Shown: positions 1-64,000 of the stretch, piece by piece
How the letters are laid out: each line of letters opens with the position of its first letter
Position numbering within the stretch: position 1 is the stretch's first letter
Source: Pedobacter fastidiosus
Lineage (GTDB): Bacteria; Bacteroidota; Bacteroidia; Sphingobacteriales; Sphingobacteriaceae
Reading direction: 5' to 3'
DNA: 64,000 bases
NCBI RefSeq assembly: GCF_014306625.1
Contig: NZ_JACRYL010000001.1
Location: forward strand, 1-64,000
The notes under the pieces: model-generated
What the model saw: only the letters and a program-made list of their open reading frames with translations
Databases searched by the model: none
Told to the model about the DNA's origin: nothing
Made by a program: the position numbers and the translations under genes

Positions 1-1
1 G

Positions 2-550
2 GAAACGCCAAGTTATTTGAAGAAATATCCAATGGGAGAAATTTCGGTTAATACGATAAACGGCATCGAGAGTTTTGACTTGCATAAAGATACTACACAA
101 TGGCTTTATTATTGCGATTTTGATAAAATGATAATCAGAGCAAAAGTTTCAAGTGAGGCAACACCTATCTATGAGAATTCATTTGAGTTGGGTTATGGAC
201 AAGAGTGGATTTACAAACCAGAAACAAAAACAATAAATAGTTTGAAATGTCAGCTGGCAGAAGATACGGCAAATCAATGGAAGATTTGGTTTTGCCCTGA
301 TATACAAAATAGCATTAATTTATCGGGTATTTTTAATTTACCAGGTTTAGTTGTTCAGGCAGATTTTTTACCTTTTAATGAACATTATCAGCTGATAAGT
401 TATGATACACAAAGCGCAATTTGCGATGCTGTTTTTGAGCCTAAAGAGTTTAAACAAGTTAAAAAAGATACGAGGGTATTAAAAAGTTATCATGGCAAAC
501 CAGGCAAAAAGACCAAACTAGAAAAGCAACAAGAAATTTTAAAACAATAA
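2..550 (+). CDS. GLPGLI family protein, 5' end cut by window edge
   Basis: The frame is open to the left edge, so the protein is truncated at its N-terminus; the TTG at 17 is probably not the real start. About 183 residues remain. The segment IFNLPGLVVQADF matches the signature that names the GLPGLI family, and the preceding INSLKCQ and WKIWFCPDIQ are typical of it. GLPGLI proteins are secreted or periplasmic Bacteroidota proteins of unknown function, usually about 250-290 aa. The stop lies 5 bp before the next gene, a large outer-membrane barrel protein; GLPGLI genes are often paired this way, so the two are probably co-transcribed. The C-terminus is lysine-rich. Confidence 0.75.
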   Translation, partial: ETPSYLKKYPMGEISVNTINGIESFDLHKDTTQWLYYCDFDKMIIRAKVSSEATPIYENSFELGYGQEWIYKPETKTINSLKCQLAEDTANQWKIWFCPDIQNSINLSGIFNLPGLVVQADFLPFNEHYQLISYDTQSAICDAVFEPKEFKQVKKDTRVLKSYHGKPGKKTKLEKQQEILKQ

Positions 551-555
551 TTAAG

Positions 556-3243
556 ATGAAGTTAGCTTTTTTGTTCTTCTTTTTGTTCATATCGCCCTTT
601 ACCATCCAAGCTCAGGAAATCAACCTAAATTCAATAATTATTGATGAATTTGGGATACCAATTAACGACTGTAGCATCACAATTAAAGGCAATAAAAGCA
701 AGCTTATTTATAGTTATTTTGTATTGGCTGGCAAAAATACTTTCAATAGAAATTTTGTTATTAATAAAGATGATGATAGTCTCAAAATCGGCATCAACCA
801 CATTACATATACCGATACGACTATTGCTATAGCTGTAAAAAATCAAAAGCAGAATTTGGTAGTAAAGCTTCATGTAAAATCCAATTTTTTAAAAGATGTC
901 AATATAAAAGGCCCTCCGATTTGGAAACGTGGCGATACCACCAATTTTAGGGCAGATGCATTTAAAGAAGGAGATGAAAAAAAGCTTAAAGATGTTTTGG
1001 AGAAAATACCTGGTTTCGAGATCTCTGAAGAAGGTAAACTTACTTATAACCGCAAACCGATTAATAAAATCCGTGTAGATAATGAAGATCTCTTTTCGGA
1101 TAAAGTAAAGCTTTTGCTCAATAGCTTTCCGTCGCACGTAATAGATCTGGTACAAGTGCAAGAGAACCAGAGCGAAAATAAATTGCTAAGCGGTATTAGT
1201 GGAAATGAAACCTTTTTAAACTTAACCCTTAAAAAGGGAACTATTAAGGCTGGCTTTGGTGATTTCGAAATGGGCTTTGGAACAAAAAAACGTTATCTGG
1301 CAAGTCCTGTTCTTTTTTCAATTTCAAATAAAATCAAGGCAGGTTATGTTGGTAATATAAACAGTTTGGGCGATGGGGTGGATTGGAAGCTGGATAGTGA
1401 AATAAAAAATGAGCACGAACAATTGGGTGGCCAATTATTAATGACCAATTACCCGCTTTCCTTAATAAATAATGTACTTAACAGATATTATATTCGCAAT
1501 AATTTGTTTGATAATAGGATTGATATTAATGCGCCGATTTCGAAAAAAACACATAGTAAAACCGAAGTTTCTTACATAAGCGATCATCAACAGCAAAGCA
1601 CAATTACAAGTACAAATTATTATAATGGGCAAAGTTTCCTCAATAGGGAAGAAAATAATCTGGGTACTTATAAACCAAGATTGCTTAATATAAAACAAAC
1701 GGTTAATTATGATATTGATACTGCCAGTAATCTCAAAACCGTAATAGGCTGGTTTTCCGATCATACTCATGGTAATCAGCAATCCAATTATCTGCAAAGT
1801 GGGAGTTTATCAGTGCTTGAAAATGGTTTGATCAATAATTGGGATAGTTTTAGCTTAGAAAGTGAATATACGCACCGCACTAATGCATCTTCAGCTAACC
1901 TAACGAGCATAAAATTTAATACTCAAAAGATAGATCAAAGTGCAGAAGCGCTATCTCTGCAATGGCCCGCGATTTTTAATTCGCCAAACTCTGATTATGT
2001 GTTATTGAATCAGCATTTGGATGATAGATTAAGTACTTTTTTAATAAGCCATAAAAGATTTATTAGCACCAAAAAACAAAGAATTGAATGGAACATTTCA
2101 TATCAAATAAGTGAAATGAAGTTAGATGGGAGCACAAATTTTACTGACCTTTCAGATAATTTAACGCCCATAAGCCCTGTTGATTTTGGGAGAGGCCATT
2201 CGTATTTACAAAATAAAATAGTAACAAGTGTTGATGGTAGATTAATACGTAAAAAGGATTTTAGCGTTTCCTACAAAATTGAGGCTGGCTTAAATAGAAG
2301 TGTGCTCAAAGAAGCTCAAACATATGAAAGCTTTATTATTCCATTGATTAATACTTCATTAATTTATGTTCATAAAATACATACAAAAGCTAGTGGTTTC
2401 CTAACCATTAGCTATAACCAAAATGCTTATGACATTACTAAATTATCTAGGATTTATCAACCCAAATCAATAGAAAGCTACAGTAGAAATGCTACAGTTG
2501 ATAACGGTGTAAAACAAATTTCTTTTAGCTATAATCTTAATTTCATTTGGCCAGATGTTTCAAACAACAGTAATCTTTATTTCTTTTATAATTATAATTT
2601 AAATAATCCAGTGCATATTAATCAGTATCAAAATTTTTTAAATTTTAGTACCGACAGTTTGGCTAATGCAGGGGCAGGGAATTTTTATGTAGGTACCAAT
2701 CACCGATTTGTGTCTTTGTTTCTCAATGCGCTGATAGAACTAAAAGCCTCTGCAGGAAGATCGACATATCTATTGTTGAATAATGGGGGCATTTATAAAA
2801 CAGTTAATAGTACTTCGGCACTAGAAATTTTTCTTAAAAGGAATTGGAGCAAAAAATATTATATCACACTTAACGCCAGCTATTTCAATTCGTTAAATAA
2901 ACAGCCTGATTTTCTATTAAATAACGAAATACAATCTAAATCTGCTGATTTGGTTACAGGTTTTAAACAGAGATTATCGATTATTAAGCAAACCAACTTT
3001 ATTCTAGATACGCGTTTTGTATATAATAATTTGTATACCACTTACAAAGCAAATTTTTTGTTTGTTGATGCAGAAGTAAATTTCAAACTTAAAAATACAC
3101 CACTTTTTTTTACTCTCCGGGGCGAAAATCTAGCCAATGTTAAATCTTACTCAGCAGTTTACAATTTGGGCGATGGACAAAGAATTAGCAACATTCCGCT
3201 TATTGGGCGAAATGTTTTTGCCTCAGTTCGGTACGAACTCTAA
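556..3243 (+). CDS. CarboxypepD_reg-like / TonB-receptor-like outer-membrane beta-barrel protein
   Basis: 895 aa. Residues 1-20 form a signal peptide (hydrophobic run ending in IQAQ). About 22-105 is a CarboxypepD_reg-like beta-sandwich, followed near 140-185 by a short plug-like segment (LKDVLEKIPGFEISEEGKL). The rest is a long beta-rich barrel with many Asn/Tyr/Ser strands. Unlike a classic SusC or siderophore receptor there is no obvious TonB box and the plug is reduced. It directly follows the GLPGLI gene and probably works with it at the outer membrane; the cargo is unknown. Family assignment is good, function is not. Confidence 0.75.
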   Translation: MKLAFLFFFLFISPFTIQAQEINLNSIIIDEFGIPINDCSITIKGNKSKLIYSYFVLAGKNTFNRNFVINKDDDSLKIGINHITYTDTTIAIAVKNQKQNLVVKLHVKSNFLKDVNIKGPPIWKRGDTTNFRADAFKEGDEKKLKDVLEKIPGFEISEEGKLTYNRKPINKIRVDNEDLFSDKVKLLLNSFPSHVIDLVQVQENQSENKLLSGISGNETFLNLTLKKGTIKAGFGDFEMGFGTKKRYLASPVLFSISNKIKAGYVGNINSLGDGVDWKLDSEIKNEHEQLGGQLLMTNYPLSLINNVLNRYYIRNNLFDNRIDINAPISKKTHSKTEVSYISDHQQQSTITSTNYYNGQSFLNREENNLGTYKPRLLNIKQTVNYDIDTASNLKTVIGWFSDHTHGNQQSNYLQSGSLSVLENGLINNWDSFSLESEYTHRTNASSANLTSIKFNTQKIDQSAEALSLQWPAIFNSPNSDYVLLNQHLDDRLSTFLISHKRFISTKKQRIEWNISYQISEMKLDGSTNFTDLSDNLTPISPVDFGRGHSYLQNKIVTSVDGRLIRKKDFSVSYKIEAGLNRSVLKEAQTYESFIIPLINTSLIYVHKIHTKASGFLTISYNQNAYDITKLSRIYQPKSIESYSRNATVDNGVKQISFSYNLNFIWPDVSNNSNLYFFYNYNLNNPVHINQYQNFLNFSTDSLANAGAGNFYVGTNHRFVSLFLNALIELKASAGRSTYLLLNNGGIYKTVNSTSALEIFLKRNWSKKYYITLNASYFNSLNKQPDFLLNNEIQSKSADLVTGFKQRLSIIKQTNFILDTRFVYNNLYTTYKANFLFVDAEVNFKLKNTPLFFTLRGENLANVKSYSAVYNLGDGQRISNIPLIGRNVFASVRYEL

Positions 3244-3260
3244 AACGCCTTCAAAATAAT

Positions 3261-3304
3261 TTACTATGCAGCCATAGTAATTTCAATCTGAAATGCTACA
3301 TTTG
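3261..3304 (+). promoter_or_regulatory. Putative promoter and palindrome upstream of the acyl-CoA dehydrogenase
   Basis: A perfect inverted repeat, TTACTATG-CAGC-CATAGTAA (3261-3280), is followed by TACATTTG (3297-3304), which fits the Bacteroidota -7 box TAnnTTTG. No TTTG is seen at the -33 spacing; the palindrome ends about 16 bp upstream of the box, so it could be an operator. It could also be a weak terminator for the upstream gene, but no T-run follows. Confidence 0.4.
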
Positions 3305-3332
3305 ATTAACTAACCTTTTATACATAAATGTT

Positions 3333-4472
3333 ATGCATTTTGAATTAAGTGAAGAACAAATAATGATTCAGCAGGCTGCTCGTGATTTTGCACAGCAAGA
3401 ACTAAAACCTGGCGTAATCGAAAGAGACGAACATCAAAAATTTCCGACAGAACAAGTAAAAAAACTAGGGGAACTTGGTTTTTTGGGGATGATGGTCGAT
3501 CCAAAATACAATGGAAGTGGCTTAGATGCCATTTCTTATGTGCTGGTAATGGAAGAGCTCTCCAAAATTGATGCCTCGGCATCGGTTGTGGTATCGGTAA
3601 ATAACTCTTTGGTTTGCTACGGACTGGAACATTATGGCAACGAGGCCCAAAAAGAAAAATATTTAAAACCATTAGCTTCCGGAGAAAAAATTGGTGCATT
3701 CTGTTTATCAGAGCCTGAAGCGGGTTCGGATGCGACTTCTCAAAGAACAACAGCAGAAGATAAAGGCGACTACTATTTATTAAACGGAACCAAAAACTGG
3801 ATTACAAATGGCAGTACAGCATCAACTTATTTAGTTATTGCACAAACACATCCAGAATTAAGACATAAAGGAATAAATGCTTTCATCGTTGAAAAAGGCG
3901 CTGAAGGTTTCACCATTGGTCCGAAAGAAAATAAGCTTGGCATTCGTGGATCAGATACGCACTCTTTAATGTTTAACGATGTTAAGGTGCCCAAAGAAAA
4001 TAGAATTGGAGACGATGGTTTTGGCTTTTCATTTGCCATGAAAACCCTAGAAGGTGGTAGGATAGGGATTGCAGCACAAGCTTTGGGCATTGCGCAGGGC
4101 GCTTTCGAGCTGGCAACACAATATGCGAAAGAACGTAAATCGTTCGGGAAACCAATTTCAGAACATCAGGCCATTGCATTTAAATTGGCAGATATGGCTA
4201 CTCAAATAGAAGCTGCCCGTTTATTAGTTTATAAAGCTGCATGGTTAAAAGATCAAGGCTTGCCTTATACACAAGCTGGATCAATGGCTAAACTTTTTGC
4301 CTCGAAAGTTGCAATGGATGTAACTATTGAAGCCGTTCAGGTACATGGTGGCTATGGTTTTGTAAAAGAATATCATGTGGAGCGATTAATGCGTGATGCA
4401 AAAATTACCCAAATTTATGAAGGAACATCAGAGATCCAGAAGATGGTCATTTCAAGAGAGGTAATCCGATAG
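3333..4472 (+). CDS. Acyl-CoA dehydrogenase, short-chain (butyryl-CoA) type
   Basis: 379 aa, the standard length for the family. It oxidises acyl-CoA to trans-2-enoyl-CoA with FAD, passing electrons to ETF. Visible are the N-terminal helical domain (FELSEEQIMIQQAARDFA), the FAD/substrate signature FCLSEPEAGSDA near residue 125, and the C-terminal YEGTSEIQ, whose Glu363 is at the position of the catalytic base of short-chain dehydrogenases. It is monocistronic: a palindrome and putative -7 box lie upstream and a convergent terminator-like hairpin downstream. The chain-length preference is inferred from overall resemblance to SCAD. Confidence 0.93.
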   Translation: MHFELSEEQIMIQQAARDFAQQELKPGVIERDEHQKFPTEQVKKLGELGFLGMMVDPKYNGSGLDAISYVLVMEELSKIDASASVVVSVNNSLVCYGLEHYGNEAQKEKYLKPLASGEKIGAFCLSEPEAGSDATSQRTTAEDKGDYYLLNGTKNWITNGSTASTYLVIAQTHPELRHKGINAFIVEKGAEGFTIGPKENKLGIRGSDTHSLMFNDVKVPKENRIGDDGFGFSFAMKTLEGGRIGIAAQALGIAQGAFELATQYAKERKSFGKPISEHQAIAFKLADMATQIEAARLLVYKAAWLKDQGLPYTQAGSMAKLFASKVAMDVTIEAVQVHGGYGFVKEYHVERLMRDAKITQIYEGTSEIQKMVISREVIR

Positions 4473-4488
4473 ATTTTGGTTGGAAATA

Positions 4489-4530
4489 ACAGTTTACAGT
4501 TAGCGAGTTAAAATGCTAACTGTAAACTGT
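4489..4530. terminator. Bidirectional hairpin between convergent genes
   Basis: Perfect 16-bp inverted repeat, ACAGTTTACAGTTAGC (4489-4504) and its complement (4515-4530), between the acyl-CoA dehydrogenase (+) and the holin-like gene (-). There is no strong T-run on either side, so termination efficiency is uncertain. Confidence 0.6.
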
Positions 4531-4538
4531 CTGCCAAA

Positions 4539-4883
4539 TTATTCTTTCTCACCAGCAACAGCGCCGAATATTGCTTTTATCAAAGCCACAACAATTGCTA
4601 AAAATGCAGCAGCTAAAAAGCCAGATGTGTTAAAAGAAGTCATCATGCTATCTACCAATAAAATCATTAAAACGGTAATGATGAACGATACCAGCCCCAA
4701 GGTTAAAAAGTTTACTGGAAAGGTTAACAGTCTTAAGATAAAACCAATGGTCGAGTTTGCCAATGCAATCAAAATAGCTGCAATAATTGCGCTACCATAA
4801 CCTGCAACTTCTACTCCTGGAACTAATTTGGCTCCGATAAAAAAGGCTAATCCCATCAAAAGGATTTCAATAATAAATCTCAT
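4539..4883 (-). CDS. Phage holin family 4 (YvlD-like) membrane protein
   Basis: 114 aa with four hydrophobic segments (about 3-22, 29-48, 53-77, 86-108). Motifs include KLVPGVEVAGYGSAI, LANSTIGFILRLLTFPVNFLTLGL and a final small-residue helix, typical of the phage_holin_4_2/YvlD family, which is chromosomal and widespread in Bacteroidota with no demonstrated lysis role. It stands divergent to the lipoprotein gene with only 18 bp between start codons, so the promoters overlap. No phage genes lie nearby. Confidence 0.8.
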   Translation of the reverse strand: MRFIIEILLMGLAFFIGAKLVPGVEVAGYGSAIIAAILIALANSTIGFILRLLTFPVNFLTLGLVSFIITVLMILLVDSMMTSFNTSGFLAAAFLAIVVALIKAIFGAVAGEKE

Positions 4884-4890
4884 AATTGTT

Positions 4891-4898
4891 TAGTTTTG
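4891..4898 (+). promoter_or_regulatory. Putative -7 box (TAGTTTTG) directly before the lipoprotein ATG
   Basis: TAGTTTTG matches TAnnTTTG. The ATG of the lipoprotein gene begins 4 nt after its last base, so the transcript would be leaderless or nearly so. No good -33 TTTG is visible (TTTC near 4865 is the closest). Confidence 0.35.
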
Positions 4899-4901
4899 TA
4901 A

Positions 4902-5333
4902 ATGATTAAATGTGTTTTTAAATACTTGTTTATTGTTGTAATCGCAATGCTTGCAATTTCTTGCTCAAATACAAACAGCAAGCCAGTAATAAAGTTTTCG
5001 GGAGATAGTTCTTCAATAATAATTAAAAATATTGATGAGGCAAGTTTCTTTCAAGTTAAAAATTCTTTTAAAACAAATCCTGATTCCGTTAATTTAATAT
5101 CTGTGCTGTTAACGCCTAGCGATCAGGACAGTTTGCAAGTAGAAGAAGAAATTAGCGGGAGATTTAGTTTAGAAGGCGATTCGGTGGTTTTTAAACCAAA
5201 TGAAGCGTTTATAAAAGGTAAAAATTACTTGGTAGAAAGTTATATTGGGGTTAATTATGCAGATGCTAAAAAACTACTAACAAACGGCATTAAACATAAC
5301 TTACAGCCACAACGACAAATACTTACACGCTAA
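4902..5333 (+). CDS. Putative lipoprotein of unknown function
   Basis: 143 aa. The N-terminus has a short basic start, a hydrophobic core (YLFIVVIAMLAIS) and a Cys after AIS, giving a lipoprotein signal with Cys21 as the likely lipidated residue. The mature part (SGDSSSIIIKNIDEASFFQVK, then ISGRFSLEGDSVVFKPNEAF) looks like a single beta-sandwich, faintly like SbsA-type Ig domains (the F.P...L.....Y.V pattern), but I do not recognise a family. It lies just before the rimP operon, from which a separate promoter divides it. Confidence 0.6.
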   Translation: MIKCVFKYLFIVVIAMLAISCSNTNSKPVIKFSGDSSSIIIKNIDEASFFQVKNSFKTNPDSVNLISVLLTPSDQDSLQVEEEISGRFSLEGDSVVFKPNEAFIKGKNYLVESYIGVNYADAKKLLTNGIKHNLQPQRQILTR

Positions 5334-5360
5334 TTCATACTATAATAATTGATCTAGCTA

Positions 5361-5391
5361 TTGGATTTTTTATAAAAATTTAGTACATTTG
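5361..5391 (+). promoter_or_regulatory. Promoter of rimP-nusA-infB
   Basis: TTGG at 5361-5364, a 19-bp spacer, then TACATTTG at 5384-5391. This fits the Bacteroidota sigma-ABfr pattern (-33 TTTG, -7 TAnnTTTG, 19-21 bp apart). Transcription would start near 5397, leaving a leader of about 60 nt. Confidence 0.6.
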
Positions 5392-5412
5392 CATCGTAAT
5401 CGAAGAAAAGAG

Positions 5413-5435
5413 AAGGGGACAATGTCCCCTTTTTC
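5413..5435 (+). promoter_or_regulatory. Terminator-like hairpin in the rimP leader (possible attenuator)
   Basis: AAGGGGAC (5413-5420), loop AAT, GTCCCCTT (5424-5431), then TTTC. The hairpin lies inside the predicted leader, about 20 nt after the inferred start of transcription and 24 nt before the rimP ATG, so it could terminate or pause polymerase before an operon that encodes NusA, itself a termination factor. Confidence 0.5.
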
Positions 5436-5454
5436 TATGAAATCAGGTTAAAAT

Positions 5455-5919
5455 ATGCAGGTAGAAAAGAGAGTTGCAACCCTAGTAGAGGAAAAAATTG
5501 CAGATCGACCAGAACTATTTTTGGTCGAAGTTAAAATGTTGCCAAACAACAAATTGATTATTCATGTTGATGGAGACGAGGGAGTAAGCATACAGGATTG
5601 TGTGGCCATTAGCAGGCATGTTGGGTTTCATCTAGAAGAAGAAAATACAATAGAACAGGCTTATAATTTAGAAGTTTCTTCGCCAGGTGTAGGTGAGCCG
5701 TTAAAACTCATCCGCCAGTATAACAAAAATATTGGGCGTACAATAAGTATTAAGCTTGTTGGCGGACAAAAAAAAGAGGGTAAACTTTTAGAGGTTACCG
5801 AAAATAAATTGCTGATTGAAGAATCGGTTAAGGAAAAAGGAAAAAAGGCGACAACTGTGCAAACGGAAGTAGCATTTAATGATATAATAGAAACCAGTGT
5901 GTTAATTTCATTTAAATAA
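5455..5919 (+). CDS. rimP: Ribosome maturation factor RimP
   Basis: 154 aa, the usual length. RimP assists late assembly of the 30S subunit in the cytoplasm. The N-terminal alpha/beta domain shows ELFLVEVKMLPNNKLIIHVDGD and the conserved cis-acting segment YNLEVSSPGVGEPLKLIRQY; the C-terminal SH3-like domain carries GRTISIKLVGGQKKEGKLLEV. It begins the classic rimP-nusA-infB operon, with nusA starting 2 bp after its stop. Confidence 0.95.
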   Translation: MQVEKRVATLVEEKIADRPELFLVEVKMLPNNKLIIHVDGDEGVSIQDCVAISRHVGFHLEEENTIEQAYNLEVSSPGVGEPLKLIRQYNKNIGRTISIKLVGGQKKEGKLLEVTENKLLIEESVKEKGKKATTVQTEVAFNDIIETSVLISFK

Positions 5920-5921
5920 AA

Positions 5922-7166
5922 ATGAGTACTACAACAATTAATTTGATCGACTCTTTCCAGGAGTTCAAGGATTTTAAAAATATAGATCGCCCAACGGTGA
6001 TCAGTGTGTTGGAAGAAGTTTTTCGTAGTATGTTGCGTAAAAAATACGGAACTGACGAAAACTGTGATGTGATTGTGAATCCTGACAATGGGGATTTGGA
6101 AATCTGGAGAACGAGAAAAGTGATGGAAGATGGATTTTCTGAGGACGATGATCTAGAAATCGAACTTGCTGAAGTGTCTAAATTAGACAGCACTTTAGAA
6201 GTTGGTGATGATTATATCGAACAAATTACCCTAGAAAGTTTCGGTCGTAGAGCAATTTTAGCTGCACGTCAAACTTTGGTTTCTAAAGTATTGGAATTAG
6301 AGAAAGACGAAATCTTCAAAAAATATAAAGATAGAGTAGGCGAAGTGGTAACAGGCGAGGTTTACCAAGTATGGAAAAAGGAAACTTTAGTTTTGGATGA
6401 TGAAGGTAACGAACTTTTAATGCCTAAAACAGAACAAATTCCTGCTGATTATTTCAAAAAAGGCGATTCTGTGAGAGCGGTAATCTCTAAAGTAGAAATG
6501 ATTAACGCTAATCCAAAAATTATTATTTCAAGAACAGCACCTGAATTCTTACAACGTTTGTTTGAACAGGAAGTTCCAGAAATTTTTGATGGATTAATTA
6601 CCATTAAGAAAATTGTTCGCGAACCAGGAGAACGTGCTAAAGTAGCAGTAGAATCTTATGATGACCGTATTGATCCAGTAGGAGCATGTGTGGGTATGAA
6701 AGGTTCTCGGATTCATGGTATCGTTCGCGAATTGAAAAACGAAAATATTGACGTGATTAACTTCACAAATAATACTTCATTATATATTACACGTGCTTTA
6801 AGCCCGGCAAAAATTACTTCTATTAAGTTAGATGATGAAACTAAACACGCATCGGTTTACTTAAAACCAGATCAGGTTTCATTAGCAATTGGCCGTGGTG
6901 GACACAACATTAAATTGGCTGGTAAATTAACTGGTTACGAAATTGATGTGTATCGCGAAGCAGGTGAAGAAACAGACGAAGATGTGGATCTAGAAGAATT
7001 CTCAGATGAGATTGATAGCTGGATTATCGACGAATTAAAGGCTATCGGTTGCGATACTGCTAAGAGTGTATTAGCACTTACAGTAGAAGATTTGGTAAAA
7101 CGCACCGACCTTGAAGAAGAAACCATTAAAGAAGTGGTTCAAATTTTGAAGTCAGAATTTGAATAA
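5922..7166 (+). CDS. nusA: Transcription elongation/termination factor NusA
   Basis: 414 aa. NusA binds RNA polymerase and nascent RNA and controls pausing, termination and antitermination. In order: N-terminal RNAP-binding domain (1-130), S1 domain around 135-205 (VGEVVTGEVYQVWKKE), KH1 around 230-290 (ACVGMKGSRIHGIVREL) and KH2 around 300-345 (SLAIGRGGHNIKLAGKLTG). A short acidic C-terminal segment with one helix-hairpin-helix-like unit (IDELKAIGCDTAKSVLALT) follows, so the acidic repeats of E. coli NusA are largely missing, as is usual outside Proteobacteria. Confidence 0.96.
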   Translation: MSTTTINLIDSFQEFKDFKNIDRPTVISVLEEVFRSMLRKKYGTDENCDVIVNPDNGDLEIWRTRKVMEDGFSEDDDLEIELAEVSKLDSTLEVGDDYIEQITLESFGRRAILAARQTLVSKVLELEKDEIFKKYKDRVGEVVTGEVYQVWKKETLVLDDEGNELLMPKTEQIPADYFKKGDSVRAVISKVEMINANPKIIISRTAPEFLQRLFEQEVPEIFDGLITIKKIVREPGERAKVAVESYDDRIDPVGACVGMKGSRIHGIVRELKNENIDVINFTNNTSLYITRALSPAKITSIKLDDETKHASVYLKPDQVSLAIGRGGHNIKLAGKLTGYEIDVYREAGEETDEDVDLEEFSDEIDSWIIDELKAIGCDTAKSVLALTVEDLVKRTDLEEETIKEVVQILKSEFE

Positions 7167-7227
7167 GTGGTGTAATTGCCAAATAAACACTACTTTTGTA
7201 TTAAATAAAAACAATAACAGGAGCTAA

Positions 7228-10200
7228 ATGTCAGACGACAAACCAATCATTTTAATTAAAGCTATTAAAGAACTTAATATAGGCATGGGTACGGCCGTTG
7301 AGTTTTTAAACAAAAAGGGATTCTCTGCCGAGAAGAGTCCTATGTTTAAACTTACGGGAGACATGTATAATGCCTTGTTAAAAGAGTATCAGGGAGATAA
7401 GATCGTAAGAGAAGAAGCCAAACAAATAGTGATTGGTAAAATACGTCGTGACGAGCCTGAAACTGAGAAGCCAGTAGAAGCGCCGAAGAAGAATACCGAT
7501 TTTGAGAAAGAAGAGATTTTAATTAAAAATGCTCAATCATTCGCACCTCCGGTAGAGAAACCAAAGGTAGTTGAAGCACCAAAAGTAGAAAACCAAGCTC
7601 CAGCGGCAGCAGAGCCAGTTAAAGAAACTAAGGCAGAAGATAAAGCTGAAGACAGCGGTCGCCCAGGAGTTAAAATTGTAGGAAAGATCGATTTAAACGA
7701 CCTTAACTCAAAAACTCGTCCTGTTAAAAAGGAAGAAGCACCAGTTGCGCCACAAGTTACAGCTCCAGTTGCAAAGGTTGAAGAGCCTGCTAAACCAGCA
7801 GTTGAACAGCCAAAAGCTGAAGAAAAACCTGTAGAAGTTAGAAAGGAAGAAACTCCTGCGCCAACAGCGCCGGTTGCGAAAGCACCAGAGCCTGTTAAGC
7901 CAGTTGAGCAACCTAAGGCAGAAGAAAAACCAGCTGAAGTTAAACCTGTAGAGGTTAAACCAGTTAGTAATGAGCCTGAAGTTATAAAAGCACGTACAGT
8001 TAAACTTACTGGACCGAATATTATTGGTAAAATTGTTTTACCAACTACGCCAGATAGAAGAAACGGTCCGGTAGCATCATCTAGCGATAGTGAAGCGGCT
8101 AAGCGTAAACGTAAACGTAAAAAAACTCCTGGAGCGCCAGGTCAACCGGGCCAACATGGTGGCGGTGGCCAAGGTCAACAAGGACAAAATCCTTCAACGC
8201 CAGGTCAGCCGGGTGCATCGGGTACACCTCGTACTCCTTACCAAGGCAACAGACCGGGTGGCGGAACACCATACCAAGGTAATAGACCAGCGGGTGGTGG
8301 TGGAACTCCATACCAAGGAAATAGAAATAACAATACAAACCGTCCAGGCGGTGGTTTTCAAAATAGAAATGCTACACCAAGCGGGCCTAAAGAGGAACCT
8401 ACTGAGAAAGAAATTCAAGATCAAATCAAAGCAACACTTGCTCGTTTAAGTGGTGCTGGTAAATCTGGTAAATTTGCCCAACGTGCAAAATTACGTCGTC
8501 AAAAACGTGATGATGTTGCTACATCGGCAGAAGAAGCAGCAAATGAACTTGAATCTCAATCAAAAATATTAAAAGTAACAGAATTTGTTACGGCTAATGA
8601 ATTGGCGAGCATGATGGATGTACCAGTTACCAAAATTATTGGTACTTGTATGAGCCTTGGAATGTTCGTTTCAATTAATCAGCGTTTAGATGCTGAAACC
8701 TTAACCATTGTAGCTGATGAGTTTGGTTACGAAATTCAATTCGTTAAACCAGATGAAGACGAAGAAAACGTAATTGAGGAAGAAGATGCAGTTGAAAACT
8801 TAATCGAAAGAGCTCCGGTTGTTACGATTATGGGTCACGTCGATCACGGTAAAACTTCATTGCTGGATTATATCCGTAAGGCAAACGTTGTTGCTGGTGA
8901 GGCGGGTGGTATTACTCAGCACATTGGAGCTTATATGGTAACTACCCCAACTGGTAAAAAAGTAACGTTCTTAGATACTCCTGGTCACGAAGCGTTTACA
9001 GCGATGCGTGCTCGTGGTGCTAAGGCTGCTGATATTGCTATTATTGTAATTGCTGCGGATGATGCGGTGATGCCTCAAACAAAAGAGGCCATTAACCATG
9101 CACAAGCAGCAGGCGTACCTTTGGTATTTGCTTTTACAAAAATTGATAAACCAGGTGCAAATTCAGATAAAGTGCGTGAGCAATTATCGGTAATGAATAT
9201 CTTGGTTGAAGATTGGGGTGGAAAATTCCAATCACAAGAAATATCAAGTAAAACAGGCTTGAACGTTGATGCACTTTTAGATAAGGTGTTATTAGAAGCT
9301 GAATTATTAGAACTTAAAGCGAATCCGAATAAGAGAGCTACAGGTACTGTAATCGAATCGGCATTAGATAAAGGCCGTGGTATTGTAACAACTGTATTGG
9401 TTCAGGCTGGTACGTTAAGAGTTGGAGATCCAATTTTGGCAGGTAGTTATAGTGGTCGTGTTAAAGCATTAACCAATGAGCGTGGTGCTAAGGTAGAATC
9501 GGCAGGGCCATCACAACCGGTACAGGTTTTGGGTATGCAGGGAGCGCCAACAGCTGGTGATCGTTTCAACGCTTTAGAAAGTGAAACTGAAGCACGTGAT
9601 ATTGCAAACAAGCGGATGCAATTACAACGTGAGCAAGGTTTACGTACACAGAAACACATTACATTGGATGAGATTGGTCGTCGTTTAGCGATAGGTAACT
9701 TTAAAGAACTTAACATCATTGTTAAAGGTGACGTGGATGGTTCGATTGAGGCATTAGCCGATTCATTATTGAAATTATCAACAGAGCAAATCCAAATCAA
9801 CATTATCAGTAAAGGTGTTGGTCAGATTTCAGAGTCTGATGTATTATTGGCTTCAGCTTCTGATGCAATTATTATTGGTTTCCAAGTTCGTCCATCAACT
9901 GGTGCACGTAAATTGGCAGAACAAGAGCAAATCGATATCCGTTTATATTCTATCATTTACGATGCGATCAACGAGATCAAATCTGCAATGGAAGGTATGT
10001 TGGATCCAGAATTTGAAGAGAAAATTGTGGCTAACGTTGAGATTCGTGAGACGTTCAAAATTACTAAAGTGGGTACTATTGCAGGTTGTATGGTATTGGA
10101 TGGTAAAATTACCCGTAAAAGCCAGATCCGCATCGTTAGAGATGGTGTTGTAGTTTATACAGGTGAATTAGCATCGTTAAAACGCTTTAAAGATGACGTT

Positions 10201-10314
10201 AAAGAAGTGTTGAAAGGTTACGAGTGTGGTTTAAACATTCAGAACTTTAACAACATCGAAGTTGGCGATATTGTAGAAGCTTACGAACAAGTAGAAGTAG
10301 CAAGGAAACTTTAA
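7228..10314 (+). CDS. infB: Translation initiation factor IF-2
   Basis: 1028 aa. This GTPase delivers initiator fMet-tRNA to the 30S subunit. The first about 50 residues form an IF2_N domain. Residues 70-400 are a low-complexity linker: Pro/Glu/Lys/Ala-rich, then Gly/Pro/Gln-rich with repeated [11 protein letters not shown] units; a second IF2_N segment is near 445-500. The G domain follows: G1 GHVDHGKT at 536-543, G3 DTPGH at 583, G4 at 637-640. G4 reads TKID rather than the usual NKID. Domains II, III and the C-terminal tRNA-binding domain are complete. An AGGAG lies 9 nt before the ATG, one of few good Shine-Dalgarno sequences here, and a TACTTTTG box at 7191 might give an internal promoter. 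Confidence 0.97.
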
Positions 10315-10333
10315 TCGTTTCTAGATTATATAC

Positions 10334-10366
10334 AAAAGGGAATCTCATTCGAGATTCCCTTTTTTT
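10334..10366 (+). terminator. Terminator of rimP-nusA-infB
   Basis: 13-bp stem AAAAGGGAATCTC (10334-10346), loop ATTC, perfect complement 10351-10363, and a T-run on the + strand. It lies 20 bp after the infB stop. Confidence 0.85.
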
Positions 10367-10385
10367 ATTCGTTCTTTTTTAGATC

Positions 10386-10423
10386 ATAAAAAAAGGGAAC
10401 AGATTTGATATCCATTCCCTTTG
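10386..10423 (-). terminator. Terminator of frr
   Basis: On the minus strand, AAAGGGAA (from 10422) pairs with TTCCCTTT (ending at 10392) and a T-run follows. The stem sequence partly matches the infB terminator facing it. Confidence 0.7.
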
Positions 10424-10441
10424 CATATTTTATTTGGGCCA

Positions 10442-11005
10442 TTAAACCGTCATTACGTCTTTTTCTTTAGCCTCAGCATGTTTGTCAACTTTGATAATAT
10501 AGATATCAGTAAGTTTTTGAACCTCACCTTCACCGGTTTTTATCTCGTCATCAGAAACGCCATCTCCCTTTAGTTTTTGAATTTTGGTATTTGCATCCTT
10601 ACGAATATTGCGTACGGTTACTCTTCCGCGTTCAGCTTCTTCCTTAACCTTTTTAACTAAGTCTTTTCTGCGTTCTTCTGTTAAAGGTGGCACAACCAAA
10701 CGAATAACGATACCATCATTCTGTGGGTTGATACCAATATTTGCAACTTGGATTGCTTTTTCAATAGGCACTAAAAGTGATTTTTCCCAAGGCTGAATCA
10801 CTATTGTTCTTGCATCAGGTGTGTTTATGCTAGAAACTTGAGATAAAGCGGTAGAAGCGCCGTAATAATCTACAAAAATACCATCTAACATTCCTGCTGA
10901 TGCTTTACCAGCTCTAATTTTAGTTAATTCAGATTCACAATGATCGATGGCTTTATCCATTGCAGATTGCGCATCCATTAATTGTAATTGTATGAGGTCG
11001 TTCAT
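10442..11005 (-). CDS. frr: Ribosome recycling factor
   Basis: 187 aa, standard length. RRF with EF-G splits post-termination ribosomes. Conserved segments include LTKIRAGKASAGMLDGIFVDYYG, IVIQPWEKSLLVPIEKAI, the hinge region GIVIRLVVPPLTEERRKDLVK and the C-terminal helix. It lies 39 bp downstream of pyrH on the same strand, the very common pyrH-frr pair, and ends in its own terminator. Confidence 0.96.
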   Translation of the reverse strand: MNDLIQLQLMDAQSAMDKAIDHCESELTKIRAGKASAGMLDGIFVDYYGASTALSQVSSINTPDARTIVIQPWEKSLLVPIEKAIQVANIGINPQNDGIVIRLVVPPLTEERRKDLVKKVKEEAERGRVTVRNIRKDANTKIQKLKGDGVSDDEIKTGEGEVQKLTDIYIIKVDKHAEAKEKDVMTV

Positions 11006-11044
11006 AATTGTGTGTATTCTACAAAAATAATAAATTTTTTATGG

Positions 11045-11749
11045 TTATTTAACCAGGGTTCCAATAGGTTCGCCGTTTGCTATTTTCATGAAATTGCCAT
11101 GCTTATTCATATCAAACACAATAATTGGAACTTGGTTTTCTTCGCAAAGTGTAAAGGCTGTCATGTCCATAACGTTTAAGCCTTTATCATACACTTCTCT
11201 AAAGGTGATTTCTTCATATTTGGTAGCATGAGGGTCTTTTTCAGGGTCTGCCGTGTAAATACCATCTACACGGGTTCCTTTTAAAACCACATCAGCTTTA
11301 ATTTCAATTGCTCTTAAAGCAGCTGCAGAATCTGTTGTAAAATATGGATTACCTGTACCGGCACCAAAAATAACAACTCTGCCTTTCTCTAAATGGCGAA
11401 CGGCTCTTCTGCGAATAAATGGCTCGCAAATTTGCTCCATTTTAATTGCAGTTAGTAAACGGGTTTTTATACCAACTTTTTCTAACGCATCTTGTAAAGC
11501 CATTGAGTTGATAACCGTAGCCAACATGCCCATATAATCGGCTTGCGCTCTATCCATCCCACTTTTTTCAGCACTTAAGCCTCTAAAAATATTTCCTCCA
11601 CCAATTACGATTGCTATTTCTAGCCCTTTATCGTGAACAGCTTTTATATCTATAGCATATTGCCTAACCCGTTCATTATCAATACCGTACTGTTTTTCGC
11701 CCATTAGTGATTCTCCACTGAGCTTTAATAGGATGCGTTTGTATTTCAT
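11045..11749 (-). CDS. pyrH: Uridylate (UMP) kinase
   Basis: 234 aa, standard length. It phosphorylates UMP to UDP in pyrimidine nucleotide synthesis and belongs to the amino-acid kinase fold. Visible are [14 protein letters not shown] at the N-terminus, the glycine loop [11 protein letters not shown], the Asp-rich [17 protein letters not shown] and [19 protein letters not shown]. It precedes frr. TATTTTTG lies 6-13 nt upstream of the ATG and fits a -7 box, but I see no -33 partner. Confidence 0.96.
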
Positions 11750-11813
11750 GACCTCAAAAATATTAACAATTTTTTACTTACCGGCTATCGATTTTAATAA
11801 TTGATGTAAATAT

Positions 11814-12911
11814 TTAGTTTGATAAAGAATTGCCCTTAAATATAGTTTGTTTAATATTTAGAGCTTCATCCAAAACGAGTAAATTCGCTTCCATACCCAC
11901 CCCAATTTTTCCGAAAATTTGATCACTACCAATTAATTTAGCAGGATATTCTGTAGCCATTTTTAAAGCATCTATTAAAGTAATGTCGCAATGTTCTACA
12001 CAGTTTTTAACAGCTTTTAGCATAGTTAAAGATGATCCTGATAAAGTTCCATCAGGCATTACATATTTATCGCCAATAAGCTTATGTTGATAAGGGCCCG
12101 AAGAACATTCAGTTACCGCATCGGTAATTAAAAACATCCTTTCCTTCAATAATTTCTGACTAAATTTAACCACTTCAAAACTTACGTGCTGATTATCTAC
12201 AATAATACTGGCCATTGCCTTATTGTGGTTAAAAACTGCTGTCGGGATGCCTGGTTCGCGATGATGAATGGGACTCATTGCATTAAAGAGGTGTGTAGTG
12301 GTTTGAATTCCCTTATTATAAGCCTCGGTGGCCTGCTGAAAAGTAGCGTTGCTGTGTCCAAGAGAAACCACAACTCCGTTGTTTAAAAGATATTCAATCA
12401 CTTCATCATCCTGAAGTTCTGGAGCAATCGTCATCATTTTAATAACGCCATCACCAAAATCCAACAAGGCTTTAATTTCATCGAGAGAAGCTTTTCGAAC
12501 AAATTCTGGAATGTGTGCCCCTAAACGTTTTGGGTTTAAAAATGGGCCTTCTAAATGTAAACCTAAGCAGTTCTTTGCGATAGTTCGATGCTCTTTAGCC
12601 GCTTTTATACATTCATTAAAAACCTCTGGAGTGTTTGTCGCCATGCAAGCTAAAAAACCTGTAGTGCCCCTTCTTAATAAATCATCTTCCATTATGGTTA
12701 ATGATTCTACAGTTGGTTCTGCAGAGAATAATCTACCGCCAGCACCGTAAATTTGAAGGTCTATAAAACCAGGAACAACAATCCTTTCACTTTCTTTATT
12801 ATCTTTTATTGAGGGTTTGATAGAAGATATTAGGCCACCCTTAATTTCAAGATCATGATTTTTAATTAATATATCATTTTGATAGAAATTGATATTTTCT
12901 ATTGTTAGCAT
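11814..12911 (-). CDS. nagA: N-acetylglucosamine-6-phosphate deacetylase
   Basis: 365 aa. An amidohydrolase that deacetylates GlcNAc-6-P to GlcN-6-P in amino-sugar and cell-wall recycling. Features: VVPGFIDLQIYGAGG (the Q-type metal site as in E. coli NagA, not HxH), GLHLEGPFLNPKRLGAH with the metal-binding Glu, SLGHSNATFQQA, TTHLFNAMSP and LITDAVTE with the catalytic Asp. It sits between tsf and pyrH, 64 bp from pyrH, without an obvious functional tie to translation. The GH3 glycosidase at 35.8-37.5 kb could supply its substrate upstream, but this is inference. Confidence 0.92.
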   Translation of the reverse strand: MLTIENINFYQNDILIKNHDLEIKGGLISSIKPSIKDNKESERIVVPGFIDLQIYGAGGRLFSAEPTVESLTIMEDDLLRRGTTGFLACMATNTPEVFNECIKAAKEHRTIAKNCLGLHLEGPFLNPKRLGAHIPEFVRKASLDEIKALLDFGDGVIKMMTIAPELQDDEVIEYLLNNGVVVSLGHSNATFQQATEAYNKGIQTTTHLFNAMSPIHHREPGIPTAVFNHNKAMASIIVDNQHVSFEVVKFSQKLLKERMFLITDAVTECSSGPYQHKLIGDKYVMPDGTLSGSSLTMLKAVKNCVEHCDITLIDALKMATEYPAKLIGSDQIFGKIGVGMEANLLVLDEALNIKQTIFKGNSLSN

Positions 12912-12994
12912 GTTTTTTGTTTTATGATTAGGCTAAATTACAATCGAAGTTGTAAAAAAAGGTATAATTTTCAATTTACGCCATAAAATTGAGC

Positions 12995-13026
12995 AAAAAA
13001 AAATCCCGATTCTCATCGGGATTTTT
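12995..13026 (-). terminator. Terminator of tsf
   Basis: AAAATCCCGAT (13000-13010), loop TCTC, ATCGGGATTTT (13015-13025). On the minus strand the stem runs straight into a T-run. It lies 19 bp after the tsf stop and closes the rplM-rpsI-rpsB-tsf cluster. Confidence 0.85.
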
Positions 13027-13044
13027 AATACTATTTATAAATGC

Positions 13045-13890
13045 TTATGCACCTAATTGAACACGTTTGAAAGCTGTTACAGTTAATCCTTTAACAGTGT
13101 TATCTAAGAATTTACGAACATCTACAGAACCGTCTTTAACAAACTCTTGGTTTAATAAAGTACTGTCTTTGTAGAATTTATTCAATTTACCAGCAGCAAT
13201 TTTTTCAACCATTTCTTCTGGTTTGCCTTCTTGACGAATTACATCTTTAGCAATTTCGATTTCACGTTCAATAGTAGCAGGATCAACACCGTCTTTATCA
13301 ACAGCAACTGGGTTCATTGCAGCAATTTGCATTGCAACATCTTTACCAGCTTCAGTAATATCTACGCCATTAGTACCTTCAAATACTACCAAAACGCCCA
13401 TTTTGCCATTAGAGTGGATATAAGAAACGATTTTTTCACCAGATACATTTGCGTAATCTTGAATAACGATTTTCTCACCAATTTTACCGGTTAGTTCAGT
13501 AATGGTTTCGCCAACTGTACGTCCATCTTCCAAAGTAATCGCTGATAATTCTTCGGTAGAAGCAGGATTGTTGGCAACTGCTGCAGCTAATACAGCTTGA
13601 GCTAGATTACGGAAATCTTCAACTTTAGAAACTGGCTCAGTTTCACAAGCTAGAGCAACTAATTTGCCATTAGTGCCATCTGCTGAAACATTGATTGATA
13701 CTAGACCTTCAGAAGTAGCATTACCAGAACGAGCGGCAGATACTTTTTGACCTTTTTTGCGCAATAAATCAACCGCTGCTTCGAAATCGCCATTTGCTTC
13801 AACCAAAGCTTTTTTGCAATCCATCATACCAGCACCAGTTTGTTGGCGTAATTTATTTACATCTGCGGCAGTAATTTGTACTGTAGACAT
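13045..13890 (-). CDS. tsf: Translation elongation factor Ts
   Basis: 281 aa. EF-Ts is the guanine nucleotide exchange factor for EF-Tu. The N-terminal UBA-like domain (ITAADVNKLRQQTGAGMMDCKKALVEA) and the core signature VALACETEPVSKVEDF are clear, as is the C-terminal VTAFKRVQLG. It follows rpsB with a 114-bp spacer that contains a strong hairpin, as expected for the rpsB-tsf pair, where differential expression is common. Confidence 0.96.
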   Translation of the reverse strand: MSTVQITAADVNKLRQQTGAGMMDCKKALVEANGDFEAAVDLLRKKGQKVSAARSGNATSEGLVSINVSADGTNGKLVALACETEPVSKVEDFRNLAQAVLAAAVANNPASTEELSAITLEDGRTVGETITELTGKIGEKIVIQDYANVSGEKIVSYIHSNGKMGVLVVFEGTNGVDITEAGKDVAMQIAAMNPVAVDKDGVDPATIEREIEIAKDVIRQEGKPEEMVEKIAAGKLNKFYKDSTLLNQEFVKDGSVDVRKFLDNTVKGLTVTAFKRVQLGA

Positions 13891-13906
13891 TTTTATTTTG
13901 TTTTTA

Positions 13907-13940
13907 CAAACAAATCCCGATTGAAATCGGGACTTGTTTG
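13907..13940 (-). promoter_or_regulatory. Hairpin between rpsB and tsf
   Basis: Arms of 15 bp, CAAACAAATCCCGAT (from 13907) and ATCGGGACTTGTTTG, pair with one G-U on the minus-strand RNA; the loop is only a few nt. No T-run follows, so it is more likely a processing site, pause or partial attenuator than a full terminator. Just upstream, 13981-14004 carries a CCCCGTTAGAGGAGGTTGGGG element that resembles a dispersed repeat and touches the rpsB stop codon. Confidence 0.6.
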
Positions 13941-14004
13941 TGATTAAATAATTTTATGAATTTTGAATTGTAACCTATACTTCCCCGTTAGAGGAGGTTG
14001 GGGG

Positions 14005-14865
14005 TTATTCTTCTGTTTTAGTTTCTTCTGATGAAGGCGCTTCAACTTCTGCTTCAGCAGTTACCTTTTTAGTAGTTGGTCTTTTTTCACCAGCTGCTCT
14101 AGGCTCTTTAACTTCAGGAGCATCAGCTGCAACTTTCGCTGCTACTGCTTCTTTTTCAGCTTCATCGTCTTTTTCACGTTTACGCTCATCTAAACCTTCT
14201 TCAATAGCTTTGATAATTACATCAGTAATTAAAGAGATTGATTTTGTAGCATCATCATTCGCCGGAATAGGGAAATCGATGTTAGAAGGATCAGAGTTTG
14301 TATCAACCATCGCAAAAGTTGGGATGTTTAATTTTAATGCTTCAGTTACTGCAATGTGCTCTTTCTTAACATCAATTAAGAATAAAGCTGCAGGTAAACG
14401 GTTTAAATCAGCAATACCACCTAAAAGTGATTCTAATTTAATACGCTCACGCTGAATCATCAAACGCTCTTTTTTAGATAAAATAGCATAAGTACCGTCT
14501 TTAGTCATTTTATCGATGTTAGACATCTTTTTGATTGACTTACGAACTGTAGCAAAGTTAGTTAACATACCACCTAACCAACGTTCGGTTACGAAAGGCA
14601 TATTTACTTTTTTAGCTTGTTCAGCTACGATTCCTTTAGCTTGTTTTTTTGTTGAAACAAATAATACTTTACGTCCTGATTTTACGATTTGTTTAATCGC
14701 AGCCGCAGCCTCTTCAGTTTTAGTTAAAGTTTTATTTAAATCTATAATGTGAATTCCATTACGCTCCATGAAAATGTAAGGAGCCATTTTTGGATTCCAT
14801 TTACGGGTAAGGTGACCAAAGTGTACACCTGCATCCAATAAGTCTTGATAAGTTGTTCTTGCCAT
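14005..14865 (-). CDS. rpsB: 30S ribosomal protein S2
   Basis: 286 aa, about 45 longer than E. coli S2. The S2 core is complete (LLDAGVHFGHLTRKWNPKMAPYIF, WLGGMLTNFATVRKS, PAALFLIDVKKEHIAVTEA, IPIPANDDA-type end). The extra length is an acidic/Ala/Lys-rich C-terminal tail after about residue 230 (EKEAVAAKVAADAPEVKEP), a common Bacteroidota feature. It lies 18 bp from rpsI, so it is in the rplM-rpsI-rpsB operon, and tsf follows. Confidence 0.97.
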   Translation of the reverse strand: MARTTYQDLLDAGVHFGHLTRKWNPKMAPYIFMERNGIHIIDLNKTLTKTEEAAAAIKQIVKSGRKVLFVSTKKQAKGIVAEQAKKVNMPFVTERWLGGMLTNFATVRKSIKKMSNIDKMTKDGTYAILSKKERLMIQRERIKLESLLGGIADLNRLPAALFLIDVKKEHIAVTEALKLNIPTFAMVDTNSDPSNIDFPIPANDDATKSISLITDVIIKAIEEGLDERKREKDDEAEKEAVAAKVAADAPEVKEPRAAGEKRPTTKKVTAEAEVEAPSSEETKTEE

Positions 14866-14883
14866 TGTCTTTGCCTCCTGTGA

Positions 14884-15270
14884 TTAACGTTTACTGAATT
14901 GGAATTTCTTACGAGCTTTAGCACGTCCTGGTTTTTTACGCTCAACCATACGGTTATCACGAGTCATTAAACCTTTAGCACGCAATGCTGGTTTTTTCTC
15001 CGCATCTAGTTCTACAATCGCTTTAGCAATAGCTAAACGAACAGCTTCTGCTTGTCCTTTTACTCCACCGCCTTGTACGTTTACAGTAATATCATAACGG
15101 CCAGTAAGCTCAGAAACTTCTAAACTTTGGTTTACGATATATTGCAAAGGTAAAGTAGGGAAATATACTTTGTGATCTTTACCGTTAACGGTAATTGCGC
15201 CAGCACCATCTTTTAAGTAGATGCGTGCAACAGCTGTTTTTCTTCTTCCTGAAGTGTTAGTAACTGACAT
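14884..15270 (-). CDS. rpsI: 30S ribosomal protein S9
   Basis: 128 aa. S9 shows the conserved start NTSGRRKTAVARIYLKDG, GGGVKGQAEAVRLAIAKA and the basic C-terminal tail RKKPGRAKARKKFQFSKR that reaches the P-site tRNA. Only 3 bp separate it from rplM. Confidence 0.97.
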   Translation of the reverse strand: MSVTNTSGRRKTAVARIYLKDGAGAITVNGKDHKVYFPTLPLQYIVNQSLEVSELTGRYDITVNVQGGGVKGQAEAVRLAIAKAIVELDAEKKPALRAKGLMTRDNRMVERKKPGRAKARKKFQFSKR

Positions 15271-15273
15271 TTC

Positions 15274-15717
15274 TTAAAGTTTAATGGTTTTTGGAGATTG
15301 AGCCGAATGCGGATGAGATTCACCAGCATACACAAATAAGTTTGTGTATAATTTTTTGCCCAATTTAGTTTTCGGTAACATACCACGTACCGCTTTCTCT
15401 ATTACACGTTGAGGGTGTTTCGCCATTAACTCTTTTGGAGAGATAAAACGTTGACCACCTGGATAACCAGTATAAGAAACATATTGCTTTTCGCTGAATT
15501 TGTTTCCTGTCAATTTAACCTTGTCTGCATTGATAACAATAACGTTATCTCCGCAATCTACGTGTGGGGTGTACTCAGGCTTGTTTTTACCACGGATGAT
15601 CATAGCGATCTTCGATGACAAGCGCCCCAAAATCTCGCCTTGTGCATCAACAACAATCCACTGTTTGTTAACAGTTTTCGCATTGGCAGAGACAGTTTTG
15701 TAACTTAACGTATTCAC
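15274..15717 (-). CDS. rplM: 50S ribosomal protein L13
   Basis: 147 aa. L13 motifs: WIVVDAQGEILGRLSSKIA, HVDCGDNVIVINADKVKLTG, YTGYPGG and the C-terminal VYAGESHPHSAQSPK. First gene of rplM-rpsI-rpsB; an almost ideal promoter lies about 55 bp upstream of its ATG. Confidence 0.97.
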   Translation of the reverse strand: MNTLSYKTVSANAKTVNKQWIVVDAQGEILGRLSSKIAMIIRGKNKPEYTPHVDCGDNVIVINADKVKLTGNKFSEKQYVSYTGYPGGQRFISPKELMAKHPQRVIEKAVRGMLPKTKLGKKLYTNLFVYAGESHPHSAQSPKTIKL

Positions 15718-15771
15718 TTGCTTGTATTTAATTTATTAAACAATTATTTATTCCCATTAAATTTGGGACTG

Positions 15772-15802
15772 CAAAGATAGGTAGAAAACTTTTATTATCA
15801 AA
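15772..15802 (-). promoter_or_regulatory. Promoter of rplM-rpsI-rpsB
   Basis: On the minus strand TTTG (15802-15799), a 19-bp spacer and TATCTTTG (15779-15772) match the Bacteroidota consensus exactly. The leader of roughly 45 nt contains a small CCCA...TGGG hairpin (about 15752-15768). Confidence 0.8.
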
Positions 15803-15846
15803 TAGTTGGTCGGAAAAAAGTTCATAATTAGAGGTTATTACAATTT

Positions 15847-15894
15847 GAGGGGAATTCCCCTCTTTTAGAGGGGTGCCTGCAAGGCGGGGTGTTT
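15847..15894. repeat. Palindromic repeat family P, copy R1
   Basis: A perfect GAGGGGAATTCCCCTC palindrome overlaps CCCCTCTTTTAGAGGGG, then GCCTGCAAGGC (small hairpin), then GGGGTG. The same arrangement recurs at 32124, 32242, 32731 and 32836 with compensatory stem changes. Confidence 0.85.
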
Positions 15895-15900
15895 TAGTGA

Positions 15901-16099
15901 TTTGGAAAGCAAATCCATTTGCTCTTCGGCTGGGTTCGGCCGGGCTTTCCGCTAAATCTTTTTGTTTTCAGCTTTGACAACTTTCTTTCTACGTGGCTAT
16001 TAAAAGTTGTCAAAGCTTTAAGAGAAAACAAAAAGGATACCGCTGCAATCCCGTTTAGGTGGGATGGTTTGTAGTGCTATTGCGGGCTTAGTGCTAATA
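15901..16099 (+). repeat. Composite dispersed element, copy 1 (part A plus box C)
   Basis: Part A (15901-16060): TTTGGAAAGC, pairing with GCTTTCC at 15944-15950; then CCGCTAAATC; a long hairpin; GGATACCGCTGCAATCCCG and TTTAGG. The hairpin arms are perfect over two blocks, 15958-15969 with 16024-16035 (CTTTTTGTTTTC) and 15970-15984 with 16003-16017 (AGCTTTGACAACTTT). Box C (GCGGGCTTAGTGCTAATA, 16082-16099) ends 1 bp before the ORF6N stop codon. Related copies are at 21867, 37635 and 50034. I cannot name the family. Confidence 0.75.
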
Positions 16100-16100
16100 G

Positions 16101-16640
16101 TCATAAATCATCTGGCTTATAACCAATCTGTTTCCTTGGCTCAATTTTCTTTTCCATTAATTGATCCAAGTAACTAAAAACAAGCTCTATATTTTTATCC
16201 TGATTATTGAGCTTCCTTTTAATGTCCTCAATTTCGTACTTCAATTCTCCGTTTTCGGTTAACCATTGCCTTAATCGCGTAAATATCTTCACAATTTGAA
16301 TGTTAACCTGAATAGCTTGCTGACTATTTAAAACACTGGAAAGCATTAGGACGCCATGTTCGGTAAAAGCAAAAGGAAGTTTTCTTATCCCACCTCTACC
16401 TTTCTTTGATGTCACAATTTGTGATATCAAAGAATTCCATTCTTCTTTACTTAATTGAAACATAAAGTCTTCAGGGAAACGTTCTATATTCCTTTTAATG
16501 GCTTGATTTAAAATTCTCGTCTCCACACCATAAAGTTCTGCCAAATCACTATCAAGCATCACTTTACAGCCACGAATTTCATAAATTTTGTTGACTAAAA
16601 TATTTTCAGGGATGATAGAGGGCGCTTGTTTGGCTGTCAT
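16101..16640 (-). CDS. ORF6N domain-containing DNA-binding protein
   Basis: 179 aa from the ATG at 16640. The longer frame begins at 16766, but its extra 42 residues run through the putative promoter and palindrome and are not typical. The ORF6N domain covers roughly residues 12-110: NKIYEIRGCKVMLDSDLAELYGVET, LNQAIKRNIERFPEDFMFQL and LPFAFTEHGVLMLSSVLNS, followed by a predicted coiled-coil tail. ORF6N/KilA-N proteins were first described in phages and are often stand-alone chromosomal genes of unknown role. It is flanked by composite element copy 1 and carries an internal copy of its own upstream palindrome. Confidence 0.85.
   Translation of the reverse strand: MTAKQAPSIIPENILVNKIYEIRGCKVMLDSDLAELYGVETRILNQAIKRNIERFPEDFMFQLSKEEWNSLISQIVTSKKGRGGIRKLPFAFTEHGVLMLSSVLNSQQAIQVNIQIVKIFTRLRQWLTENGELKYEIEDIKRKLNNQDKNIELVFSYLDQLMEKKIEPRKQIGYKPDDL
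16405..16431. repeat. Internal palindrome in ORF6N gene, copy of its upstream operator
   Basis: TTTGATGTCACAA-T-TTGTGATATCAAA, one mismatch, 27 bp like the upstream palindrome at 16684-16710 and identical to it at 23 of 27 positions. It encodes ISQIVTSK of the ORF6N domain; the upstream palindrome would encode the same SQIVTSK in the same frame. Confidence 0.6.
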
Positions 16641-16683
16641 ATCATTATTGGATTTAAATTGAAGATGCAAAAACAGATTTGAT

Positions 16684-16714
16684 TTTGAGGTCACAATTTG
16701 CGACCTCAAAGATA
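16684..16714 (-). promoter_or_regulatory. -7 box and 27-bp operator-like palindrome before the ORF6N gene
   Basis: TATCTTTG (minus strand, 16714-16707) is a perfect -7 box. Overlapping it and running downstream is TTTGAGGTC-ACAATTTGC-GACCTCAAA (16684-16710), a palindrome with one mismatched position in 13. A repressor bound here would cover the start of transcription. Confidence 0.55.
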
Positions 16715-16836
16715 GTCCCTCAAGCGTTGAATTAATTATAGTTACTATTTTCCAACTCATTACCAATCACAAAAATTGAGATTTATGAAATTCTTATTTA
16801 TCTTGGAACATCTATCAACCTCTAGCAATATAATTT

Positions 16837-17316
16837 ATGTTCAACATCGAATTTTTATCTTCATTAGGCAAGAAAACTCAATTACTAAACCGAAATAGCG
16901 CCGAGGTAGTAAACTTTTGTAAGGGTATCAATTGGCTGCAAGAGATTAAAAATCACTATCATGCTTACAGAAGTGACGAGTACATCGCTTACGAGGATTA
17001 TTGGTATTTGGACCTTTCTGCTATCGAAAGCAGGTTAAATTTAAATGTTTTTCTTAATTATATTCATGAAGATCAACTACATGAACATAACTTAAACTTT
17101 GTAGTTACTTTGTCTTGGTATCATCTCGAAAAAACAGGCTGGCTAACTAAATTCATTACTAGAAAAGAGGAGAAAAAAGTTTGGGATGCCAGACATGCAG
17201 ATGAAATATTAGTTAAGGATTTGGAACAAATCATTAAATGTTTTGTAGAAGGAGATTTAGCACAACTTAATTCAATATTACCGCTTGAAGGAGAGCATCA
17301 ATTCGATGTGGATTAA
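16837..17316 (+). CDS. Hypothetical protein
   Basis: 159 aa, no signal peptide or membrane segment. It is rich in Trp, Tyr, His and charged residues (WLQEIKNHYHAYRSDEYIAY, WYHLEKTGWLTKFI), which suggests a small cytoplasmic mixed alpha/beta protein. I do not recognise the family. It stands alone, divergent from the ORF6N gene (196 bp between the start codons) and convergent with pnuC. Confidence 0.55.
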   Translation: MFNIEFLSSLGKKTQLLNRNSAEVVNFCKGINWLQEIKNHYHAYRSDEYIAYEDYWYLDLSAIESRLNLNVFLNYIHEDQLHEHNLNFVVTLSWYHLEKTGWLTKFITRKEEKKVWDARHADEILVKDLEQIIKCFVEGDLAQLNSILPLEGEHQFDVD

Positions 17317-17383
17317 ATGTTTGAATAGCCACTTAACCTTCCCTACATGATCAGCTGGCTTGAATTTGCGACATTAAAACTTT

Positions 17384-17512
17384 TTACTGCAATATCGAAT
17401 CAATAATGGATTTTACCTTTTCTTCTCGTTCTTGATAATTGCCACTAATTTTAAGATAATTTATTCCTCGATTTTCGAGTTCATGCTGTTCTCGAATAAT
17501 TTCTATACTCTT
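17384..17512 (-). pseudogene. 3' remnant of a NadR-like nicotinamide-riboside kinase/ATPase gene
   Basis: In the +1 frame relative to pnuC, an open segment of 42 codons (starting KSIEIIREQHELENRGINYL, then KISGNYQEREEKVKSIID) ends in TAA at 17384. It resembles the C-terminal end of NadR-type P-loop kinases (RGxxYxxISGNYxERxxK). No start is possible: a TAA at 17513-17515 closes the frame just upstream. PnuC genes are often followed by such a kinase, so I read this as a deletion that removed most of it and joined its 3' end to the pnuC 3' end. The overlap with pnuC is 17481-17512. Confidence 0.55.
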
Positions 17513-18143
17513 TTATCCAATGCCATAAAGCAAAACCCGCAATAATCGTAAATATGAAGTACTCAATTCCGAAAAATTTAGCACCCTTTAAAAAGTACAA
17601 GTAAGTAGCAACCACATCAATTATCAACCAAATAATCCAGCATTCTATTCTTTTTTGAATCATTAAAAAAGTAGTGATAACACTCATTACCAAGATAAAA
17701 GAATCTATAAATGGGTAAGCACTTGGCAAATTGAACAATAATGGAAGCCAACTGTGAAGTTTACTTGCTAACGTTCCGATTAAAAAGGTTCCTAATATTC
17801 CGATACCCAGTAAAACCATAAATTGTTTAATTGGCATAAAACTGATACGTAATTCTTTCTTATTGTCCGCTTCCTCAGGTTTTGGATTTGCCCATCGGTA
17901 CCAGCCCATAATATTGGTAACAAAAAAGAAAACCATTAAAAACATATCAGGATAAAGCTGAATTTGGTAATAAAAAAAGGCAGATAGAAACACATTTACT
18001 ATCCCCATAGGCCAGCTCCAAATGTTAGCCTTTGCCGAAAGTATAACTGAAATGATGCCAGTAATTACAGCGAAAAACTCCAAGTAACTCATTTTGTAAT
18101 CGAGTACCGTAAAAAAAATGCTGTGGCTATTGAAGAAATCCAT
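17481..18143 (-). CDS. pnuC: Nicotinamide riboside/mononucleotide transporter PnuC
   Basis: 220 aa inner-membrane protein with about seven hydrophobic segments. PnuC takes up the NAD precursor nicotinamide riboside. Conserved segments: ITGIISVILSAKANIWSWPMGIVN, YPDMFLMVFFFVTNIMGWYRW and IECWIIWLIIDVVATYLYFLKG. The last residues (YRNYSRTA) are read out of frame through the remnant of a NadR-like gene, so the C-terminus is altered. A start at the internal MSYLEFF (18092) would drop 17 residues and is possible. No thiamine or NAD riboswitch is recognisable upstream. Confidence 0.88.
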   Translation of the reverse strand: MDFFNSHSIFFTVLDYKMSYLEFFAVITGIISVILSAKANIWSWPMGIVNVFLSAFFYYQIQLYPDMFLMVFFFVTNIMGWYRWANPKPEEADNKKELRISFMPIKQFMVLLGIGILGTFLIGTLASKLHSWLPLLFNLPSAYPFIDSFILVMSVITTFLMIQKRIECWIIWLIIDVVATYLYFLKGAKFFGIEYFIFTIIAGFALWHWIKEYRNYSRTA

Positions 18144-18292
18144 TTTATCGATTTTTCTTAATGATTGAAAACCCTAATGTATTGAAATTATTATTGACGT
18201 AAAATTATCCCGACAAACAAAACGCAAAAGATTGTTGTTGTTAATTTATCGACTTGGCAATTCGCCGCACTATTTAACCAACAAATTTCTTT

Positions 18293-19372
18293 ATGCAGTA
18301 TCTCGACCATTTTTTCGGTTACCCCATTCCGTTATTTTTTAAGAATCTAATTATTGGAATTGTGGTCATATTGCTTGGCATGCTGATTAAATTTATCATA
18401 CATAAAATTTTCTTATTGTTGTCTCGTTTGTGGGATTCCATTATTATAAAATCTACCATAAAACATTTACGGCATCCCGTTGGTGTATTTATTCCAGCCT
18501 TATTCCTAAATTTTTCTTTATCGCTAATGGAAATGGATGCGGTGTATCGATTATCATTAACAAAAATATTAGAAGTAGCGCTAACGATCCTATTTGCGCT
18601 AATTCTTATTCGGATTATTGATGTGCTAGAAGATTATTTTTTCCTCAAATATGATTTAAACAAAGAGAATAATTTAAAAGAACGGAAGATTAGAACTCAG
18701 CTTCAGTTTGTTCGAAAGTTTATTGTTTCGCTAATCATATTAATTACCGCCGCAATTATTTTATTGAGTTTTGAAAGCATGCGCAGAATTGGGGCTGGCT
18801 TACTCACGGGTGTAGGAATCGGTGGAATTATTATCGGCTTTGCGGCACAAAAATCACTTGGAAATTTATTGGCAGGCTTTCAAATTGCTTTTACTCAACC
18901 TATAAGGATTGATGATGTTTTAATTGTGGAGGGTGAGTGGGGAAAGGTAGAAGAGATAACTTTAACTTATGTTGTGGTAAGTATTTGGGACCAACGTAGA
19001 TTGATTTTGCCCATTACTTATTTTATTGAAAAACCCTTTCAAAACTGGACAAGAGTTTCAGCTGATTTGCTCGGAACAGTCTTTCTTTATATGGATTATA
19101 CCATTCCTATTGAGCCTTTGCGCCAAGAATTAACAAGGCTTTTAACCAATAATTTACTTTGGGATAAAAGAGTGAACGTGGTTCAGGTTACCGATACCAA
19201 TAAGGATGGCTCAATAGAGATTCGTTTTTTAATGAGTGCTTCTAATTCTTCCAGAGCGTTTGATTTGCGATGTATTGTGCGGGAAGCGATGATTACGTTT
19301 ATCCAAACAAATTATCCTGAAAGTTTACCTAAAACGAGGTTGGAACACAAGGATAAGTTTGAGGGGATTTAA
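18293..19372 (+). CDS. MscS-family mechanosensitive ion channel
   Basis: 359 aa. Four or five N-terminal membrane helices (about 15-185) lead to the pore-lining helix and MscS signature GAGLLTGVGIGGIIIGFAAQKSLGN, then the beta domain (IDDVLIVEGEWGKVEEITLTYVVV, LILPITYFIEKPFQNWTR) and the C-terminal alpha/beta domain. It releases solutes during hypo-osmotic shock. It differs from E. coli MscS in extra N-terminal helices. Alone on the + strand, convergent with tex across a shared terminator. Confidence 0.9.
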   Translation: MQYLDHFFGYPIPLFFKNLIIGIVVILLGMLIKFIIHKIFLLLSRLWDSIIIKSTIKHLRHPVGVFIPALFLNFSLSLMEMDAVYRLSLTKILEVALTILFALILIRIIDVLEDYFFLKYDLNKENNLKERKIRTQLQFVRKFIVSLIILITAAIILLSFESMRRIGAGLLTGVGIGGIIIGFAAQKSLGNLLAGFQIAFTQPIRIDDVLIVEGEWGKVEEITLTYVVVSIWDQRRLILPITYFIEKPFQNWTRVSADLLGTVFLYMDYTIPIEPLRQELTRLLTNNLLWDKRVNVVQVTDTNKDGSIEIRFLMSASNSSRAFDLRCIVREAMITFIQTNYPESLPKTRLEHKDKFEGI

Positions 19373-19374
19373 TA

Positions 19375-19420
19375 CCACCTCAGACACCTAAGCTCAACTA
19401 AGGTAAGGTGCCTGAGGTGG
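19375..19420. terminator. Bidirectional terminator-like hairpin between mscS and tex
   Basis: Arms CCACCTCAGACACCT (19375-19389) and AGGTGCCTGAGGTGG (19406-19420) pair at 14 of 15 positions. It starts 2 bp after the mscS-family stop and ends 8 bp before the tex stop. Confidence 0.7.
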
Positions 19421-19428
19421 TGATAGAA

Positions 19429-21720
19429 TTATTTAAACATGCCTTTCAACTTCGCCAATTTCTCCTGCAAATCACCATCAGCATTTTTAACCCCAACCCC
19501 TAAAGGGGCTTTATTATGCTTATTTTTATTCGATTTTTCATCCTTTGGTAAAACTTTGTTTTTAGCTTGTGGTTTCGAAGCCTCTTTAGGGGTTTGGGGT
19601 GTTTTCATTGAAAGTGATATTCTTTTACGAGCAGCATCCACTTCCATCACGGTAACCTCTACTTTTTGATGAACTTTAACAATATCATTTGGATTGGCTA
19701 CAAAACGATTGGCCAATTGGCTGGTGTGAACCAAACCGTCTTGATGCACGCCAATATCTACAAAAGCACCAAAGTTGGTAATGTTGGTTACAATTCCTGG
19801 CAATTTCATTCCAATTCTTAAATCGGCAATTTCGTTTACGCCATCGGTAAAACTGAAAGCTTCGAATTGTTCGCGTGGGTCGCGGCCAGGTTTTGCAAGC
19901 TCTTTTAAAATATCAGTTAATGTGGGCAAACCAATTTCGGCGGTAACATATTGTTGTGGCTTAATTTGTTTTTGTAGCTGTGGATCTTTCATCAAAGCTG
20001 ATACCGTTGTGCCTAAATCCTTTGCCATTTTATCTACCACGGCATAACGCTCAGGGTGAACGCCACTTGTATCTAGAACATTTTCAGCATTTCGGATGCG
20101 CAAGAAACCTGCCGCTTGTTCATAAGCTTTATCTCCCAAACGAGGAACTTTTTTCAAACTTTCACGGTTTTTAAAAGCACCGTTAGTATTGCGGTAATCA
20201 ACAATGTTTTGCGCTAAAGTTGGTCCTAAGCCAGAAATATAAGCCAGAATCTGTTTCGAAGCGGTGTTTAATTCTACGCCAACAGCATTTACGGCGCTGA
20301 TTACGGTATCATCCAAACTGGCTTGCAATTTATTTTGGTCAACATCGTGTTGATATTGGCCAACACCTATAGATTTTGCATCGATTTTTACCAGTTCCGC
20401 CAGTGGATCCATCAATCTTCGACCAATGGAAACTGCTCCACGAACAGTAATATCCTGTGTCGGAAACTCCTCACGTGCAACATCAGAGGCTGAATAGATT
20501 GAAGCGCCACTTTCGTTAACCATCACAATAGTTGTATTTAGTAAGTTTAGGCCACGGATAAAAGCTTCGGTTTCTCTACCTGCAGTTCCATTACCAATAG
20601 CGATTGCCTCGATTTCATACTTTTTGCAAAGCTCTTGAATGGTGATTTCTGCATTTTTTACATTTCCTTGTCCGGTGTGCGGATAAATTGCTGTACTTTC
20701 TAAAAGTTGGCCTTGCTTATCTAGGCAAACTACTTTGCAACCCGTACGGAAACCTGGATCGATAGCCAGCACATTTTTTTGCCCCATTGGCGCTGCCAAC
20801 AATAACTGTCGAGCATTTTCTGCAAAAACACGGATGGCTTCTTCATCAGCTTTTTGTTTGGTTAACACCCGAAGTTCGGTTTCCATTGCTGGCTCTAATA
20901 GTCGCTTATAACCATCTTCCAAAGCTTGCTGAACTTGCTTTGATGCGGCATTATTGCCCAAAATAAATTGGTTTTCCAGAATTGTTAAGGCATCTTCAGC
21001 AGGTGGCAAAGCATCTAATCTAAGTATCAGTTCTTTCTCGCCACGGCGCATGGCTAAAACACGGTGCGAAGCCGCAGTTTTTACTGGTTCACTCCATTCA
21101 AAGTAATCTTTGTATTTTATTCCCTCTTCTTCCTTACCTTTAATTACTTCAGCTTTAAAAACGGCTTTCTCCTGAAAATAAGTCCGCATTTTAGTACGAG
21201 CTTCAGCATTTTCCGAAATCATTTCGGCGATGATATCTCTGGCTCCAGCTAAAGCTTCATCCAAAGAATTTACACCTTTTTCTATATCAATAAACTTATC
21301 GGCTGATGCTTCTAAATCAAAATTCTGTTGGTCGAAAATTTGTAAGGCCAAAGGCTCTAAACCTTTTTCTTTTGCTACCGAAGCACGGGTTTTGCGTTTC
21401 GGTTTGTATGGCAAATAAATATCTTCTAAAAGCGAAATCGTTTCTGCATTGTTAATTTGTTTTTCCAATTCTGGAGTTAATTTTCCAAGCTCCGTCATTG
21501 ATTTTAAAATGGCTTCGCGGCGCTTGTCTAAATCGCGTAACTGCAAAACTCTATCGCGGATTGCGGCAACTTGAACTTCGTCTAAACTTCCAGTAACTTC
21601 TTTTCTATAACGCGAAATGAAGGGTACGGTTGCGCCTTCATCTAATAAACTTACTGTTGCGGTAACTTGTTTTTCTGCAACTTTTAACTCTGTTGCAATT
21701 AATTTATGGTGGGCTAACAT
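19429..21720 (-). CDS. tex: Tex-family transcription accessory / S1 RNA-binding protein
   Basis: 763 aa. Order: Tex N-terminal helical region (FISRYRKEVTGSLDEVQVAAIRD), YqgF-like RNase H fold (VLAIDPGFRTGCKVVCLD, AIGNGTAGRETEAFIR), helix-hairpin-helix pair (ISGLGPTLAQNIVDYRNTNG, LKKVPRLGDKAYEQAAGFLRI) and S1 domain near 640-710 (GIVTNITNFGAFVDIGVHQDGLVHTSQL). Tex binds nucleic acid and influences transcription and stress tolerance. The tail after the S1 domain is low-complexity and partly encoded by repeat-like DNA (19486-19517 and 19588-19610, CCCCTAAAGGGG type), giving peptides such as NKAPLGVGVKN. Confidence 0.94.
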   Translation of the reverse strand: MLAHHKLIATELKVAEKQVTATVSLLDEGATVPFISRYRKEVTGSLDEVQVAAIRDRVLQLRDLDKRREAILKSMTELGKLTPELEKQINNAETISLLEDIYLPYKPKRKTRASVAKEKGLEPLALQIFDQQNFDLEASADKFIDIEKGVNSLDEALAGARDIIAEMISENAEARTKMRTYFQEKAVFKAEVIKGKEEEGIKYKDYFEWSEPVKTAASHRVLAMRRGEKELILRLDALPPAEDALTILENQFILGNNAASKQVQQALEDGYKRLLEPAMETELRVLTKQKADEEAIRVFAENARQLLLAAPMGQKNVLAIDPGFRTGCKVVCLDKQGQLLESTAIYPHTGQGNVKNAEITIQELCKKYEIEAIAIGNGTAGRETEAFIRGLNLLNTTIVMVNESGASIYSASDVAREEFPTQDITVRGAVSIGRRLMDPLAELVKIDAKSIGVGQYQHDVDQNKLQASLDDTVISAVNAVGVELNTASKQILAYISGLGPTLAQNIVDYRNTNGAFKNRESLKKVPRLGDKAYEQAAGFLRIRNAENVLDTSGVHPERYAVVDKMAKDLGTTVSALMKDPQLQKQIKPQQYVTAEIGLPTLTDILKELAKPGRDPREQFEAFSFTDGVNEIADLRIGMKLPGIVTNITNFGAFVDIGVHQDGLVHTSQLANRFVANPNDIVKVHQKVEVTVMEVDAARKRISLSMKTPQTPKEASKPQAKNKVLPKDEKSNKNKHNKAPLGVGVKNADGDLQEKLAKLKGMFK

Positions 21721-21866
21721 ATTCTGAAATTAAAGGGGTAAAGCTAATCAGGATTTGCGGGATTTAAGGATTTTTAAGATGAAGTTTTCCACCGAAATAT
21801 GTGAGTAATTAATTGCTTCGCGTACCAGGATTTGAATGATTAAATGATTTTGTAATTTCCTTTTTT

Positions 21867-22054
21867 TTGAAAAGCAAAAGCAGAAGCCTTGTTTATTGTT
21901 AGTTGGGCTTTACGCTAAATCTTTTAAAAAACTTCTGTCATTCTGAGGAACGAAGAATCTGTTTCATCGGTTGCAGATGCTTCGTACCTCAGCATGACAG
22001 CATATTCAGGGTTGCTGCTATTTTAAAAGTATATCGCTTCAATCCCGTTTAGGT
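21867..22054 (+). repeat. Composite dispersed element, copy 2, part A
   Basis: TTTGAAAAGC, GGGCTTTACGCTAAATC, a hairpin region, then TATCGCTTCAATCCCG and TTTAGG. The outer stem is CTTTTAAAA/TTTTAAAAG. Inside it sits another palindrome, CTGTCATTCTGAGG with CCTCAGCATGACAG (about 21934-22000, 13 of 14 paired), with AACGAAGAATCTG-type inner arms that resemble a common Bacteroidota repeat. Box C-like AGGGCTAAAACTA (22087-22099) follows and overlaps the stop of the next gene. Part B is on the far side of that gene at 22769. Confidence 0.7.
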
Positions 22055-22096
22055 AATTTGGGTATTGCTACTATTTTTGGTTGCAAAGGGCTAAAA

Positions 22097-22672
22097 CTAT
22101 TCACTAATCAAAATATCGTATTTGTTTAATAAGCCAGCGATTCCTGCTTTCGAAAACCTTGCTTTCTTAATTCTATTATTATCAGGGTCGATGGAATAAT
22201 TGTATGCCGTTCTGAAATCGGCTTTTTCGAGAATGGTTCTGTCGAAAGTTGTGCCGAGTAAATCGCAGTTGTCGAAAGTTGAATTTGCCAAGTCGCACTC
22301 CGAAAAATCGACTTCATGAAGCTGGGTGTTTTTGAAAGTCGTTTTCTTTAGTTTCAGTTTGTAGAAAGAGGAATGGTCTAATTTGCAGTTATCAAAACCG
22401 AATGCCAAACCGAAATCGTTGCAATTTTCGAAACGGAGTCCAAGCATTTTACAATCACTGAAATTGATATCGTTAAGTGAGGTTTTGGTTAAGTTTGCTA
22501 AACTTAAATTGCAAGAAATAAATTCACAATCGAGAAATTTTACACCGTTTAAATCTGAATTGGAGAAGTTGCAGTTAAGGAATTTACAGTTTTCGTATTC
22601 TGCTTTTGGTAATGCTCTTAAAGTAAAATCTTCTTTGTTAAATATTTGCTCGGCTATGTAATTCTCGGACAT
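22097..22672 (-). CDS. Pentapeptide-repeat protein
   Basis: 191 aa, nearly all built of A(D/N)LXX-type pentapeptides: CKFLNCNFSNSDLNGVKFLD, CNLSLANLTKTSLNDINFSD and DFSECDLANSTFDNCDLLGT. These fold as a right-handed quadrilateral beta-helix. The last part (YSIDPDNNRIKKARFSKAGIAGLL) is a helical cap typical of a Bacteroidota subgroup. Some pentapeptide proteins (Qnr, MfpA) mimic DNA and bind gyrase; this one is shorter than Qnr and I see no evidence for that role. It lies alone between parts A and B of composite element copy 2. Confidence 0.9.
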   Translation of the reverse strand: MSENYIAEQIFNKEDFTLRALPKAEYENCKFLNCNFSNSDLNGVKFLDCEFISCNLSLANLTKTSLNDINFSDCKMLGLRFENCNDFGLAFGFDNCKLDHSSFYKLKLKKTTFKNTQLHEVDFSECDLANSTFDNCDLLGTTFDRTILEKADFRTAYNYSIDPDNNRIKKARFSKAGIAGLLNKYDILISE

Positions 22673-22768
22673 GGAATGTGGTTTTTTGTCGTAGCGAAGT
22701 TAAAAAATATCGTTCGGTTTTTACGTTTAAGCAGGAAACTGAACGAAGTTTTTTGAACAGACTTGAGT

Positions 22769-22830
22769 AAAATAAACCCGACAGGAATGGTTCCGATTTT
22801 TCATCGGATTAATGGATGGCGGGGCTAATG
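22769..22830 (+). repeat. Composite dispersed element, copy 2, part B
   Basis: AAATAAACCCGACAG, then a hairpin TCCGAT-TTTTC-ATCGGA, then ATGGCGGGGCT. The ends (CCCG and CGGG) can pair. Similar parts are at 37804 and 50284. The surrounding 22673-22768 and 22831-22900 show nothing else. Confidence 0.6.
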
Positions 22831-22905
22831 TTTCAGAAGAATTACTGAATGTTGGTTTTCAAATATTTGCCACGGAAATGAAGAATTTATTTGTTGAAGT
22901 GAGAT

Positions 22906-22927
22906 TGCTTCGTGCCTCGCAATGACG
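22906..22927. repeat. Single arm of the GATTGCTTCGTGCCTCGCAATGAC repeat
   Basis: AGATTGCTTCGTGCCTCGCA and following bases match one arm of the palindromes at 28734-28797 and 49243-49349. Here only one arm is present. Confidence 0.6.
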
Positions 22928-22933
22928 TATAAT

Positions 22934-22963
22934 AAAAAAATCCCTCAAATTGCTTTGAGGGAT
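22934..22963 (-). terminator. Terminator of pdhB
   Basis: ATCCCTCAAA (22940-22949), loop TTGC, TTTGAGGGAT (22954-22963); on the minus strand it runs into a T-run. A perfect 22-bp palindrome, ATTCTTTGCTTAAGCAAAGA plus AT (22974-22995), lies between this and the pdhB stop. Confidence 0.75.
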
Positions 22964-23001
22964 CTATATGCTTATTCTTTGCTTAAGCAAAGAATGATAA
23001 T

Positions 23002-23988
23002 TTATTTTTTAACGTACATTACTTCTTTCACGGCTTTAACTACACGCTCTGCATTTGGTAAACTAGCAGCGATTAAAGTTGGCGAATATGGAAGCGGAAC
23101 ATCAGCACAAGTAATACGAACTACTGGTGCATCTAAATAATCGAATGCATTTCGTTGAACGTTATAGGCAATTTCTCCTGAAAGCGATGCCAAAGGCCAA
23201 GCTTCTTCTACAACAACCAAACGGTTTGTTTTCTTAACCGAAGCTATAATTGTATCGTAATCGATAGGGCGAACAGTACGTAAATCTATAACTTCTACGC
23301 TGATTCCCTCTTTAGTTAATTCTTCTACAGCTGGGTTTACCACGCGGGTTAACATTTTCCCGAAGGTAACGATGGTTACATCTGTGCCTTCTTTAGTCAC
23401 GTTTGCTTTACCAAATTCGATGTAATATTCTTCAGCCGGTACATCACCTTTATCGCCATACATCACCTCTGATTCCATGAAGATAACTGGATCTGGATCA
23501 ATAATCGCTTGTTTTAATAAACCTTTTGCTTCGTAAGGTGTAGATGGAACTACAACTTTTAAACCTGGAGTGTTTGCAAACCAGTTTTCGAAGTTTTGAG
23601 AGTGTTGTGCACCTAATTGGCCAGCGTTACCTGTTGGACCACGGAAAACCATAGGGCAGGAGAACTGACCACCACTCATTGATAAAATTTTAGCAGCGCC
23701 GTTGATAATTTGGTCAATTGCTACTAATGAGAAGTTGAATGTCATGAACTCTACAATTGGAATTAAGCCTGCTGTTGCTGCACCAGTTGCAATACCTGCA
23801 AAACCTAATTCGGCAATTGGGGTATCGATTATACGTTTCGCACCAAATTCATCAAGCATTCCCTGACTTACCTTGTACGCTCCGTTATATTCTGCTACTT
23901 CTTCACCTAATAAAAAAACGCGGTCATCTTTACGCATTTCTTCTTGCATAGCTTCGCGTAGTGCTTCTCTAAATTGGATTTCTCTCAT
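23002..23988 (-). CDS. pdhB: Pyruvate dehydrogenase E1 component, beta subunit
   Basis: 328 aa from MREIQFREALREAM; an 8-residue longer frame begins at 24012 but lies across the predicted start of transcription. The E1 beta subunit forms the thiamine-diphosphate site with E1 alpha and decarboxylates pyruvate. Motifs: FLLGEEVAEYNGAYKVSQGM, DTPIAELGFAGIATGAA, EFMTFNFSLVAIDQIINGAAK and the transketolase C domain IDLRTVRPIDYDTI. The E1 alpha gene is not adjacent. A very good promoter lies upstream. Confidence 0.93.
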   Translation of the reverse strand: MREIQFREALREAMQEEMRKDDRVFLLGEEVAEYNGAYKVSQGMLDEFGAKRIIDTPIAELGFAGIATGAATAGLIPIVEFMTFNFSLVAIDQIINGAAKILSMSGGQFSCPMVFRGPTGNAGQLGAQHSQNFENWFANTPGLKVVVPSTPYEAKGLLKQAIIDPDPVIFMESEVMYGDKGDVPAEEYYIEFGKANVTKEGTDVTIVTFGKMLTRVVNPAVEELTKEGISVEVIDLRTVRPIDYDTIIASVKKTNRLVVVEEAWPLASLSGEIAYNVQRNAFDYLDAPVVRITCADVPLPYSPTLIAASLPNAERVVKAVKEVMYVKK

Positions 23989-24009
23989 TGTAAATTTTAA
24001 TAACGGTGG

Positions 24010-24041
24010 CAAATATAATTATTAATCGCATTGAAACCAAA
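24010..24041 (-). promoter_or_regulatory. Promoter of pdhB
   Basis: On the minus strand TTTG (24041-24038), a 20-bp spacer and TATATTTG (24017-24010) match the Bacteroidota -33/-7 consensus exactly. The leader would be about 15 nt, which supports the start codon at 23988. Confidence 0.75.
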
Positions 24042-24266
24042 GGGTATTAGGCGTGTATTTTGTAATAATTATGGTTGATTAATGCGGTTTTTGCGAACAG
24101 AAGTTTGAAGTATTGTTGGGCATAGCCAATAATTAGAAATTATATTGCGAATATCTGTTAATGAGGTGCTAATTGTATTCATGTTGAAGGTTTTTTCGGA
24201 ATATGTTGGTGGAAATGGGTAATTATAGATTTTCTAGATCGTTTAAATCTTTTGACTATTCCCCCG

Positions 24267-24471
24267 TTACTTATTCCTTGCTCTAACACTAAACTTTGTT
24301 CTATCCATTCTGGGGTTGATTTTCTTCTGGGAAATTGTAAGCAATGCCGTTTCAATAATTTGCAATTCGCAAACGTTCTTTCCAGGTTAAGGTGCGATAA
24401 TATTCAGCATGAGATTTTGAAGCTTCTTCTGCAGTTTGGGCTTTAAATGCTGTTCTGTCTAAACGATACAT
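24267..24471 (-). pseudogene. Broken small gene with nonsense codon and frameshift
   Basis: From the ATG at 24471 the reading begins MYRLDRTAFKAQTAEEASKS, continues with YYRTLTWKERLRIANY, then hits TGA (24354-24352). The same frame resumes NGIAYNFPEENQP, and after a 1-nt shift at a run of four C (about 24312-24316) goes on PRMDRTKFSVRARNK to a TAA at 24267. The conserved-looking blocks (YRLDRTAFKAQT, ERL.IANYLN.IAYNF, MDRTKFS) look like a short hypothetical family of Bacteroidota of unknown function. Nothing else is evident from 24013 to 24266 apart from the pdhB promoter, nor from 24472 to 24500. Confidence 0.65.
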
Positions 24472-24500
24472 AATCAAATGTAAATATTTTATAGATTGAT

Positions 24501-25058
24501 TTAATGGTTCGGATTCAATAATCCGTAAATCTCGCTATCTAAAAACTGCCCTCTAAAATAAAAATCTTGTTTGAAATGAGCTTCTTTTACAAAACCATGT
24601 TTAATGAGCATTTTTCGTGAGGCATTGTTTTCTACATTAATATTTGCCTTGATAGTATGCAGATTCATGTCTCTGAAACCGAAATCGATTGTTCTTTTTA
24701 AGGCCTCAGAAATAATGCCTTTTCTCCAATAATCAGGGTGGAGCATGTAACCAATTTCTGCTCTGTGATTAGCAAAATCGGTTCGCCAGTAACCAATTGA
24801 GCCAATCATGTGGTTAGGATTTTCTTTCAGCGCAATAACCCAAGCCAAATTATCGCCGTTTTCAAAGCCATCGTTAAATGTGGTAATGAAAGTTTTAATT
24901 TCCAATAAATCTTTTGGCCTTTCACGGTCGATGTACTTCATTACCGTTTCATTGGTGCGCATGGCGAAAAGTGTTTCAGCATCAGAAAGATGATGCTCTC
25001 GAAGAATTAATCGCTCGGTTTCGAGGATTGGAAATTTAGTGAAGTTAAGGGTTAGCAT
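24501..25058 (-). CDS. GNAT-family N-acetyltransferase (RimJ/RimL-like)
   Basis: 185 aa. Begins with the RimJ-type opening FPILETERLILREHHLSDAETLF; the acetyl-CoA loop region is seen in IGYMLHPDYWRKGIISEALKRTIDFGF and the end in NNASRKMLIKHGFVKE. Such enzymes acetylate protein N-termini or small amines; the substrate is unknown. It starts 3 bp after the transposase stop, so it may be read from the same transcript. Confidence 0.88.
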   Translation of the reverse strand: MLTLNFTKFPILETERLILREHHLSDAETLFAMRTNETVMKYIDRERPKDLLEIKTFITTFNDGFENGDNLAWVIALKENPNHMIGSIGYWRTDFANHRAEIGYMLHPDYWRKGIISEALKRTIDFGFRDMNLHTIKANINVENNASRKMLIKHGFVKEAHFKQDFYFRGQFLDSEIYGLLNPNH

Positions 25059-25061
25059 TTT

Positions 25062-25496
25062 TTATTCTTTTCGTAATTCAAATTTATACTTATCGGCGAA
25101 CTCTTTTACTTCTTCTTCAAAAGATTTTTTGTTATGATGGTTCTCCTGATTTTTAATGTAATTACTGACAATCTCTAAGCTTGATTCACCAACGGAAACC
25201 GCAAAATAATCATCTTGCCACATAAAGGTTTCGTCGGTTAATTTATTTTTATTTATCCAATGGGCTGATTCGCCTTTAATTAGTTGTGCAATTTTAGCTA
25301 TACTTTGTTCTTTTCCTATAGATATCAAGCAGTGCAAATGTTCTGTATAACCATTAATAGCTTTCAGGAAAATTGATTTCTCCTTACAGTTTTCAATTAT
25401 GTGGCTTTGAAGTTGATAGCGGATGTTCTTTGTTAAATAGGGATGTCGGTTTTTAGTTGAGAACACCAAGTGAACCCAAATTTTTACATACGACAT
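25062..25496 (-). CDS. IS200-like Y1 (RAYT-type) transposase
   Basis: 144 aa, intact. The HUH pair is seen in HLHCLISI and the nucleophile Tyr in VSNYIKNQENHH; the start YVKIWVHLVFSTKNRHPYLT is typical of the Y1_Tnp (TnpA/RAYT) family, which cuts and joins single-stranded DNA at hairpins. There is no tnpB partner. A REP-like hairpin array lies immediately upstream (25507-25813), the hallmark of domesticated REP-associated transposases. No comparable hairpins lie on its downstream side, where GNAT starts 3 bp later. Confidence 0.88.
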   Translation of the reverse strand: MSYVKIWVHLVFSTKNRHPYLTKNIRYQLQSHIIENCKEKSIFLKAINGYTEHLHCLISIGKEQSIAKIAQLIKGESAHWINKNKLTDETFMWQDDYFAVSVGESSLEIVSNYIKNQENHHNKKSFEEEVKEFADKYKFELRKE

Positions 25497-25504
25497 ATTT
25501 TAAA

Positions 25505-25784
25505 GTTTGGCTAAAGCCAATGTAGTGATTTATTTTTATTCCGTCGGCTGAAGCCAGACGGCAAAGAAATGGATTGTTCAGATAGCGATTTTATTATAGC
25601 TGTGGTAAGATATTTATTGCCGTTGGTTTCAACCAACGGTTTGAGTTTGGCTAAAGCCAATGTAGTGATTTATTTTTATTCCGTCGGCTGAAGCCAGACG
25701 GCAAAGAAATGGATGGTGCAAATAGCTATTTATTACAGCCATGGTTTAATATTCATGGCCGTTGGTTTCAACCAACGGTCAAAG
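25505..25784. repeat. Tandem 140-bp REP-like repeat, two units
   Basis: Unit 1 is 25505-25644, unit 2 is 25645-25784; the first 70 bp are identical and the rest diverged. Each unit holds three hairpins: TTGGC-TAAA-GCCAA (25507, 25647), CCGTC-GGC-TGAA-GCC-A-GACGG (25541, 25681) and CCGTTGG-TTTCAA-CCAACGG (25620, 25759). It lies directly upstream of the Y1 transposase and covers most of the gap to the addB-like gene. Confidence 0.88.
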
Positions 25785-25799
25785 GACAATAAGTAAAAA

Positions 25800-25813
25800 T
25801 CGGCTTCAGCCGA
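25800..25813. repeat. Single REP-like hairpin at the end of the array
   Basis: TCGGC-TTCA-GCCGA, the reverse form of the GGC-TGAA-GCC core of the array. It ends 1 bp before the stop codon of the addB-like gene. Confidence 0.7.
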
Positions 25814-25814
25814 T

Positions 25815-28679
25815 CTACTTCCCAAACAGCGTTTTATAAATCGAATACTTATAATTATCTGGAATTTCACTAGCCTTAAAATATGGCGAACCAAAAAGCT
25901 CAGCAAGTTTTTCTTTCAGTTTGGCCAAAAATATGGGCTTAATTTCTTCAAGGAAATCGCCACGCAAAACTTGCCTGTTAGATCTAAACCACACACCACC
26001 AAAAGCCGGATCGTTCATTGTTTTTACGATATACAAATTCGGTTCGACACAAGTTTTACCAGAAAATTGTTCATAAGCAAAGGTGTAAAGTAAGGTTTGA
26101 ATTAACGCTTTATTGATGTGTTTTCCATCAGAATTGAAAAGTTCATCAACATCCTTAAAAGCCAATTTATCACTTCCTGTTTTGTAATCGACGATTTTTG
26201 TAACGCCATCTTTAACATCAACCCTATCAATATAACCGAATATTTTTACGCTTTCCTCTTTCCCGTTTAGCGGGAAACTAATTACCGCCTCCACCTTTTG
26301 CTCCAAACTAATAATGGTAAAAGGTGCTTGAGAAATATCTTGATTGAGGATAATATTTACATAAGCATCAACAATGGCAAGAATCACTTTTTGCATGCCT
26401 TTATATTCCATCACCAAATCCGGATGTTTAAACATCACCGCATTAAAAGCTTTCTGGATTAACTTAGGCACATTTTTTATTTGCTCATTAATGCGTTCGG
26501 CGGTAATTTCTGATTGCCTTAAATCTTGATAGAAATATTCCATCACTTTGTGCAAAATGGAACCAATTTCATTCGCCTCAACAACTGCGCTGATTTCTTT
26601 TGGCTCTTTAATTCCGGCAATATAGTTGAAGAAAAAATCTATAGGGTTGGAAATATATTGCGTTAAAGCCGATGGAGATAGAATTTTCTTTTTATCGAGA
26701 TACTTTTGCAACGTTTCCTGAATAAAAGCATTTCCAGTTTTCTCAATCTGAACTTCCTTAAATGATTCCGTTTTTACATCGAGATTTAGCTCGTTATAAG
26801 TAAACTCAAAACCACTTTCATATTCCAGTTGCTTTAAAATTCTGCTGGCCTCACCAGATGTAGATTCATCGGTTAAACTGTTGTAAACGAAGTTGATATT
26901 CTTCGCTCTTTGCATTAATCTGTAAACCATGTAAGATGAAATGGCATCAAGATTTTCCAAAACCGGCAAGCCATAAACCCTGCGAATAGAATCCGGAATG
27001 AAACTATTACCGATTGAAGATTTAGGTATAATACCTTCATTAAAGCCCAAAATTACAACTTTATCAAAGTTTAGGTTTCTGGTTTCGAGTAATCCCATCA
27101 CTTGTATTCCATTTAACGGATCTCCAGAAAGCGGAACCGCAATGGCTTGCAATGATTTCTGAACCAAGTAAATCACAAAAGGAATTTCCTCTTTTCCAAT
27201 ATGATTACTGAAAGTATCATGCAATCTATTTAACTCTTGAATGGTTTTTACAAACAGTTCAGCATCAATTTTCTTTAATGTTTTTGCGTTCGATAATCTG
27301 GTTAAAACGAAATCCAAAACATCCAACAAATTGGTTACCACGTGCTGAGGATTATCGATTTTCTTATAAAAAGCCTCGAATAAACCACTTTGTCTGAGCA
27401 AACGTTTATGGTCAATTTCAACTTTGTTTTCTTCCAACAGAGCAGTTAAAATTTTATCACGCATTTTTTGCGTTAAACCAGTTAATGGATGGGTTAAAAA
27501 TGCCTCGACATTTTTGTAGGTTACTTTATCGGCTTGTAAAATTTCCAGCTGACTGGTTAACCATAAATCGACCAAGCCAAAAATGCTCGAGGTTGATAAG
27601 GCAAAACCCATGGTTACGTTTAGGTCGATTGCCGAACCATTAAAAGTAGTTGGGATGGTTTGTAGAGTTGGAATCAGCAAACTTTCATCAGCTAAAACCA
27701 CAACGGTTTTGCCAACACTTTCTGCATCTGTATAATCCTCCTCTAAAATATTATTCAGAATTTTTGCTTGTGCCGATTGCCCCTGAACTTTGAAAACGTT
27801 CACATGATGTTCGCCAGTTTTCATCAAGCTTTCTTGATTTGCAAATACGTTTTTTAAACCTATTTGATTTAGGTTTTTCCGCAAGAATAAACCAGCCTCT
27901 TGTGAGGCATCGTCCAAGTAATAAGTATCTGCATCGAAGTAAAATATCGCCCTATCTGCCTCTTGTAATTGAGTAAATATTTTTGCCTCGGCGCTACTTA
28001 GCGCATTGAAACCAACGAAAACAACTTTTCCCTTATCAAAATTTGAAATAAATTCTTGATGGTTCGTAATATCATCTGCCAAATGGCGGTAAACAGAACC
28101 GTTTGTTAAATAGCCTTGTTCTTTAAGCGTAGCATGAAATTTATGATAAAGCTTAGGCATTCTACGCCACATTTTTATAAATAATTCCTGCTGTTTTTTG
28201 TGTTTTCCTTCCGAGTAGGAGGTCCAGAATTGAGAGAGAAATTCATATTGTTCAGGACTTAAATAATCGAATTCTTTGTTGATAACGGAGATGTCTTCTA
28301 AATCGCGATACAGTTTTTCGGCATCAACCAAATCTGCATCAATTTGGTTAAAATCGCTTAAAATAATTTTGGCTAAGGGAAAAAATTTATGACTGGAAAT
28401 GGTTTCCAATTTTTCTTCGGCTAAAAGTTGATTGTAGATTCTATGCAGTGTGAAAAACTGCAAATAGAAATCGGCGATTTTATAACTTGTTGAGCAGGCA
28501 AAAAACTCTTGTATGGTAAAAAACGACGGACTAAAAAAAGGCTTGCCAATTAAATCTGCAAAGTGTTTTTGTAAGTAAGCTGCTGGTCGTTTATTATTAA
28601 AAACAATGGCGCAGTTTTCCAGTTGATTTCCAAATTTTGCAACTAAATCTTCGGCAACTTCTTGTAAGAATGGTTTCAT
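25815..28679 (-). CDS. AddB-like PD-(D/E)XK nuclease/helicase-fold subunit
   Basis: 954 aa. The C-terminal quarter holds a RecB-type nuclease domain: LSPSALTQYISNPIDFFFNY, EIGSILHKVMEYFYQ, and GYIDRVDVKDGVTKIVDYKTGS with the catalytic Asp...DYK core. The N-terminal part resembles a degenerate UvrD fold (VVILGFNEGIIPKSSIGNSF). Together with the upstream UvrD/RecB-like gene it forms an AddAB-type complex that resects double-strand breaks for recombination. I see no clear four-Cys iron-sulphur cluster of Bacillus AddB. 156 bp of repeat DNA separate it from its partner. Confidence 0.85.
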   Translation of the reverse strand: MKPFLQEVAEDLVAKFGNQLENCAIVFNNKRPAAYLQKHFADLIGKPFFSPSFFTIQEFFACSTSYKIADFYLQFFTLHRIYNQLLAEEKLETISSHKFFPLAKIILSDFNQIDADLVDAEKLYRDLEDISVINKEFDYLSPEQYEFLSQFWTSYSEGKHKKQQELFIKMWRRMPKLYHKFHATLKEQGYLTNGSVYRHLADDITNHQEFISNFDKGKVVFVGFNALSSAEAKIFTQLQEADRAIFYFDADTYYLDDASQEAGLFLRKNLNQIGLKNVFANQESLMKTGEHHVNVFKVQGQSAQAKILNNILEEDYTDAESVGKTVVVLADESLLIPTLQTIPTTFNGSAIDLNVTMGFALSTSSIFGLVDLWLTSQLEILQADKVTYKNVEAFLTHPLTGLTQKMRDKILTALLEENKVEIDHKRLLRQSGLFEAFYKKIDNPQHVVTNLLDVLDFVLTRLSNAKTLKKIDAELFVKTIQELNRLHDTFSNHIGKEEIPFVIYLVQKSLQAIAVPLSGDPLNGIQVMGLLETRNLNFDKVVILGFNEGIIPKSSIGNSFIPDSIRRVYGLPVLENLDAISSYMVYRLMQRAKNINFVYNSLTDESTSGEASRILKQLEYESGFEFTYNELNLDVKTESFKEVQIEKTGNAFIQETLQKYLDKKKILSPSALTQYISNPIDFFFNYIAGIKEPKEISAVVEANEIGSILHKVMEYFYQDLRQSEITAERINEQIKNVPKLIQKAFNAVMFKHPDLVMEYKGMQKVILAIVDAYVNIILNQDISQAPFTIISLEQKVEAVISFPLNGKEESVKIFGYIDRVDVKDGVTKIVDYKTGSDKLAFKDVDELFNSDGKHINKALIQTLLYTFAYEQFSGKTCVEPNLYIVKTMNDPAFGGVWFRSNRQVLRGDFLEEIKPIFLAKLKEKLAELFGSPYFKASEIPDNYKYSIYKTLFGK

Positions 28680-28733
28680 TGTTTGATATAAGAATTTAGA
28701 TATGAGATAAAAATAAAAGGCACCTTTCCAAAT

Positions 28734-28797
28734 GAGATTGCTTCGTTCCTCGCAATGACGGTTGGGCGGTCGTCATTGCGAGGCACGAAGCAATCTT
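28734..28797. repeat. Palindromic repeat between the addA- and addB-like genes
   Basis: Arms AGATTGCTTCGTTCCTCGCA..ATGACG and CGTCATTGCGAGGCACGAAG..CAATCT pair at 25 of 26 positions around a 10-nt loop. Because the two genes are probably one operon, the mRNA would contain a large hairpin here. Confidence 0.85.
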
Positions 28798-28835
28798 AAA
28801 GCGTATATTACTAAATTTCATGAGATTCTTCATAA

Positions 28836-31800
28836 CTATACTAATTTCAACTTGCCTTTAACTGCATAAAAAAGATAAGTTTTAATGTTTTTATAACCCA
28901 TTTCCGAAAGCAACATTCTGTATTTATCAACTTGTTGAGTGTGTTTATCACTTTCCTCCAATGTAAATTTATAATCTAAAATAATTACTTCATCTGCATT
29001 AATTAGTACTCGATCTGGCCGATGCAATTTACCATTCGCATCAATTATATTTTTTTCGGTGATGCTCTCTGTCGCTCTATTTAGGATTTCTTTTAACTCT
29101 GGATTATTTAATACTTCCAAAGCAGAATCAATCAGTTTTTGCTTTTCTTCTTCCTTAATAATGCCCTGTAAAACAAGGTTTGTAGTGTAATCATCAACAC
29201 CTTTTTCGGTACTGGCGCTTGCTAAAATATCGTGCAACAACGAGCCTCTTCTTCCAGATTTTTCAACATTTACCAAGTGTTTTAAATGCTTTTCTTCTGA
29301 TGGAATATAAAGTTCTGATAGCCGAGTTGTAGTTGGATAACTTTTTAGATTGATGAAATTAAGTTCCTCAATCTTATTTTCGAAAGGCATATAATCTACA
29401 ATTTCGTAAACGCCATTTTCATCGAACTGATCGTTAAAAGTAAGATTAATAACATCGCCCATATTTGATAAATTGACCTCTTTATTCCCTTTTGGCTCAG
29501 CTTTACCCATTGTAGCGATATAGAGATAATCTTTTGAACGGGTTGTAGCCACATAAAGCATGTTTAAAGCGTCCATATTGTTGTAAAGCAATTCTTCGTA
29601 ATAAGCTTTCGCGATGGAAGAATCTGCCAATGCCTCATTATATTTCAGCGGAATTCCACGAAGCTCTTTATAAACAGTATCTTCTGATGATACCCAAAAA
29701 GTTGAATTCGTTTTGCCTTTCACTTCCCAATTACAAAAAGGAACGAATACTGCCCTAAAAGCCAAACCTTTAGATTTATGAATGGTAATAATTTGAATTG
29801 CATCTGCACCCTCAGGCGATGGCAAAGATTTTTTCACGCCATCTTCATCCCACCAAGTTAGAAACGAAATAATACCTTTCTCGCCTAATCTGCCTGCATT
29901 TGCCGTTAAATCTCTGAAAGCCAAAAGATACGGTAGATGCTGAGTAAGATTTTTAATGTCATAAGCCTCAATCAATATCTCTACCAATTCTGGCAAAGGA
30001 AGTTGTGACCACGATTGCCAATTTTCGCAAAGCGATTTAGGTAGAACATTGCTCAAATTGCTTAGCGAAGCATTAATTAAATTTAAATAATGATTTGCAT
30101 TTGCCTCTTTTTCATGCAATGAATGATACAATGCGATGCAATTTGCTTTATATAAAGCCGTTTGCGCATCCAAACCAATTAATGTTTTTAAGGTATTGAT
30201 GATGAGTTGAACGGCAGAGTTATTCGAAATCATTAAGGCATCGCCAGAAAGCACAGGTAATTTTTGCTCCATCAATTTTTGAACGGTAAGCAACGCCTCA
30301 CTGTTCGATCGGACCAAAATGGCGATGTCTTTTAAGGCATAATTTTGTTCATCCTTTAAGTAAAAAATTTCTTCAATAACATCATTTAAAGCAAGATCCC
30401 GAAAAACAGTTTCAGAGAAACGACTTTCTTCTGGAGCATGATCTTTGCTGAATTTTTTAATTTTTATTGTACCGCCTTTCGAAGTATTTGTGGCGAAGTT
30501 TTGAGTTGAGCCCCTGTAAATATCTGTAATTATCGAATCGTAATTTTGAATATTCCACCAGCCAGAAATACTTTCGGGTTTGCTTGCTAAGTTTTGGTTT
30601 AATTCATTTTGTAACGTTATCGGAATAGAACGATAAAGGAAATTATTAAACGTAATAATATTCTCCGCACTGCGATAATTCTCTTCTAAACTTTCTTCGA
30701 TAACATTATGTGCGCCAACATCTGTTTTGGCATGTTTGTGCAAAATGTTCCAATCACCGTTTCGCCAGCGATAAATAGATTGCTTGGTATCGCCAACAAT
30801 TAAATGATCGGTTAAATCTAAACTTGGCGTGGCAATCGCATTGGTTAAAAGCGATTTAAAACTTCCCCACTGACTCGTTGAAGTATCTTGAAATTCATCA
30901 AACAAAAAATTTCGGTATCTGTTGCCAACTTTTTCCCAAATAAAAGATGGATTGTCGCCAGCATCTTCCGTAATTCCGGAGATTAATTTCTGCGCATCGC
31001 TGATTAAAAGATTATCATTTTCTGCTCTATATTCTTTTAGCAACACCGCAATTTCTTGCATCAACCTTAAATAATAAAGGTTTTTATTGAAAGCGATAGC
31101 AAGTTGATATTTTGGTAAATGCTCTAGATAATGTGTCTTTATTTTTTGCAAAATCGGATTTACGGTTTCAAATGCCTCGGGTACGTTTGCGTTCTTTTGA
31201 AACCATTCTTCTGGTTCATCAATAAGATTAAATATGGGTTCTATTTTAGAGAAATCACCTCGGGCAACTATAATTAGCTTAGTCAGCGGACTCCGAGATT
31301 TTCCTTTCAGTTGATCGTTTTCTACGCCTAAAACTTCAAATGCTTCGTGCGCATCGGTTGCCAGTTGAATAATTTCACTCTCGAAATTTTTGATTTCATC
31401 TTTGGTAACGCTGATGTATTTCTTAAAAAGTTCATCAATATTTTCCAAGCCCAATTCTTCAACAGCAGATTCAAAAATCTGGAATCGCTCTGAGAAAATT
31501 TCTCCAATGAGGTTGTAAAGTTCTATTTTATAATTCCAGCTTTTGTTATCACTGATGCGTTCGATGGCTAAATCTATTATCCATTGCAAAAGCTGTTTGT
31601 TATCGTTTAAAGCCTCGTCAAGTTTGTTTACCAAGTCATCTTTAACCTTATCATAATTCATTTCCAAATTATAATCGGCATTTAAGCCAAGCTCAAAAGC
31701 GAAACCACGGATTACTTTTTGTACGAAACCATCAATGGTGCTCACCGAAAATCGACTGTAATCATGCAGTATTTTACGGTAGATTTTATCGGCCTTAACT

Positions 31801-32072
31801 TGTAATTCTTGAGCGCTTAATTGCGAATAAGCTACCAGAATGAGCTTGCGATAATCTTCAATTTTCTTTGATGGATTTCCTTGGGCTAAACCTACAAGCA
31901 CTTCCAAAATTCTCGATTTCATTTCTTCGGTAGCCTTGTTGGTAAAGGTTACAGCTAAAATTTCCCGGTATTTGTTATCGCCAGAAAAAAGTAAAGTGAG
32001 GTAATGTGCAGTTAAACTGAACGTTTTACCGGAACCAGCAGAGGCTTGAAGAATTTTGAGGGGTTTATTCAT
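28836..32072 (-). CDS. AddA-like UvrD/RecB helicase-nuclease
   Basis: 1078 aa. Superfamily 1 helicase: Walker A ASAGSGKT at residues 10-17, motif Ia LAVTFTNKATEEMKSRI, Walker B with QDTS (NFLFDEFQDTSTSQW), GDTKQSIYRWRNGD, then IITIHKSKGLAFRAVFVPF and MLYVATTRSKDYLYI (motifs V-VI). The C-terminus carries a RecB-type nuclease, GSLLHDILA, RPDRVLINADEVIILDYKFT. It translocates on DNA and degrades ends during double-strand-break repair with the following AddB-like protein. Length and domain order match AddA. Confidence 0.9.
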   Translation of the reverse strand: MNKPLKILQASAGSGKTFSLTAHYLTLLFSGDNKYREILAVTFTNKATEEMKSRILEVLVGLAQGNPSKKIEDYRKLILVAYSQLSAQELQVKADKIYRKILHDYSRFSVSTIDGFVQKVIRGFAFELGLNADYNLEMNYDKVKDDLVNKLDEALNDNKQLLQWIIDLAIERISDNKSWNYKIELYNLIGEIFSERFQIFESAVEELGLENIDELFKKYISVTKDEIKNFESEIIQLATDAHEAFEVLGVENDQLKGKSRSPLTKLIIVARGDFSKIEPIFNLIDEPEEWFQKNANVPEAFETVNPILQKIKTHYLEHLPKYQLAIAFNKNLYYLRLMQEIAVLLKEYRAENDNLLISDAQKLISGITEDAGDNPSFIWEKVGNRYRNFLFDEFQDTSTSQWGSFKSLLTNAIATPSLDLTDHLIVGDTKQSIYRWRNGDWNILHKHAKTDVGAHNVIEESLEENYRSAENIITFNNFLYRSIPITLQNELNQNLASKPESISGWWNIQNYDSIITDIYRGSTQNFATNTSKGGTIKIKKFSKDHAPEESRFSETVFRDLALNDVIEEIFYLKDEQNYALKDIAILVRSNSEALLTVQKLMEQKLPVLSGDALMISNNSAVQLIINTLKTLIGLDAQTALYKANCIALYHSLHEKEANANHYLNLINASLSNLSNVLPKSLCENWQSWSQLPLPELVEILIEAYDIKNLTQHLPYLLAFRDLTANAGRLGEKGIISFLTWWDEDGVKKSLPSPEGADAIQIITIHKSKGLAFRAVFVPFCNWEVKGKTNSTFWVSSEDTVYKELRGIPLKYNEALADSSIAKAYYEELLYNNMDALNMLYVATTRSKDYLYIATMGKAEPKGNKEVNLSNMGDVINLTFNDQFDENGVYEIVDYMPFENKIEELNFINLKSYPTTTRLSELYIPSEEKHLKHLVNVEKSGRRGSLLHDILASASTEKGVDDYTTNLVLQGIIKEEEKQKLIDSALEVLNNPELKEILNRATESITEKNIIDANGKLHRPDRVLINADEVIILDYKFTLEESDKHTQQVDKYRMLLSEMGYKNIKTYLFYAVKGKLKLV

Positions 32073-32123
32073 TTATTGTTTCCTCTTTGATGCCCGCGGG
32101 CGGGTTTTAATTTATTGTTTTTT

Positions 32124-32174
32124 AACACCCCGTCTGCTTCGCATCCACCCCTCTAAAAGAGGGGAATGTTGGGA
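32124..32174. repeat. Palindromic repeat family P, copy R2 (reverse)
   Basis: AACACCCCGTC, a small hairpin region (TGCTTCGCA), then CCCCTCTAAAAGAGGGG. It forms an inverted pair with R3, 70 bp away. Confidence 0.85.
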
Positions 32175-32241
32175 GCATAGACTAGCATGCATTTAATTGG
32201 CTTCTTGTAACTTTAGGCGTCAGGGTTTTTCTGCACTTTGT

Positions 32242-32282
32242 ATTCCCCTCTTTTAGAGGGGTGCCCGCAGGGCGGGGTGTTT
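32242..32282. repeat. Palindromic repeat family P, copy R3 (forward)
   Basis: CCCCTCTTTTAGAGGGG, GCCCGCAGGGC hairpin, GGGGTGTTT. It ends 10 bp before the DUF559 stop codon. Confidence 0.85.
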
Positions 32283-32291
32283 CTATTTATA

Positions 32292-32807
32292 TTACCCCGA
32301 ACCAATTCCATATTCCTTAATAATATATTCTTCCAGTCCCATTCTTACAAAATCCATATTTTTCATCACATCATCAACAGTAATTCTGTAAACCTTTAAT
32401 CCTAAGGAAATAAAATATTCCTCTCTAACTCTATCGTAGAGTTCCTTATCGTCATGACTAGCGCCGTCAATTTCGATTACTAAACCTAATTTTTTGATAT
32501 AAAAATCGACTATATAATTTCCAATAATTCTCTGTCTATCGAAATCGATATTGTGAAATCTCTTTTTTGTGATTTGCATCCAGAATAGAACTTCAGGCAA
32601 ATTTTCTGCATACCGCAATGATTTAGATCTATCCTTTAAATTAATATTATAAGGGAGGTTTAACTTTGGTTTGTGATATACAATTATATTATTAATGAGG
32701 TAGTAATTTTCTGATGATTGCGCCTTATTAACCACCCCGTCCTGCGGACACCCCTCCAATGGAGGGGAATTGCGTGATGCAAAACCTGCAGGATCGAAAT
32801 TTTTCAT
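32292..32807 (-). CDS. DUF559 (Vsr/PD-(D/E)XK-like) endonuclease-domain protein
   Basis: 171 aa. The DUF559 domain covers about 58-165: LRYAENLPEVLFWMQITKKR, IIGNYIVDFYIKKLGLVIEIDG with the catalytic Asp and ExD-like positions, and LGLKVYRITVDDVMKN. Such proteins resemble very-short-patch-repair nucleases; their biological role is not established. Residues 9-30 (RNSPPLEGCPQDGVV) are encoded by palindromic repeat R4, so the real start may lie further in; no good ATG is seen there, only codons such as the TTA-ATT-AAT run near 32700. The gene sits between two inverted repeat pairs. Confidence 0.78.
   Translation of the reverse strand: MKNFDPAGFASRNSPPLEGCPQDGVVNKAQSSENYYLINNIIVYHKPKLNLPYNINLKDRSKSLRYAENLPEVLFWMQITKKRFHNIDFDRQRIIGNYIVDFYIKKLGLVIEIDGASHDDKELYDRVREEYFISLGLKVYRITVDDVMKNMDFVRMGLEEYIIKEYGIGSG
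32731..32770. repeat. Palindromic repeat family P, copy R4 (reverse), inside DUF559 5' end
   Basis: ACCACCCCGTC, CTGCGGAC hairpin, then CCCCTCCAATGGAGGGG. Compared with R1-R3 the stem has C-G where they have T-A, a compensatory change. Confidence 0.85.
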
Positions 32808-32835
32808 TTAAGTAATTTTTTAGGCAGTGGGTTTT

Positions 32836-32877
32836 ATTCCCCTCCTTTGGAGGGGTGCCTGGTAAGGCGGGGTGGTT
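32836..32877. repeat. Palindromic repeat family P, copy R5 (forward)
   Basis: CCCCTCCTTTGGAGGGG, GCCTGGTAAGGC hairpin, GGGGTGGTT. It forms an inverted pair with R4. The rest of 32878-32994 shows no feature. Confidence 0.85.
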
Positions 32878-32994
32878 CTAAATTATTTACTAATACAGTG
32901 TTTTCTTTTTACAACACCTAACTTACAACAATTTAAAACTTCTCCGAAATAAGGATATTAACAATCTGTTAAAAAAAACGACCATTTAGATGCC

Positions 32995-33018
32995 TTGGTT
33001 CGTGTCTCCACGAACCAA
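32995..33018 (-). terminator. Hairpin after tcdA
   Basis: TTGGTTCGTG-TCTC-CACGAACCAA, perfect 10-bp stem, 6 bp beyond the tcdA stop. No T-run follows on the minus strand, so termination is not certain. Confidence 0.5.
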
Positions 33019-33024
33019 ATAAAG

Positions 33025-33819
33025 TTATGAACTTTTCTTTTTCTTCTTTGCCAATGTTTTATGACTAATCCTGGCTGGTCTTTCTGCCATTTCTATTGGA
33101 AGTCCTAACAAATCGCGAATTACAACTGATGCACAAGCACCACCAAAAGCTGCTGGTAAGTAAGAAACCGTTCCGTAAGCGGAGCGTTTAAAATTACTTC
33201 CGTCCGTCATAATCATAGAATTCTTATCCATTTCTTCCGTGGAAAAAACAGCTTTGATTTTATCGGCACCAACTAGTTTATTTAATCTTTTGCGAACATA
33301 GCTGGCGAAAACACATTGGTATGTATCTGGAAGCATTGTAATTCTGATTCGCGTTGGGTCCATTTTGCCACCCGCACCCATAGAACTTACAATTGGAATA
33401 TTTTTTTCTAAGGCAGTTCCTAGCAAAGTAATCTTCGGCATCACGCTGTCGATACAATCCATAATGTAATCAAATTTCGATTCCAAAATTTCCCTGCATT
33501 TTTCGGGTGTAAGAAAAGTGTTTACCACATGGAGTTTTAAATCTGGATTAATAGCCAGCAAGCGTTCTTGCATAATGGCAGCTTTGCTGACGCCGTGGTT
33601 CGTTGCCAAGGCAGGCAATTGTCTGTTACGGTTTGTTGGGTCAACTACATCGCCATCAACAATGGTCATTTCGCCAATACCCGAGCGACAAATAAATTCG
33701 GCTGCGAAAGAACCTACCCCACCTAAACCGATCACTAAAACGTGTTTCGATTGCAGTTTATCAATTCCATCATTTCCAACTAATAGGGCAGAGCGTGAAA
33801 GCCAACTTGTATCAGACAT
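33025..33819 (-). CDS. tcdA: tRNA threonylcarbamoyladenosine dehydratase
   Basis: 264 aa from MSDTSWLSR; a 13-residue longer frame from 33858 is unlikely. An E1/ThiF-like enzyme that uses ATP to cyclise t6A37 of tRNA to ct6A. The nucleotide-binding loop VLVIGLGGVGSFAAEFICRS, IVDGDVVDPTNRNRQ and the family tail SYLPAAFGGACASVVIRDLLG are present. It lies upstream of the repeat/DUF559 cluster and downstream of tatD on the same strand. Confidence 0.92.
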   Translation of the reverse strand: MSDTSWLSRSALLVGNDGIDKLQSKHVLVIGLGGVGSFAAEFICRSGIGEMTIVDGDVVDPTNRNRQLPALATNHGVSKAAIMQERLLAINPDLKLHVVNTFLTPEKCREILESKFDYIMDCIDSVMPKITLLGTALEKNIPIVSSMGAGGKMDPTRIRITMLPDTYQCVFASYVRKRLNKLVGADKIKAVFSTEEMDKNSMIMTDGSNFKRSAYGTVSYLPAAFGGACASVVIRDLLGLPIEMAERPARISHKTLAKKKKKSS

Positions 33820-33837
33820 ATTACTAGTTTTTTTTAC

Positions 33838-34022
33838 CGCAGATAAAAGGATGAACACAGATATTCAAACTTTAATCTATAGTTAATTTATTTTTTGCTG
33901 GGGAAAAACGGATTAACACGAAGTTTTTTTCTGTGAACTCTGTGCTTCCGTGGCTAATTATATTTTATGCTCTTAAAAAAACAGACACCATAATCAGTGT
34001 TTATTTGTGTCCATCTGTGGTT
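33838..34022. repeat. Dispersed low-GC repeats around CCGTGGCTAA / CTGTGGTTAA
   Basis: The gap between tatD and tcdA contains TTACCGCAGATAAAAGGATG, CTGTGCTTCCGTGGCTAA and GTGTCCATCTGTGGTTAATT. Similar phrases occur at 35699 (TGTGTTTCCGTGGCAAA) and 35764 (TTCTTAGTGTCTTGGTGATT). They look like a family of intergenic repeats; I see no gene here. Confidence 0.45.
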
Positions 34023-34024
34023 AA

Positions 34025-34681
34025 TTAAAGCAAGCTTAATTTTTTCCAGTCGGCAAAAATACGTGCTTTAAGTTCATCAACAGAACATTTTTTTAAATTG
34101 GCTGTGGCATCATAAATTTCTTCGATCGGAGTTAATGAGTCATCGGTCTCTAAAAAAAAGTTGTCCGTATCTTGAATCAATTTTGCAGCGCCCGAATCTG
34201 TTCTTAAAATCGAAGTTCCAAAAGACAGCATAAAACCTTTATCAATTAACTGTTTGCCAAGTTCTACATTCTTATTAAAACCATGAAGGATCATTGGAAC
34301 TTTAACTTTCAACCTATCTTTTATCTCAATTAGTTCAGCAAAACCTTTAACGCAATGAAGTATTATCGGTTTATTCAGTTCTTCAGCCAATGCAATTTGC
34401 TTTTCTAAAATTATGACTTGATTTTCCAGCCTTTCCCCTCTCAATTTATCCAGACCACATTCTCCAATCATTTTAACATTAGGTTGTTGCGCTTTATTCT
34501 TGAGGTTCTCGAATTGTAATTCTAAATTTTTCAATTTGGCAAACCAAGGGTGTAACCCAACTGAGATAGGCCTAGTATTGGTTAAAGGATATAAATCACC
34601 ATCTGTTAACGATAAACTCAAAATGCTTTGAACATGCTGTTTTGGTAATGGCTGATGAGTATGAATATCAAGATATAGCAT
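34025..34681 (-). CDS. TatD-family metal-dependent hydrolase
   Basis: 218 aa, shorter than the usual about 255. TIM-barrel amidohydrolase fold: DIHTHQP with two metal His at the start, MIGECGLDKLRG, PIILHCVKGFAELIEI and MILHGFNKN, then FLETDDS with the last metal ligand. TatD proteins act as DNases or D-aminoacyl hydrolases; the role here is not determined. The short divergent Bacteroidota subgroup replaces GLDYY by GLDKL. Confidence 0.85.
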   Translation of the reverse strand: MLYLDIHTHQPLPKQHVQSILSLSLTDGDLYPLTNTRPISVGLHPWFAKLKNLELQFENLKNKAQQPNVKMIGECGLDKLRGERLENQVIILEKQIALAEELNKPIILHCVKGFAELIEIKDRLKVKVPMILHGFNKNVELGKQLIDKGFMLSFGTSILRTDSGAAKLIQDTDNFFLETDDSLTPIEEIYDATANLKKCSVDELKARIFADWKKLSLL

Positions 34682-34790
34682 TTCTAAAAATTAGGATTTA
34701 AATAAAAATGTATTTGCTCTGTAAAGAATTCGCTAATAATCTATAAAATTAGTCGACTTTATTAATTTTACATCATCATTCTTAAAAATC

Positions 34791-35324
34791 ATGAAAAAAA
34801 TATTAATATTATTAACTGCGGTGTTAATTTCTACTACCGCTTTTAGTCAAGCAAAAAAAGAGGCTGTTCATATTTATAACCCCCAGGCAAACGCCAAAGC
34901 AGATCTTGCATCGGCGGTTACAAAAGCCTCGAAAGAAAATAAAAATGTACTAGTACAGGTTGGTGGAAATTGGTGTTCGTGGTGCATTGCGTTCCATAAT
35001 TTAGTTGATAGCACAGCCACTTTGAAGCAATACATTAACGATAACTTTGAAACCGTTTTGGTTAATTATAGTCCAGAAAATAAAAATGAAGCTGTTTTGG
35101 CCGATTTGGGTTTCCCTCAGCGATTTGGATTCCCGGTATTCTTGGTACTAGATGGAAAAGGGAATGTGCTTCATATTGAAAATTCTGCTTACTTGGAAAC
35201 AGAAGAAGTTGCCTCAAACGGTAAAAGGAAAGTTGGGCACGACGTAAAAAAAATCACTTCGTTTTTAAAAGGGTGGACGGTTACTGCCGTAAATCCTGAA
35301 ACGTATAAAGCAAAAGCGAAATAA
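34791..35324 (+). CDS. Secreted thioredoxin-family protein
   Basis: 177 aa. Signal peptide 1-20 (ILILLTAVLISTTAFSQ). The thioredoxin fold follows, with VLVQVGGNWCSWCIAFHNLVD giving the redox pair Cys62-Cys65 and the cis-Pro region GFPVFLVLDGKGNVL. It belongs to the thioredoxin_7-like periplasmic group and probably handles thiol-disulphide exchange or acts in stress; the partner is unknown. Monocistronic with a strong terminator. Confidence 0.85.
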   Translation: MKKILILLTAVLISTTAFSQAKKEAVHIYNPQANAKADLASAVTKASKENKNVLVQVGGNWCSWCIAFHNLVDSTATLKQYINDNFETVLVNYSPENKNEAVLADLGFPQRFGFPVFLVLDGKGNVLHIENSAYLETEEVASNGKRKVGHDVKKITSFLKGWTVTAVNPETYKAKAK

Positions 35325-35357
35325 GCTAAAGGGTTAAAGACCAGACCTTAAAGCTAA

Positions 35358-35411
35358 AAAGCCACAAATTTTCAGATATTAAAGTCTGCGAATTTGTGGC
35401 TTTCTTTTTTT
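35358..35411 (+). terminator. Terminator of the thioredoxin gene
   Basis: AAAGCCACAAATT (35358-35370) and its complement (35391-35403), inner CAGA/TCTG pairs, then a T-run. The T-run reaches the stop codon of the convergent small gene. Confidence 0.85.
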
Positions 35412-35613
35412 AATCATCAGAGTCATCAGTTTCATCATCGAGGTTAAGCTCGTAAGATGCTCTAGAGGCTTCGTCTGCCTGTTCAAGCATATCTTTGTCA
35501 TGCTCAATGCTGGTGTCATCGCCACTTAATTCATTTATTTCATTTACGTCGTCCTCTCTGCGTAAAGCATCATTCGGATCGCTCGAGTAATCTTCGTCTT
35601 TTGGGTCTATCAT
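35410..35613 (-). CDS. Small acidic hypothetical protein
   Basis: 67 aa, about a third Asp/Glu (MIDPKDEDYSSDPNDALRRE, LNLDDETDDSDD at the end), probably disordered. Similar small acidic proteins occur in Sphingobacteriaceae without known function. No signal peptide. The ATG is preceded by an A-rich stretch. It stands alone between the thioredoxin gene and the GH3 gene. Confidence 0.65.
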   Translation of the reverse strand: MIDPKDEDYSSDPNDALRREDDVNEINELSGDDTSIEHDKDMLEQADEASRASYELNLDDETDDSDD

Positions 35614-35727
35614 AACTTTGAGTTTTATTAATAGATAATGATTTGGATTGGCAAATTGTTTTAAGTTTTTCTGTTGGTATCGTCATGCTGAAATAAATTC
35701 TGTGTTTCCGTGGCAAATGTATTAAAC

Positions 35728-35759
35728 AAAAAATGCCAGATGAATTCATCTGACATTTT
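35728..35759 (-). terminator. Terminator of the GH3 gene
   Basis: AAAATGCCAGATGAA (35730-35744) pairs with TTCATCTGACATTTT with one mismatch; a TTTG run follows on the minus strand. Confidence 0.65.
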
Positions 35760-35794
35760 CTTTGTATTCTTAGTGTCTTGGTGATTAAACTACT

Positions 35795-37495
35795 CTACAA
35801 CCCATCTCCAAACTTATAATTTGGCAATATACTTACAGGTAATTTTCCTGATGGAACCAATCTGTTATTAATCACCGCCGCCGCAGAAATTTGCATATAA
35901 TCTTCTTTCTGGTATCCAATAATTAATCCTTTGCTATTTTCTAAACCCGGTAATCCGGCTAAATTATATGGATTTGCAAACAAAGCAAAAACTGCATTTT
36001 TGGCACTTAATTCCTTTATAAAATTTTTAACCCCAGCATTTAATGGAATGTTGTTGCCTGGTCTTGACCTGCTATCATGAATACCCACAATTACCTGATC
36101 AAAAGCACCAATTTCTCTAGCAATATTCGAAATCTGAGTTGCGCTCGCATCTTTATCCAAAACATAATAAACAGAGTTATAATACCCTTTAGAAATCTCT
36201 TTTTGGAAAGCCGTAACCAAAGGAACACCGATACTGATAATTGCCGTTCTTCTAATCGGAATTAAGTTTTTAATGTATTCCTTGCCCTTTAAAAGCGTAA
36301 CCGAAGCATTTGCCAATTCTTGAACCAAGGCGTTACTTGAATTTCGGTTTACACCTGCAATTAGGCCTTGAGTAACTATCGTATCGCGTTTATTTAATCC
36401 GGCCCAATATTTTGCAGTAAGAATTTTTTTAACACTTTCATCAATTACTTTCATATCTATTTGATCATGTCGAACTGCTTTACGAACCAGCTTAATTGCT
36501 CTATCGCTATTTTCCGAAAGTTCCAAAATATCGTTTCCAGCCATAATCGCCATTAAATCGGCATTGCCATCTTTAAAGTATTTCACTACACCTTTCATAT
36601 CCATGGCATCGGTAATAATTAAGCCCTTGAAACCGATTTTTTGCTTCAAAATGCCGGTAATAATAGGTTTAGAAAGTGTAGATGGCAGGTTAGGTGTATT
36701 ATCCAACTGAGGAATATTCATGTGGGCAACCATTATGCCCGAAGCACCCTGTTTAACCAATTCTTTAAATGGGTACATTTCTAAAGTATCCAATCGCGTC
36801 GGACTAAAGTTTAACTGTGGCAAATCGTAGTGCGAATCTACATCTGTATCGCCATGACCGGGAAAATGTTTTAATGAGGTTAATAAACCGCCATCTTGCA
36901 TGCCTTTCATGTATGCCCCAGCTTTATTGGCGACGTTGTATTTGTTCTCACCGAAAGAGCGATAATTAATTACAGGATTTTTGGCATTATTATTTACGTC
37001 AGCATCGGGTGCCAAATTCAATTGCATACCCATGCGTTTAAAATCTTTAGCAACCTCTTGCCCCATTCTATAAATTAAATCTTTGTTTTGGATGGCACCC
37101 AAAGTCATTTGGTAAGGGAAAGAAATTGTACTGTCTAAGCGCATACCCAAGCCCCATTCGCCATCATTTGCAACAATTAACGGTACGCGACTAACTTTTT
37201 GGTAAGCATTGGTTGCTCTAGCTTGCCTCACCGGCCCGCCTTGAAAGAAAATTACCCCTCCAAGCTGTTCTTTCTTAATTACCGTTCCTACTGAGTCAGT
37301 ATATTTCTGACCCAAATTAGTATGCGCCCTAACAAAAAACATTTGCGCAATTTTTTCACGGCGATTTAATTTATTAAAAACAGAATCAACCCATTTTGGC
37401 TGATTGGCTAACATTTCTAAATAGGTTTGCTTTTGCGCATTTGCAGAAATTGTTGCAATGCAGAAGACAATAAGGAAGAATAGATTTTTTTTCAC
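35795..37495 (-). CDS. Glycoside hydrolase family 3 protein (NagZ-like beta-N-acetylglucosaminidase)
   Basis: 566 aa. Signal peptide 1-20 (MKKNLFFLIVFCIATISANA). The GH3 barrel shows GGVIFFQGGPVRQARATNAY, the family His motif SLKHFPGHGDTDVDSHYDLP and the nucleophile Asp in LIITDAMDMKGVVKYF. A GH3 C-terminal domain follows. KHFPGHGDT with the His-Asp dyad is typical of N-acetylhexosaminidases of the NagZ type, so it probably cleaves GlcNAc from muropeptides or chitin-like glycans outside the cytoplasm. It lacks the C-terminal serine hydrolase domain found in many Bacteroidota homologues. Confidence 0.9.
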   Translation of the reverse strand: MKKNLFFLIVFCIATISANAQKQTYLEMLANQPKWVDSVFNKLNRREKIAQMFFVRAHTNLGQKYTDSVGTVIKKEQLGGVIFFQGGPVRQARATNAYQKVSRVPLIVANDGEWGLGMRLDSTISFPYQMTLGAIQNKDLIYRMGQEVAKDFKRMGMQLNLAPDADVNNNAKNPVINYRSFGENKYNVANKAGAYMKGMQDGGLLTSLKHFPGHGDTDVDSHYDLPQLNFSPTRLDTLEMYPFKELVKQGASGIMVAHMNIPQLDNTPNLPSTLSKPIITGILKQKIGFKGLIITDAMDMKGVVKYFKDGNADLMAIMAGNDILELSENSDRAIKLVRKAVRHDQIDMKVIDESVKKILTAKYWAGLNKRDTIVTQGLIAGVNRNSSNALVQELANASVTLLKGKEYIKNLIPIRRTAIISIGVPLVTAFQKEISKGYYNSVYYVLDKDASATQISNIAREIGAFDQVIVGIHDSRSRPGNNIPLNAGVKNFIKELSAKNAVFALFANPYNLAGLPGLENSKGLIIGYQKEDYMQISAAAVINNRLVPSGKLPVSILPNYKFGDGL

Positions 37496-37634
37496 GTGTG
37501 TTTTGTTGTATCCGATGCGCTAAATTAAGAATCAAAAAACGAATTAAACAAAAACCAATCCAAGTAATCGATTTGATACAATATTTATAAATCTGGCAAC
37601 TTCTTTGGATTTAAAAAATGGAAAATTTGATTTT

Positions 37635-37868
37635 TTTGAAAACGAAAGTTCAGTAATTCTTCGGAGAGATCGGTCCCGCTGTACGCTAAAGCCTCGCAGA
37701 AAAAGCTCGGGCTACCGCTTCCATCCGGTTTAAGAACAAAGTTGGTGCTTTAAAAAAGCTCGCAGGTTTATCATAAAATTTGTTTTTAGCACTAGCCCTT
37801 CGTAAATAAACCCGATTATACGAATGCCAATTTTTTTTTCTAATTGGCAGTAGGGAAAGCGGGACTGC
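37635..37868 (+). repeat. Composite dispersed element, copy 4 (A, inverted box C, B)
   Basis: Part A (37635-37734): TTTGAAAACG, CTGTACGCTAAAGCC, GGCTACCGCTTCCATCCGG and TTTAAG; its central hairpin is reduced to GCC/GGC. Box C is inverted here: TTTTTAGCACTAGCCCTT (37783-37800). Part B (37804-37868): AAATAAACCCGAT, hairpin TGCCAATT/AATTGGCA, GCGGGACT. ATCCGGTTTA at the end of A can pair with TAAACCCGAT of B at 9 of 10 positions. No gene lies between A and B. The flanks 37496-37634 and 37869-38025 show nothing. Confidence 0.6.
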
Positions 37869-38025
37869 TGTGTCAAATGAAATGTTGAACGTTCATTTCC
37901 AAGTTATTTTGTTTTACTAAACATCTTTCTAATCAATTCATCGCAGAAACTTAAAACATAATCTATCGCTATCGGTTAATATTATAGCGCTCGGATAAAC
38001 AGTATTAATTAAAATTTATAATGTT

Positions 38026-38205
38026 ATGAAAAACGTAAGCACACCAAAAAACAATCCTACAACTCAAGGGAGTTCGATTGCAGATAGAGCAAACCACGAT
38101 GTTAAAGTGGATAAAAAAATTCAGGGAATTACGAACGGTGGCGGACAGCGATCAGATCAAACTTCCAACAAAGACAATCAAAGAAAGTACGATAACAAGA
38201 AATAA
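38026..38205 (+). CDS. Small hydrophilic hypothetical protein
   Basis: 59 aa, starting MKNVSTPKNNPTTQGSSIAD and ending with NKDNQRKYDNKK. It is rich in Asn, Lys, Gln, Asp and Thr, likely disordered, with no Cys. A strong terminator begins 8 bp after the stop, which supports a real short transcript. The upstream ATG at 38021 would stop after two codons. I do not recognise a family; such small proteins are sometimes stress-induced. Confidence 0.5.
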   Translation: MKNVSTPKNNPTTQGSSIADRANHDVKVDKKIQGITNGGGQRSDQTSNKDNQRKYDNKK

Positions 38206-38212
38206 ATAGGTT

Positions 38213-38266
38213 TGTCACATTGAGCTTGTCGAAATGTTCGACAAGCTCAATGTGACAGTTTTTTGA
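38213..38266 (+). terminator. Strong terminator formed by a TTGAGCTTGTCGAA repeat
   Basis: Perfect 21-bp arms (38213-38233 and 38237-38257, TGTCACATTGAGCTTGTCGA...) with a 3-nt loop, then GTTTTTT. The arm contains the phrase TTGAGCTTGTCGAA, which looks like a dispersed repeat used as a terminator. Confidence 0.8.
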
Positions 38267-38289
38267 GTCAATCTTAATGAGTTATTTAG

Positions 38290-38973
38290 TTATGAAGGCT
38301 CATTCGCTAAAGCAATAATATCTTTTCCTTCTAATATTTTGCGCTCATTGTTATGGCTCAAAGTATTAATCATTGCATTTGCCAACTCTTCCATGGTACA
38401 AAAGCCGTTTTGATAAATTGCTCTTCCGATAGGGAATAACCAGTTGATATATTTATAAAATTTATGCGCATATTTTTGCCCTTTTATCGGTTTGATAAAA
38501 CCAGGACGAAAATTAAACACCTGTTCAAACGGCAACTTCATTAAATCGTTTTCTGTTTTTCCTTTCACTCTAGCCCATTTCAATCTGCCTTTTTCAGTAC
38601 TGTCTGTTCCGCCTCCAGATACATAACAGAAAGTCATATCCTCGTTTAGCTTAGCTAAGGTTTGGGCAACATGCATGGTTAAAGTGTAAGTCATTTTGTA
38701 ATAGGTATCGTCATCCACGCCAACTGATGAAATTCCTAAACCAAAGAAACAAGCATTATAACCCGCTAATTGATTTTCTATTGGAGAAAAGTTAAAAAAA
38801 TCTTGATGGATAATTTCTTTAAGTTTTGGGTGAACATAACCACAGGGTTTGCGGTTAATAACTAAAACCGAATTTATTTCTGGACTATTTAGGCATTGAA
38901 TTAAAATACCTTCGCCAACCATACCCGTTGTACCGGTTATGATTACATTATTTTCTGCTCTAGTTTTTCCCAT
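38290..38973 (-). CDS. NAD(P)-binding Rossmann-fold protein (epimerase-like)
   Basis: 227 aa from MGKTRAENN; a 9-residue longer start at 39000 is possible. The Rossmann loop VIITGTTGMVGEGILIQC is at the N-terminus, then LVINRKPCGYVHPKL and CFFGLGISSVG; FCYVSGGGTDS takes the place of the usual YxxxK region. This is the atypical SDR a-type group close to NmrA/HTATIP2. Substrate unknown. It lies downstream of the S9 peptidase, past that gene's terminator. Confidence 0.82.
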   Translation of the reverse strand: MGKTRAENNVIITGTTGMVGEGILIQCLNSPEINSVLVINRKPCGYVHPKLKEIIHQDFFNFSPIENQLAGYNACFFGLGISSVGVDDDTYYKMTYTLTMHVAQTLAKLNEDMTFCYVSGGGTDSTEKGRLKWARVKGKTENDLMKLPFEQVFNFRPGFIKPIKGQKYAHKFYKYINWLFPIGRAIYQNGFCTMEELANAMINTLSHNNERKILEGKDIIALANEPS

Positions 38974-39037
38974 GTTTTTATTTCTTTCGGCGTGTATCAA
39001 CTTGAAAAACTGAAAACACGAAACTTTGTTTTTCTTT

Positions 39038-39079
39038 AAACGATAAAAGTCTCGATTTTCATCGAGACTTTTATCGTTT
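39038..39079 (-). terminator. Terminator of the S9 peptidase
   Basis: AAACGATAAAAGTCTCGAT pairs perfectly with its complement around loop TTTC; the stem reaches into the stop codon and a T/A-rich stretch (TTTAAAG) follows on the minus strand. Confidence 0.75.
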
Positions 39080-41216
39080 ATCTTAATACAGTGCCTTGCA
39101 TTTTAAAATCTTTAGGTGGTTCTAAACCTAACAGGTTTTGCACAAAATAATCCCACCGCCTGCGCATCATGTATGGAGAATAAGCACCATAACCGTGTGC
39201 GCTATTTGGAAAGATCACCAAATCGAATGATTTATTTGCTTTCTCCAATGCTTCTACCACTAATAACGTGTTGTATGGAGGAACGTTATCGTCCATTAAA
39301 CCGTGCACCAACATCAACTTGCCTTTTAAGTTTTTAGCGTAATTTTGATTCGCTTGTGCTTCGTAATCAGCGTTTTCTACTAAGCCGTTATAACGTTCGC
39401 CCCAATCATCCTCGTAGTTTCTATTGTCGTGATTCCCCGATTCCGAAATGCCAACCTTAAAGAAATCTGGATAACGGAACATTGCAGTAGCTGTTGCAAA
39501 ACCACCGCCAGAATGTCCCCAAATACCCACTTTGGTCGTATCAATTGGATATTTTTCTGATAACTGTTTAATGGCTGTAATTTGATCTGGCAAAGTATTT
39601 TCAGCCATATTGCCATAACTCATATCGTGGAAACTTTTAGAGCGATCTGGATTACTCGTTCCCTCAATAACGACAACAATAAACCCCAATTCGGCCAAGG
39701 CTTGATTATCGCCACGAGAAGCAACAAAGCTCCAACTGCCAACACTTCCACCCTGTGGGCCAGGATAAATATAATCTATAACCGGATATTTTTTATTCGC
39801 ATCCATTTTGGTCGGCGTAAATACCAATCCGTAAATATCGGTTTTACCATCATGAGCCTTAACCGTAACTGGCGTTGGCGCTTTCCAACCTGTTGCCGTT
39901 AGTCTGCTTACATCGGTTTTCTCTAAAGTTGTAACCAATTTGCCATTTAAACTTCTTAATACAGTTACCGGCGGAACATCTGGTTTTGAATAAGTATCGA
40001 TAAAATAATTGGAGGATGGTGAAAGTGAAACCGTATGATTTCCATCTTCAGGAGTAAGCGAAATAAGATTTTTACCATCAAAACCAATTTTATAAAAGTG
40101 GCCGAAATAAGGATTTCCAACCTCTTTACCATTCGCAATAAAATAAAGGGTGCGGGTTTTCTCATCAACCTTTAATAATCGGGTGATAACCCAATTGCCT
40201 TTGGTAATTTGATTTTTTAGTTTGCCAGTTTCTGAATTGTATAAATAAAGATGTCCCCAATTATCGCGTTCCGAATACCAGATGATTTCTTTCGAATTGG
40301 CAAGATATCTCCAGTTAATTGAGCCCTGACCAGATTCAAATTGTGTTTTTACGGTTTCCTCGAAAACCTCACGAACAACTCCTGTAGAAGCTTTGGCGAT
40401 TCTAAACTTTTCTTGTTTATGATCTCTAGAAGTAGAAAGAAATGCAACTTCCGAACCGTCTGCTTTCCAATCAATATCATCAAAAGTTCCACTACTCGAA
40501 ATGTCATCGCTTAAAGTAGCGCGGTGCGGATCGGCAGGGATATTGAATGAAACTACCTTTGGATTTTCTACATCGATAACAACTCTTCTGATTGTTGGGA
40601 TTTCTTTATCGCCCGGTAAAGGGTATTTCCATGCTTCTAGTTTTGGCGATCCCACGTTTGTGGTAACCAAATACATATCTTTACTATTTCTTTGATCTTG
40701 CTGAAAGGTAGCAATCTTTTTAGAGTCTGGCGACCAGCGCAAAATTGGTGCATCGCTGTGTTTCCAGCCCGCATTATCAGTAGCATAACCGTAATCTTTT
40801 ACACCATCGGTTGTTAACTGCGTTAATTTTCCACTCGCAACATCTTTAACATATAAGTTGTAATCTTTAATTAAGATTGCTTTTTTGCCATCAGGAGATA
40901 AAACCTCATTTCTACCACCAAAACGTCTGCCACCAGTTGGTGTCGTGGCTTTGTAATCTGTGGTAAGGGTTTTTGTTTTCTTTGAAGGATCTACTAAATA
41001 AGTTTGCTCGCCTTTATCTGTTTTTGTGGTGTACCAAAATTTATCACCATCGAGCCAGTTGGGTTGCACGTTGGCGTTATCAATAAACTTCGCGGTATTG
41101 TACCCCATAAAACTTTCGGCCCTTTCGTAATCTTTGGCAGTTAAGGAATTGCCTTGCTGAGCGAATGCAGAAACAGCAAAAGCACAGGCTGTTACCGTAA
41201 GAAAATATTTATTCAT
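39078..41216 (-). CDS. S9 family serine peptidase, dipeptidyl-peptidase IV type
   Basis: 712 aa. Signal peptide 1-19 (YFLTVTACAFAVSAFAQQ). Residues about 40-440 form a DPP-IV-like beta-propeller (ILRWSPDSKKIATFQQDQR); the alpha/beta-hydrolase domain follows with VGIWGHSGGGFATATAMF (catalytic Ser569), LMDDNVPPYNT (Asp) and FPNSAHGYG (His). It cleaves dipeptides, often X-Pro, outside the cytoplasm. YPGPQGGSVGSW lies at the oxyanion-hole region. Closest to Bacteroidota DPP-IV homologues. Confidence 0.92.
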   Translation of the reverse strand: MNKYFLTVTACAFAVSAFAQQGNSLTAKDYERAESFMGYNTAKFIDNANVQPNWLDGDKFWYTTKTDKGEQTYLVDPSKKTKTLTTDYKATTPTGGRRFGGRNEVLSPDGKKAILIKDYNLYVKDVASGKLTQLTTDGVKDYGYATDNAGWKHSDAPILRWSPDSKKIATFQQDQRNSKDMYLVTTNVGSPKLEAWKYPLPGDKEIPTIRRVVIDVENPKVVSFNIPADPHRATLSDDISSSGTFDDIDWKADGSEVAFLSTSRDHKQEKFRIAKASTGVVREVFEETVKTQFESGQGSINWRYLANSKEIIWYSERDNWGHLYLYNSETGKLKNQITKGNWVITRLLKVDEKTRTLYFIANGKEVGNPYFGHFYKIGFDGKNLISLTPEDGNHTVSLSPSSNYFIDTYSKPDVPPVTVLRSLNGKLVTTLEKTDVSRLTATGWKAPTPVTVKAHDGKTDIYGLVFTPTKMDANKKYPVIDYIYPGPQGGSVGSWSFVASRGDNQALAELGFIVVVIEGTSNPDRSKSFHDMSYGNMAENTLPDQITAIKQLSEKYPIDTTKVGIWGHSGGGFATATAMFRYPDFFKVGISESGNHDNRNYEDDWGERYNGLVENADYEAQANQNYAKNLKGKLMLVHGLMDDNVPPYNTLLVVEALEKANKSFDLVIFPNSAHGYGAYSPYMMRRRWDYFVQNLLGLEPPKDFKMQGTVLR

Positions 41217-41322
41217 CGTTTGATTTTATTCTTCAGCGATAAAAATAACACTGTTCTTGCACTTCAATTTAAAGTATTAAGAATGATACAGAATTTGAGG
41301 GTTTGAAGTGTGAAGGATAAAA

Positions 41323-41408
<86 letters not shown>

Positions 41409-41440
41409 GTTTAGGAATGCAAAAATATATTTTTTTAAAT

Positions 41441-41475
41441 AAAAAAAATGCTCTCGTTTTAATCGAGAGCATTTT
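41441..41475 (-). terminator. Terminator of pyk
   Basis: AAAATGCTCTCG (41445-41456), loop of 7, CGAGAGCATTTT (41464-41475); a long T-run follows on the minus strand (complement of 41441-41448). Confidence 0.85.
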
Positions 41476-41497
41476 GAATATGTTAAGGTTAATGAAA

Positions 41498-42928
41498 TTA
41501 TTCTATAACCGTAATTTTTAACATGTTGGTTTTACCTTTAGCTTCCATTGGAATTGCTGCGGTATTGATGATAATATCACCTTGTTTAACCAGTTTTTTG
41601 CTTTTTAAGAATTCGTTAACTTCGATAATCGTGTTATCTGTGCTCTCAAATTTATCGTAGTAGAAACCTCTAACACCCCAAAGTAAACTGACAGCATTTA
41701 ATAAAGCTCTGTTACTAGTGAAGATGAAAGTTAAAGCTTCTGGTCTGTGACTCGAGATTTCAAATGCAGTGTAACCGCTCAATGTCATCGAAACGATACC
41801 AACAGCATTGGTTTGTTTAGCTAAGAAACAAGCAGAATCGCAAATTGCATCACTTAAGAAAGATGGAGATTTCGGTTTTAAGAATTTATCAGGATTGAAA
41901 GGATAGTTGTTCTGCTCAATGTTCTGAATAATTTTTTGCATCGTTTCAATAACGATCAAAGGAAATTCTCCAACTGAAGTTTCACCACTTAACATTACAG
42001 CATCAGCACCATCAAGTACCGAGTTTGCAACATCATTTACCTCTGCACGAGTTGGGCGAGGCGTAGTAATCATACTTTCAAGCATTTGAGTTGCAACAAT
42101 TACAGGTTTTGAAGCCGCTCTACATTTAGCAACAATCATTTTCTGTAACAATGGAACTTCTTCCATTGGACATTCAACACCCAAATCACCACGAGCAACC
42201 ATAATACCGTCAGATACAGCGATAATTTCATCGATGTTAGCAATAGCTTCTGGTTTTTCTATTTTGGCAATTACGCGAGCTGTTTTACCACGCTCTGCAA
42301 TTATTTTTTTAAGTTCGATAATATCTTCAGCCTTACGAACGAAAGATAAACCGATCCATTCTACATCATTTTCTAAAACGAATTCTAAATTTTCACGATC
42401 TTCTGGAGTTAAAGATGGAATAGAAACCTTTGTATTTGGAAGATTTACACCTTTTCTCGAAGTTAAAATACCACCGTGAACAATCTCACAAACTACTTCA
42501 TCTTTTAAATTAGTAGAAATAACCTTCATTTGAAGCTTTCCATCATCCAAAAGGATAATTTCTCCAGCCTGAACATCTTGAGGGAAACTTTGATAAGTAA
42601 TGTAAATGCGTTCCTCATTACCAATACATTCAGTAGTCGTAATTACAGTCGTTTTTCCATTAATTAAGTTGATCCCACCTTCTTTTACTAAGCCAATACG
42701 AATTTTCGGGCCTTGTAAATCGGCAAGAATACCAACATTATAGTCGTATTTTTTATTTAGCTCGCGGATGGTATCCAAAACCGCTTGGTGATCGGCTTGC
42801 GAACCGTGTGAGAAGTTTAAACGGCAAACATCTAAACCTGCGTTAAACATACTATATAATACATCTGGTTTAGCGGATGCTGGGCCTAAAGTGGCTACAA
42901 TTTTAGTTCTAGAATGAAAAGGTTTCAT
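41498..42928 (-). CDS. pyk: Pyruvate kinase
   Basis: 476 aa, standard length. Converts phosphoenolpyruvate and ADP to pyruvate and ATP. RTKIVATLGPAS and CRLNFSHG at the N-terminus, the active-site IAKIEKPEAIANIDEII with catalytic Lys, MVARGDLGVE (Mg site) and GADAVMLSGETSVGEFP are all present, and the C-terminal regulatory domain follows. A 10-bp inverted repeat, AATGCAGTTT/AAACTGCATT (42947-42998), lies in the leader. Confidence 0.96.
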   Translation of the reverse strand: MKPFHSRTKIVATLGPASAKPDVLYSMFNAGLDVCRLNFSHGSQADHQAVLDTIRELNKKYDYNVGILADLQGPKIRIGLVKEGGINLINGKTTVITTTECIGNEERIYITYQSFPQDVQAGEIILLDDGKLQMKVISTNLKDEVVCEIVHGGILTSRKGVNLPNTKVSIPSLTPEDRENLEFVLENDVEWIGLSFVRKAEDIIELKKIIAERGKTARVIAKIEKPEAIANIDEIIAVSDGIMVARGDLGVECPMEEVPLLQKMIVAKCRAASKPVIVATQMLESMITTPRPTRAEVNDVANSVLDGADAVMLSGETSVGEFPLIVIETMQKIIQNIEQNNYPFNPDKFLKPKSPSFLSDAICDSACFLAKQTNAVGIVSMTLSGYTAFEISSHRPEALTFIFTSNRALLNAVSLLWGVRGFYYDKFESTDNTIIEVNEFLKSKKLVKQGDIIINTAAIPMEAKGKTNMLKITVIE

Positions 42929-42946
42929 TTAATAATTGATTTTAGC

Positions 42947-42998
42947 AATGCAGTTTAAGAAAACGCCAATTAATTATCTAAAATAATCAAACTGCATT
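42947..42998 (-). promoter_or_regulatory. Inverted repeat in the pyk upstream region
   Basis: AATGCAGTTT (42947-42956) and AAACTGCATT (42989-42998) are perfect complements 32 bp apart, 18 bp upstream of the pyk ATG. It could be a leader hairpin or an operator for a dimeric regulator; no promoter could be placed with confidence. Confidence 0.4.
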
Positions 42999-43078
42999 AA
43001 TATTTATATATTTTGTTTTTTTGTTCGTTGTTTGTAACCCTCAAATATAGTGTATTTAATACACCAAGTATATAATTT

Positions 43079-43498
43079 TTATATTACCAAATTTTCTCTA
43101 CTCTTTAGCTTAGTCGGATCTATTTTCGCAGCTACTTGTATATCAGGTAGTTTGTTTAAGCCAGAGAGTAAATAATCAAGATCTTCCTTATCGATAAATT
43201 CTTTAATGATGATAAAAAAATCTACGTTTCCCATTTCAGGAATCAAGATTCCATCGCTACTTCTGTTGCTAATTAAGTAATATTCTACGTCTCCCTGCTC
43301 AACAAAAAAATAATATTTCGAAAAAGACCAGGCGGGTTCATCAATGTTAAAAAATATTTCATGGTCCTCTATTTTCTCGAAATGTAAATTTAATCGGGTA
43401 TTAATTTTGTGGCAAAGTACATAGTCTTTTAGGGGCGCAGTGATCGCAATCAGTATAAAATCAAGGTCTAAGGTTAACTTTAGGTAAGTTCTATTCAA
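43079..43498 (-). CDS. IPExxxVDY family protein
   Basis: 139 aa. Contains IPEMGNVDFFIII, the motif that names this Bacteroidota family (Phe here in place of Tyr). The rest (LKLTLDLDFILIAITAPLKD, YYLISNRSSDG) fits the family, whose function is unknown. It lies upstream of pyk on the same strand (150 bp) and divergent from acpP; pyk and acpP are its usual neighbours, as far as I know the family. Confidence 0.85.
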   Translation of the reverse strand: MNRTYLKLTLDLDFILIAITAPLKDYVLCHKINTRLNLHFEKIEDHEIFFNIDEPAWSFSKYYFFVEQGDVEYYLISNRSSDGILIPEMGNVDFFIIIKEFIDKEDLDYLLSGLNKLPDIQVAAKIDPTKLKSRENLVI

Positions 43499-43656
43499 GG
43501 TGAAATAAATTATTTACAGAACGAAATTAAAAAACTAATTCTATATTCGCTGTGTTATTTAGATACCAAAAGTACGTGTCGAAATAAAAACATTTGAAAA
43601 TTGTAAGAATTTATTTTTCTTTGCACAGAATTATTTAACCATTAAATTATAAAATT

Positions 43657-43893
43657 ATGTCTGATATTGCTTCAAGAGTTAAGGCTATTATCGTAGAAAA
43701 ACTAGGTGTTGACGAAAGCGAAGTTACGCCAGAGGCTTCATTCACCAACGATTTGGGTGCAGATTCTTTAGATACCGTAGAACTTATTATGGAATTTGAA
43801 AAAGAATTCAATGTAGCTATTCCTGATGATCAGGCTGAAACCATCGGTACAGTTGGTCAAGCAATCGCTTATTTGGAAAAAAACGTTAAATAG
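43657..43893 (+). CDS. acpP: Acyl carrier protein
   Basis: 78 aa. Carries growing fatty-acid chains on 4'-phosphopantetheine attached to Ser37 of the [17 protein letters not shown] motif. Acidic, four-helix length. It starts the acpP-fabF-rnc cluster; fabF follows 21 bp after its stop. Confidence 0.97.
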
Positions 43894-43914
43894 AATTACG
43901 CTTTTTCAGTATAA

Positions 43915-45168
43915 ATGGAATTAAAAAGAGTAGTAGTAACAGGGTTGGGTGCGCTCACTCCTATAGGCAATAATGTTCCCGATTTTTGGGAAGGATTGAC
44001 TAACGGGGTGAGTGGCGCTGCTCCTATTAAGGGTTTTGACACTGAAAAGTTCAAAACCAAATTCGCTTGCGAGGTAAAAAACTTTAATCCGGAAGATTTC
44101 TTGGAGAAAAAGGAAGCCCGTAAGCTAGATCCGTTTGTACAATATGCTTTGGTGGCAACAGAAGAAGCTGTGAAGGATGGTGGTTTTGATTTTGAAAAAT
44201 TAGATACCAACCGAATCGGTGTAATCTGGGGCGCTGGCATAGGTGGATTGAAAACTTTCTTAGATGAAATCTCGAATTTCGCTAAGGGAGATGGTACGCC
44301 AAGATACAATCCATTTTTTATTCCTAAGATGATTATTGATATCGCTCCAGGGCATATCTCAATCAAGTATGGCTTACGTGGGCCAAATTTTGCAACTGTT
44401 TCGGCATGTGCTTCCTCAACCAATGCAATGATAGATGCATTCAATTATATCCGTTTGGGTATGGCTGATGTAATTATCAGTGGCGGTTCTGAAGCCATTA
44501 TTAACGAAGCAGGAATGGGTGGTTTTAACGCCATGCATGCATTATCTACACGTAATGATGATCCGACAACGGCTTCTCGCCCTTTCGATAAAGATCGTGA
44601 TGGTTTTGTAGCTGGCGAAGGTGCAGGAACTATTATTTTAGAAGAACTTGAACACGCAAAAGCAAGAGGTGCAAAAATTTATGCAGAACTTGTTGGCGGT
44701 GGAATGAGTGCTGATGCAAATCACATCACAGCTCCACATCCTGAAGGTTTAGGTGCTAGAATGGTAATGACGAATGCACTTAAAGATGCTGGATTAACCA
44801 CTGCTGATATCGATTACATCAATGTTCACGGAACTTCTACGCCGCTTGGTGATATTAGTGAAACGAAAGCGATTGGTACATTATTCGGGGAAGATGCTTA
44901 TAGATTAAACATCAGTTCTACGAAATCAATGACAGGTCACCTTTTGGGAGCAGCTGGTGCTATTGAAGCAATTGCGGCAATTTTAGCTGTTAAAAATGAT
45001 ATTGTTCCTCCAACAATTAATCACTTTACAGATGATCCTGCCTTTGATCCTAAGCTAAACTTTACTTTTAACAAAGCTCAAAAACGTGTTGTTAGAGCGG
45101 CGCTAAGTAATACTTTTGGTTTCGGCGGACATAATGCTTCAGTAATTTTCAAAAAGTACGAAGATTAA
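43915..45168 (+). CDS. fabF: 3-oxoacyl-[acyl-carrier-protein] synthase II
   Basis: 417 aa. Condenses malonyl-ACP with acyl-ACP in fatty-acid elongation. Thiolase fold: VVVTGLGALTPIGNNVPDFW at the start, nucleophile Cys165 in TVSACASSTNAM, the two His in VHGTSTPLGD and TKSMTGHLLGAAG, and the final NTFGFGGHNAS. Standard length and standard position between acpP and rnc. Confidence 0.97.
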   Translation: MELKRVVVTGLGALTPIGNNVPDFWEGLTNGVSGAAPIKGFDTEKFKTKFACEVKNFNPEDFLEKKEARKLDPFVQYALVATEEAVKDGGFDFEKLDTNRIGVIWGAGIGGLKTFLDEISNFAKGDGTPRYNPFFIPKMIIDIAPGHISIKYGLRGPNFATVSACASSTNAMIDAFNYIRLGMADVIISGGSEAIINEAGMGGFNAMHALSTRNDDPTTASRPFDKDRDGFVAGEGAGTIILEELEHAKARGAKIYAELVGGGMSADANHITAPHPEGLGARMVMTNALKDAGLTTADIDYINVHGTSTPLGDISETKAIGTLFGEDAYRLNISSTKSMTGHLLGAAGAIEAIAAILAVKNDIVPPTINHFTDDPAFDPKLNFTFNKAQKRVVRAALSNTFGFGGHNASVIFKKYED

Positions 45169-45261
45169 TTAAACAGCCTTGCTATATAATTTTGTATGCT
45201 AATTAAAAATAGATAACTTAGTTAAATATGCTAGTTAGCCGTTAATTGTGTTATTTATTTA

Positions 45262-45990
45262 ATGCCGATATTAAAATTATATAAACTTTATCTCTCTCCC
45301 GAAAAGGAGTTTGTAAAAAAGCTGAAAAACATTTTGGGCTTTGTGCCGGGCAATGTTACGCTGTACAAAATGGCGTTTAGACATCGTTCTGTAGCTAAAG
45401 TTTTAAAAAATGGAAGCCGAAGCAGTAACGAACGCCTAGAGTTTTTAGGTGATGCTGTTTTGGGTTCTGTAATTGCAGAATTGCTTTTTAAACATTATCC
45501 GTACAAGGAAGAAGGTTTTCTAACCGAGATGCGATCTAAAATTGTAAATCGGGCAAATTTAAACCAACTTGCCAAGAAAATAGGCTTTGATAGAATGATC
45601 CAGTTTGATCAAAGATCTGTGAGCATTCAAACCAAGCATAACTCTATGTTAGGCGATGCTTTTGAGGCCATTATTGGTGCAATCTACATGGATAAGGGCT
45701 ATAACTTTACAAAGGAATTCTTACTTCGTAGAATTGTTAAGCCACACATCGATATTCATACCCTTGAACTTACCGAAACCAACTTTAAAAGTAAATTAAT
45801 AGAATGGTGCCAACGCCATGGTAAGGATGTGCTTTTTGAACTTGCTGAAAATGGTGAAGGCGAAAGTGCCAAATTATTCACGATCAGTGCAGTTGTAGAA
45901 GGTGAAAAAGTAGGAACTGGCAGAGATTATAATAAAAAGAACGCTGAGAAATTGGCTGCCGAAAAAGCCTGCGAAACGCTATCGATTTAG
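45262..45990 (+). CDS. rnc: Ribonuclease III
   Basis: 242 aa. Cleaves double-stranded RNA in rRNA and mRNA processing. The RNase III signature NERLEFLGDAVLGSVIAELLF with the catalytic acidic residues, the second catalytic block MLGDAFEAIIGAIYMDKG, and a C-terminal double-stranded-RNA-binding domain (TNFKSKLIEWCQRHGKDVLF ... NKKNAEKLAAEKACETL). A TAATTTTG box at 45187-45194 may give it a promoter of its own. Confidence 0.96.
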   Translation: MPILKLYKLYLSPEKEFVKKLKNILGFVPGNVTLYKMAFRHRSVAKVLKNGSRSSNERLEFLGDAVLGSVIAELLFKHYPYKEEGFLTEMRSKIVNRANLNQLAKKIGFDRMIQFDQRSVSIQTKHNSMLGDAFEAIIGAIYMDKGYNFTKEFLLRRIVKPHIDIHTLELTETNFKSKLIEWCQRHGKDVLFELAENGEGESAKLFTISAVVEGEKVGTGRDYNKKNAEKLAAEKACETLSI

Positions 45991-46058
45991 ATTTAAAATG
46001 TTTTATTGGTTAACTGCCTAATTGGGTTAACTGTTTAAATTGATTAGGTAGCCGAAAC

Positions 46059-46775
46059 TTACTTTCCTTTTCCTAAAGTATCTGTAAAGTTTTTAGATGA
46101 TTCCTTAATGTATTTAATGTAATCGTAACTGTTCCAGTATTGGGCTTTTTCAAATTCAGGGCGACAATTTAACATGTATTTCTCTAAGGTATCACCACGT
46201 AATTCTGTATTGTTTTTAATCATACTTTGATTGAAATAAACATCAATTTGAGATTGTTTAATTTCGTTATCCGCATATCTTCCAAATCTGCGGGCGTTTT
46301 TAGGGTCTTTCCCAACCAAATTATACAAAGCATTTAGCGGACTAAAAATTGCTGACAAAACAGATGATTTGCCACCATTATAAACGCCTTTGTTTTGAAA
46401 TTCTCTTTTTATCTCATCAAGATCCTGCTTTTTTGTATTTCCTCTAATGGTAACATCTTCTAACATGGTTGTATTTCTAATAAGATAAACAATCAAATCT
46501 TGAGGCCCTTTTACCACTACTTCTTGATCCATTAAATTTCTTTTCGTAACGAGCAAGGTATCGCCAACACTGGCTTTAATTTGAAACAAGCCCAAATCAT
46601 TGCTTCCAACCCCAAGCTTTGTGCGTTTATTAGTAATCTCAACCAAAGCAACCCTAATGTTAGATCCCTTTTCTATAACTACGCCTTTGGCAATAAAATC
46701 TTGTGCCTTTAAGCTATAGCCAGTTAATATTAAGATTGTATTTAGTATTGCATATTTTAAAAATTTCATGAGCAT
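46059..46775 (-). CDS. CarboxypepD_reg-like secreted protein, paralogue 2
   Basis: 238 aa (or 236 from the second Met, MKFLKYAIL). A signal peptide ends near LKAQ. Then comes a CarboxypepD_reg-like beta-sandwich (FIAKGVVIEKGSNIRVALVEITNKRTKLGVG), a segment like the start of a TonB plug (MLEDVTIRGNTKKQDLDEIK) and an alpha-helical C-terminal half with no barrel. It is 1 bp downstream of a paralogue with the same layout. Function unknown. Confidence 0.75.
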   Translation of the reverse strand: MLMKFLKYAILNTILILTGYSLKAQDFIAKGVVIEKGSNIRVALVEITNKRTKLGVGSNDLGLFQIKASVGDTLLVTKRNLMDQEVVVKGPQDLIVYLIRNTTMLEDVTIRGNTKKQDLDEIKREFQNKGVYNGGKSSVLSAIFSPLNALYNLVGKDPKNARRFGRYADNEIKQSQIDVYFNQSMIKNNTELRGDTLEKYMLNCRPEFEKAQYWNSYDYIKYIKESSKNFTDTLGKGK

Positions 46776-46776
46776 T

Positions 46777-47493
46777 TTAATTTTTCAAGGTATCTGTATA
46801 TTTTTTGGCAGAAACCTTAATGTAATTTACGGCATCGTAATTATTCCAATTCTTTACCATTTCACTTTTTGGATAGTAATCTAGCATAAACTTATCTAGG
46901 TTTTTACCCTCAAAATTTGTGTATTTATTTATTAATGTCTTATTGAAAAATAGATCGACTTGCATCGATTTTATTTCGTTATCGTAATACTTTTTAAAGC
47001 GGCGGGCTTTAGCCGGCGTTTTTCCAAAAAGTTCATAAAAGAAAGTTAACGGACTTCCGCTAAACGGATTGAGCAATATTAATGGTGGTTTACCTTCGTA
47101 AAAAGATCCCTGCCGTTTAAATTCTCGTCTTATTTCATCCAAATCTTCTTTTTTCGTTTTGCCCTTAATGGTAACTTCCTCCAGTGTTGTACTTGCTCTA
47201 ATTAGGTAGGCAATAACGTCTTTATCATCTCGAACTACAATTTGCTGATCAACGAAGTTCCGCTTTTCGATAAATAAAGTGTCTCCCAATTTGGCTTTGA
47301 TTTGGTACATGCCCAGGTCATTACTGCCAACAGCCTGTTTTGTACGCCTATTGGTTACAACACACAGTGCTATTCTAATGTTCGTGCCTTTTTCAATTAT
47401 AACACCTTTTGCTAGCAAATCTTGCGCATAAGCAGAATTTGTGTCAAAAATCAAACAAATAAGAAGTATAACGAGCGAAACAAAAGCTTTCAT
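46777..47493 (-). CDS. CarboxypepD_reg-like secreted protein, paralogue 1
   Basis: 238 aa, the same length as the next gene and clearly homologous along its whole length (LLAKGVIIEKGTNIRIALCV, LEEVTIKGKTKKEDLDEIRR, FKKYYDNEIKSMQVDLFFNK). Signal peptide ends at AYAQ. A tandem duplication; both probably sit in the periplasm or outer membrane. A recognised family name is lacking. They converge with rnc. Confidence 0.75.
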   Translation of the reverse strand: MKAFVSLVILLICLIFDTNSAYAQDLLAKGVIIEKGTNIRIALCVVTNRRTKQAVGSNDLGMYQIKAKLGDTLFIEKRNFVDQQIVVRDDKDVIAYLIRASTTLEEVTIKGKTKKEDLDEIRREFKRQGSFYEGKPPLILLNPFSGSPLTFFYELFGKTPAKARRFKKYYDNEIKSMQVDLFFNKTLINKYTNFEGKNLDKFMLDYYPKSEMVKNWNNYDAVNYIKVSAKKYTDTLKN

Positions 47494-47697
47494 ATCTGCT
47501 AGATATTTTTTGTAAAATTAACATTTGTTAACCTTTTTAATTGTTAAATAAACGTTAATGCTGATGCGTATGTATATGGATGGATGTAGCATTGAGGTGT
47601 AAATAAATTTTTACTTCAAACTAAAAAAATTATAAATTACTATTTTACTCTACTGCAAAACTCCAGGCTAGCAACTTAAACTCCAAACTTATTTTTC

Positions 47698-47705
47698 TAT
47701 CTTTG
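47698..47705 (+). promoter_or_regulatory. Putative -7 box (TATCTTTG) directly before yicC
   Basis: TATCTTTG, an exact TAnnTTTG match, ends 3 nt before the ATG at 47709. The transcript would be leaderless or nearly so. No -33 TTTG is found at the right distance. Confidence 0.4.
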
Positions 47706-47708
47706 CGC

Positions 47709-48584
47709 ATGATAAAATCCATGACAGGATACGGCTTAGCAACAGCCGATTATGCGAATGCAAAGTACAGTGTCGAAATCAAATCGCTCAACAGTAAATT
47801 TCTGGAGCTTAATTTAAAATTCCCTAAAGCTTTTTCTGATAAAGAAATTATTCTGCGTAATGTGTGCAGTAAAGATATTGAGCGTGGCAAAGTTAGCCTA
47901 AGCATTAATGTAGAGCGTTCTGCAGCTGAAGTTACCGGTGCTACAATCAACACTGCATTATTGGCTCATTATTACAATCAATTAATTGCCGTTAACGATG
48001 AATTGGGTGCAAATAGCAGTAATTTATTGCAAACAGCTTTAACTTTTCCAGATGTAATTAACTACAAAGAGGAAAGCGTTTCTGAAGATGAGTGGAATCA
48101 TTTATATAAAATATTTACGCAGGCCGTTGTTAGTTTTAACAAATTTAGAGAAGATGAGGGCGCTGTCTTAAAATCTGATTTAGAATTACGAATTAAGAAC
48201 ATTCTTTCGTACTTCAAATCTGTAGAAGAATTGGAACCAAAACGACTTTCGGCCATTCGTGATAAGTTTACTCAGTTTTTAGATGATGCAGTGGGCAAGG
48301 TTAACATCGACCAAAACCGTTTTGAGCAGGAATTGATTTATTACATTGATAAAATCGATATTACTGAAGAAAAAACACGTTTAAAAAGTCATTGCGATTA
48401 CTTTTTGCAAACTTTAACCAGCAAAGAGGCAAACGGTAAAAAGTTGGGTTTCATCTCTCAAGAAATTGGTAGAGAAATTAATACCATGGGTGCAAAAGCA
48501 AATGATGCGCAGATGCAACAATTTGTGGTTGGTATGAAAGAAGAATTAGAAAAGATAAAAGAACAGTTATTAAACGTATTATAG
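47709..48584 (+). CDS. YicC/YloC-family endoribonuclease
   Basis: 291 aa from MIKSMTGYG; a TTG two codons upstream is not needed. The start MIKSMTGYGLATADY is the family hallmark, with VEIKSLNSKFLELNLKFP in the YicC_N domain and the C-terminal DUF1732 block (YYIDKIDITEEKTRLKSHCD, KLGFISQEIGREINTMGAK). YicC proteins are endoribonucleases that affect RNA turnover. gmk follows 70 bp later, the usual neighbour. Confidence 0.92.
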   Translation: MIKSMTGYGLATADYANAKYSVEIKSLNSKFLELNLKFPKAFSDKEIILRNVCSKDIERGKVSLSINVERSAAEVTGATINTALLAHYYNQLIAVNDELGANSSNLLQTALTFPDVINYKEESVSEDEWNHLYKIFTQAVVSFNKFREDEGAVLKSDLELRIKNILSYFKSVEELEPKRLSAIRDKFTQFLDDAVGKVNIDQNRFEQELIYYIDKIDITEEKTRLKSHCDYFLQTLTSKEANGKKLGFISQEIGREINTMGAKANDAQMQQFVVGMKEELEKIKEQLLNVL

Positions 48585-48586
48585 AA

Positions 48587-48636
48587 AGCCTAAAGCTTAA
48601 AGCTCAAAGCTTAAAGCTTTGGACTTTCTGTTTTTA
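48587..48636 (+). repeat. AAAGCTTAAAGCTC short repeats between yicC and gmk
   Basis: Three direct AAAGCTTAAAGCT-like units with an overall inverted symmetry (AGAAAGCC...GGACTTTCT) fill the gap. Similar AAAGCT phrases occur near 35350 and 55690. It might act as a weak terminator or processing site within the operon. Confidence 0.5.
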
Positions 48637-48654
48637 GTCTTTAGTTTTAAAAAA

Positions 48655-49224
48655 ATGAAACAAGGCAAACTAATTATATTTTCAGCACCATCGGGAGCAG
48701 GCAAAACAACAATAGTACACCACTTATTAACTAAATTTCCCGAGCTTAGCTTTTCTATTTCAGCTACCACCCGCGAATTACGAGGTGCAGAAACGCATGA
48801 AAACGACTACTATTTTATTACTAAGGAAGAGTTTTTGCATAAAGTTGCCCGTCAAGAATTTGTTGAGTTTGAAGAGGTTTATAATGGAACTTTCTACGGA
48901 ACCTTACGTTCAGAAATTGAACGCATTTGGGATGATGGAAAGCATGTAATTTTCGACATTGATGTTGAAGGCGGAATTCGTTTAAAAAGAAAATATGAAG
49001 AAGATGCTTTAGCTATTTTTGTTCAGCCTCCCTCATTAGAAGTTTTAAAAGAGCGTTTAAGCGGTAGAGGAACAGATAGTTCAGAAAAACTGCAAGAGCG
49101 TTTTATCAAAGCTGAAAAGGAATTAACCTATGCCGATAAATTTGATGTGATTTTAAAAAACTACGATTTAGCAACAGCTTGTGCTGAAGCGGAAAAGTTG
49201 GTTGGAGATTTTTTAAAGAGCTAA
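48655..49224 (+). CDS. gmk: Guanylate kinase
   Basis: 189 aa from MKQGKLIIFSAPSGAGKTT; a 12-residue longer frame from 48619 is encoded by the upstream repeat and rejected. It phosphorylates GMP to GDP. P-loop SAPSGAGKTT, GMP-binding SISATTRELRGAETHENDYYF, and RFIKAEKELTYADKFDVIL at the end are all present. Confidence 0.96.
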   Translation: MKQGKLIIFSAPSGAGKTTIVHHLLTKFPELSFSISATTRELRGAETHENDYYFITKEEFLHKVARQEFVEFEEVYNGTFYGTLRSEIERIWDDGKHVIFDIDVEGGIRLKRKYEEDALAIFVQPPSLEVLKERLSGRGTDSSEKLQERFIKAEKELTYADKFDVILKNYDLATACAEAEKLVGDFLKS

Positions 49225-49242
49225 GGCATTTCGCCTTATTGG

Positions 49243-49349
49243 TCGTGATTGCGAGGCACGAAGTTACATAGCAATCCCTTTGGGACAATCTCATTTGACG
49301 ATCTAATTTAAATGTTCGATTAAGATTGCTTCGTGCCTCGCAATCACGA
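49243..49349. repeat. Long palindromic repeat between gmk and nadD
   Basis: TCGTGATTGCGAGGCACGAA(G) (49243-49263) and its perfect complement (49329-49349) form 21-bp arms; the interior holds further part copies of the GATTGCTTCG repeat. Related to 22906 and 28734. It ends 25 bp before the nadD start codon. Confidence 0.85.
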
Positions 49350-49374
49350 TTTGGTTTAAACTGATAACTACAAA

Positions 49375-49947
49375 TTGAAAACTGGTCTATTCTTCGGTTC
49401 TTACAATCCAATCCACACTGGGCATTTAATTATTGCTAACTATATGGCCAACCACACCGAACTCGATGAAGTTTGGTTAGTGGTTTCTCCACACAATCCG
49501 CTTAAAGATAAAAGTGGATTAACCAATATGTACGATCGATTGGAAATGGCCAAGTTAGCTACTGAAAATGCGGAACACATTCGGGTTAGCGATATCGAAT
49601 TTGCGTTGCCTCAGCCATCTTACACCATTGATACCTTAACCTATTTGCACGAAAAATATCCAGAAAAAGAATTCGTGCTGATTATGGGAGCCGATAATTT
49701 AGTTTCTTTTAAAAAGTGGAAGAACTATGAAGTGCTTCTAAAAAACTATCAAATTTACGTTTATCCACGTCCTGATGCTCATGTTGCCGAATGGGAAAAT
49801 CACCCTTCGATTACGTTTACCAAAACCCCATTAATGGAAATTTCTTCAACTTTTATTCGCAAAGCGATTAAGGAAAATAAGAATATCCAGTTCTTTCTGC
49901 CAGATAAAGTCATCGATTTTATTGAAGGAAAGGGGATGTATCGGTAA
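49375..49947 (+). CDS. nadD: Nicotinate-nucleotide adenylyltransferase (TTG start)
   Basis: 190 aa. Adenylates nicotinic-acid mononucleotide in NAD synthesis. GLFFGSYNPIHTGHLIIANYM (the nucleotidyltransferase HxGH motif is HTGH), VVSPHNPLKDKSGL, LIMGADNLVSFKKWKNY and the final ISSTFIRK signature are clear. The only start before the family core is TTG at 49375; a TAA at 49357 closes the frame, and no ATG or GTG lies between. The short leader overlaps a palindromic repeat. Part of yicC-gmk-nadD, a common order. Confidence 0.93.
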   Translation: MKTGLFFGSYNPIHTGHLIIANYMANHTELDEVWLVVSPHNPLKDKSGLTNMYDRLEMAKLATENAEHIRVSDIEFALPQPSYTIDTLTYLHEKYPEKEFVLIMGADNLVSFKKWKNYEVLLKNYQIYVYPRPDAHVAEWENHPSITFTKTPLMEISSTFIRKAIKENKNIQFFLPDKVIDFIEGKGMYR

Positions 49948-50033
49948 ACTCGACTTGCGAAGTTTCAAGGGGAACAAGGGTGGGGAAAACTTATGAAGTC
50001 TTTTAAGAAGGTGATTAACCCAATAGAAATTCA

Positions 50034-50422
50034 TTTGAAAAGCAAGCACAGCGATCAGATTATCGTCCGGCTGGCTTTCCGCTAAATCCCGATGAAACCT
50101 GTGCAACAAGCAAGCATACTACTACAATGGAAAAGCCGATGCTTAAATCGGGGATACCGCTTCAATCCAGTTTATATATAAAATGTTCTGCAATTATTAA
50201 AGGTTGAGATTTGCTTTAAAGAAAAGCAATAAGCCTGTGATTTTTTTAAAACGGAACGATTTTAATGTGCACAGTTTTAAGTTAAATAAACCCGACAGCC
50301 GCGGCAATACTTTTTTTGATAACGATTATTTCCAACCGATCATGTTAGTTATTGACTGAGTTTTCTGCACTGAATTTTATTAACCCCACTCAAAAAAAGA
50401 TTGTAGCAAATGGCGGGACTGC
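50034..50422 (+). repeat. Composite dispersed element, copy 3 (A and B, no gene inside)
   Basis: Part A (50034-50175): TTTGAAAAGC, GGCTTTCCGCTAAATC, a hairpin region with ATCCCGAT/ATCGGGGAT and AAGCAT/ATGCTT pairs, then ATACCGCTTCAATCCAG and TTTATA. Part B (50284-50422): AAATAAACCCGACAG, CTTTTTTTGA/TCAAAAAAAG hairpin arms, AATGGCGGGACTGC. About 110 bp lie between A and B. The region 49948-50504 holds no gene. Confidence 0.7.
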
Positions 50423-50504
50423 AATTGCCAAAAGCTTCTAACATTCGTTTTCTGATAATAGATAACTTGGTATAAACCTTAATCACCAGATATAGAGTAT
50501 AAAA

Positions 50505-50534
50505 TAAAAATGGTCTGCTAGGACACAGACCATT
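50505..50534 (-). terminator. Terminator of the RsmI-like methylase
   Basis: AATGGTCTG (50509-50517), loop CTAGGACA, CAGACCATT (50526-50534); a TTTTTATTTT run follows on the minus strand. Confidence 0.75.
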
Positions 50535-50540
50535 GTGTAA

Positions 50541-51242
50541 CTAATACAATAAAAATATAGCAGGCTTTTTATGTAAATCTATCGTTTCCTTACGCCACAG
50601 ATAAACGGTTTGAGTTTTAATAAATTCGTCTTCGCCCGTTAAGTTACAAGCAATACAAAGCTGAGAACTCGGCTTACAGCTTTTCAAAATTTCTTCTAGC
50701 ATTTGGTTATTGCGAAAAGGTGTTTCGATAAAAATTTGAGTTTGTTTATAACGACTGGCCGATAAATCTAAATCTTTAACACGTTTGGTACGTTGTTCCT
50801 TATCAATAGGTAAATAACCCCAAAAAGCAAAACTCTGTCCGTTAAAGCCAGATGCCATAAGTGCGAGCAAAATAGAACTCGGGCCAACCAAAGGCACCAC
50901 TTTAATCCCTCTTTTATGCGCTTCGGCAACAATATCGGCTCCCGGATCTGCAATACCCGGACACCCTGCTTCGCTCATTAAACCAACATCTTTACCCGCT
51001 AAAAGCTCAACAAAGAACTGACTTAAATCGGTACGATTATGTTTCCCATAATCATGAACGATTAAATCTTTTTGAGGCGTTTTTAAACCAGCCTCTTTTA
51101 AAAACCGACGAGCGGTTTTACTATTTTCAACTATATAAGTATCAATTTGATTAATGGTATCAACCAAATATGGCGTAAAAGTTTTGTGTGCTACCTCTTC
51201 AGCAAGAGGAACAGGAATTAAATATAAAGTGCCGTTCTGCAT
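50541..51242 (-). CDS. RsmI-like tetrapyrrole-methylase-fold SAM methyltransferase
   Basis: 233 aa. The N-terminal half of the fold shows LYLIPVPLAEEVAHKTF (RsmI has PTPIGN), VENSKTARRFLKEAG in place of EDTR, and GLMSEAGCPGIADPGADIV with the SAM-binding SDAGTP-like loop; VPLVGPSSILLALMASG is also RsmI-like. RsmI methylates the 2'-O of C1402 in 16S rRNA. This shorter form lacks the RsmI C-terminal domain and is a Bacteroidota variant; the exact target is not known. Confidence 0.82.
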   Translation of the reverse strand: MQNGTLYLIPVPLAEEVAHKTFTPYLVDTINQIDTYIVENSKTARRFLKEAGLKTPQKDLIVHDYGKHNRTDLSQFFVELLAGKDVGLMSEAGCPGIADPGADIVAEAHKRGIKVVPLVGPSSILLALMASGFNGQSFAFWGYLPIDKEQRTKRVKDLDLSASRYKQTQIFIETPFRNNQMLEEILKSCKPSSQLCIACNLTGEDEFIKTQTVYLWRKETIDLHKKPAIFLLY

Positions 51243-51521
51243 GGTGCAAAAATACTCACAAAAAATAGAATTTAAGTTTTAAAGTTTAACTGATGTACAG
51301 TATAATCTCTTTTGTAAACAGTTGTGTAGCAAATTTTATTTCTAAATGACTTATTTTCTGCACAATTATACCCGACTTAAAACGTTAAATAAGAGTTAAA
51401 TATGCCATTGGATGCAATATTTGGCACAAATGATAAAAACTATGCAAGCATATTAAACCTTGGATAATTTTGGTTCTCTAATTGATACACACATGATAGG
51501 TTATTAAAAATAAACACACAA

Positions 51522-53189
51522 ATGAAAACACTGAAATTTACGGCTATTGTGCTGGGGCTTTTTAGCCTCCTTGCCGGAACCACAACCCTAGTCAGGGCAC
51601 AAGACTACCAAGACAGTTACCAGGATGATGGCTACAGTACTGGAAACGTTTCTATGCAAACCTTTTACGATGAGCTTTCTCCGTATGGAACTTGGATTCA
51701 AGATCCGCAATACGGTTATGTTTGGCGTCCGGATATAGATCAGAATGAGTTCCGCCCATATTACACTAATGGCCGTTGGGCTATGACGGAATATGGTAAC
51801 ACTTGGGTTTCTAATTACGATTGGGGATGGGCACCGTTTCACTATGGCCGTTGGGTAATTAATAGTTACAGACAATGGATTTGGTTACCTGATACCAACT
51901 GGGGTCCAGCTTGGGTAGATTGGAGAAGTGGAGATGGTTATTATGGTTGGGCACCAATGGCGCCAAGTATTAGCATTAATTTAAGCTTCGGTCGTCGTTA
52001 TTCAGTACCAGAATTCTGTTGGAACTTTATTCCACAATCGAATATCTATATTAATACTTTCCCAAGATATGATTATGGTCGTAATAATGTTTACATCCGC
52101 AATACAACCATCATTAACAACACTTATGTGTACAACAGAAGAAGTTATTATGGTGGCCCAAGAATGGAAGATATTAGAAGAGCAACCAATCGCGATGTAA
52201 GAGTTTACAGATTCGACCAAAGTAATAGACCAGGAGCAAGTAGAATTGATAGTAGGGCGGTTTCTATTTACAGACCAAGACCAGAACGTAATGTGGTTGA
52301 TAATCGCAATGCGGCACCAAGAAAATTTGAACAAGGAAACGCAGGTTTTGCAAGAAACGGTAGAGGAAATGATAACACAACCCGTGGAGGAAACAATAAT
52401 ACAGACAACAGGTTTGGAAACAGAAATGACAATAGAAGTGGACAACCTGATGGACGTACTAACGGAAATGTAGATAGGGGTAATAATAATCAGCCTAATA
52501 CAAGAGGTGGCGTTTATAATAGAGATGCAAATGGAAGAACTGATCGTGTAGGCCAGAATAATGGGCAAGCTAATGTTGATAGAACTCAAGATCAGCAACG
52601 TGCCCAGCAAGCGCAACAACAAAGAGCAGAGCGTGGAGGTCAACAGGATCGAATGAGCCAAGATCAACAACGTGCTCAACGAGATGTGCAAATTCAACAA
52701 CAACGCGGTCAACAAGCAGATCAACAAAGAGCACAACGTGATGCGCAGGTTCAGCAACAACGCGGTCAACAGGCAGATCAACAAAGAGCACAACGTGATG
52801 CGCAGGTTCAGCAACAACGCGGTCAACAAGTAGAGCAACAAAGAGCTCAACGTGATGCACAGGTTCAGCAACAACGTAGTCAGCAGGCAGAACAGCAACG
52901 TGCACAACAAGCGCAACAGCGTTCTGCCCAAGTAGAGCAACAAAGAGCTCAACGTGATGCTCAAGCACAGCAACAACGCAGTCAGCAGGCAGAACAACAA
53001 CGTGCGCAACAATCACAACAACGAGAAGCGCAGGTTCAACAACAAAGAGCTCAGCAGCAACAACAACAGCAACAACGTACAGAACAAAGAAGAACTGAAG
53101 CACCACAACAACAGCAACAACAACAACAAAATCGTGGTGGTGAAAGAAGTGGCTCTGAAGGAAGACCATCAAGAGGTGGTAGAGGATAG
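51522..53189 (+). CDS. DUF6600-type secreted protein with long Gln/Arg-rich repeat tail
   Basis: 555 aa. Signal peptide about 1-26. Residues 40-160 are rich in Trp and Tyr: SPYGTWIQDPQYGYVWRPDI, WVSNYDWGWAPFHYGRWVIN and GYYGWAPMAPSI, the DUF6600 pattern of repeated WxP(Y/F)xxGRW units. After about residue 270 comes an Asn/Gly/Asp/Arg-rich part, then from about 350 a coiled-coil-like tail of 19-residue repeats around RDAQVQQQRGQQADQQRAQ. The DNA repeat period is 57 bp (52741 to 52798). Probably a cell-surface or periplasmic structural protein; function unknown. Ends GGERSGSEGRPSRGGRG. Confidence 0.75.
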   Translation: MKTLKFTAIVLGLFSLLAGTTTLVRAQDYQDSYQDDGYSTGNVSMQTFYDELSPYGTWIQDPQYGYVWRPDIDQNEFRPYYTNGRWAMTEYGNTWVSNYDWGWAPFHYGRWVINSYRQWIWLPDTNWGPAWVDWRSGDGYYGWAPMAPSISINLSFGRRYSVPEFCWNFIPQSNIYINTFPRYDYGRNNVYIRNTTIINNTYVYNRRSYYGGPRMEDIRRATNRDVRVYRFDQSNRPGASRIDSRAVSIYRPRPERNVVDNRNAAPRKFEQGNAGFARNGRGNDNTTRGGNNNTDNRFGNRNDNRSGQPDGRTNGNVDRGNNNQPNTRGGVYNRDANGRTDRVGQNNGQANVDRTQDQQRAQQAQQQRAERGGQQDRMSQDQQRAQRDVQIQQQRGQQADQQRAQRDAQVQQQRGQQADQQRAQRDAQVQQQRGQQVEQQRAQRDAQVQQQRSQQAEQQRAQQAQQRSAQVEQQRAQRDAQAQQQRSQQAEQQRAQQSQQREAQVQQQRAQQQQQQQQRTEQRRTEAPQQQQQQQQNRGGERSGSEGRPSRGGRG

Positions 53190-53195
53190 ATTGAT

Positions 53196-53224
53196 AAGTC
53201 CCGATGAAAATCGGGACTTTTTTT
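53196..53224 (+). terminator. Terminator of the DUF6600 gene
   Basis: AAGTCCCGAT (53196-53205), loop GAAA, ATCGGGACTT (53210-53219), then a T-run. The stem is the same TCCCGAT..ATCGGGA seen after tsf and between rpsB and tsf. Confidence 0.88.
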
Positions 53225-53232
53225 ATGCCCCA

Positions 53233-53856
53233 TTATTCCCCAACTGCGATTGGCAGGTTACTCAAATCTTTTCCTCTATAAGTGCTTTCGGCATTAGGGT
53301 GTAAATTTTCCGGATCTAAAAGAAAAGTTTCAATTCTCAATTCAAGTCCGAATTTAATTTCAGAATCAGCATCATCACCTATTATTAAAATGTCATCCTT
53401 TTTCAGATTATATTTTTCAATTAAGTGTAGAAAGGCTTCTTTTTTGTTCGATGATCCTGCATCAACCACAAAAATTTCTTCAAAATCATCGGCTATGCCC
53501 AGCATTATTACTTTAGAATTTTGTTGTTTTGGAAAGCCAGCGGTAACAATAAATTTTCTTCCTTTTAAATCTTTAATGTAGTGGTAATCTTCGCTTGGTT
53601 TTAAGGTGGCCGTAACCGATCTATTGCTTAAATATTCTATAGCACGCTCTGTAGCTTCTGGTTTAAAGCCATATTTTTTGGCTATTTTTTGAAACGGCGT
53701 TGTAAGCATTTCCTTTTTTGCCATTTGCTTTTGTTCCTCAGAAATCCCTAAGTCTAATTGATCGAGCAGACTGTAAATCCCACTCATTAACTGTTCTTCG
53801 TTCGGTTTTGTAAAATAAATGGTATTATCTAAATCGATAAAAAATACATGCTTCAT
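53233..53856 (-). CDS. HAD-superfamily hydrolase
   Basis: 207 aa. Motif I DLDNTIYF (the usual DxDxT), motif II FIVTAGFP with Thr in place of Ser, and motif IV IGDDADSEIKFGLEL. HAD phosphatases of subfamily IA; the substrate is unknown. Convergent with the DUF6600 gene and ends 8 bp past that gene's terminator. Confidence 0.85.
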   Translation of the reverse strand: MKHVFFIDLDNTIYFTKPNEEQLMSGIYSLLDQLDLGISEEQKQMAKKEMLTTPFQKIAKKYGFKPEATERAIEYLSNRSVTATLKPSEDYHYIKDLKGRKFIVTAGFPKQQNSKVIMLGIADDFEEIFVVDAGSSNKKEAFLHLIEKYNLKKDDILIIGDDADSEIKFGLELRIETFLLDPENLHPNAESTYRGKDLSNLPIAVGE

Positions 53857-53934
53857 TGTGGATTGGTTTTTGTAAGATAAAAAAAATAAAACACCATTAG
53901 CTTAAATATGTTTATTAACTAAAGATTAAAGATC

Positions 53935-54162
53935 ATGAAGAAAGAAACAAAAATTATAGTAGGCGTATTAGCCGGAGCAGCATTAGGAGCAACAATCGCA
54001 TTGGCATTATCTTCAGATTCTTCCAGCGATATAAAAGGTAAATTATCAGATTTTTTTGCTGATTTGTTAGATGTATCAAAAGATAAACTAGCGGGCTTGG
54101 CAGATAAAGCTTCAAGCGTAGCAGATAAGGTAAAAGATAAAATAGCAGATATTAATGCTTAA
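53935..54162 (+). CDS. YtxH-domain small protein
   Basis: 75 aa. N-terminal TM-like GVLAGAALGATIALALSS typical of YtxH (gas-vesicle-protein-like) then an amphipathic helix with repeats of ADKxxSVADKVKDKIAD. Membrane-associated general stress protein in other species. It is monocistronic with a good terminator. Confidence 0.8.
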   Translation: MKKETKIIVGVLAGAALGATIALALSSDSSSDIKGKLSDFFADLLDVSKDKLAGLADKASSVADKVKDKIADINA

Positions 54163-54170
54163 AGAATAGG

Positions 54171-54196
54171 AAATGCCGGAAATATCCGGCATTTTT
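54171..54196 (+). terminator. Terminator of the YtxH gene
   Basis: AAATGCCGGA (54171-54180), loop AATA, TCCGGCATTT (54185-54194) and TT. Short T-run but a clean 10-bp stem. Confidence 0.75.
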
Positions 54197-54223
54197 ATTC
54201 TACATAATTTCTAACCATCACAA

Positions 54224-55660
54224 ATGAAAATTGCTTTTCACGGTGCAGCCCGTACAGTTACAGGTAGTAAGCACCTCATTACGCTTAAAAACGATACTCA
54301 AATATTATTAGACTGTGGCCTTTTTCAAGGGATGGGCCATGTTACGGACAAGCTTAACGATTATTTTGGTTTTGATGCCAAAAAAGTTACCTATCTGGTT
54401 TTATCTCATGCACACATAGATCACTGCGGTTTATTGCCAAAACTTGTTGCCGAAGGCTTTAGTGGTAAAATTTTTTGTACTTCTGCCACAATGGATTTGG
54501 CTAGGATTTTAATGATGGATTCTGCAAAAATTCAAATGCAGGATGCCGAATTCTCCAATCGCCATTTACGCCAAGGCGAAGAAATGGAAGAACCACTTTA
54601 CACAGATGATGATGTTGTAAAAACGGTGAGTTTGATGAAGATTGTAGAGTACGAGGAAGATTTCGAAATTGAACCAAACATTCGACTAAAATTTACAGAC
54701 GCAGGCCATATTTTAGGTAGTGCGGCCGTTCACCTAACCATCACTGAAGATAATAAACCTACAAGAATTACCTTTAGCGGTGATGTTGGTCGTTATGGGG
54801 ATTTATTATTAAAAAGCCCACAGCAGTTTGATCAGGCAGATTATATTTTGATGGAATCTACTTATGGCGATTCTCTACATAAAGATTTAGATCCAATTGA
54901 GGATATGTTGCTGGAAATCATCAGCAATACTTGCAATGTAAAAAAGGGTAAAGTAATTATCCCCGCTTTTAGTGTTGGCAGAACTCAAGAGTTATTATAT
55001 GCTTTAAATGGATTGGAGCTTAAGGGCAAACTGCCCGATATTCCTTATTATGTTGATAGTCCCTTATCCTCAAAAGCCACGGAGATTCTAAAAAATCATC
55101 CGGAGGTTTATAATAATGGAGTTAAGGAAACCTTAAAAATAGATCATGATGTTTTTGCATTCAAGGGTCTGCGCTTTATAGAAAGTGTAGAGGAATCTAA
55201 AGCTTTAAATGATGATCCTCGACCTTGTGTAATTATTTCAGCATCGGGCATGGCCGAGGCAGGAAGAGTTAAACATCACATCAGAAACAATATTGGAAAC
55301 CAAAAAAATACAATTTTAATGGTTGGTTACTGCGAGCCAAATTCGCTCGGCGGAAGATTAATGGCGGGACAAAAAGTTGTTGAGATTTTTAGAGAAGAGT
55401 ACGATGTGAGAGCTGAAGTTAAATCCATAAAATCTATGAGTGCGCATGGCGATCATGAAGATTTGCTCAAATTTTTGTCTTGTCAAGATCCAGATAAAGT
55501 TAAACAGTTATTTTTGGTTCATGGAGAATATGAAGTGCAACAACATTTTGCAACAACCTTAAAAGAACATGGTTTTAAGCATGTTGCTATTCCAGAATAT
55601 CATCAAGAGTTTGGCCTCACCCCAGCCCTCTCCGAAGGAGAGGGAGCGCAACCGGTATAG
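54224..55660 (+). CDS. MBL-fold beta-CASP RNA-processing hydrolase
   Basis: 478 aa. Metallo-beta-lactamase fold: LSHAHIDHCGLLPKL, metal ligands His62, His64, Asp66, His67; TFSGDVGRYG; then the beta-CASP block GKVIIPAFSVGRTQELLYAL, ISASGMAEAGRVKHH, and MSAHGDHEDLLKF. This is the CPSF73/YSH1-like group that acts as ribonuclease or phosphodiesterase on RNA; substrate unknown. The last 15 residues, GLTPALSEGEGAQPV, come from a palindromic CCTCTCC-GAA-GGAGAGG DNA element (55626-55646) and are not expected in the family. Confidence 0.9.
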   Translation: MKIAFHGAARTVTGSKHLITLKNDTQILLDCGLFQGMGHVTDKLNDYFGFDAKKVTYLVLSHAHIDHCGLLPKLVAEGFSGKIFCTSATMDLARILMMDSAKIQMQDAEFSNRHLRQGEEMEEPLYTDDDVVKTVSLMKIVEYEEDFEIEPNIRLKFTDAGHILGSAAVHLTITEDNKPTRITFSGDVGRYGDLLLKSPQQFDQADYILMESTYGDSLHKDLDPIEDMLLEIISNTCNVKKGKVIIPAFSVGRTQELLYALNGLELKGKLPDIPYYVDSPLSSKATEILKNHPEVYNNGVKETLKIDHDVFAFKGLRFIESVEESKALNDDPRPCVIISASGMAEAGRVKHHIRNNIGNQKNTILMVGYCEPNSLGGRLMAGQKVVEIFREEYDVRAEVKSIKSMSAHGDHEDLLKFLSCQDPDKVKQLFLVHGEYEVQQHFATTLKEHGFKHVAIPEYHQEFGLTPALSEGEGAQPV

Positions 55661-55733
55661 ATAATTTGCTTAAGTCACTTGGCTTTTATCTTTTTGCTTT
55701 AAGCTTTGGTCTTTTTCCTTTCAGCTTTCTCTC

Positions 55734-55741
55734 TATCTTTG
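55734..55741 (+). promoter_or_regulatory. Putative -7 box (TATCTTTG) directly before the methyltransferase ATG
   Basis: TATCTTTG ends 5 nt before the ATG at 55747. A TTTG at 55705-55708 is present but 25 bp from the box, longer than the usual 19-21. Confidence 0.35.
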
Positions 55742-55746
55742 TGCCT

Positions 55747-56433
55747 ATGGATGTTTTTGGTAAAGCGCTTACTGATATTTATAAAACTGGCGAAGCCGAC
55801 GTGCTTTGGTTACATAACTCTTACGGTGAACCGGAAGAAATGCCTTTAGAGTTTTTCTTTCGTGATGATGAAGATATGCCTGTTTTAGAACTTCAGGCTT
55901 TGCATATGTGTGAGGGTAAAGTTTTAGATATTGGTGCTGGTGTTGGAAGTCATGCTTTACTTTTACAAGCCTTTAATATTGATGTTACGGCAATTGATGT
56001 ATCTGAAGCTGCGGTAAATATTATGAAAGATCGTGGTGTAAAAAAAGCCCTGTTGCAAGATGTTTACACATACAAAGAGAAATTCGATACCATTTTTATG
56101 CTGATGAATGGAATCGGTGTAACGGGGACTTTGCCTGGCTTTAAAGATTTTTTGATTAAGATAAAAGAGTTATTAAATCCCAACGGACAGGTCATTTTTG
56201 ATTCATCAGATATTTCTTATTTATATGAAGATTTACCAAGACCTCAAAATCAATATTATGGTGAGGTTTCTTATCAATATGAATATAAGGGTGAGAAGGG
56301 AAATTGGTTTAATTGGATTTATATAGATGAGGAAACAATAAAAGCTACAGCAGAAGAAACGGGTTGGAATTGTGAGCTTATCTTTGATGATGGTGAGGAT
56401 CAATATTTGGTTCGATTAACACAAAAAATATAA
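55747..56433 (+). CDS. Class I SAM-dependent methyltransferase
   Basis: 228 aa from MDVFGKALTDIY; a 27-residue longer frame from 55666 would begin with a fake hydrophobic stretch and is rejected. Motif I VLDIGAGVGSHALLLQ, then IDVTAIDVSEAAVNIMKDRG and the later FDTIFMLMNGIGVTG. The methyl acceptor is unknown. It lies 86 bp after the beta-CASP gene and converges with the DUF5694 gene. Confidence 0.88.
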   Translation: MDVFGKALTDIYKTGEADVLWLHNSYGEPEEMPLEFFFRDDEDMPVLELQALHMCEGKVLDIGAGVGSHALLLQAFNIDVTAIDVSEAAVNIMKDRGVKKALLQDVYTYKEKFDTIFMLMNGIGVTGTLPGFKDFLIKIKELLNPNGQVIFDSSDISYLYEDLPRPQNQYYGEVSYQYEYKGEKGNWFNWIYIDEETIKATAEETGWNCELIFDDGEDQYLVRLTQKI

Positions 56434-56453
56434 TAGGTTTTAACAAATAGCGA

Positions 56454-56479
56454 AATCGCCTTCAATTACGAAGGCGATT
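56454..56479. terminator. Convergent hairpin between the methyltransferase and DUF5694 genes
   Basis: AATCGCCTTC (56454-56463), loop AATTAC, GAAGGCGATT (56470-56479). Weak T-runs on both sides. Confidence 0.6.
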
Positions 56480-56491
56480 CATTATTATAAT

Positions 56492-57568
56492 CTAGTGTAA
56501 ATCATTGTAGTTTATAATTTTAACATTTGGGTTTTTGGTTAAAATTTCTTCCATCCAAATTCTGTGTGATGCTCCAACACCTACAACAATTCTTTTTGCA
56601 TTTTTAGCTTGGGCTTGATCGATTATGTTTTTGCACATCCCTTCATTTCTTAAAACCCATTGCGCAACCATTCCTTTTAATGCTTCTGTAGGGAAACCTG
56701 GGTATCCGTAAAAATGGCGACCTCCATATAAATTCCAAGCTTCATCAAGCTCACCATATTTTTTCGAGTTCATGCCAGCGTATGGATCTGCGTTAAAGGC
56801 TTTAGATTCTTCTGGTGTAAAATTCCAGTATAAATCCATGGCTTTAACGGTTTTAGCCTCATCTGAAGTTGAATCTGCTTTCCCTTTTGCCAGCATAGTT
56901 TTATATAATGAATCCATTTTTCCCCATGCTTGTCCCCAGGGTTTATCATAAGTTTGGCAATCCATTTTGTAAATCTGATTTTGCCCGAGTTGGTAAATTA
57001 ATGGGAAAAAGATTTTGCTGTACTCGCTACTAGGTTTAACAATTCCAATTTTCTTTAGTGAATCAGAACTTCCAAACATTTTCACGTATTCAGCTTGTTC
57101 CTCTCTTCCGAATTTGGATTTCATGTTGTTTTCTAGCACAAACATTTGATAATCAAAGTTTCCTCTGTCCCAACTTTTAGCATATTCTAAGGCTAAGTTC
57201 ATTCTGGTTTTGTGGTAATATGCAAAAGAGACTAATGCTTTTTGGTTCCTTTTAATTAAACTCGAAAGGTTTGCAGGCGTTTTTGGATTAAGCTTATTCA
57301 TGTAATCAACTTTGTTTTTGAAAGCTTTTTTCGCCCAATGACTCTCCTCCAATTTAGCATAATCGGTTTCTGGTAAATATTCTCCAAAAACCATATCGGG
57401 TTTAAAGTTTTTCAGTTTATCTACAATCGCTTGAAAATTTTGAGTAGAATTGGAATTGTCGTGACTTGAGCCAACAATAACAATTTCGATTTGATTTTGT
57501 GCATTTGATTTTATCGCGATGCTGAATAAAATTAAGAAGGCTAGGCTGATTTTTTGTATAGTTTTCAT
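56492..57568 (-). CDS. DUF5694-like secreted protein (TraB/Tiki-related)
   Basis: 358 aa. Signal peptide 1-23 (MKTIQKISLAFLILFSIAIK ... SNAQ). The middle contains FKPDMVFGEYLPETDYAKLE and the end RIVVGVGASHRIWMEEILTK, with the GxxH-like pattern that in TraB/Tiki-type proteins gives metal-binding residues. I believe it is DUF5694, but the family name is from memory and the function is unknown. The start is clear and no operon partner is adjacent. Confidence 0.65.
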   Translation of the reverse strand: MKTIQKISLAFLILFSIAIKSNAQNQIEIVIVGSSHDNSNSTQNFQAIVDKLKNFKPDMVFGEYLPETDYAKLEESHWAKKAFKNKVDYMNKLNPKTPANLSSLIKRNQKALVSFAYYHKTRMNLALEYAKSWDRGNFDYQMFVLENNMKSKFGREEQAEYVKMFGSSDSLKKIGIVKPSSEYSKIFFPLIYQLGQNQIYKMDCQTYDKPWGQAWGKMDSLYKTMLAKGKADSTSDEAKTVKAMDLYWNFTPEESKAFNADPYAGMNSKKYGELDEAWNLYGGRHFYGYPGFPTEALKGMVAQWVLRNEGMCKNIIDQAQAKNAKRIVVGVGASHRIWMEEILTKNPNVKIINYNDLH

Positions 57569-57748
57569 AATGAATCTTGTTTTCGTTTTTGTTGATTCAA
57601 AGATGATTATACGAAGGCAGGTGCAAAATTTAATTATCCCAATGGCTTAAAATATTATCCCAATAAATAGATTTAAGAAATATGGTGTTGGTCATGCAAA
57701 ACGGATGTTTTAGATTCTGTTTTAAGGTTTTCATCCTAAAAACTGCCA

Positions 57749-58888
57749 CTATTCCATTAACTTTTTATTGAAACCAATAATCAATTTAAACAAATCATTG
57801 TATTCGGTAAGGGGTAAAGTTTCAGGTTTGTCAAATATATCATGATAAGCACTTGGTCCGCCTTGAGTGTAAATAAAGAACGCAGGAACACCTTTTTCGG
57901 TAAAGAAATAATGATCACTATTGGCCGCTTTACCTCGAGAATTTATTTTAGAAATGTACTTATACTCGTTGTTAATTTTATTTAACATAGCGAAAGCTTT
58001 AGGGTAAACACTTGCGTTTACGACCGTCATTCCACTTTCTCCAGTACCTACTAAATCTAGGTTGATCAAAAATTTAATTCTATTTAAGGTAATTAATGGG
58101 TTCTCCGTAAAATATTTCGAGCCTAATAGGCCAGCTTCTTCTCCTGCAAAGCAGATAAAGCCTATAGAATAGGTTTGTGGATGGATTGCATAATACTTGG
58201 CCAAACTTAATAAAGTTGCTACGCCTGCGGCGTTATCATTTGCGCCTGGGAAATAGGTTTCAGAACCCATTCCGCCTAAATGATCGTAATGTGCGGTAAT
58301 GATTAAAATCGAATCCGTATATTTGGTTCCTTTTACGTAGCCACAAACATTAGAAGCATCAAAATCGGCTACAAATTTATTTTCGATCTCTACATTTATG
58401 TTTTTAGGAGTTTGAGTAAAGTTTTTTCTATTGACTTGGATAATTGTATAATCTGCAACTTCTGTAGCTACAGACCAAGTTAATTTATCCTTTAAAACCA
58501 CCTGAAGATTTGGTGAACCCTGAAAATTAAGGCTATCGATTTTTTCTAAGTTCGCATTTGTTTTTAATCCTTTACTTTCATTGTTAACAATAAAATCTTT
58601 TCCGGGAATTAGTTTCTTGCCATTTAGCTCGACCATCATTTTGCCAGGAAATGTATTTACTGGAAAATTGAAATGCTGTTTGTAATGTCCATTAAATGTA
58701 GTTAAACCTAGCTTTTTGTATTCAGCAGAAAGATAATCTGCTGCTTTACTCATTCCATTTTTCGTGTAGCCTCTTCCCCAAAAATTTTTGGAGGTTAAAA
58801 TATTTATTATTTTTCTAGTGTAGGTAGAATCTTGTGCAAAACAATTAAGAGAAAAAAATAAAATGAAAATTAAGACAAATCTCTTCAT
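57749..58888 (-). CDS. M28-family metallopeptidase
   Basis: 379 aa from MKRFVLIFILFFSLNCFAQ (signal peptide 1-19); the longer frame from 58927 adds 13 residues before the signal and is rejected. The zinc-aminopeptidase ligands are visible: TAHYDHLGGMG (His/Asp), GANDNAAGVATLL (Asp), CFAGEEAGLLGSKYF (Glu), NLDLVGTGESG (Asp) and SDHYFFTEKG (His). Secreted aminopeptidase of unknown specificity. Confidence 0.9.
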   Translation of the reverse strand: MKRFVLIFILFFSLNCFAQDSTYTRKIINILTSKNFWGRGYTKNGMSKAADYLSAEYKKLGLTTFNGHYKQHFNFPVNTFPGKMMVELNGKKLIPGKDFIVNNESKGLKTNANLEKIDSLNFQGSPNLQVVLKDKLTWSVATEVADYTIIQVNRKNFTQTPKNINVEIENKFVADFDASNVCGYVKGTKYTDSILIITAHYDHLGGMGSETYFPGANDNAAGVATLLSLAKYYAIHPQTYSIGFICFAGEEAGLLGSKYFTENPLITLNRIKFLINLDLVGTGESGMTVVNASVYPKAFAMLNKINNEYKYISKINSRGKAANSDHYFFTEKGVPAFFIYTQGGPSAYHDIFDKPETLPLTEYNDLFKLIIGFNKKLME

Positions 58889-58927
58889 TGGAAAATAATA
58901 AGTCTTAAAGTTAAGATTAATTGGCAA

Positions 58928-59125
58928 TTATAATTTTTCGGTATTAACACTTCTCACATTATCAAAAAGCCTGACAATTGCATAGGCCAATGGCAAAATA
59001 AGAGTAATGATAATTTCCTGACGCTGAAAGTTTAATCTAAACGTAAGTATCGAAAAAGCCGATAATACCCAGATAATTCCAGTAGCCAGGAAAAAGTTTT
59101 TTAGAAAATTTAACGAAGAGCTCAT
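58928..59125 (-). CDS. Small two-TM membrane protein
   Basis: 65 aa, two hydrophobic segments (NFFLATGIIWVLSAFSILTF and IIITLILPLAYAIVRLF). The ATG is at 59125 and the stop lies 39 bp before the M28 gene start, so it probably shares the transcript. No recognised family. Confidence 0.6.
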   Translation of the reverse strand: MSSSLNFLKNFFLATGIIWVLSAFSILTFRLNFQRQEIIITLILPLAYAIVRLFDNVRSVNTEKL

Positions 59126-59194
59126 TTAGTAGGTTTTATGTCATGATTTGAACAAATATAATATTTATTGCGTGAGTTAATAATCCGCATAACC

Positions 59195-59228
59195 AAAAAA
59201 GCCATTTAGTTTTTAGGCTAAATGGCTT
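59195..59228 (-). terminator. Terminator of the DUF6607 gene (siderophore operon end)
   Basis: AAGCCATTTAG (59199-59209), loop of 8, CTAAATGGCTT (59218-59228); a TTTTTT run on the minus strand. It lies 20 bp after the DUF6607 stop and closes the receptor - PepSY - DUF6607 cluster. Confidence 0.85.
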
Positions 59229-59247
59229 GGGATGTGATCTTGAGCGT

Positions 59248-60186
59248 TTATTTTACTAAATACGGTTGTAAAGCTGTTTTGATTTTTTCCTTGTTTTGAG
59301 CAACGGTCCATTTTTCTTTAATGGATTGATCGCCTAGGCTAAAAAGGGTTTCGTAAAGTAATTTTCCGTTGGCCATTGTTTGAACTTTGAATGTGTTATT
59401 AGAACCAATAACATCAGCCCAAACTGTACGCACATCAGCCCAATAAGTATGTTGGCTTGCCCACCATTTTTGCGCATTAGCAAAAGTTTTAGGGTCTATT
59501 TTAGTAAATTCTTCATAGCCTTTTTCTACCGCTAATAATTTATCTCCAGTTGGTGTACGTACAATTTTTTTATTGTCTTGCTCAAACATCCAACCATCTT
59601 TAGTAATGGTAATTCGGCTTCCACGGTTTAAAACATTGTAATCTTTACGCACGGTAGATTCTCTTCTTGGAAGTGGAGAATCGGTTTCACTTTGCCATGA
59701 ATCATGACCGCCAACATGGCTCCAAGTTCCGTAACCTTGATAACGCGGACTATCATCAACTTGATAAACTTTTTGCGTCCACTTGCCTTTTACATCCGCT
59801 GCGGCTAGGTTACCTTTTTTCCATGCATTATCCTGAGTGTAAAGCATAATATTGGTGTCTTCATAAGTCCAATCTTGGCGCCAGTGTTTAATAACCGTAG
59901 TATCATTAATGGCGAGCATGTGCTGAATTACAATTCTTTTAGGCTCATCTACAATTATTTCTGCCCATTCGCTTCCATGACTTTCGTAAGGTTTACTAAA
60001 TTTATAATCAGGATTTGGAGCGGTAACCTCGCCATAATTGAAGTTTACTTCATAAAAACCCGCAAGCGATTTTATTGCTTTTCTATCTTTTTCGAATTTT
60101 TCGTCTGCACTTTCTATTTTTGTCTGTGCACTTACATTAAAGGCAATCAAGCCTGATAATACTAAGATTAGGTTTAAAAATCTCAT
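59248..60186 (-). CDS. DUF6607 family secreted protein
   Basis: 312 aa. Signal peptide 1-20 (LNLILVLSGLIAFNVSA). The pattern is Trp/Tyr-rich: VIQHMLAINDTTVIKHWRQD, YQGYGTWSHVGGHDSWQSET, LPRRESTVRKDYNVLNRGSR. It resembles DUF6607 proteins, which in Bacteroidota often sit with PepSY and TonB-dependent iron/haem receptors; no activity is proven. It is 23 bp downstream of the PepSY gene. It ends with TALQPYLVK; the partial gene at the right edge ends with a similar TLQALLIK. Confidence 0.75.
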   Translation of the reverse strand: MRFLNLILVLSGLIAFNVSAQTKIESADEKFEKDRKAIKSLAGFYEVNFNYGEVTAPNPDYKFSKPYESHGSEWAEIIVDEPKRIVIQHMLAINDTTVIKHWRQDWTYEDTNIMLYTQDNAWKKGNLAAADVKGKWTQKVYQVDDSPRYQGYGTWSHVGGHDSWQSETDSPLPRRESTVRKDYNVLNRGSRITITKDGWMFEQDNKKIVRTPTGDKLLAVEKGYEEFTKIDPKTFANAQKWWASQHTYWADVRTVWADVIGSNNTFKVQTMANGKLLYETLFSLGDQSIKEKWTVAQNKEKIKTALQPYLVK

Positions 60187-60209
60187 TGTTATTTATTTTT
60201 ATTGAGGTG

Positions 60210-61373
60210 TTATTTAATTTCCGCAACTGCGGGATTTTTCTTTTTTTTCTTTCTTCCAATCCATATTAAAACACCAGTTATCGGCATGCTCGCTGCAATA
60301 AGACTAGCAAAAAAGGCAATTACTTTACCCGCCAAGCCTGCGATTGAGCCAACATGGATATCAAAATTCATACGATAGATTTTATCGGCAACTGATGTGT
60401 TTTTAAACTTTCCGTAAGCATGTTTAACTTCAATTTCTTTTAGGCTATGCTGATCAAAGTATCGGTAATCTGATTTCCAATAAGTTTCCGGATCAGGGTT
60501 CTTTGCAATTTCTATCGAAGCCTTTTCGTTTTCTGGAACGTGTACGTCCAAACTGCCCTGAAATGTTGGATCTTCTGTTAAATAAGATTGCCAAATTTTA
60601 TCTGCTGCGGAAGTATTTAATTTAAGTTTTGCCTTCGCCGTAGTATCCGAAAAAGTTTCGCTAAACTCTGTTAATGACTTTCCTCCAGAGGTTACAAAAT
60701 AAACTGATTTTGAAAACCATTGAAATCCCATAACCATTCCTGATAATGCGACAAAAATTATTATCCAGGTAATGTAGAAGCCAAGCACATTGTGAAAATC
60801 GTAGTTTACTCGTCTCCATTTTGCATTCCATTTTACCGTAAAACGTTGTTTGGTAGCGGCCTTATTTTTTGGCCACCACAAGATTAACCCTGATATTAAA
60901 AGCAGTACAAAAATAAGTGTGGCACTGGTTAATATTGGCTGACCAATTGTTGGCGGTAACCATAAATAATAGTGCCCCATAATCACAATCCTGAAAAAAT
61001 CATCGTTCATGTTTTTAACTTTCATCACTTCTCCAGTATATTGATTTACAAAAACGATGTAATAGTATTCAGGATTGAAATTGTAATAAACTACTTGAGT
61101 CGCTTTTCCTGGCTGATAAGTAATGCTATGGGCATGTTTATTGGGTAATGCTTTATCTGCAATTTGTTTTAATTGCGTTGGTGGCAATAAAGCTTTGTTT
61201 TGCACCTCAAGATTTCTGTAAGGTTGTGTTACATTTTCAATCTCTCGTTCAAAAGCCAAAATGCATCCTGTAATGCCCAAAAAACATACAAATAGCCCGG
61301 ATGTTAATCCGAGCCATAAGTGGATTTTTCCAATCCAATATTTTAAAGGTTTATTTTTTTTCTTTTCAAACAT
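60210..61373 (-). CDS. PepSY-associated TM-helix protein
   Basis: 387 aa inner-membrane protein. First TM with WIGKIHLWLGLTSGLFVCFLG (PepSY_TM signature), two further pairs of TMs including FRIVIMGHYYLWLPPTIGQP and VNYDFHNVLGFYITWIIIFV, and a Lys-rich C-terminus. PepSY_TM proteins are linked to reductive iron or haem uptake in siderophore systems, probably as ferric-siderophore reductases (inference from family context). Starts 9 bp after the receptor stop. Confidence 0.88.
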   Translation of the reverse strand: MFEKKKNKPLKYWIGKIHLWLGLTSGLFVCFLGITGCILAFEREIENVTQPYRNLEVQNKALLPPTQLKQIADKALPNKHAHSITYQPGKATQVVYYNFNPEYYYIVFVNQYTGEVMKVKNMNDDFFRIVIMGHYYLWLPPTIGQPILTSATLIFVLLLISGLILWWPKNKAATKQRFTVKWNAKWRRVNYDFHNVLGFYITWIIIFVALSGMVMGFQWFSKSVYFVTSGGKSLTEFSETFSDTTAKAKLKLNTSAADKIWQSYLTEDPTFQGSLDVHVPENEKASIEIAKNPDPETYWKSDYRYFDQHSLKEIEVKHAYGKFKNTSVADKIYRMNFDIHVGSIAGLAGKVIAFFASLIAASMPITGVLIWIGRKKKKKNPAVAEIK

Positions 61374-61382
61374 GAATGCTGA

Positions 61383-63770
61383 TTAAAATTTATAGGCTAC
61401 GCTTACTCTGTAATTTCTAGGCGCTTCTGCTTGATAATAGTATGCGTTTAGCCATTCGTAATAGGAGCCGCTGAACAGATATTTGTTTAGGATATTGAAA
61501 GCATTCCCGGTAATTTTAAATTTCGCTCGCTCATAAAAAAGGCCACCATCCAGTTTAAAATAGTTCGGTAGTTTTTGTAAACCAACACTCCAAGTATCCG
61601 TTGCTCTACCCGCTAAATAGGTAAATCCTGCAGAAATTCCCGAACCTTTTAATGCTCCATCTTGTAAGGTATAAGTTAACCAAGCATTAGATACATGCTT
61701 TGCAAAGCCTGGAATAACATCGCCAACATTAATGCCAGTTACACCTTGGGCAACTTCTGTTACTTTAGAATCTGTGTAGGCATAATTCGCAATTAAAGTT
61801 AATCCGTCGGTTATTTTACCTCTCAAATCGAATTCAATTCCTTGTGATCTTTTCTCACCTAAAACCACACTGAAGTTTTGGCCAGGTATATTTGTTGGAT
61901 CGGCTGTTAATTCGTTTTGTTTAAGAATTCTGTAAGCCGATAAAGTAGTATTCCATTTCCCATCGAACCATTCTTTCTTAATACCTATTTCATTATTTGT
62001 ACCTGTAATTGGCTCTACTTTTCCGCCATTGCGAATTAAGCCACTTTGAGGTGTAAAGGCTTCATCATAAACGGCATAAACTGCAGTGTTTTTATCTAAC
62101 GAAACACTTAAACCAACTCTAGGTGTAACTTTTTTTGCTTTATCTGGCGCACCTCCCCAAGCAGCTTGGCTCACGAAAGTATAGCGGCCAGCTAATGTTA
62201 AACGAACTTTGTTGTTAAAGAAGCCCAGTTCATCTTGAGCGTAACCACTCAAATATTTAGAATCCATTAAACCACCAGCGTTTATAGCTCTTTGTGTTAA
62301 TGGCGTTGTACGATCAAAATCAGGAAATCCATTTGTAGGAAATCCATAATTAGGATTATTTAAATCGAATGGAGAAGTTGCTAAATCTAAATCATGAGAT
62401 TGGCCCCAATCTGCCATGTAATTCTTCTTGCCACCATCAAAACCGGCTAAAATTCTGTGGTTAATGCCACCTGTTTTAGCTTGTCCGTTGATGAATAATT
62501 GAGCAAGTTTCATACTGCTTTCAGCATCCCAGATCCCAACGTTTCTAATAACAGTGCTGTTTGCATTGACGGCAGATGGCCAAGAACTGTAACCAACTTG
62601 ATCATATTTAAAGTAAGCTGCCTGAGCAGTTAATTTCCAGTTATCATCAAAACTGTGTTGTAAATTCAAAAATAAACTTTGATCGTTAATTCGAGTTGCA
62701 GGTAAACCTGGCTGAGTCATGGTTAATTCTCTCGGATAAGTTGCATAGCCATTTGGCGAGAAAATATAATAAGACCCAACCTCAGTCATTTTTGCATTTT
62801 GAAAAGTATATTCTGCTGTGATTTTGGTTTTATCTGTAATTTGATAACTTAATACCGGAGCAAAGCTATAGCGGTCGTTTTGCTCATAAGGGCGGAAAGA
62901 ACCTTTATTCTGAACCGCAGCATTTAACCTAAACAATAATTTTCCATCACTAGTTAACTTATGATCAAAATCTACAGTGGTTCTGTACAAATCGAAGCTT
63001 CCTAAAGTGAAGGAAACCTCGCCCTTATTAAAACCAGTAGGCTTTTTTGTAACTACGTTATACATTCCGCTTGGATCGCCGTTGCCCAACATAAAACCCG
63101 CCGGGCCTTTTACAAACTCGATATGATCTACAAAACTCATATCTTCAGTTAATGGCCCCCAGAATGATGAAACCACGTTAAAGCCATTTCTCATTGCTTG
63201 AATTTGAGAACCACGCATGGTAATGTTTGTGTACATATCGCCCCAATGCTCCACTCGTACAGCGCCACTTACGTTTCTGATTAAACCATCACTCATGCTG
63301 ATGATTTGTTGATCTTTTATAACCTGATTGGTAACGGTTTGAATATTTTGAGGCGCTTCTAAAAGCGGTTCGTTTAATCTTAAAGAGGCGGACGGTAAAC
63401 TGATTTTATATCTGTTGTTTTTTCCTGCAACAGTAACCTCTTCCAAAGCCTGGTCGTTTTCTACCAATATAAAGTTTACAACCTTAGTTTCTCCGGCAGT
63501 TATTGTGATTGTTTTTTCGCTAGAATTAATGCCAACTGCCGATGCTTTAATGATATAGGTGCCTGGCTTAACTCGATGGATGATGAAATTTCCATTGTCA
63601 TCCGTTGTGTTTCCCAAGCCTTTATCCTTTAGTCCAATTGAAATGAATGCTGCAGGTTTGCCGTTTGAAGTGGTAACTGTTCCCTTAATGGTGGCAAACT
63701 GTTGCGCAAACGTATCTATGCTAAAAATGGAAAGTAAGAACGATAAGCTGATAAGTAATATTTTATTCAT
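61383..63770 (-). CDS. TonB-dependent siderophore receptor
   Basis: 795 aa. Signal peptide 1-22 (LLISLSFLLSIFSIDTFAQ). CarboxypepD_reg-like domain 25-110 (TVTTSNGKPAAFISIGLKDK), TonB-box-like ALEEVTVAGKNNR near 110, plug 140-240 (QIISMSDGLIRNVSGAVRVE, DHIEFVKGPAGFMLGNGDPSG, the siderophore-receptor signature) and a 22-strand barrel, ending in the aromatic VAYKF. It imports a ferric siderophore across the outer membrane using TonB energy. First gene of an operon with PepSY and DUF6607. Confidence 0.92.
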   Translation of the reverse strand: MNKILLISLSFLLSIFSIDTFAQQFATIKGTVTTSNGKPAAFISIGLKDKGLGNTTDDNGNFIIHRVKPGTYIIKASAVGINSSEKTITITAGETKVVNFILVENDQALEEVTVAGKNNRYKISLPSASLRLNEPLLEAPQNIQTVTNQVIKDQQIISMSDGLIRNVSGAVRVEHWGDMYTNITMRGSQIQAMRNGFNVVSSFWGPLTEDMSFVDHIEFVKGPAGFMLGNGDPSGMYNVVTKKPTGFNKGEVSFTLGSFDLYRTTVDFDHKLTSDGKLLFRLNAAVQNKGSFRPYEQNDRYSFAPVLSYQITDKTKITAEYTFQNAKMTEVGSYYIFSPNGYATYPRELTMTQPGLPATRINDQSLFLNLQHSFDDNWKLTAQAAYFKYDQVGYSSWPSAVNANSTVIRNVGIWDAESSMKLAQLFINGQAKTGGINHRILAGFDGGKKNYMADWGQSHDLDLATSPFDLNNPNYGFPTNGFPDFDRTTPLTQRAINAGGLMDSKYLSGYAQDELGFFNNKVRLTLAGRYTFVSQAAWGGAPDKAKKVTPRVGLSVSLDKNTAVYAVYDEAFTPQSGLIRNGGKVEPITGTNNEIGIKKEWFDGKWNTTLSAYRILKQNELTADPTNIPGQNFSVVLGEKRSQGIEFDLRGKITDGLTLIANYAYTDSKVTEVAQGVTGINVGDVIPGFAKHVSNAWLTYTLQDGALKGSGISAGFTYLAGRATDTWSVGLQKLPNYFKLDGGLFYERAKFKITGNAFNILNKYLFSGSYYEWLNAYYYQAEAPRNYRVSVAYKF

Positions 63771-63780
63771 TGCAAATTTA

Positions 63781-63857
63781 TTTGGATTAATTCTAAACAG
63801 CGCAAAATAACGGCGTTAAAATTTATAATCCAAATTATTTTTAATTATTCTAAATAA
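63781..63857 (-). promoter_or_regulatory. Promoter and paired operator-like boxes of the siderophore receptor
   Basis: Minus strand TTTG (63834-63831), 20-bp spacer, TTATTTTG (63810-63803), one mismatch from the -33/-7 consensus. Two related boxes flank it: 63781-63797 (TTTGGATTAATTCTAAA) just downstream of the -7 box, and 63835-63857 (TTATTTTTAATTATTCTAAA plus TAA) just upstream of the -33 box. They share ATTATTCTAAA-like cores and are imperfect inverted repeats, as Fur-like sites are. Confidence 0.5.
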
Positions 63858-63913
63858 GAAAGTGTTAAATCTACAATAAGGGGCCTGAGAAAAGATGATT
63901 TAAGTATTAAACA

Positions 63914-63949
63914 AAAAAGCCAATTATCATATGGGGAATGATAATTGGC
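63914..63949 (-). terminator. Terminator of a gene entering from the right edge
   Basis: AAGCCAATTATCAT, loop of 7, ATGATAATTGGCTT form a perfect 14-bp stem with a TTTTTT run on the minus strand. Confidence 0.85.
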
Positions 63950-63971
63950 TTGAATAAAAAACTTAGGGATT

Positions 63972-64000
63972 TTATTTAATTAGCAAAGCTTGAAGCGTTA
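63972..64000 (-). CDS. Possible 3' end of a gene cut by the right edge
   Basis: On the minus strand one frame reads ..TLQALLIK and stops at TAA (63974-63972), 22 bp before a strong terminator. Eight complete codons remain; another frame stops at NASSFAN. The assignment rests mainly on the terminator. Confidence 0.35.

Follow-up and report, generated by a model that had tools for sequence, protein, structure and literature searches.

The window, by which we mean the whole stretch of DNA analysed (64 kb from the start of contig C11, in a genome of 5.27 Mb), contains a gene for an HUH/Y1 transposase, tnpA, preceded by an array of short hairpins and set between a GNAT acetyltransferase gene and an AddB-like gene (Table 1). 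The predicted product of 144 amino acids matches Y1_Tnp of Pfam at 1.6e-28. The label AddB-like follows Pfam and the NCBIfam AddB model, whose score of 58 bits is under that model's cut-off. The initial annotation had described a Y1 HUH transposase without tnpB, and the two flanking genes bear this out, since neither is tnpB; its seven upstream hairpins were also confirmed in number and position. An automatic finder requiring at least 7 pairs returned the four longer hairpins, and all seven were found by reading. There is no room for a right-end hairpin, as the GNAT gene starts 3 nt past the tnpA stop codon.

Table 1. Genes and hairpins of the tnpA locus (positions are those of the window)
Feature	Position	Strand	Basis
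GNAT acetyltransferase, downstream neighbour; bounds the locus on the right in most Pedobacter genomes holding tnpA	24501..25058	-	
tnpA, IS200-type HUH/Y1 transposase, subclass 1.2-like (EHLH, WQ, YIKNQENHH)	25062..25496	-	
H1' hairpin TTGGC-TTTA-GCCAA, directly ahead of the tnpA start codon	25507..25520	-	read; also in relatives
H2' of inverted pair 2: foot TTTCTTTG + CCGTC-T-GGC-TTCA-GCC-GACGG	25537..25569	-	R1 match
H2 of inverted pair 2: foot ATTTATTG + CCGTTGGT-TTCA-ACCAACGG	25612..25643	+	R1 match
H1' hairpin TTGGC-TTTA-GCCAA, separating the two units	25647..25660	-	read; repeat analysis
H2' of inverted pair 1	25677..25709	-	R1 match
H2 of inverted pair 1	25751..25782	+	R1 match
H1 hairpin ATCGGC-TTCA-GCCGAT, adjoining the AddB-like stop codon	25799..25814	not assigned	
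AddB-like PD-(D/E)XK protein, upstream neighbour; bounds the locus on the left in Pedobacter	25815..28679	-	

On the tnpA strand the hairpins follow the order H1 - [H2 ... H2'] - H1' - [H2 ... H2'] - H1' - ATG. H1 and H1' are simple hairpins of the GGCTTTAGCC type. The feet seen on the H2 and H2' hairpins of the array are TTTCTTTG, ATTTATTG and ATTCATGG; because they point inward, each H2...H2' bracket is an inverted pair comparable to a REPIN. Direct repeats of 88 nt (25504/25644, 95% identical, the first 71 nt without a difference) and of 51 nt (25590/25729, 84% identical) run through the array. The two units had been taken for a recent duplication; since near-identity is confined to the first half of the unit, the word "recent" can cover that half at most. 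Folded as single-stranded DNA, the 319-nt array has a z score of -5.9, with none of 100 shuffled sequences folding equally well. Three terminator-like sites fall in the array region, as compared with 0.7 in shuffles, and an Rfam search of positions 24400-26400 gave no match up to an E value of 1.

By profile, motif and fold, TnpA is an IS200-class (class 1) transposase similar to subclass 1.2. It scores 76.2 bits against the NCBIfam IS200 model, above the cut-off of 55, and 29.4 bits against the REP_Tyr_transpos model, below the cut-off of 80. An AlphaFold model with a mean pLDDT of 89.3 is nearest in fold to transposases of the ISDra2 and IS608 type (Z 14-15.7), with the RAYT structure 4er8 at Z 11.2, and a profile of the genome's three class-1 proteins retrieved eight PDB sequences at E<=0.01, all IS200/IS605-type transposases, with the RAYT not among them. 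We therefore reject membership in RAYT/TnpA-REP (class 2), and the name RAYT given in the initial annotation does not survive these scores, the subclass 1.2 motif and the absence of a GTAG foot. The catalytic residues are H53-L-H55 (HUH) and Y113. Judged by motifs and length, the protein resembles subclass 1.2 in YIKNQENHH (Y---Q--HH), WQ, EHLH and its 144 residues, the HUH motif being EHLH here and DH[IV]H in the subclass 1.2 table of Quentin et al. (2018, PMC6006769). All 29 aligned relatives, a set chosen to lack stop codons, share both HUH histidines, the tyrosine and the HH. The tnpA genes of two Pedobacter genomes, G041 (L057) and G082 (L060), each contain one in-frame TAG; these genomes have 7 and 16 hairpin copies.

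The bare motif GGCTNAAGCC was rejected as a genome-wide marker of the family, as its 46 matches in the genome barely exceed the 28 of a reversed control, and by eye several of them fall within coding sequence; a definition of the family has to combine foot, stem and loop. The covariance model R1 describes H2' plus its foot and was built from 34 sequences, all from tnpA-holding genomes. In its alignment 97.1% of cells are paired, and 26 cells are altered on both sides, as compared with 9.2 in shuffles, none of 500 reaching as high. R1 finds 43 matches in 25 clusters in the genome at E<=0.1. Of 30 matches with fetched flanks, 29 are intergenic, that is, outside ORFs of at least 120 amino acids, which occupy 79% of those stretches. 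Among 18 pairs of neighbouring matches, 11 are in the "-+" order with feet inward, as expected if two inverted repeats form the unit of a REPIN, and 3 are "+-", 2 "++" and 2 "--"; gaps within the "-+" pairs are 19-67 nt in 10 of 11, and the remaining clusters are single or tandem. Repeats cognate to the gene thus both adjoin it and are dispersed between genes.

Relatives were located by protein alone (53 loci), and 46 of these were scored for an upstream hairpin, defined as a perfect stem of at least 5 bp closed by a T[TC][TC]A loop within 200 nt. Such a hairpin precedes tnpA in 33 of the 46 (8 of 9 in Pedobacter, 25 of 37 elsewhere), and 13 have no perfect TTYA hairpin within that distance. 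It occurs ahead of 2 of the 438 other ORFs in these loci, in 10 of 748 other non-coding pieces and in 9 of 4600 mononucleotide shuffles. Seven of the 53 loci were initially left out (L079, L093, L122, L125-L128); the four with a guessable start add two with a hairpin (L093, L127) and two without (L079, L126), giving 35 of 50, and L122, L125 and L128 remained unscored. A scan admitting any four-nucleotide loop yielded 49 hairpins, of which 47 carried TTCA, TTTA or a complement of these. A survey that excluded the seven-row divergent clade described below and was restricted to T[TC][TC]A loops recovered an H2' hairpin from 43 of 59 upstream regions; the 43 have 33 different 5' stems, and every loop is TTTA or TTCA. 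Loop and foot are conserved: the foot reads TTC(A/T)TTG, with G in 28, T in 25 and T in 33 of the 43 at -1, -2 and -3, and a GT[AG]G foot was not found among them. Across many Bacteroidota relatives the TTYA loop is constant and the stem changes and covaries. At up to one mismatch, the pattern TTCATTGCCGT-N4-TTYA-N4-ACGG is present in 12 of 17 tnpA-holding genomes tested, four of which have 1-3 matches and the richest 56. It is absent from all 4 Pedobacter genomes tested without tnpA, and its reversed control is absent from all 21. Among the 82 matches listed there are 35 distinct arm pairs, 17 of which pair at all four positions (G-T allowed); re-dealing the arms gives 4.8 fully paired, and at most 11 in 5000 trials. 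The sites occupied by tnpA differ between lineages and are shared in some (L096/L098/L100, L111/L117, L115/L120).

Within the genus, the number of hairpins depends on the gene. We call a genome a holder if it has a close tnpA, at least 66% identical; 19 of 99 Pedobacter genomes are holders and 80 are not. Each of the 19 has one close copy, the next-closest copies in the genome studied here are 31-32% identical, and near-identical copies at several sites were found in none of the 19. Copies of the hairpin, counted across the genus with Infernal under stricter filters, average 16.2 outside the locus in the 19 holders and 1.85 in the 80 others (p 8e-7), a difference that R1 may overstate in favour of holders because it was built from tnpA-holding genomes only. 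At least one R1 copy occurs in 18 of 19 holders, or 15 of 19 once matches in the stretch after the AddB-like gene are removed, versus 22 of 80 non-holders by either count; at least 10 copies occur in 10 of 19 versus 5 of 80. A second model, R2, was set aside; it matches at least once in each of the 19 holders and in 8 of the 80 non-holders, but was partly built from the holders' loci, and its matches in low-copy clades are mostly locus hairpins. On a tree of Tex (identified by Pfam) for 60 of the 99 genomes, picked to include all 19 holders, the presence of tnpA takes 18 changes and shows no clustering; relatives therefore often differ in it. For the 40 genomes of one Tex clade, the means outside the locus are 16.6 with the gene and 2.7 without, the p value weakening from 4e-4 to 0.007 once locus matches are subtracted. 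Seven sister pairs differ in tnpA; the holder is richer in all five informative pairs (24 versus 15, 35 versus 9, 16 versus 0, 14 versus 3 and 10 versus 5), and two are ties at 0 (one-sided p 0.03). The correspondence has exceptions on both sides. Five genomes without a close tnpA are rich in R1 copies (G061, 29; G037, 18; G005, 16; G025, 15; G044, 11), and nine of the 19 holders have 0-6 copies outside the locus (G001, G027, G031, G041, G049, G050, G051, G058, G071). Past loss of tnpA is a fair reading of the copies in G025, G030 and G054, because these are sisters of holders on the Tex tree and G054 retains a remnant of the gene, 33 amino acids long; a comparable sign of loss was not seen in the other copy-bearing non-holders. 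The layout described in the initial annotation, with REP-like hairpins beside a transposase as in a REPtron, is thus upheld. It was to be doubted if the hairpins were confined to this locus or were as common in relatives without the transposase, and neither is the case, since the copies are dispersed, intergenic and far commoner where the gene is present.

In Pedobacter, tnpA always follows the same AddB-like gene wherever the contig is readable, and the stretch after this gene could be fetched in 80 of the 95 genomes with an AddB match. Twenty of the 80 have no GNAT or tnpA match within about 2 kb after AddB; in the other 60, GNAT follows in 17 of 19 holders (not in G008, and the contig ends in G083) and in 33 of 41 non-holders. 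R1 matches follow AddB in 19 of 19 holders, a figure that is partly by construction because some of these loci went into R1, versus 1 of 41 non-holders (G054). By eye, hairpins are present in 18 of 18 readable AddB-tnpA spacers versus 2 of 27 listed spacers without tnpA (that of G087 listed in part), namely that of G054 and that of G061, which has H1-like motifs. The gene and the locus hairpins appear and disappear together. Most of the locus hairpins in the genus form inverted pairs. Identities of the neighbouring genes are at odds in G072 (L188), where AddB is 54% identical and tnpA and GNAT are 92% and 91%, and in G008 (L130), where AddB is 96% identical and tnpA 78%. The AddB region therefore seems to recombine, and the mismatch of AddB with tnpA, GNAT or Tex in these two genomes suggests allele swaps around the AddB gene. 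Pedobacter spacers lacking tnpA (L129-L188; also L299-L328) contain other palindromes, among them AACCGCAAAG..CTTTGCGGTT, CACAGAG..CTCTGTG, CGTCATTGCGAGG..CCTCGCAATGACG and GTCATTCTGAACG.., and the AddB-GNAT spacer of G087 (L143), about 1.1 kb long, has an ORF that by eye resembles another kind of IS transposase.

We looked for a trace of movement at one orthologous intergenic site, C62:177597, for which 30 loci were fetched and 25 were readable. A hairpin pair is present in four (G000, G007, G025, G079) and 18 have none; G041 has a single hairpin, and G003 and G049 have weak R1 matches. A clean insertion boundary was not seen among the 25 readable loci, and the spacers often hold other palindromes.

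The genome encodes three other Y1 proteins. L001 and L003 show the same NCBIfam pattern as TnpA, passing the IS200 model and not the RAYT model, and L004 passes the RAYT model at 88.4 bits. Each lies near palindromes of its own: L003 (C18:494) near GCCCCTATGGGGC, L001 (C11:153178) near TGTTCCTACGGAACA and L004 (C5:126213) near GCGCAAGCGTCCGCTTGTGC. L001, L003 and their relatives form a divergent clade with other hairpins, such as TGTTCC-GTA-GGAACA ahead of L001; the clade was placed with 62 of 66 proteins, L095, L096, L098 and L110 (under 110 amino acids) having been dropped. A further 32 partial matches to the array of L001, itself a subclass 1.2-like gene, occur in the genome, some of them overlapping on the two strands; two related genes in one genome are thus accompanied by two different dispersed families.

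The reading we consider likely, with a probability of roughly 0.7, is a REPtron-like locus in which the transposase, of the IS200 class, recognises the TTYA hairpin and has dispersed it. The substrates of the IS608, ISDra2 and RAYT enzymes are folded single strands. The true RAYT TnpA-Mb needs T12, T13 and A15 of the loop and accepts any base at position 14 (Corneloup et al. 2021, PMC8266576), and its REP-Mb TTNA rule, as given in that account, agrees with the TTYA loop found here. From these needs and from the TTTA and TTCA loops of the array, we propose that TnpA would bind the folded hairpin as single-stranded DNA and read its loop, that Y113 would cut near the foot, and that pairs of hairpins would be moved or copied to new intergenic sites, the gene itself staying put. 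Copies would then decay once tnpA was lost. The hairpin ahead of the start codon may, in addition, restrain the translation of tnpA. Several observations weigh against this reading: 22 of 80 non-holders have R1 copies, nine holders are poor in them, R1 may favour holders, 13 of 46 relatives have no perfect TTYA hairpin within 200 nt, the orthologous site shows no clean boundary, and tnpA has an in-frame stop in G041 and G082.

Other explanations have to account for the same observations. The hairpins could be signals at the RNA level (bidirectional terminators, attenuators or stabilisers of mRNA), with the one ahead of tnpA silencing the gene and the link to the transposase incidental. Such a role would suit their intergenic placement, the excess of terminator-like sites in the array and the position of H1' directly before the start codon, but not a fixed loop on a variable stem, inverted pairs with inward feet, copy numbers that track tnpA, the lack of post-AddB hairpins in 40 of 41 genomes without the gene or the rarity of TTYA hairpins ahead of other ORFs; we regard it as improbable. 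Slightly less probable again, in our judgment, is that cause and effect run the other way, the hairpins having spread by other means and tnpA having inserted into, or been kept beside, an existing cluster. The sister pairs speak against this, as do the two families that accompany two related genes in one genome and the hairpins preceding tnpA at differing chromosomal sites across genera, even though some genomes are rich in copies without a close tnpA and other palindromic families occupy the same spacers in relatives.

We give very little credence to the view that the locus is a decayed IS200 insertion sequence whose subterminal hairpins have multiplied locally. The protein is indeed IS200-class by profile and fold; against this stand the want of space for a downstream hairpin, the one close copy in every holder, the same neighbour gene, and the HUH histidines and tyrosine kept in all aligned relatives (which, again, were chosen without stops). 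A transposase that recognises and spreads the TTYA hairpin remains the reading we prefer, and it can be set beside several known systems. With IS200/IS605 elements such as IS608 and ISDra2 the locus shares the protein fold, the HUH/Y1 catalytic residues and a hairpin with a 5' foot, but it lacks their tnpB, right-end hairpin and near-identical copies at several sites. The RAYT REPtrons (E. coli group 2, Stenotrophomonas/Marinomonas group 3), as described in the portions of PMC8266576 drawn on here, likewise combine a settled gene adjoining hairpins in inverted pairs with dispersed intergenic copies of a hairpin family particular to that gene; they differ in their class 2 protein, GTAG foot and hundreds of copies, as against class 1, TTC(A/T)TTG and up to tens here. 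Di Nocera et al. (2013, PMC3733652) described CGTC-tagged repeats, which are also short and palindromic and count Bacteroidetes among their hosts; identity with them is rejected on the published description, so far as used here, of a CGTC tag, A-T pairs at the stem base and no link to transposase genes.

Subclass 1.2 itself, in the parts of the survey of Quentin et al. (2018, PMC6006769) relied on here, comprises Bacteroidetes proteins of about 148 amino acids with Y---Q--HH and WQ, low copy number and a position near IS200 transposases, all of which fit TnpA. Its table entry for REPs is "no", and its members are generally without typical IS200 terminal structures, which makes it a group without a known substrate; the survey was an automatic search oriented towards canonical REPs with a GT[AG]G foot, some classes being inspected by hand. 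A literature search found no paper giving REPs for this subclass in the material covered. Here, in contrast to that published entry, a REP-like family is tied to the gene, as seen in the 33 of 46 relatives with TTYA hairpins and in the dispersal in its own genome. These observations suggest that a transposase group published without hairpins has hairpin families of its own, and subclass 1.2 would gain a candidate substrate, recognised by the simple rule of a TTYA loop and a TTC(A/T)TTG foot. For a wider proposal we would lay even odds: that REPtrons arose at least twice, the second system being centred on Bacteroidota and consisting of subclass 1.2 transposases, each with its own dispersed TTYA-tetraloop family on freely varying stems, and reaching Ignavibacteria, Planctomycetota (Jettenia) and Acidobacteriota contigs. 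If so, the TTNA loop rule of one RAYT would be shared by, or convergent in, both REPtron systems. A hairpin family tied to subclass 1.2 would widen REP biology within a phylum where little of it has been described. A settled transposase apart from the RAYTs would also offer a case for asking why bacteria retain such genes, and the patchy tnpA of Pedobacter, whose presence is matched by copy number in sister pairs, amounts to a natural experiment in gain and loss.

Two variants of the upstream hairpins were noted among the more distant loci. L065-L067 form a separate tnpA clade of 39-42% identity and have CCCACGGT-TTCA-ACCGTGGG hairpins, with the same loop on another stem. In an Ignavibacteria MAG (L097:1-476), nine GCCGTCCCATTTAT hairpin units lie in tandem directly 5' of tnpA.
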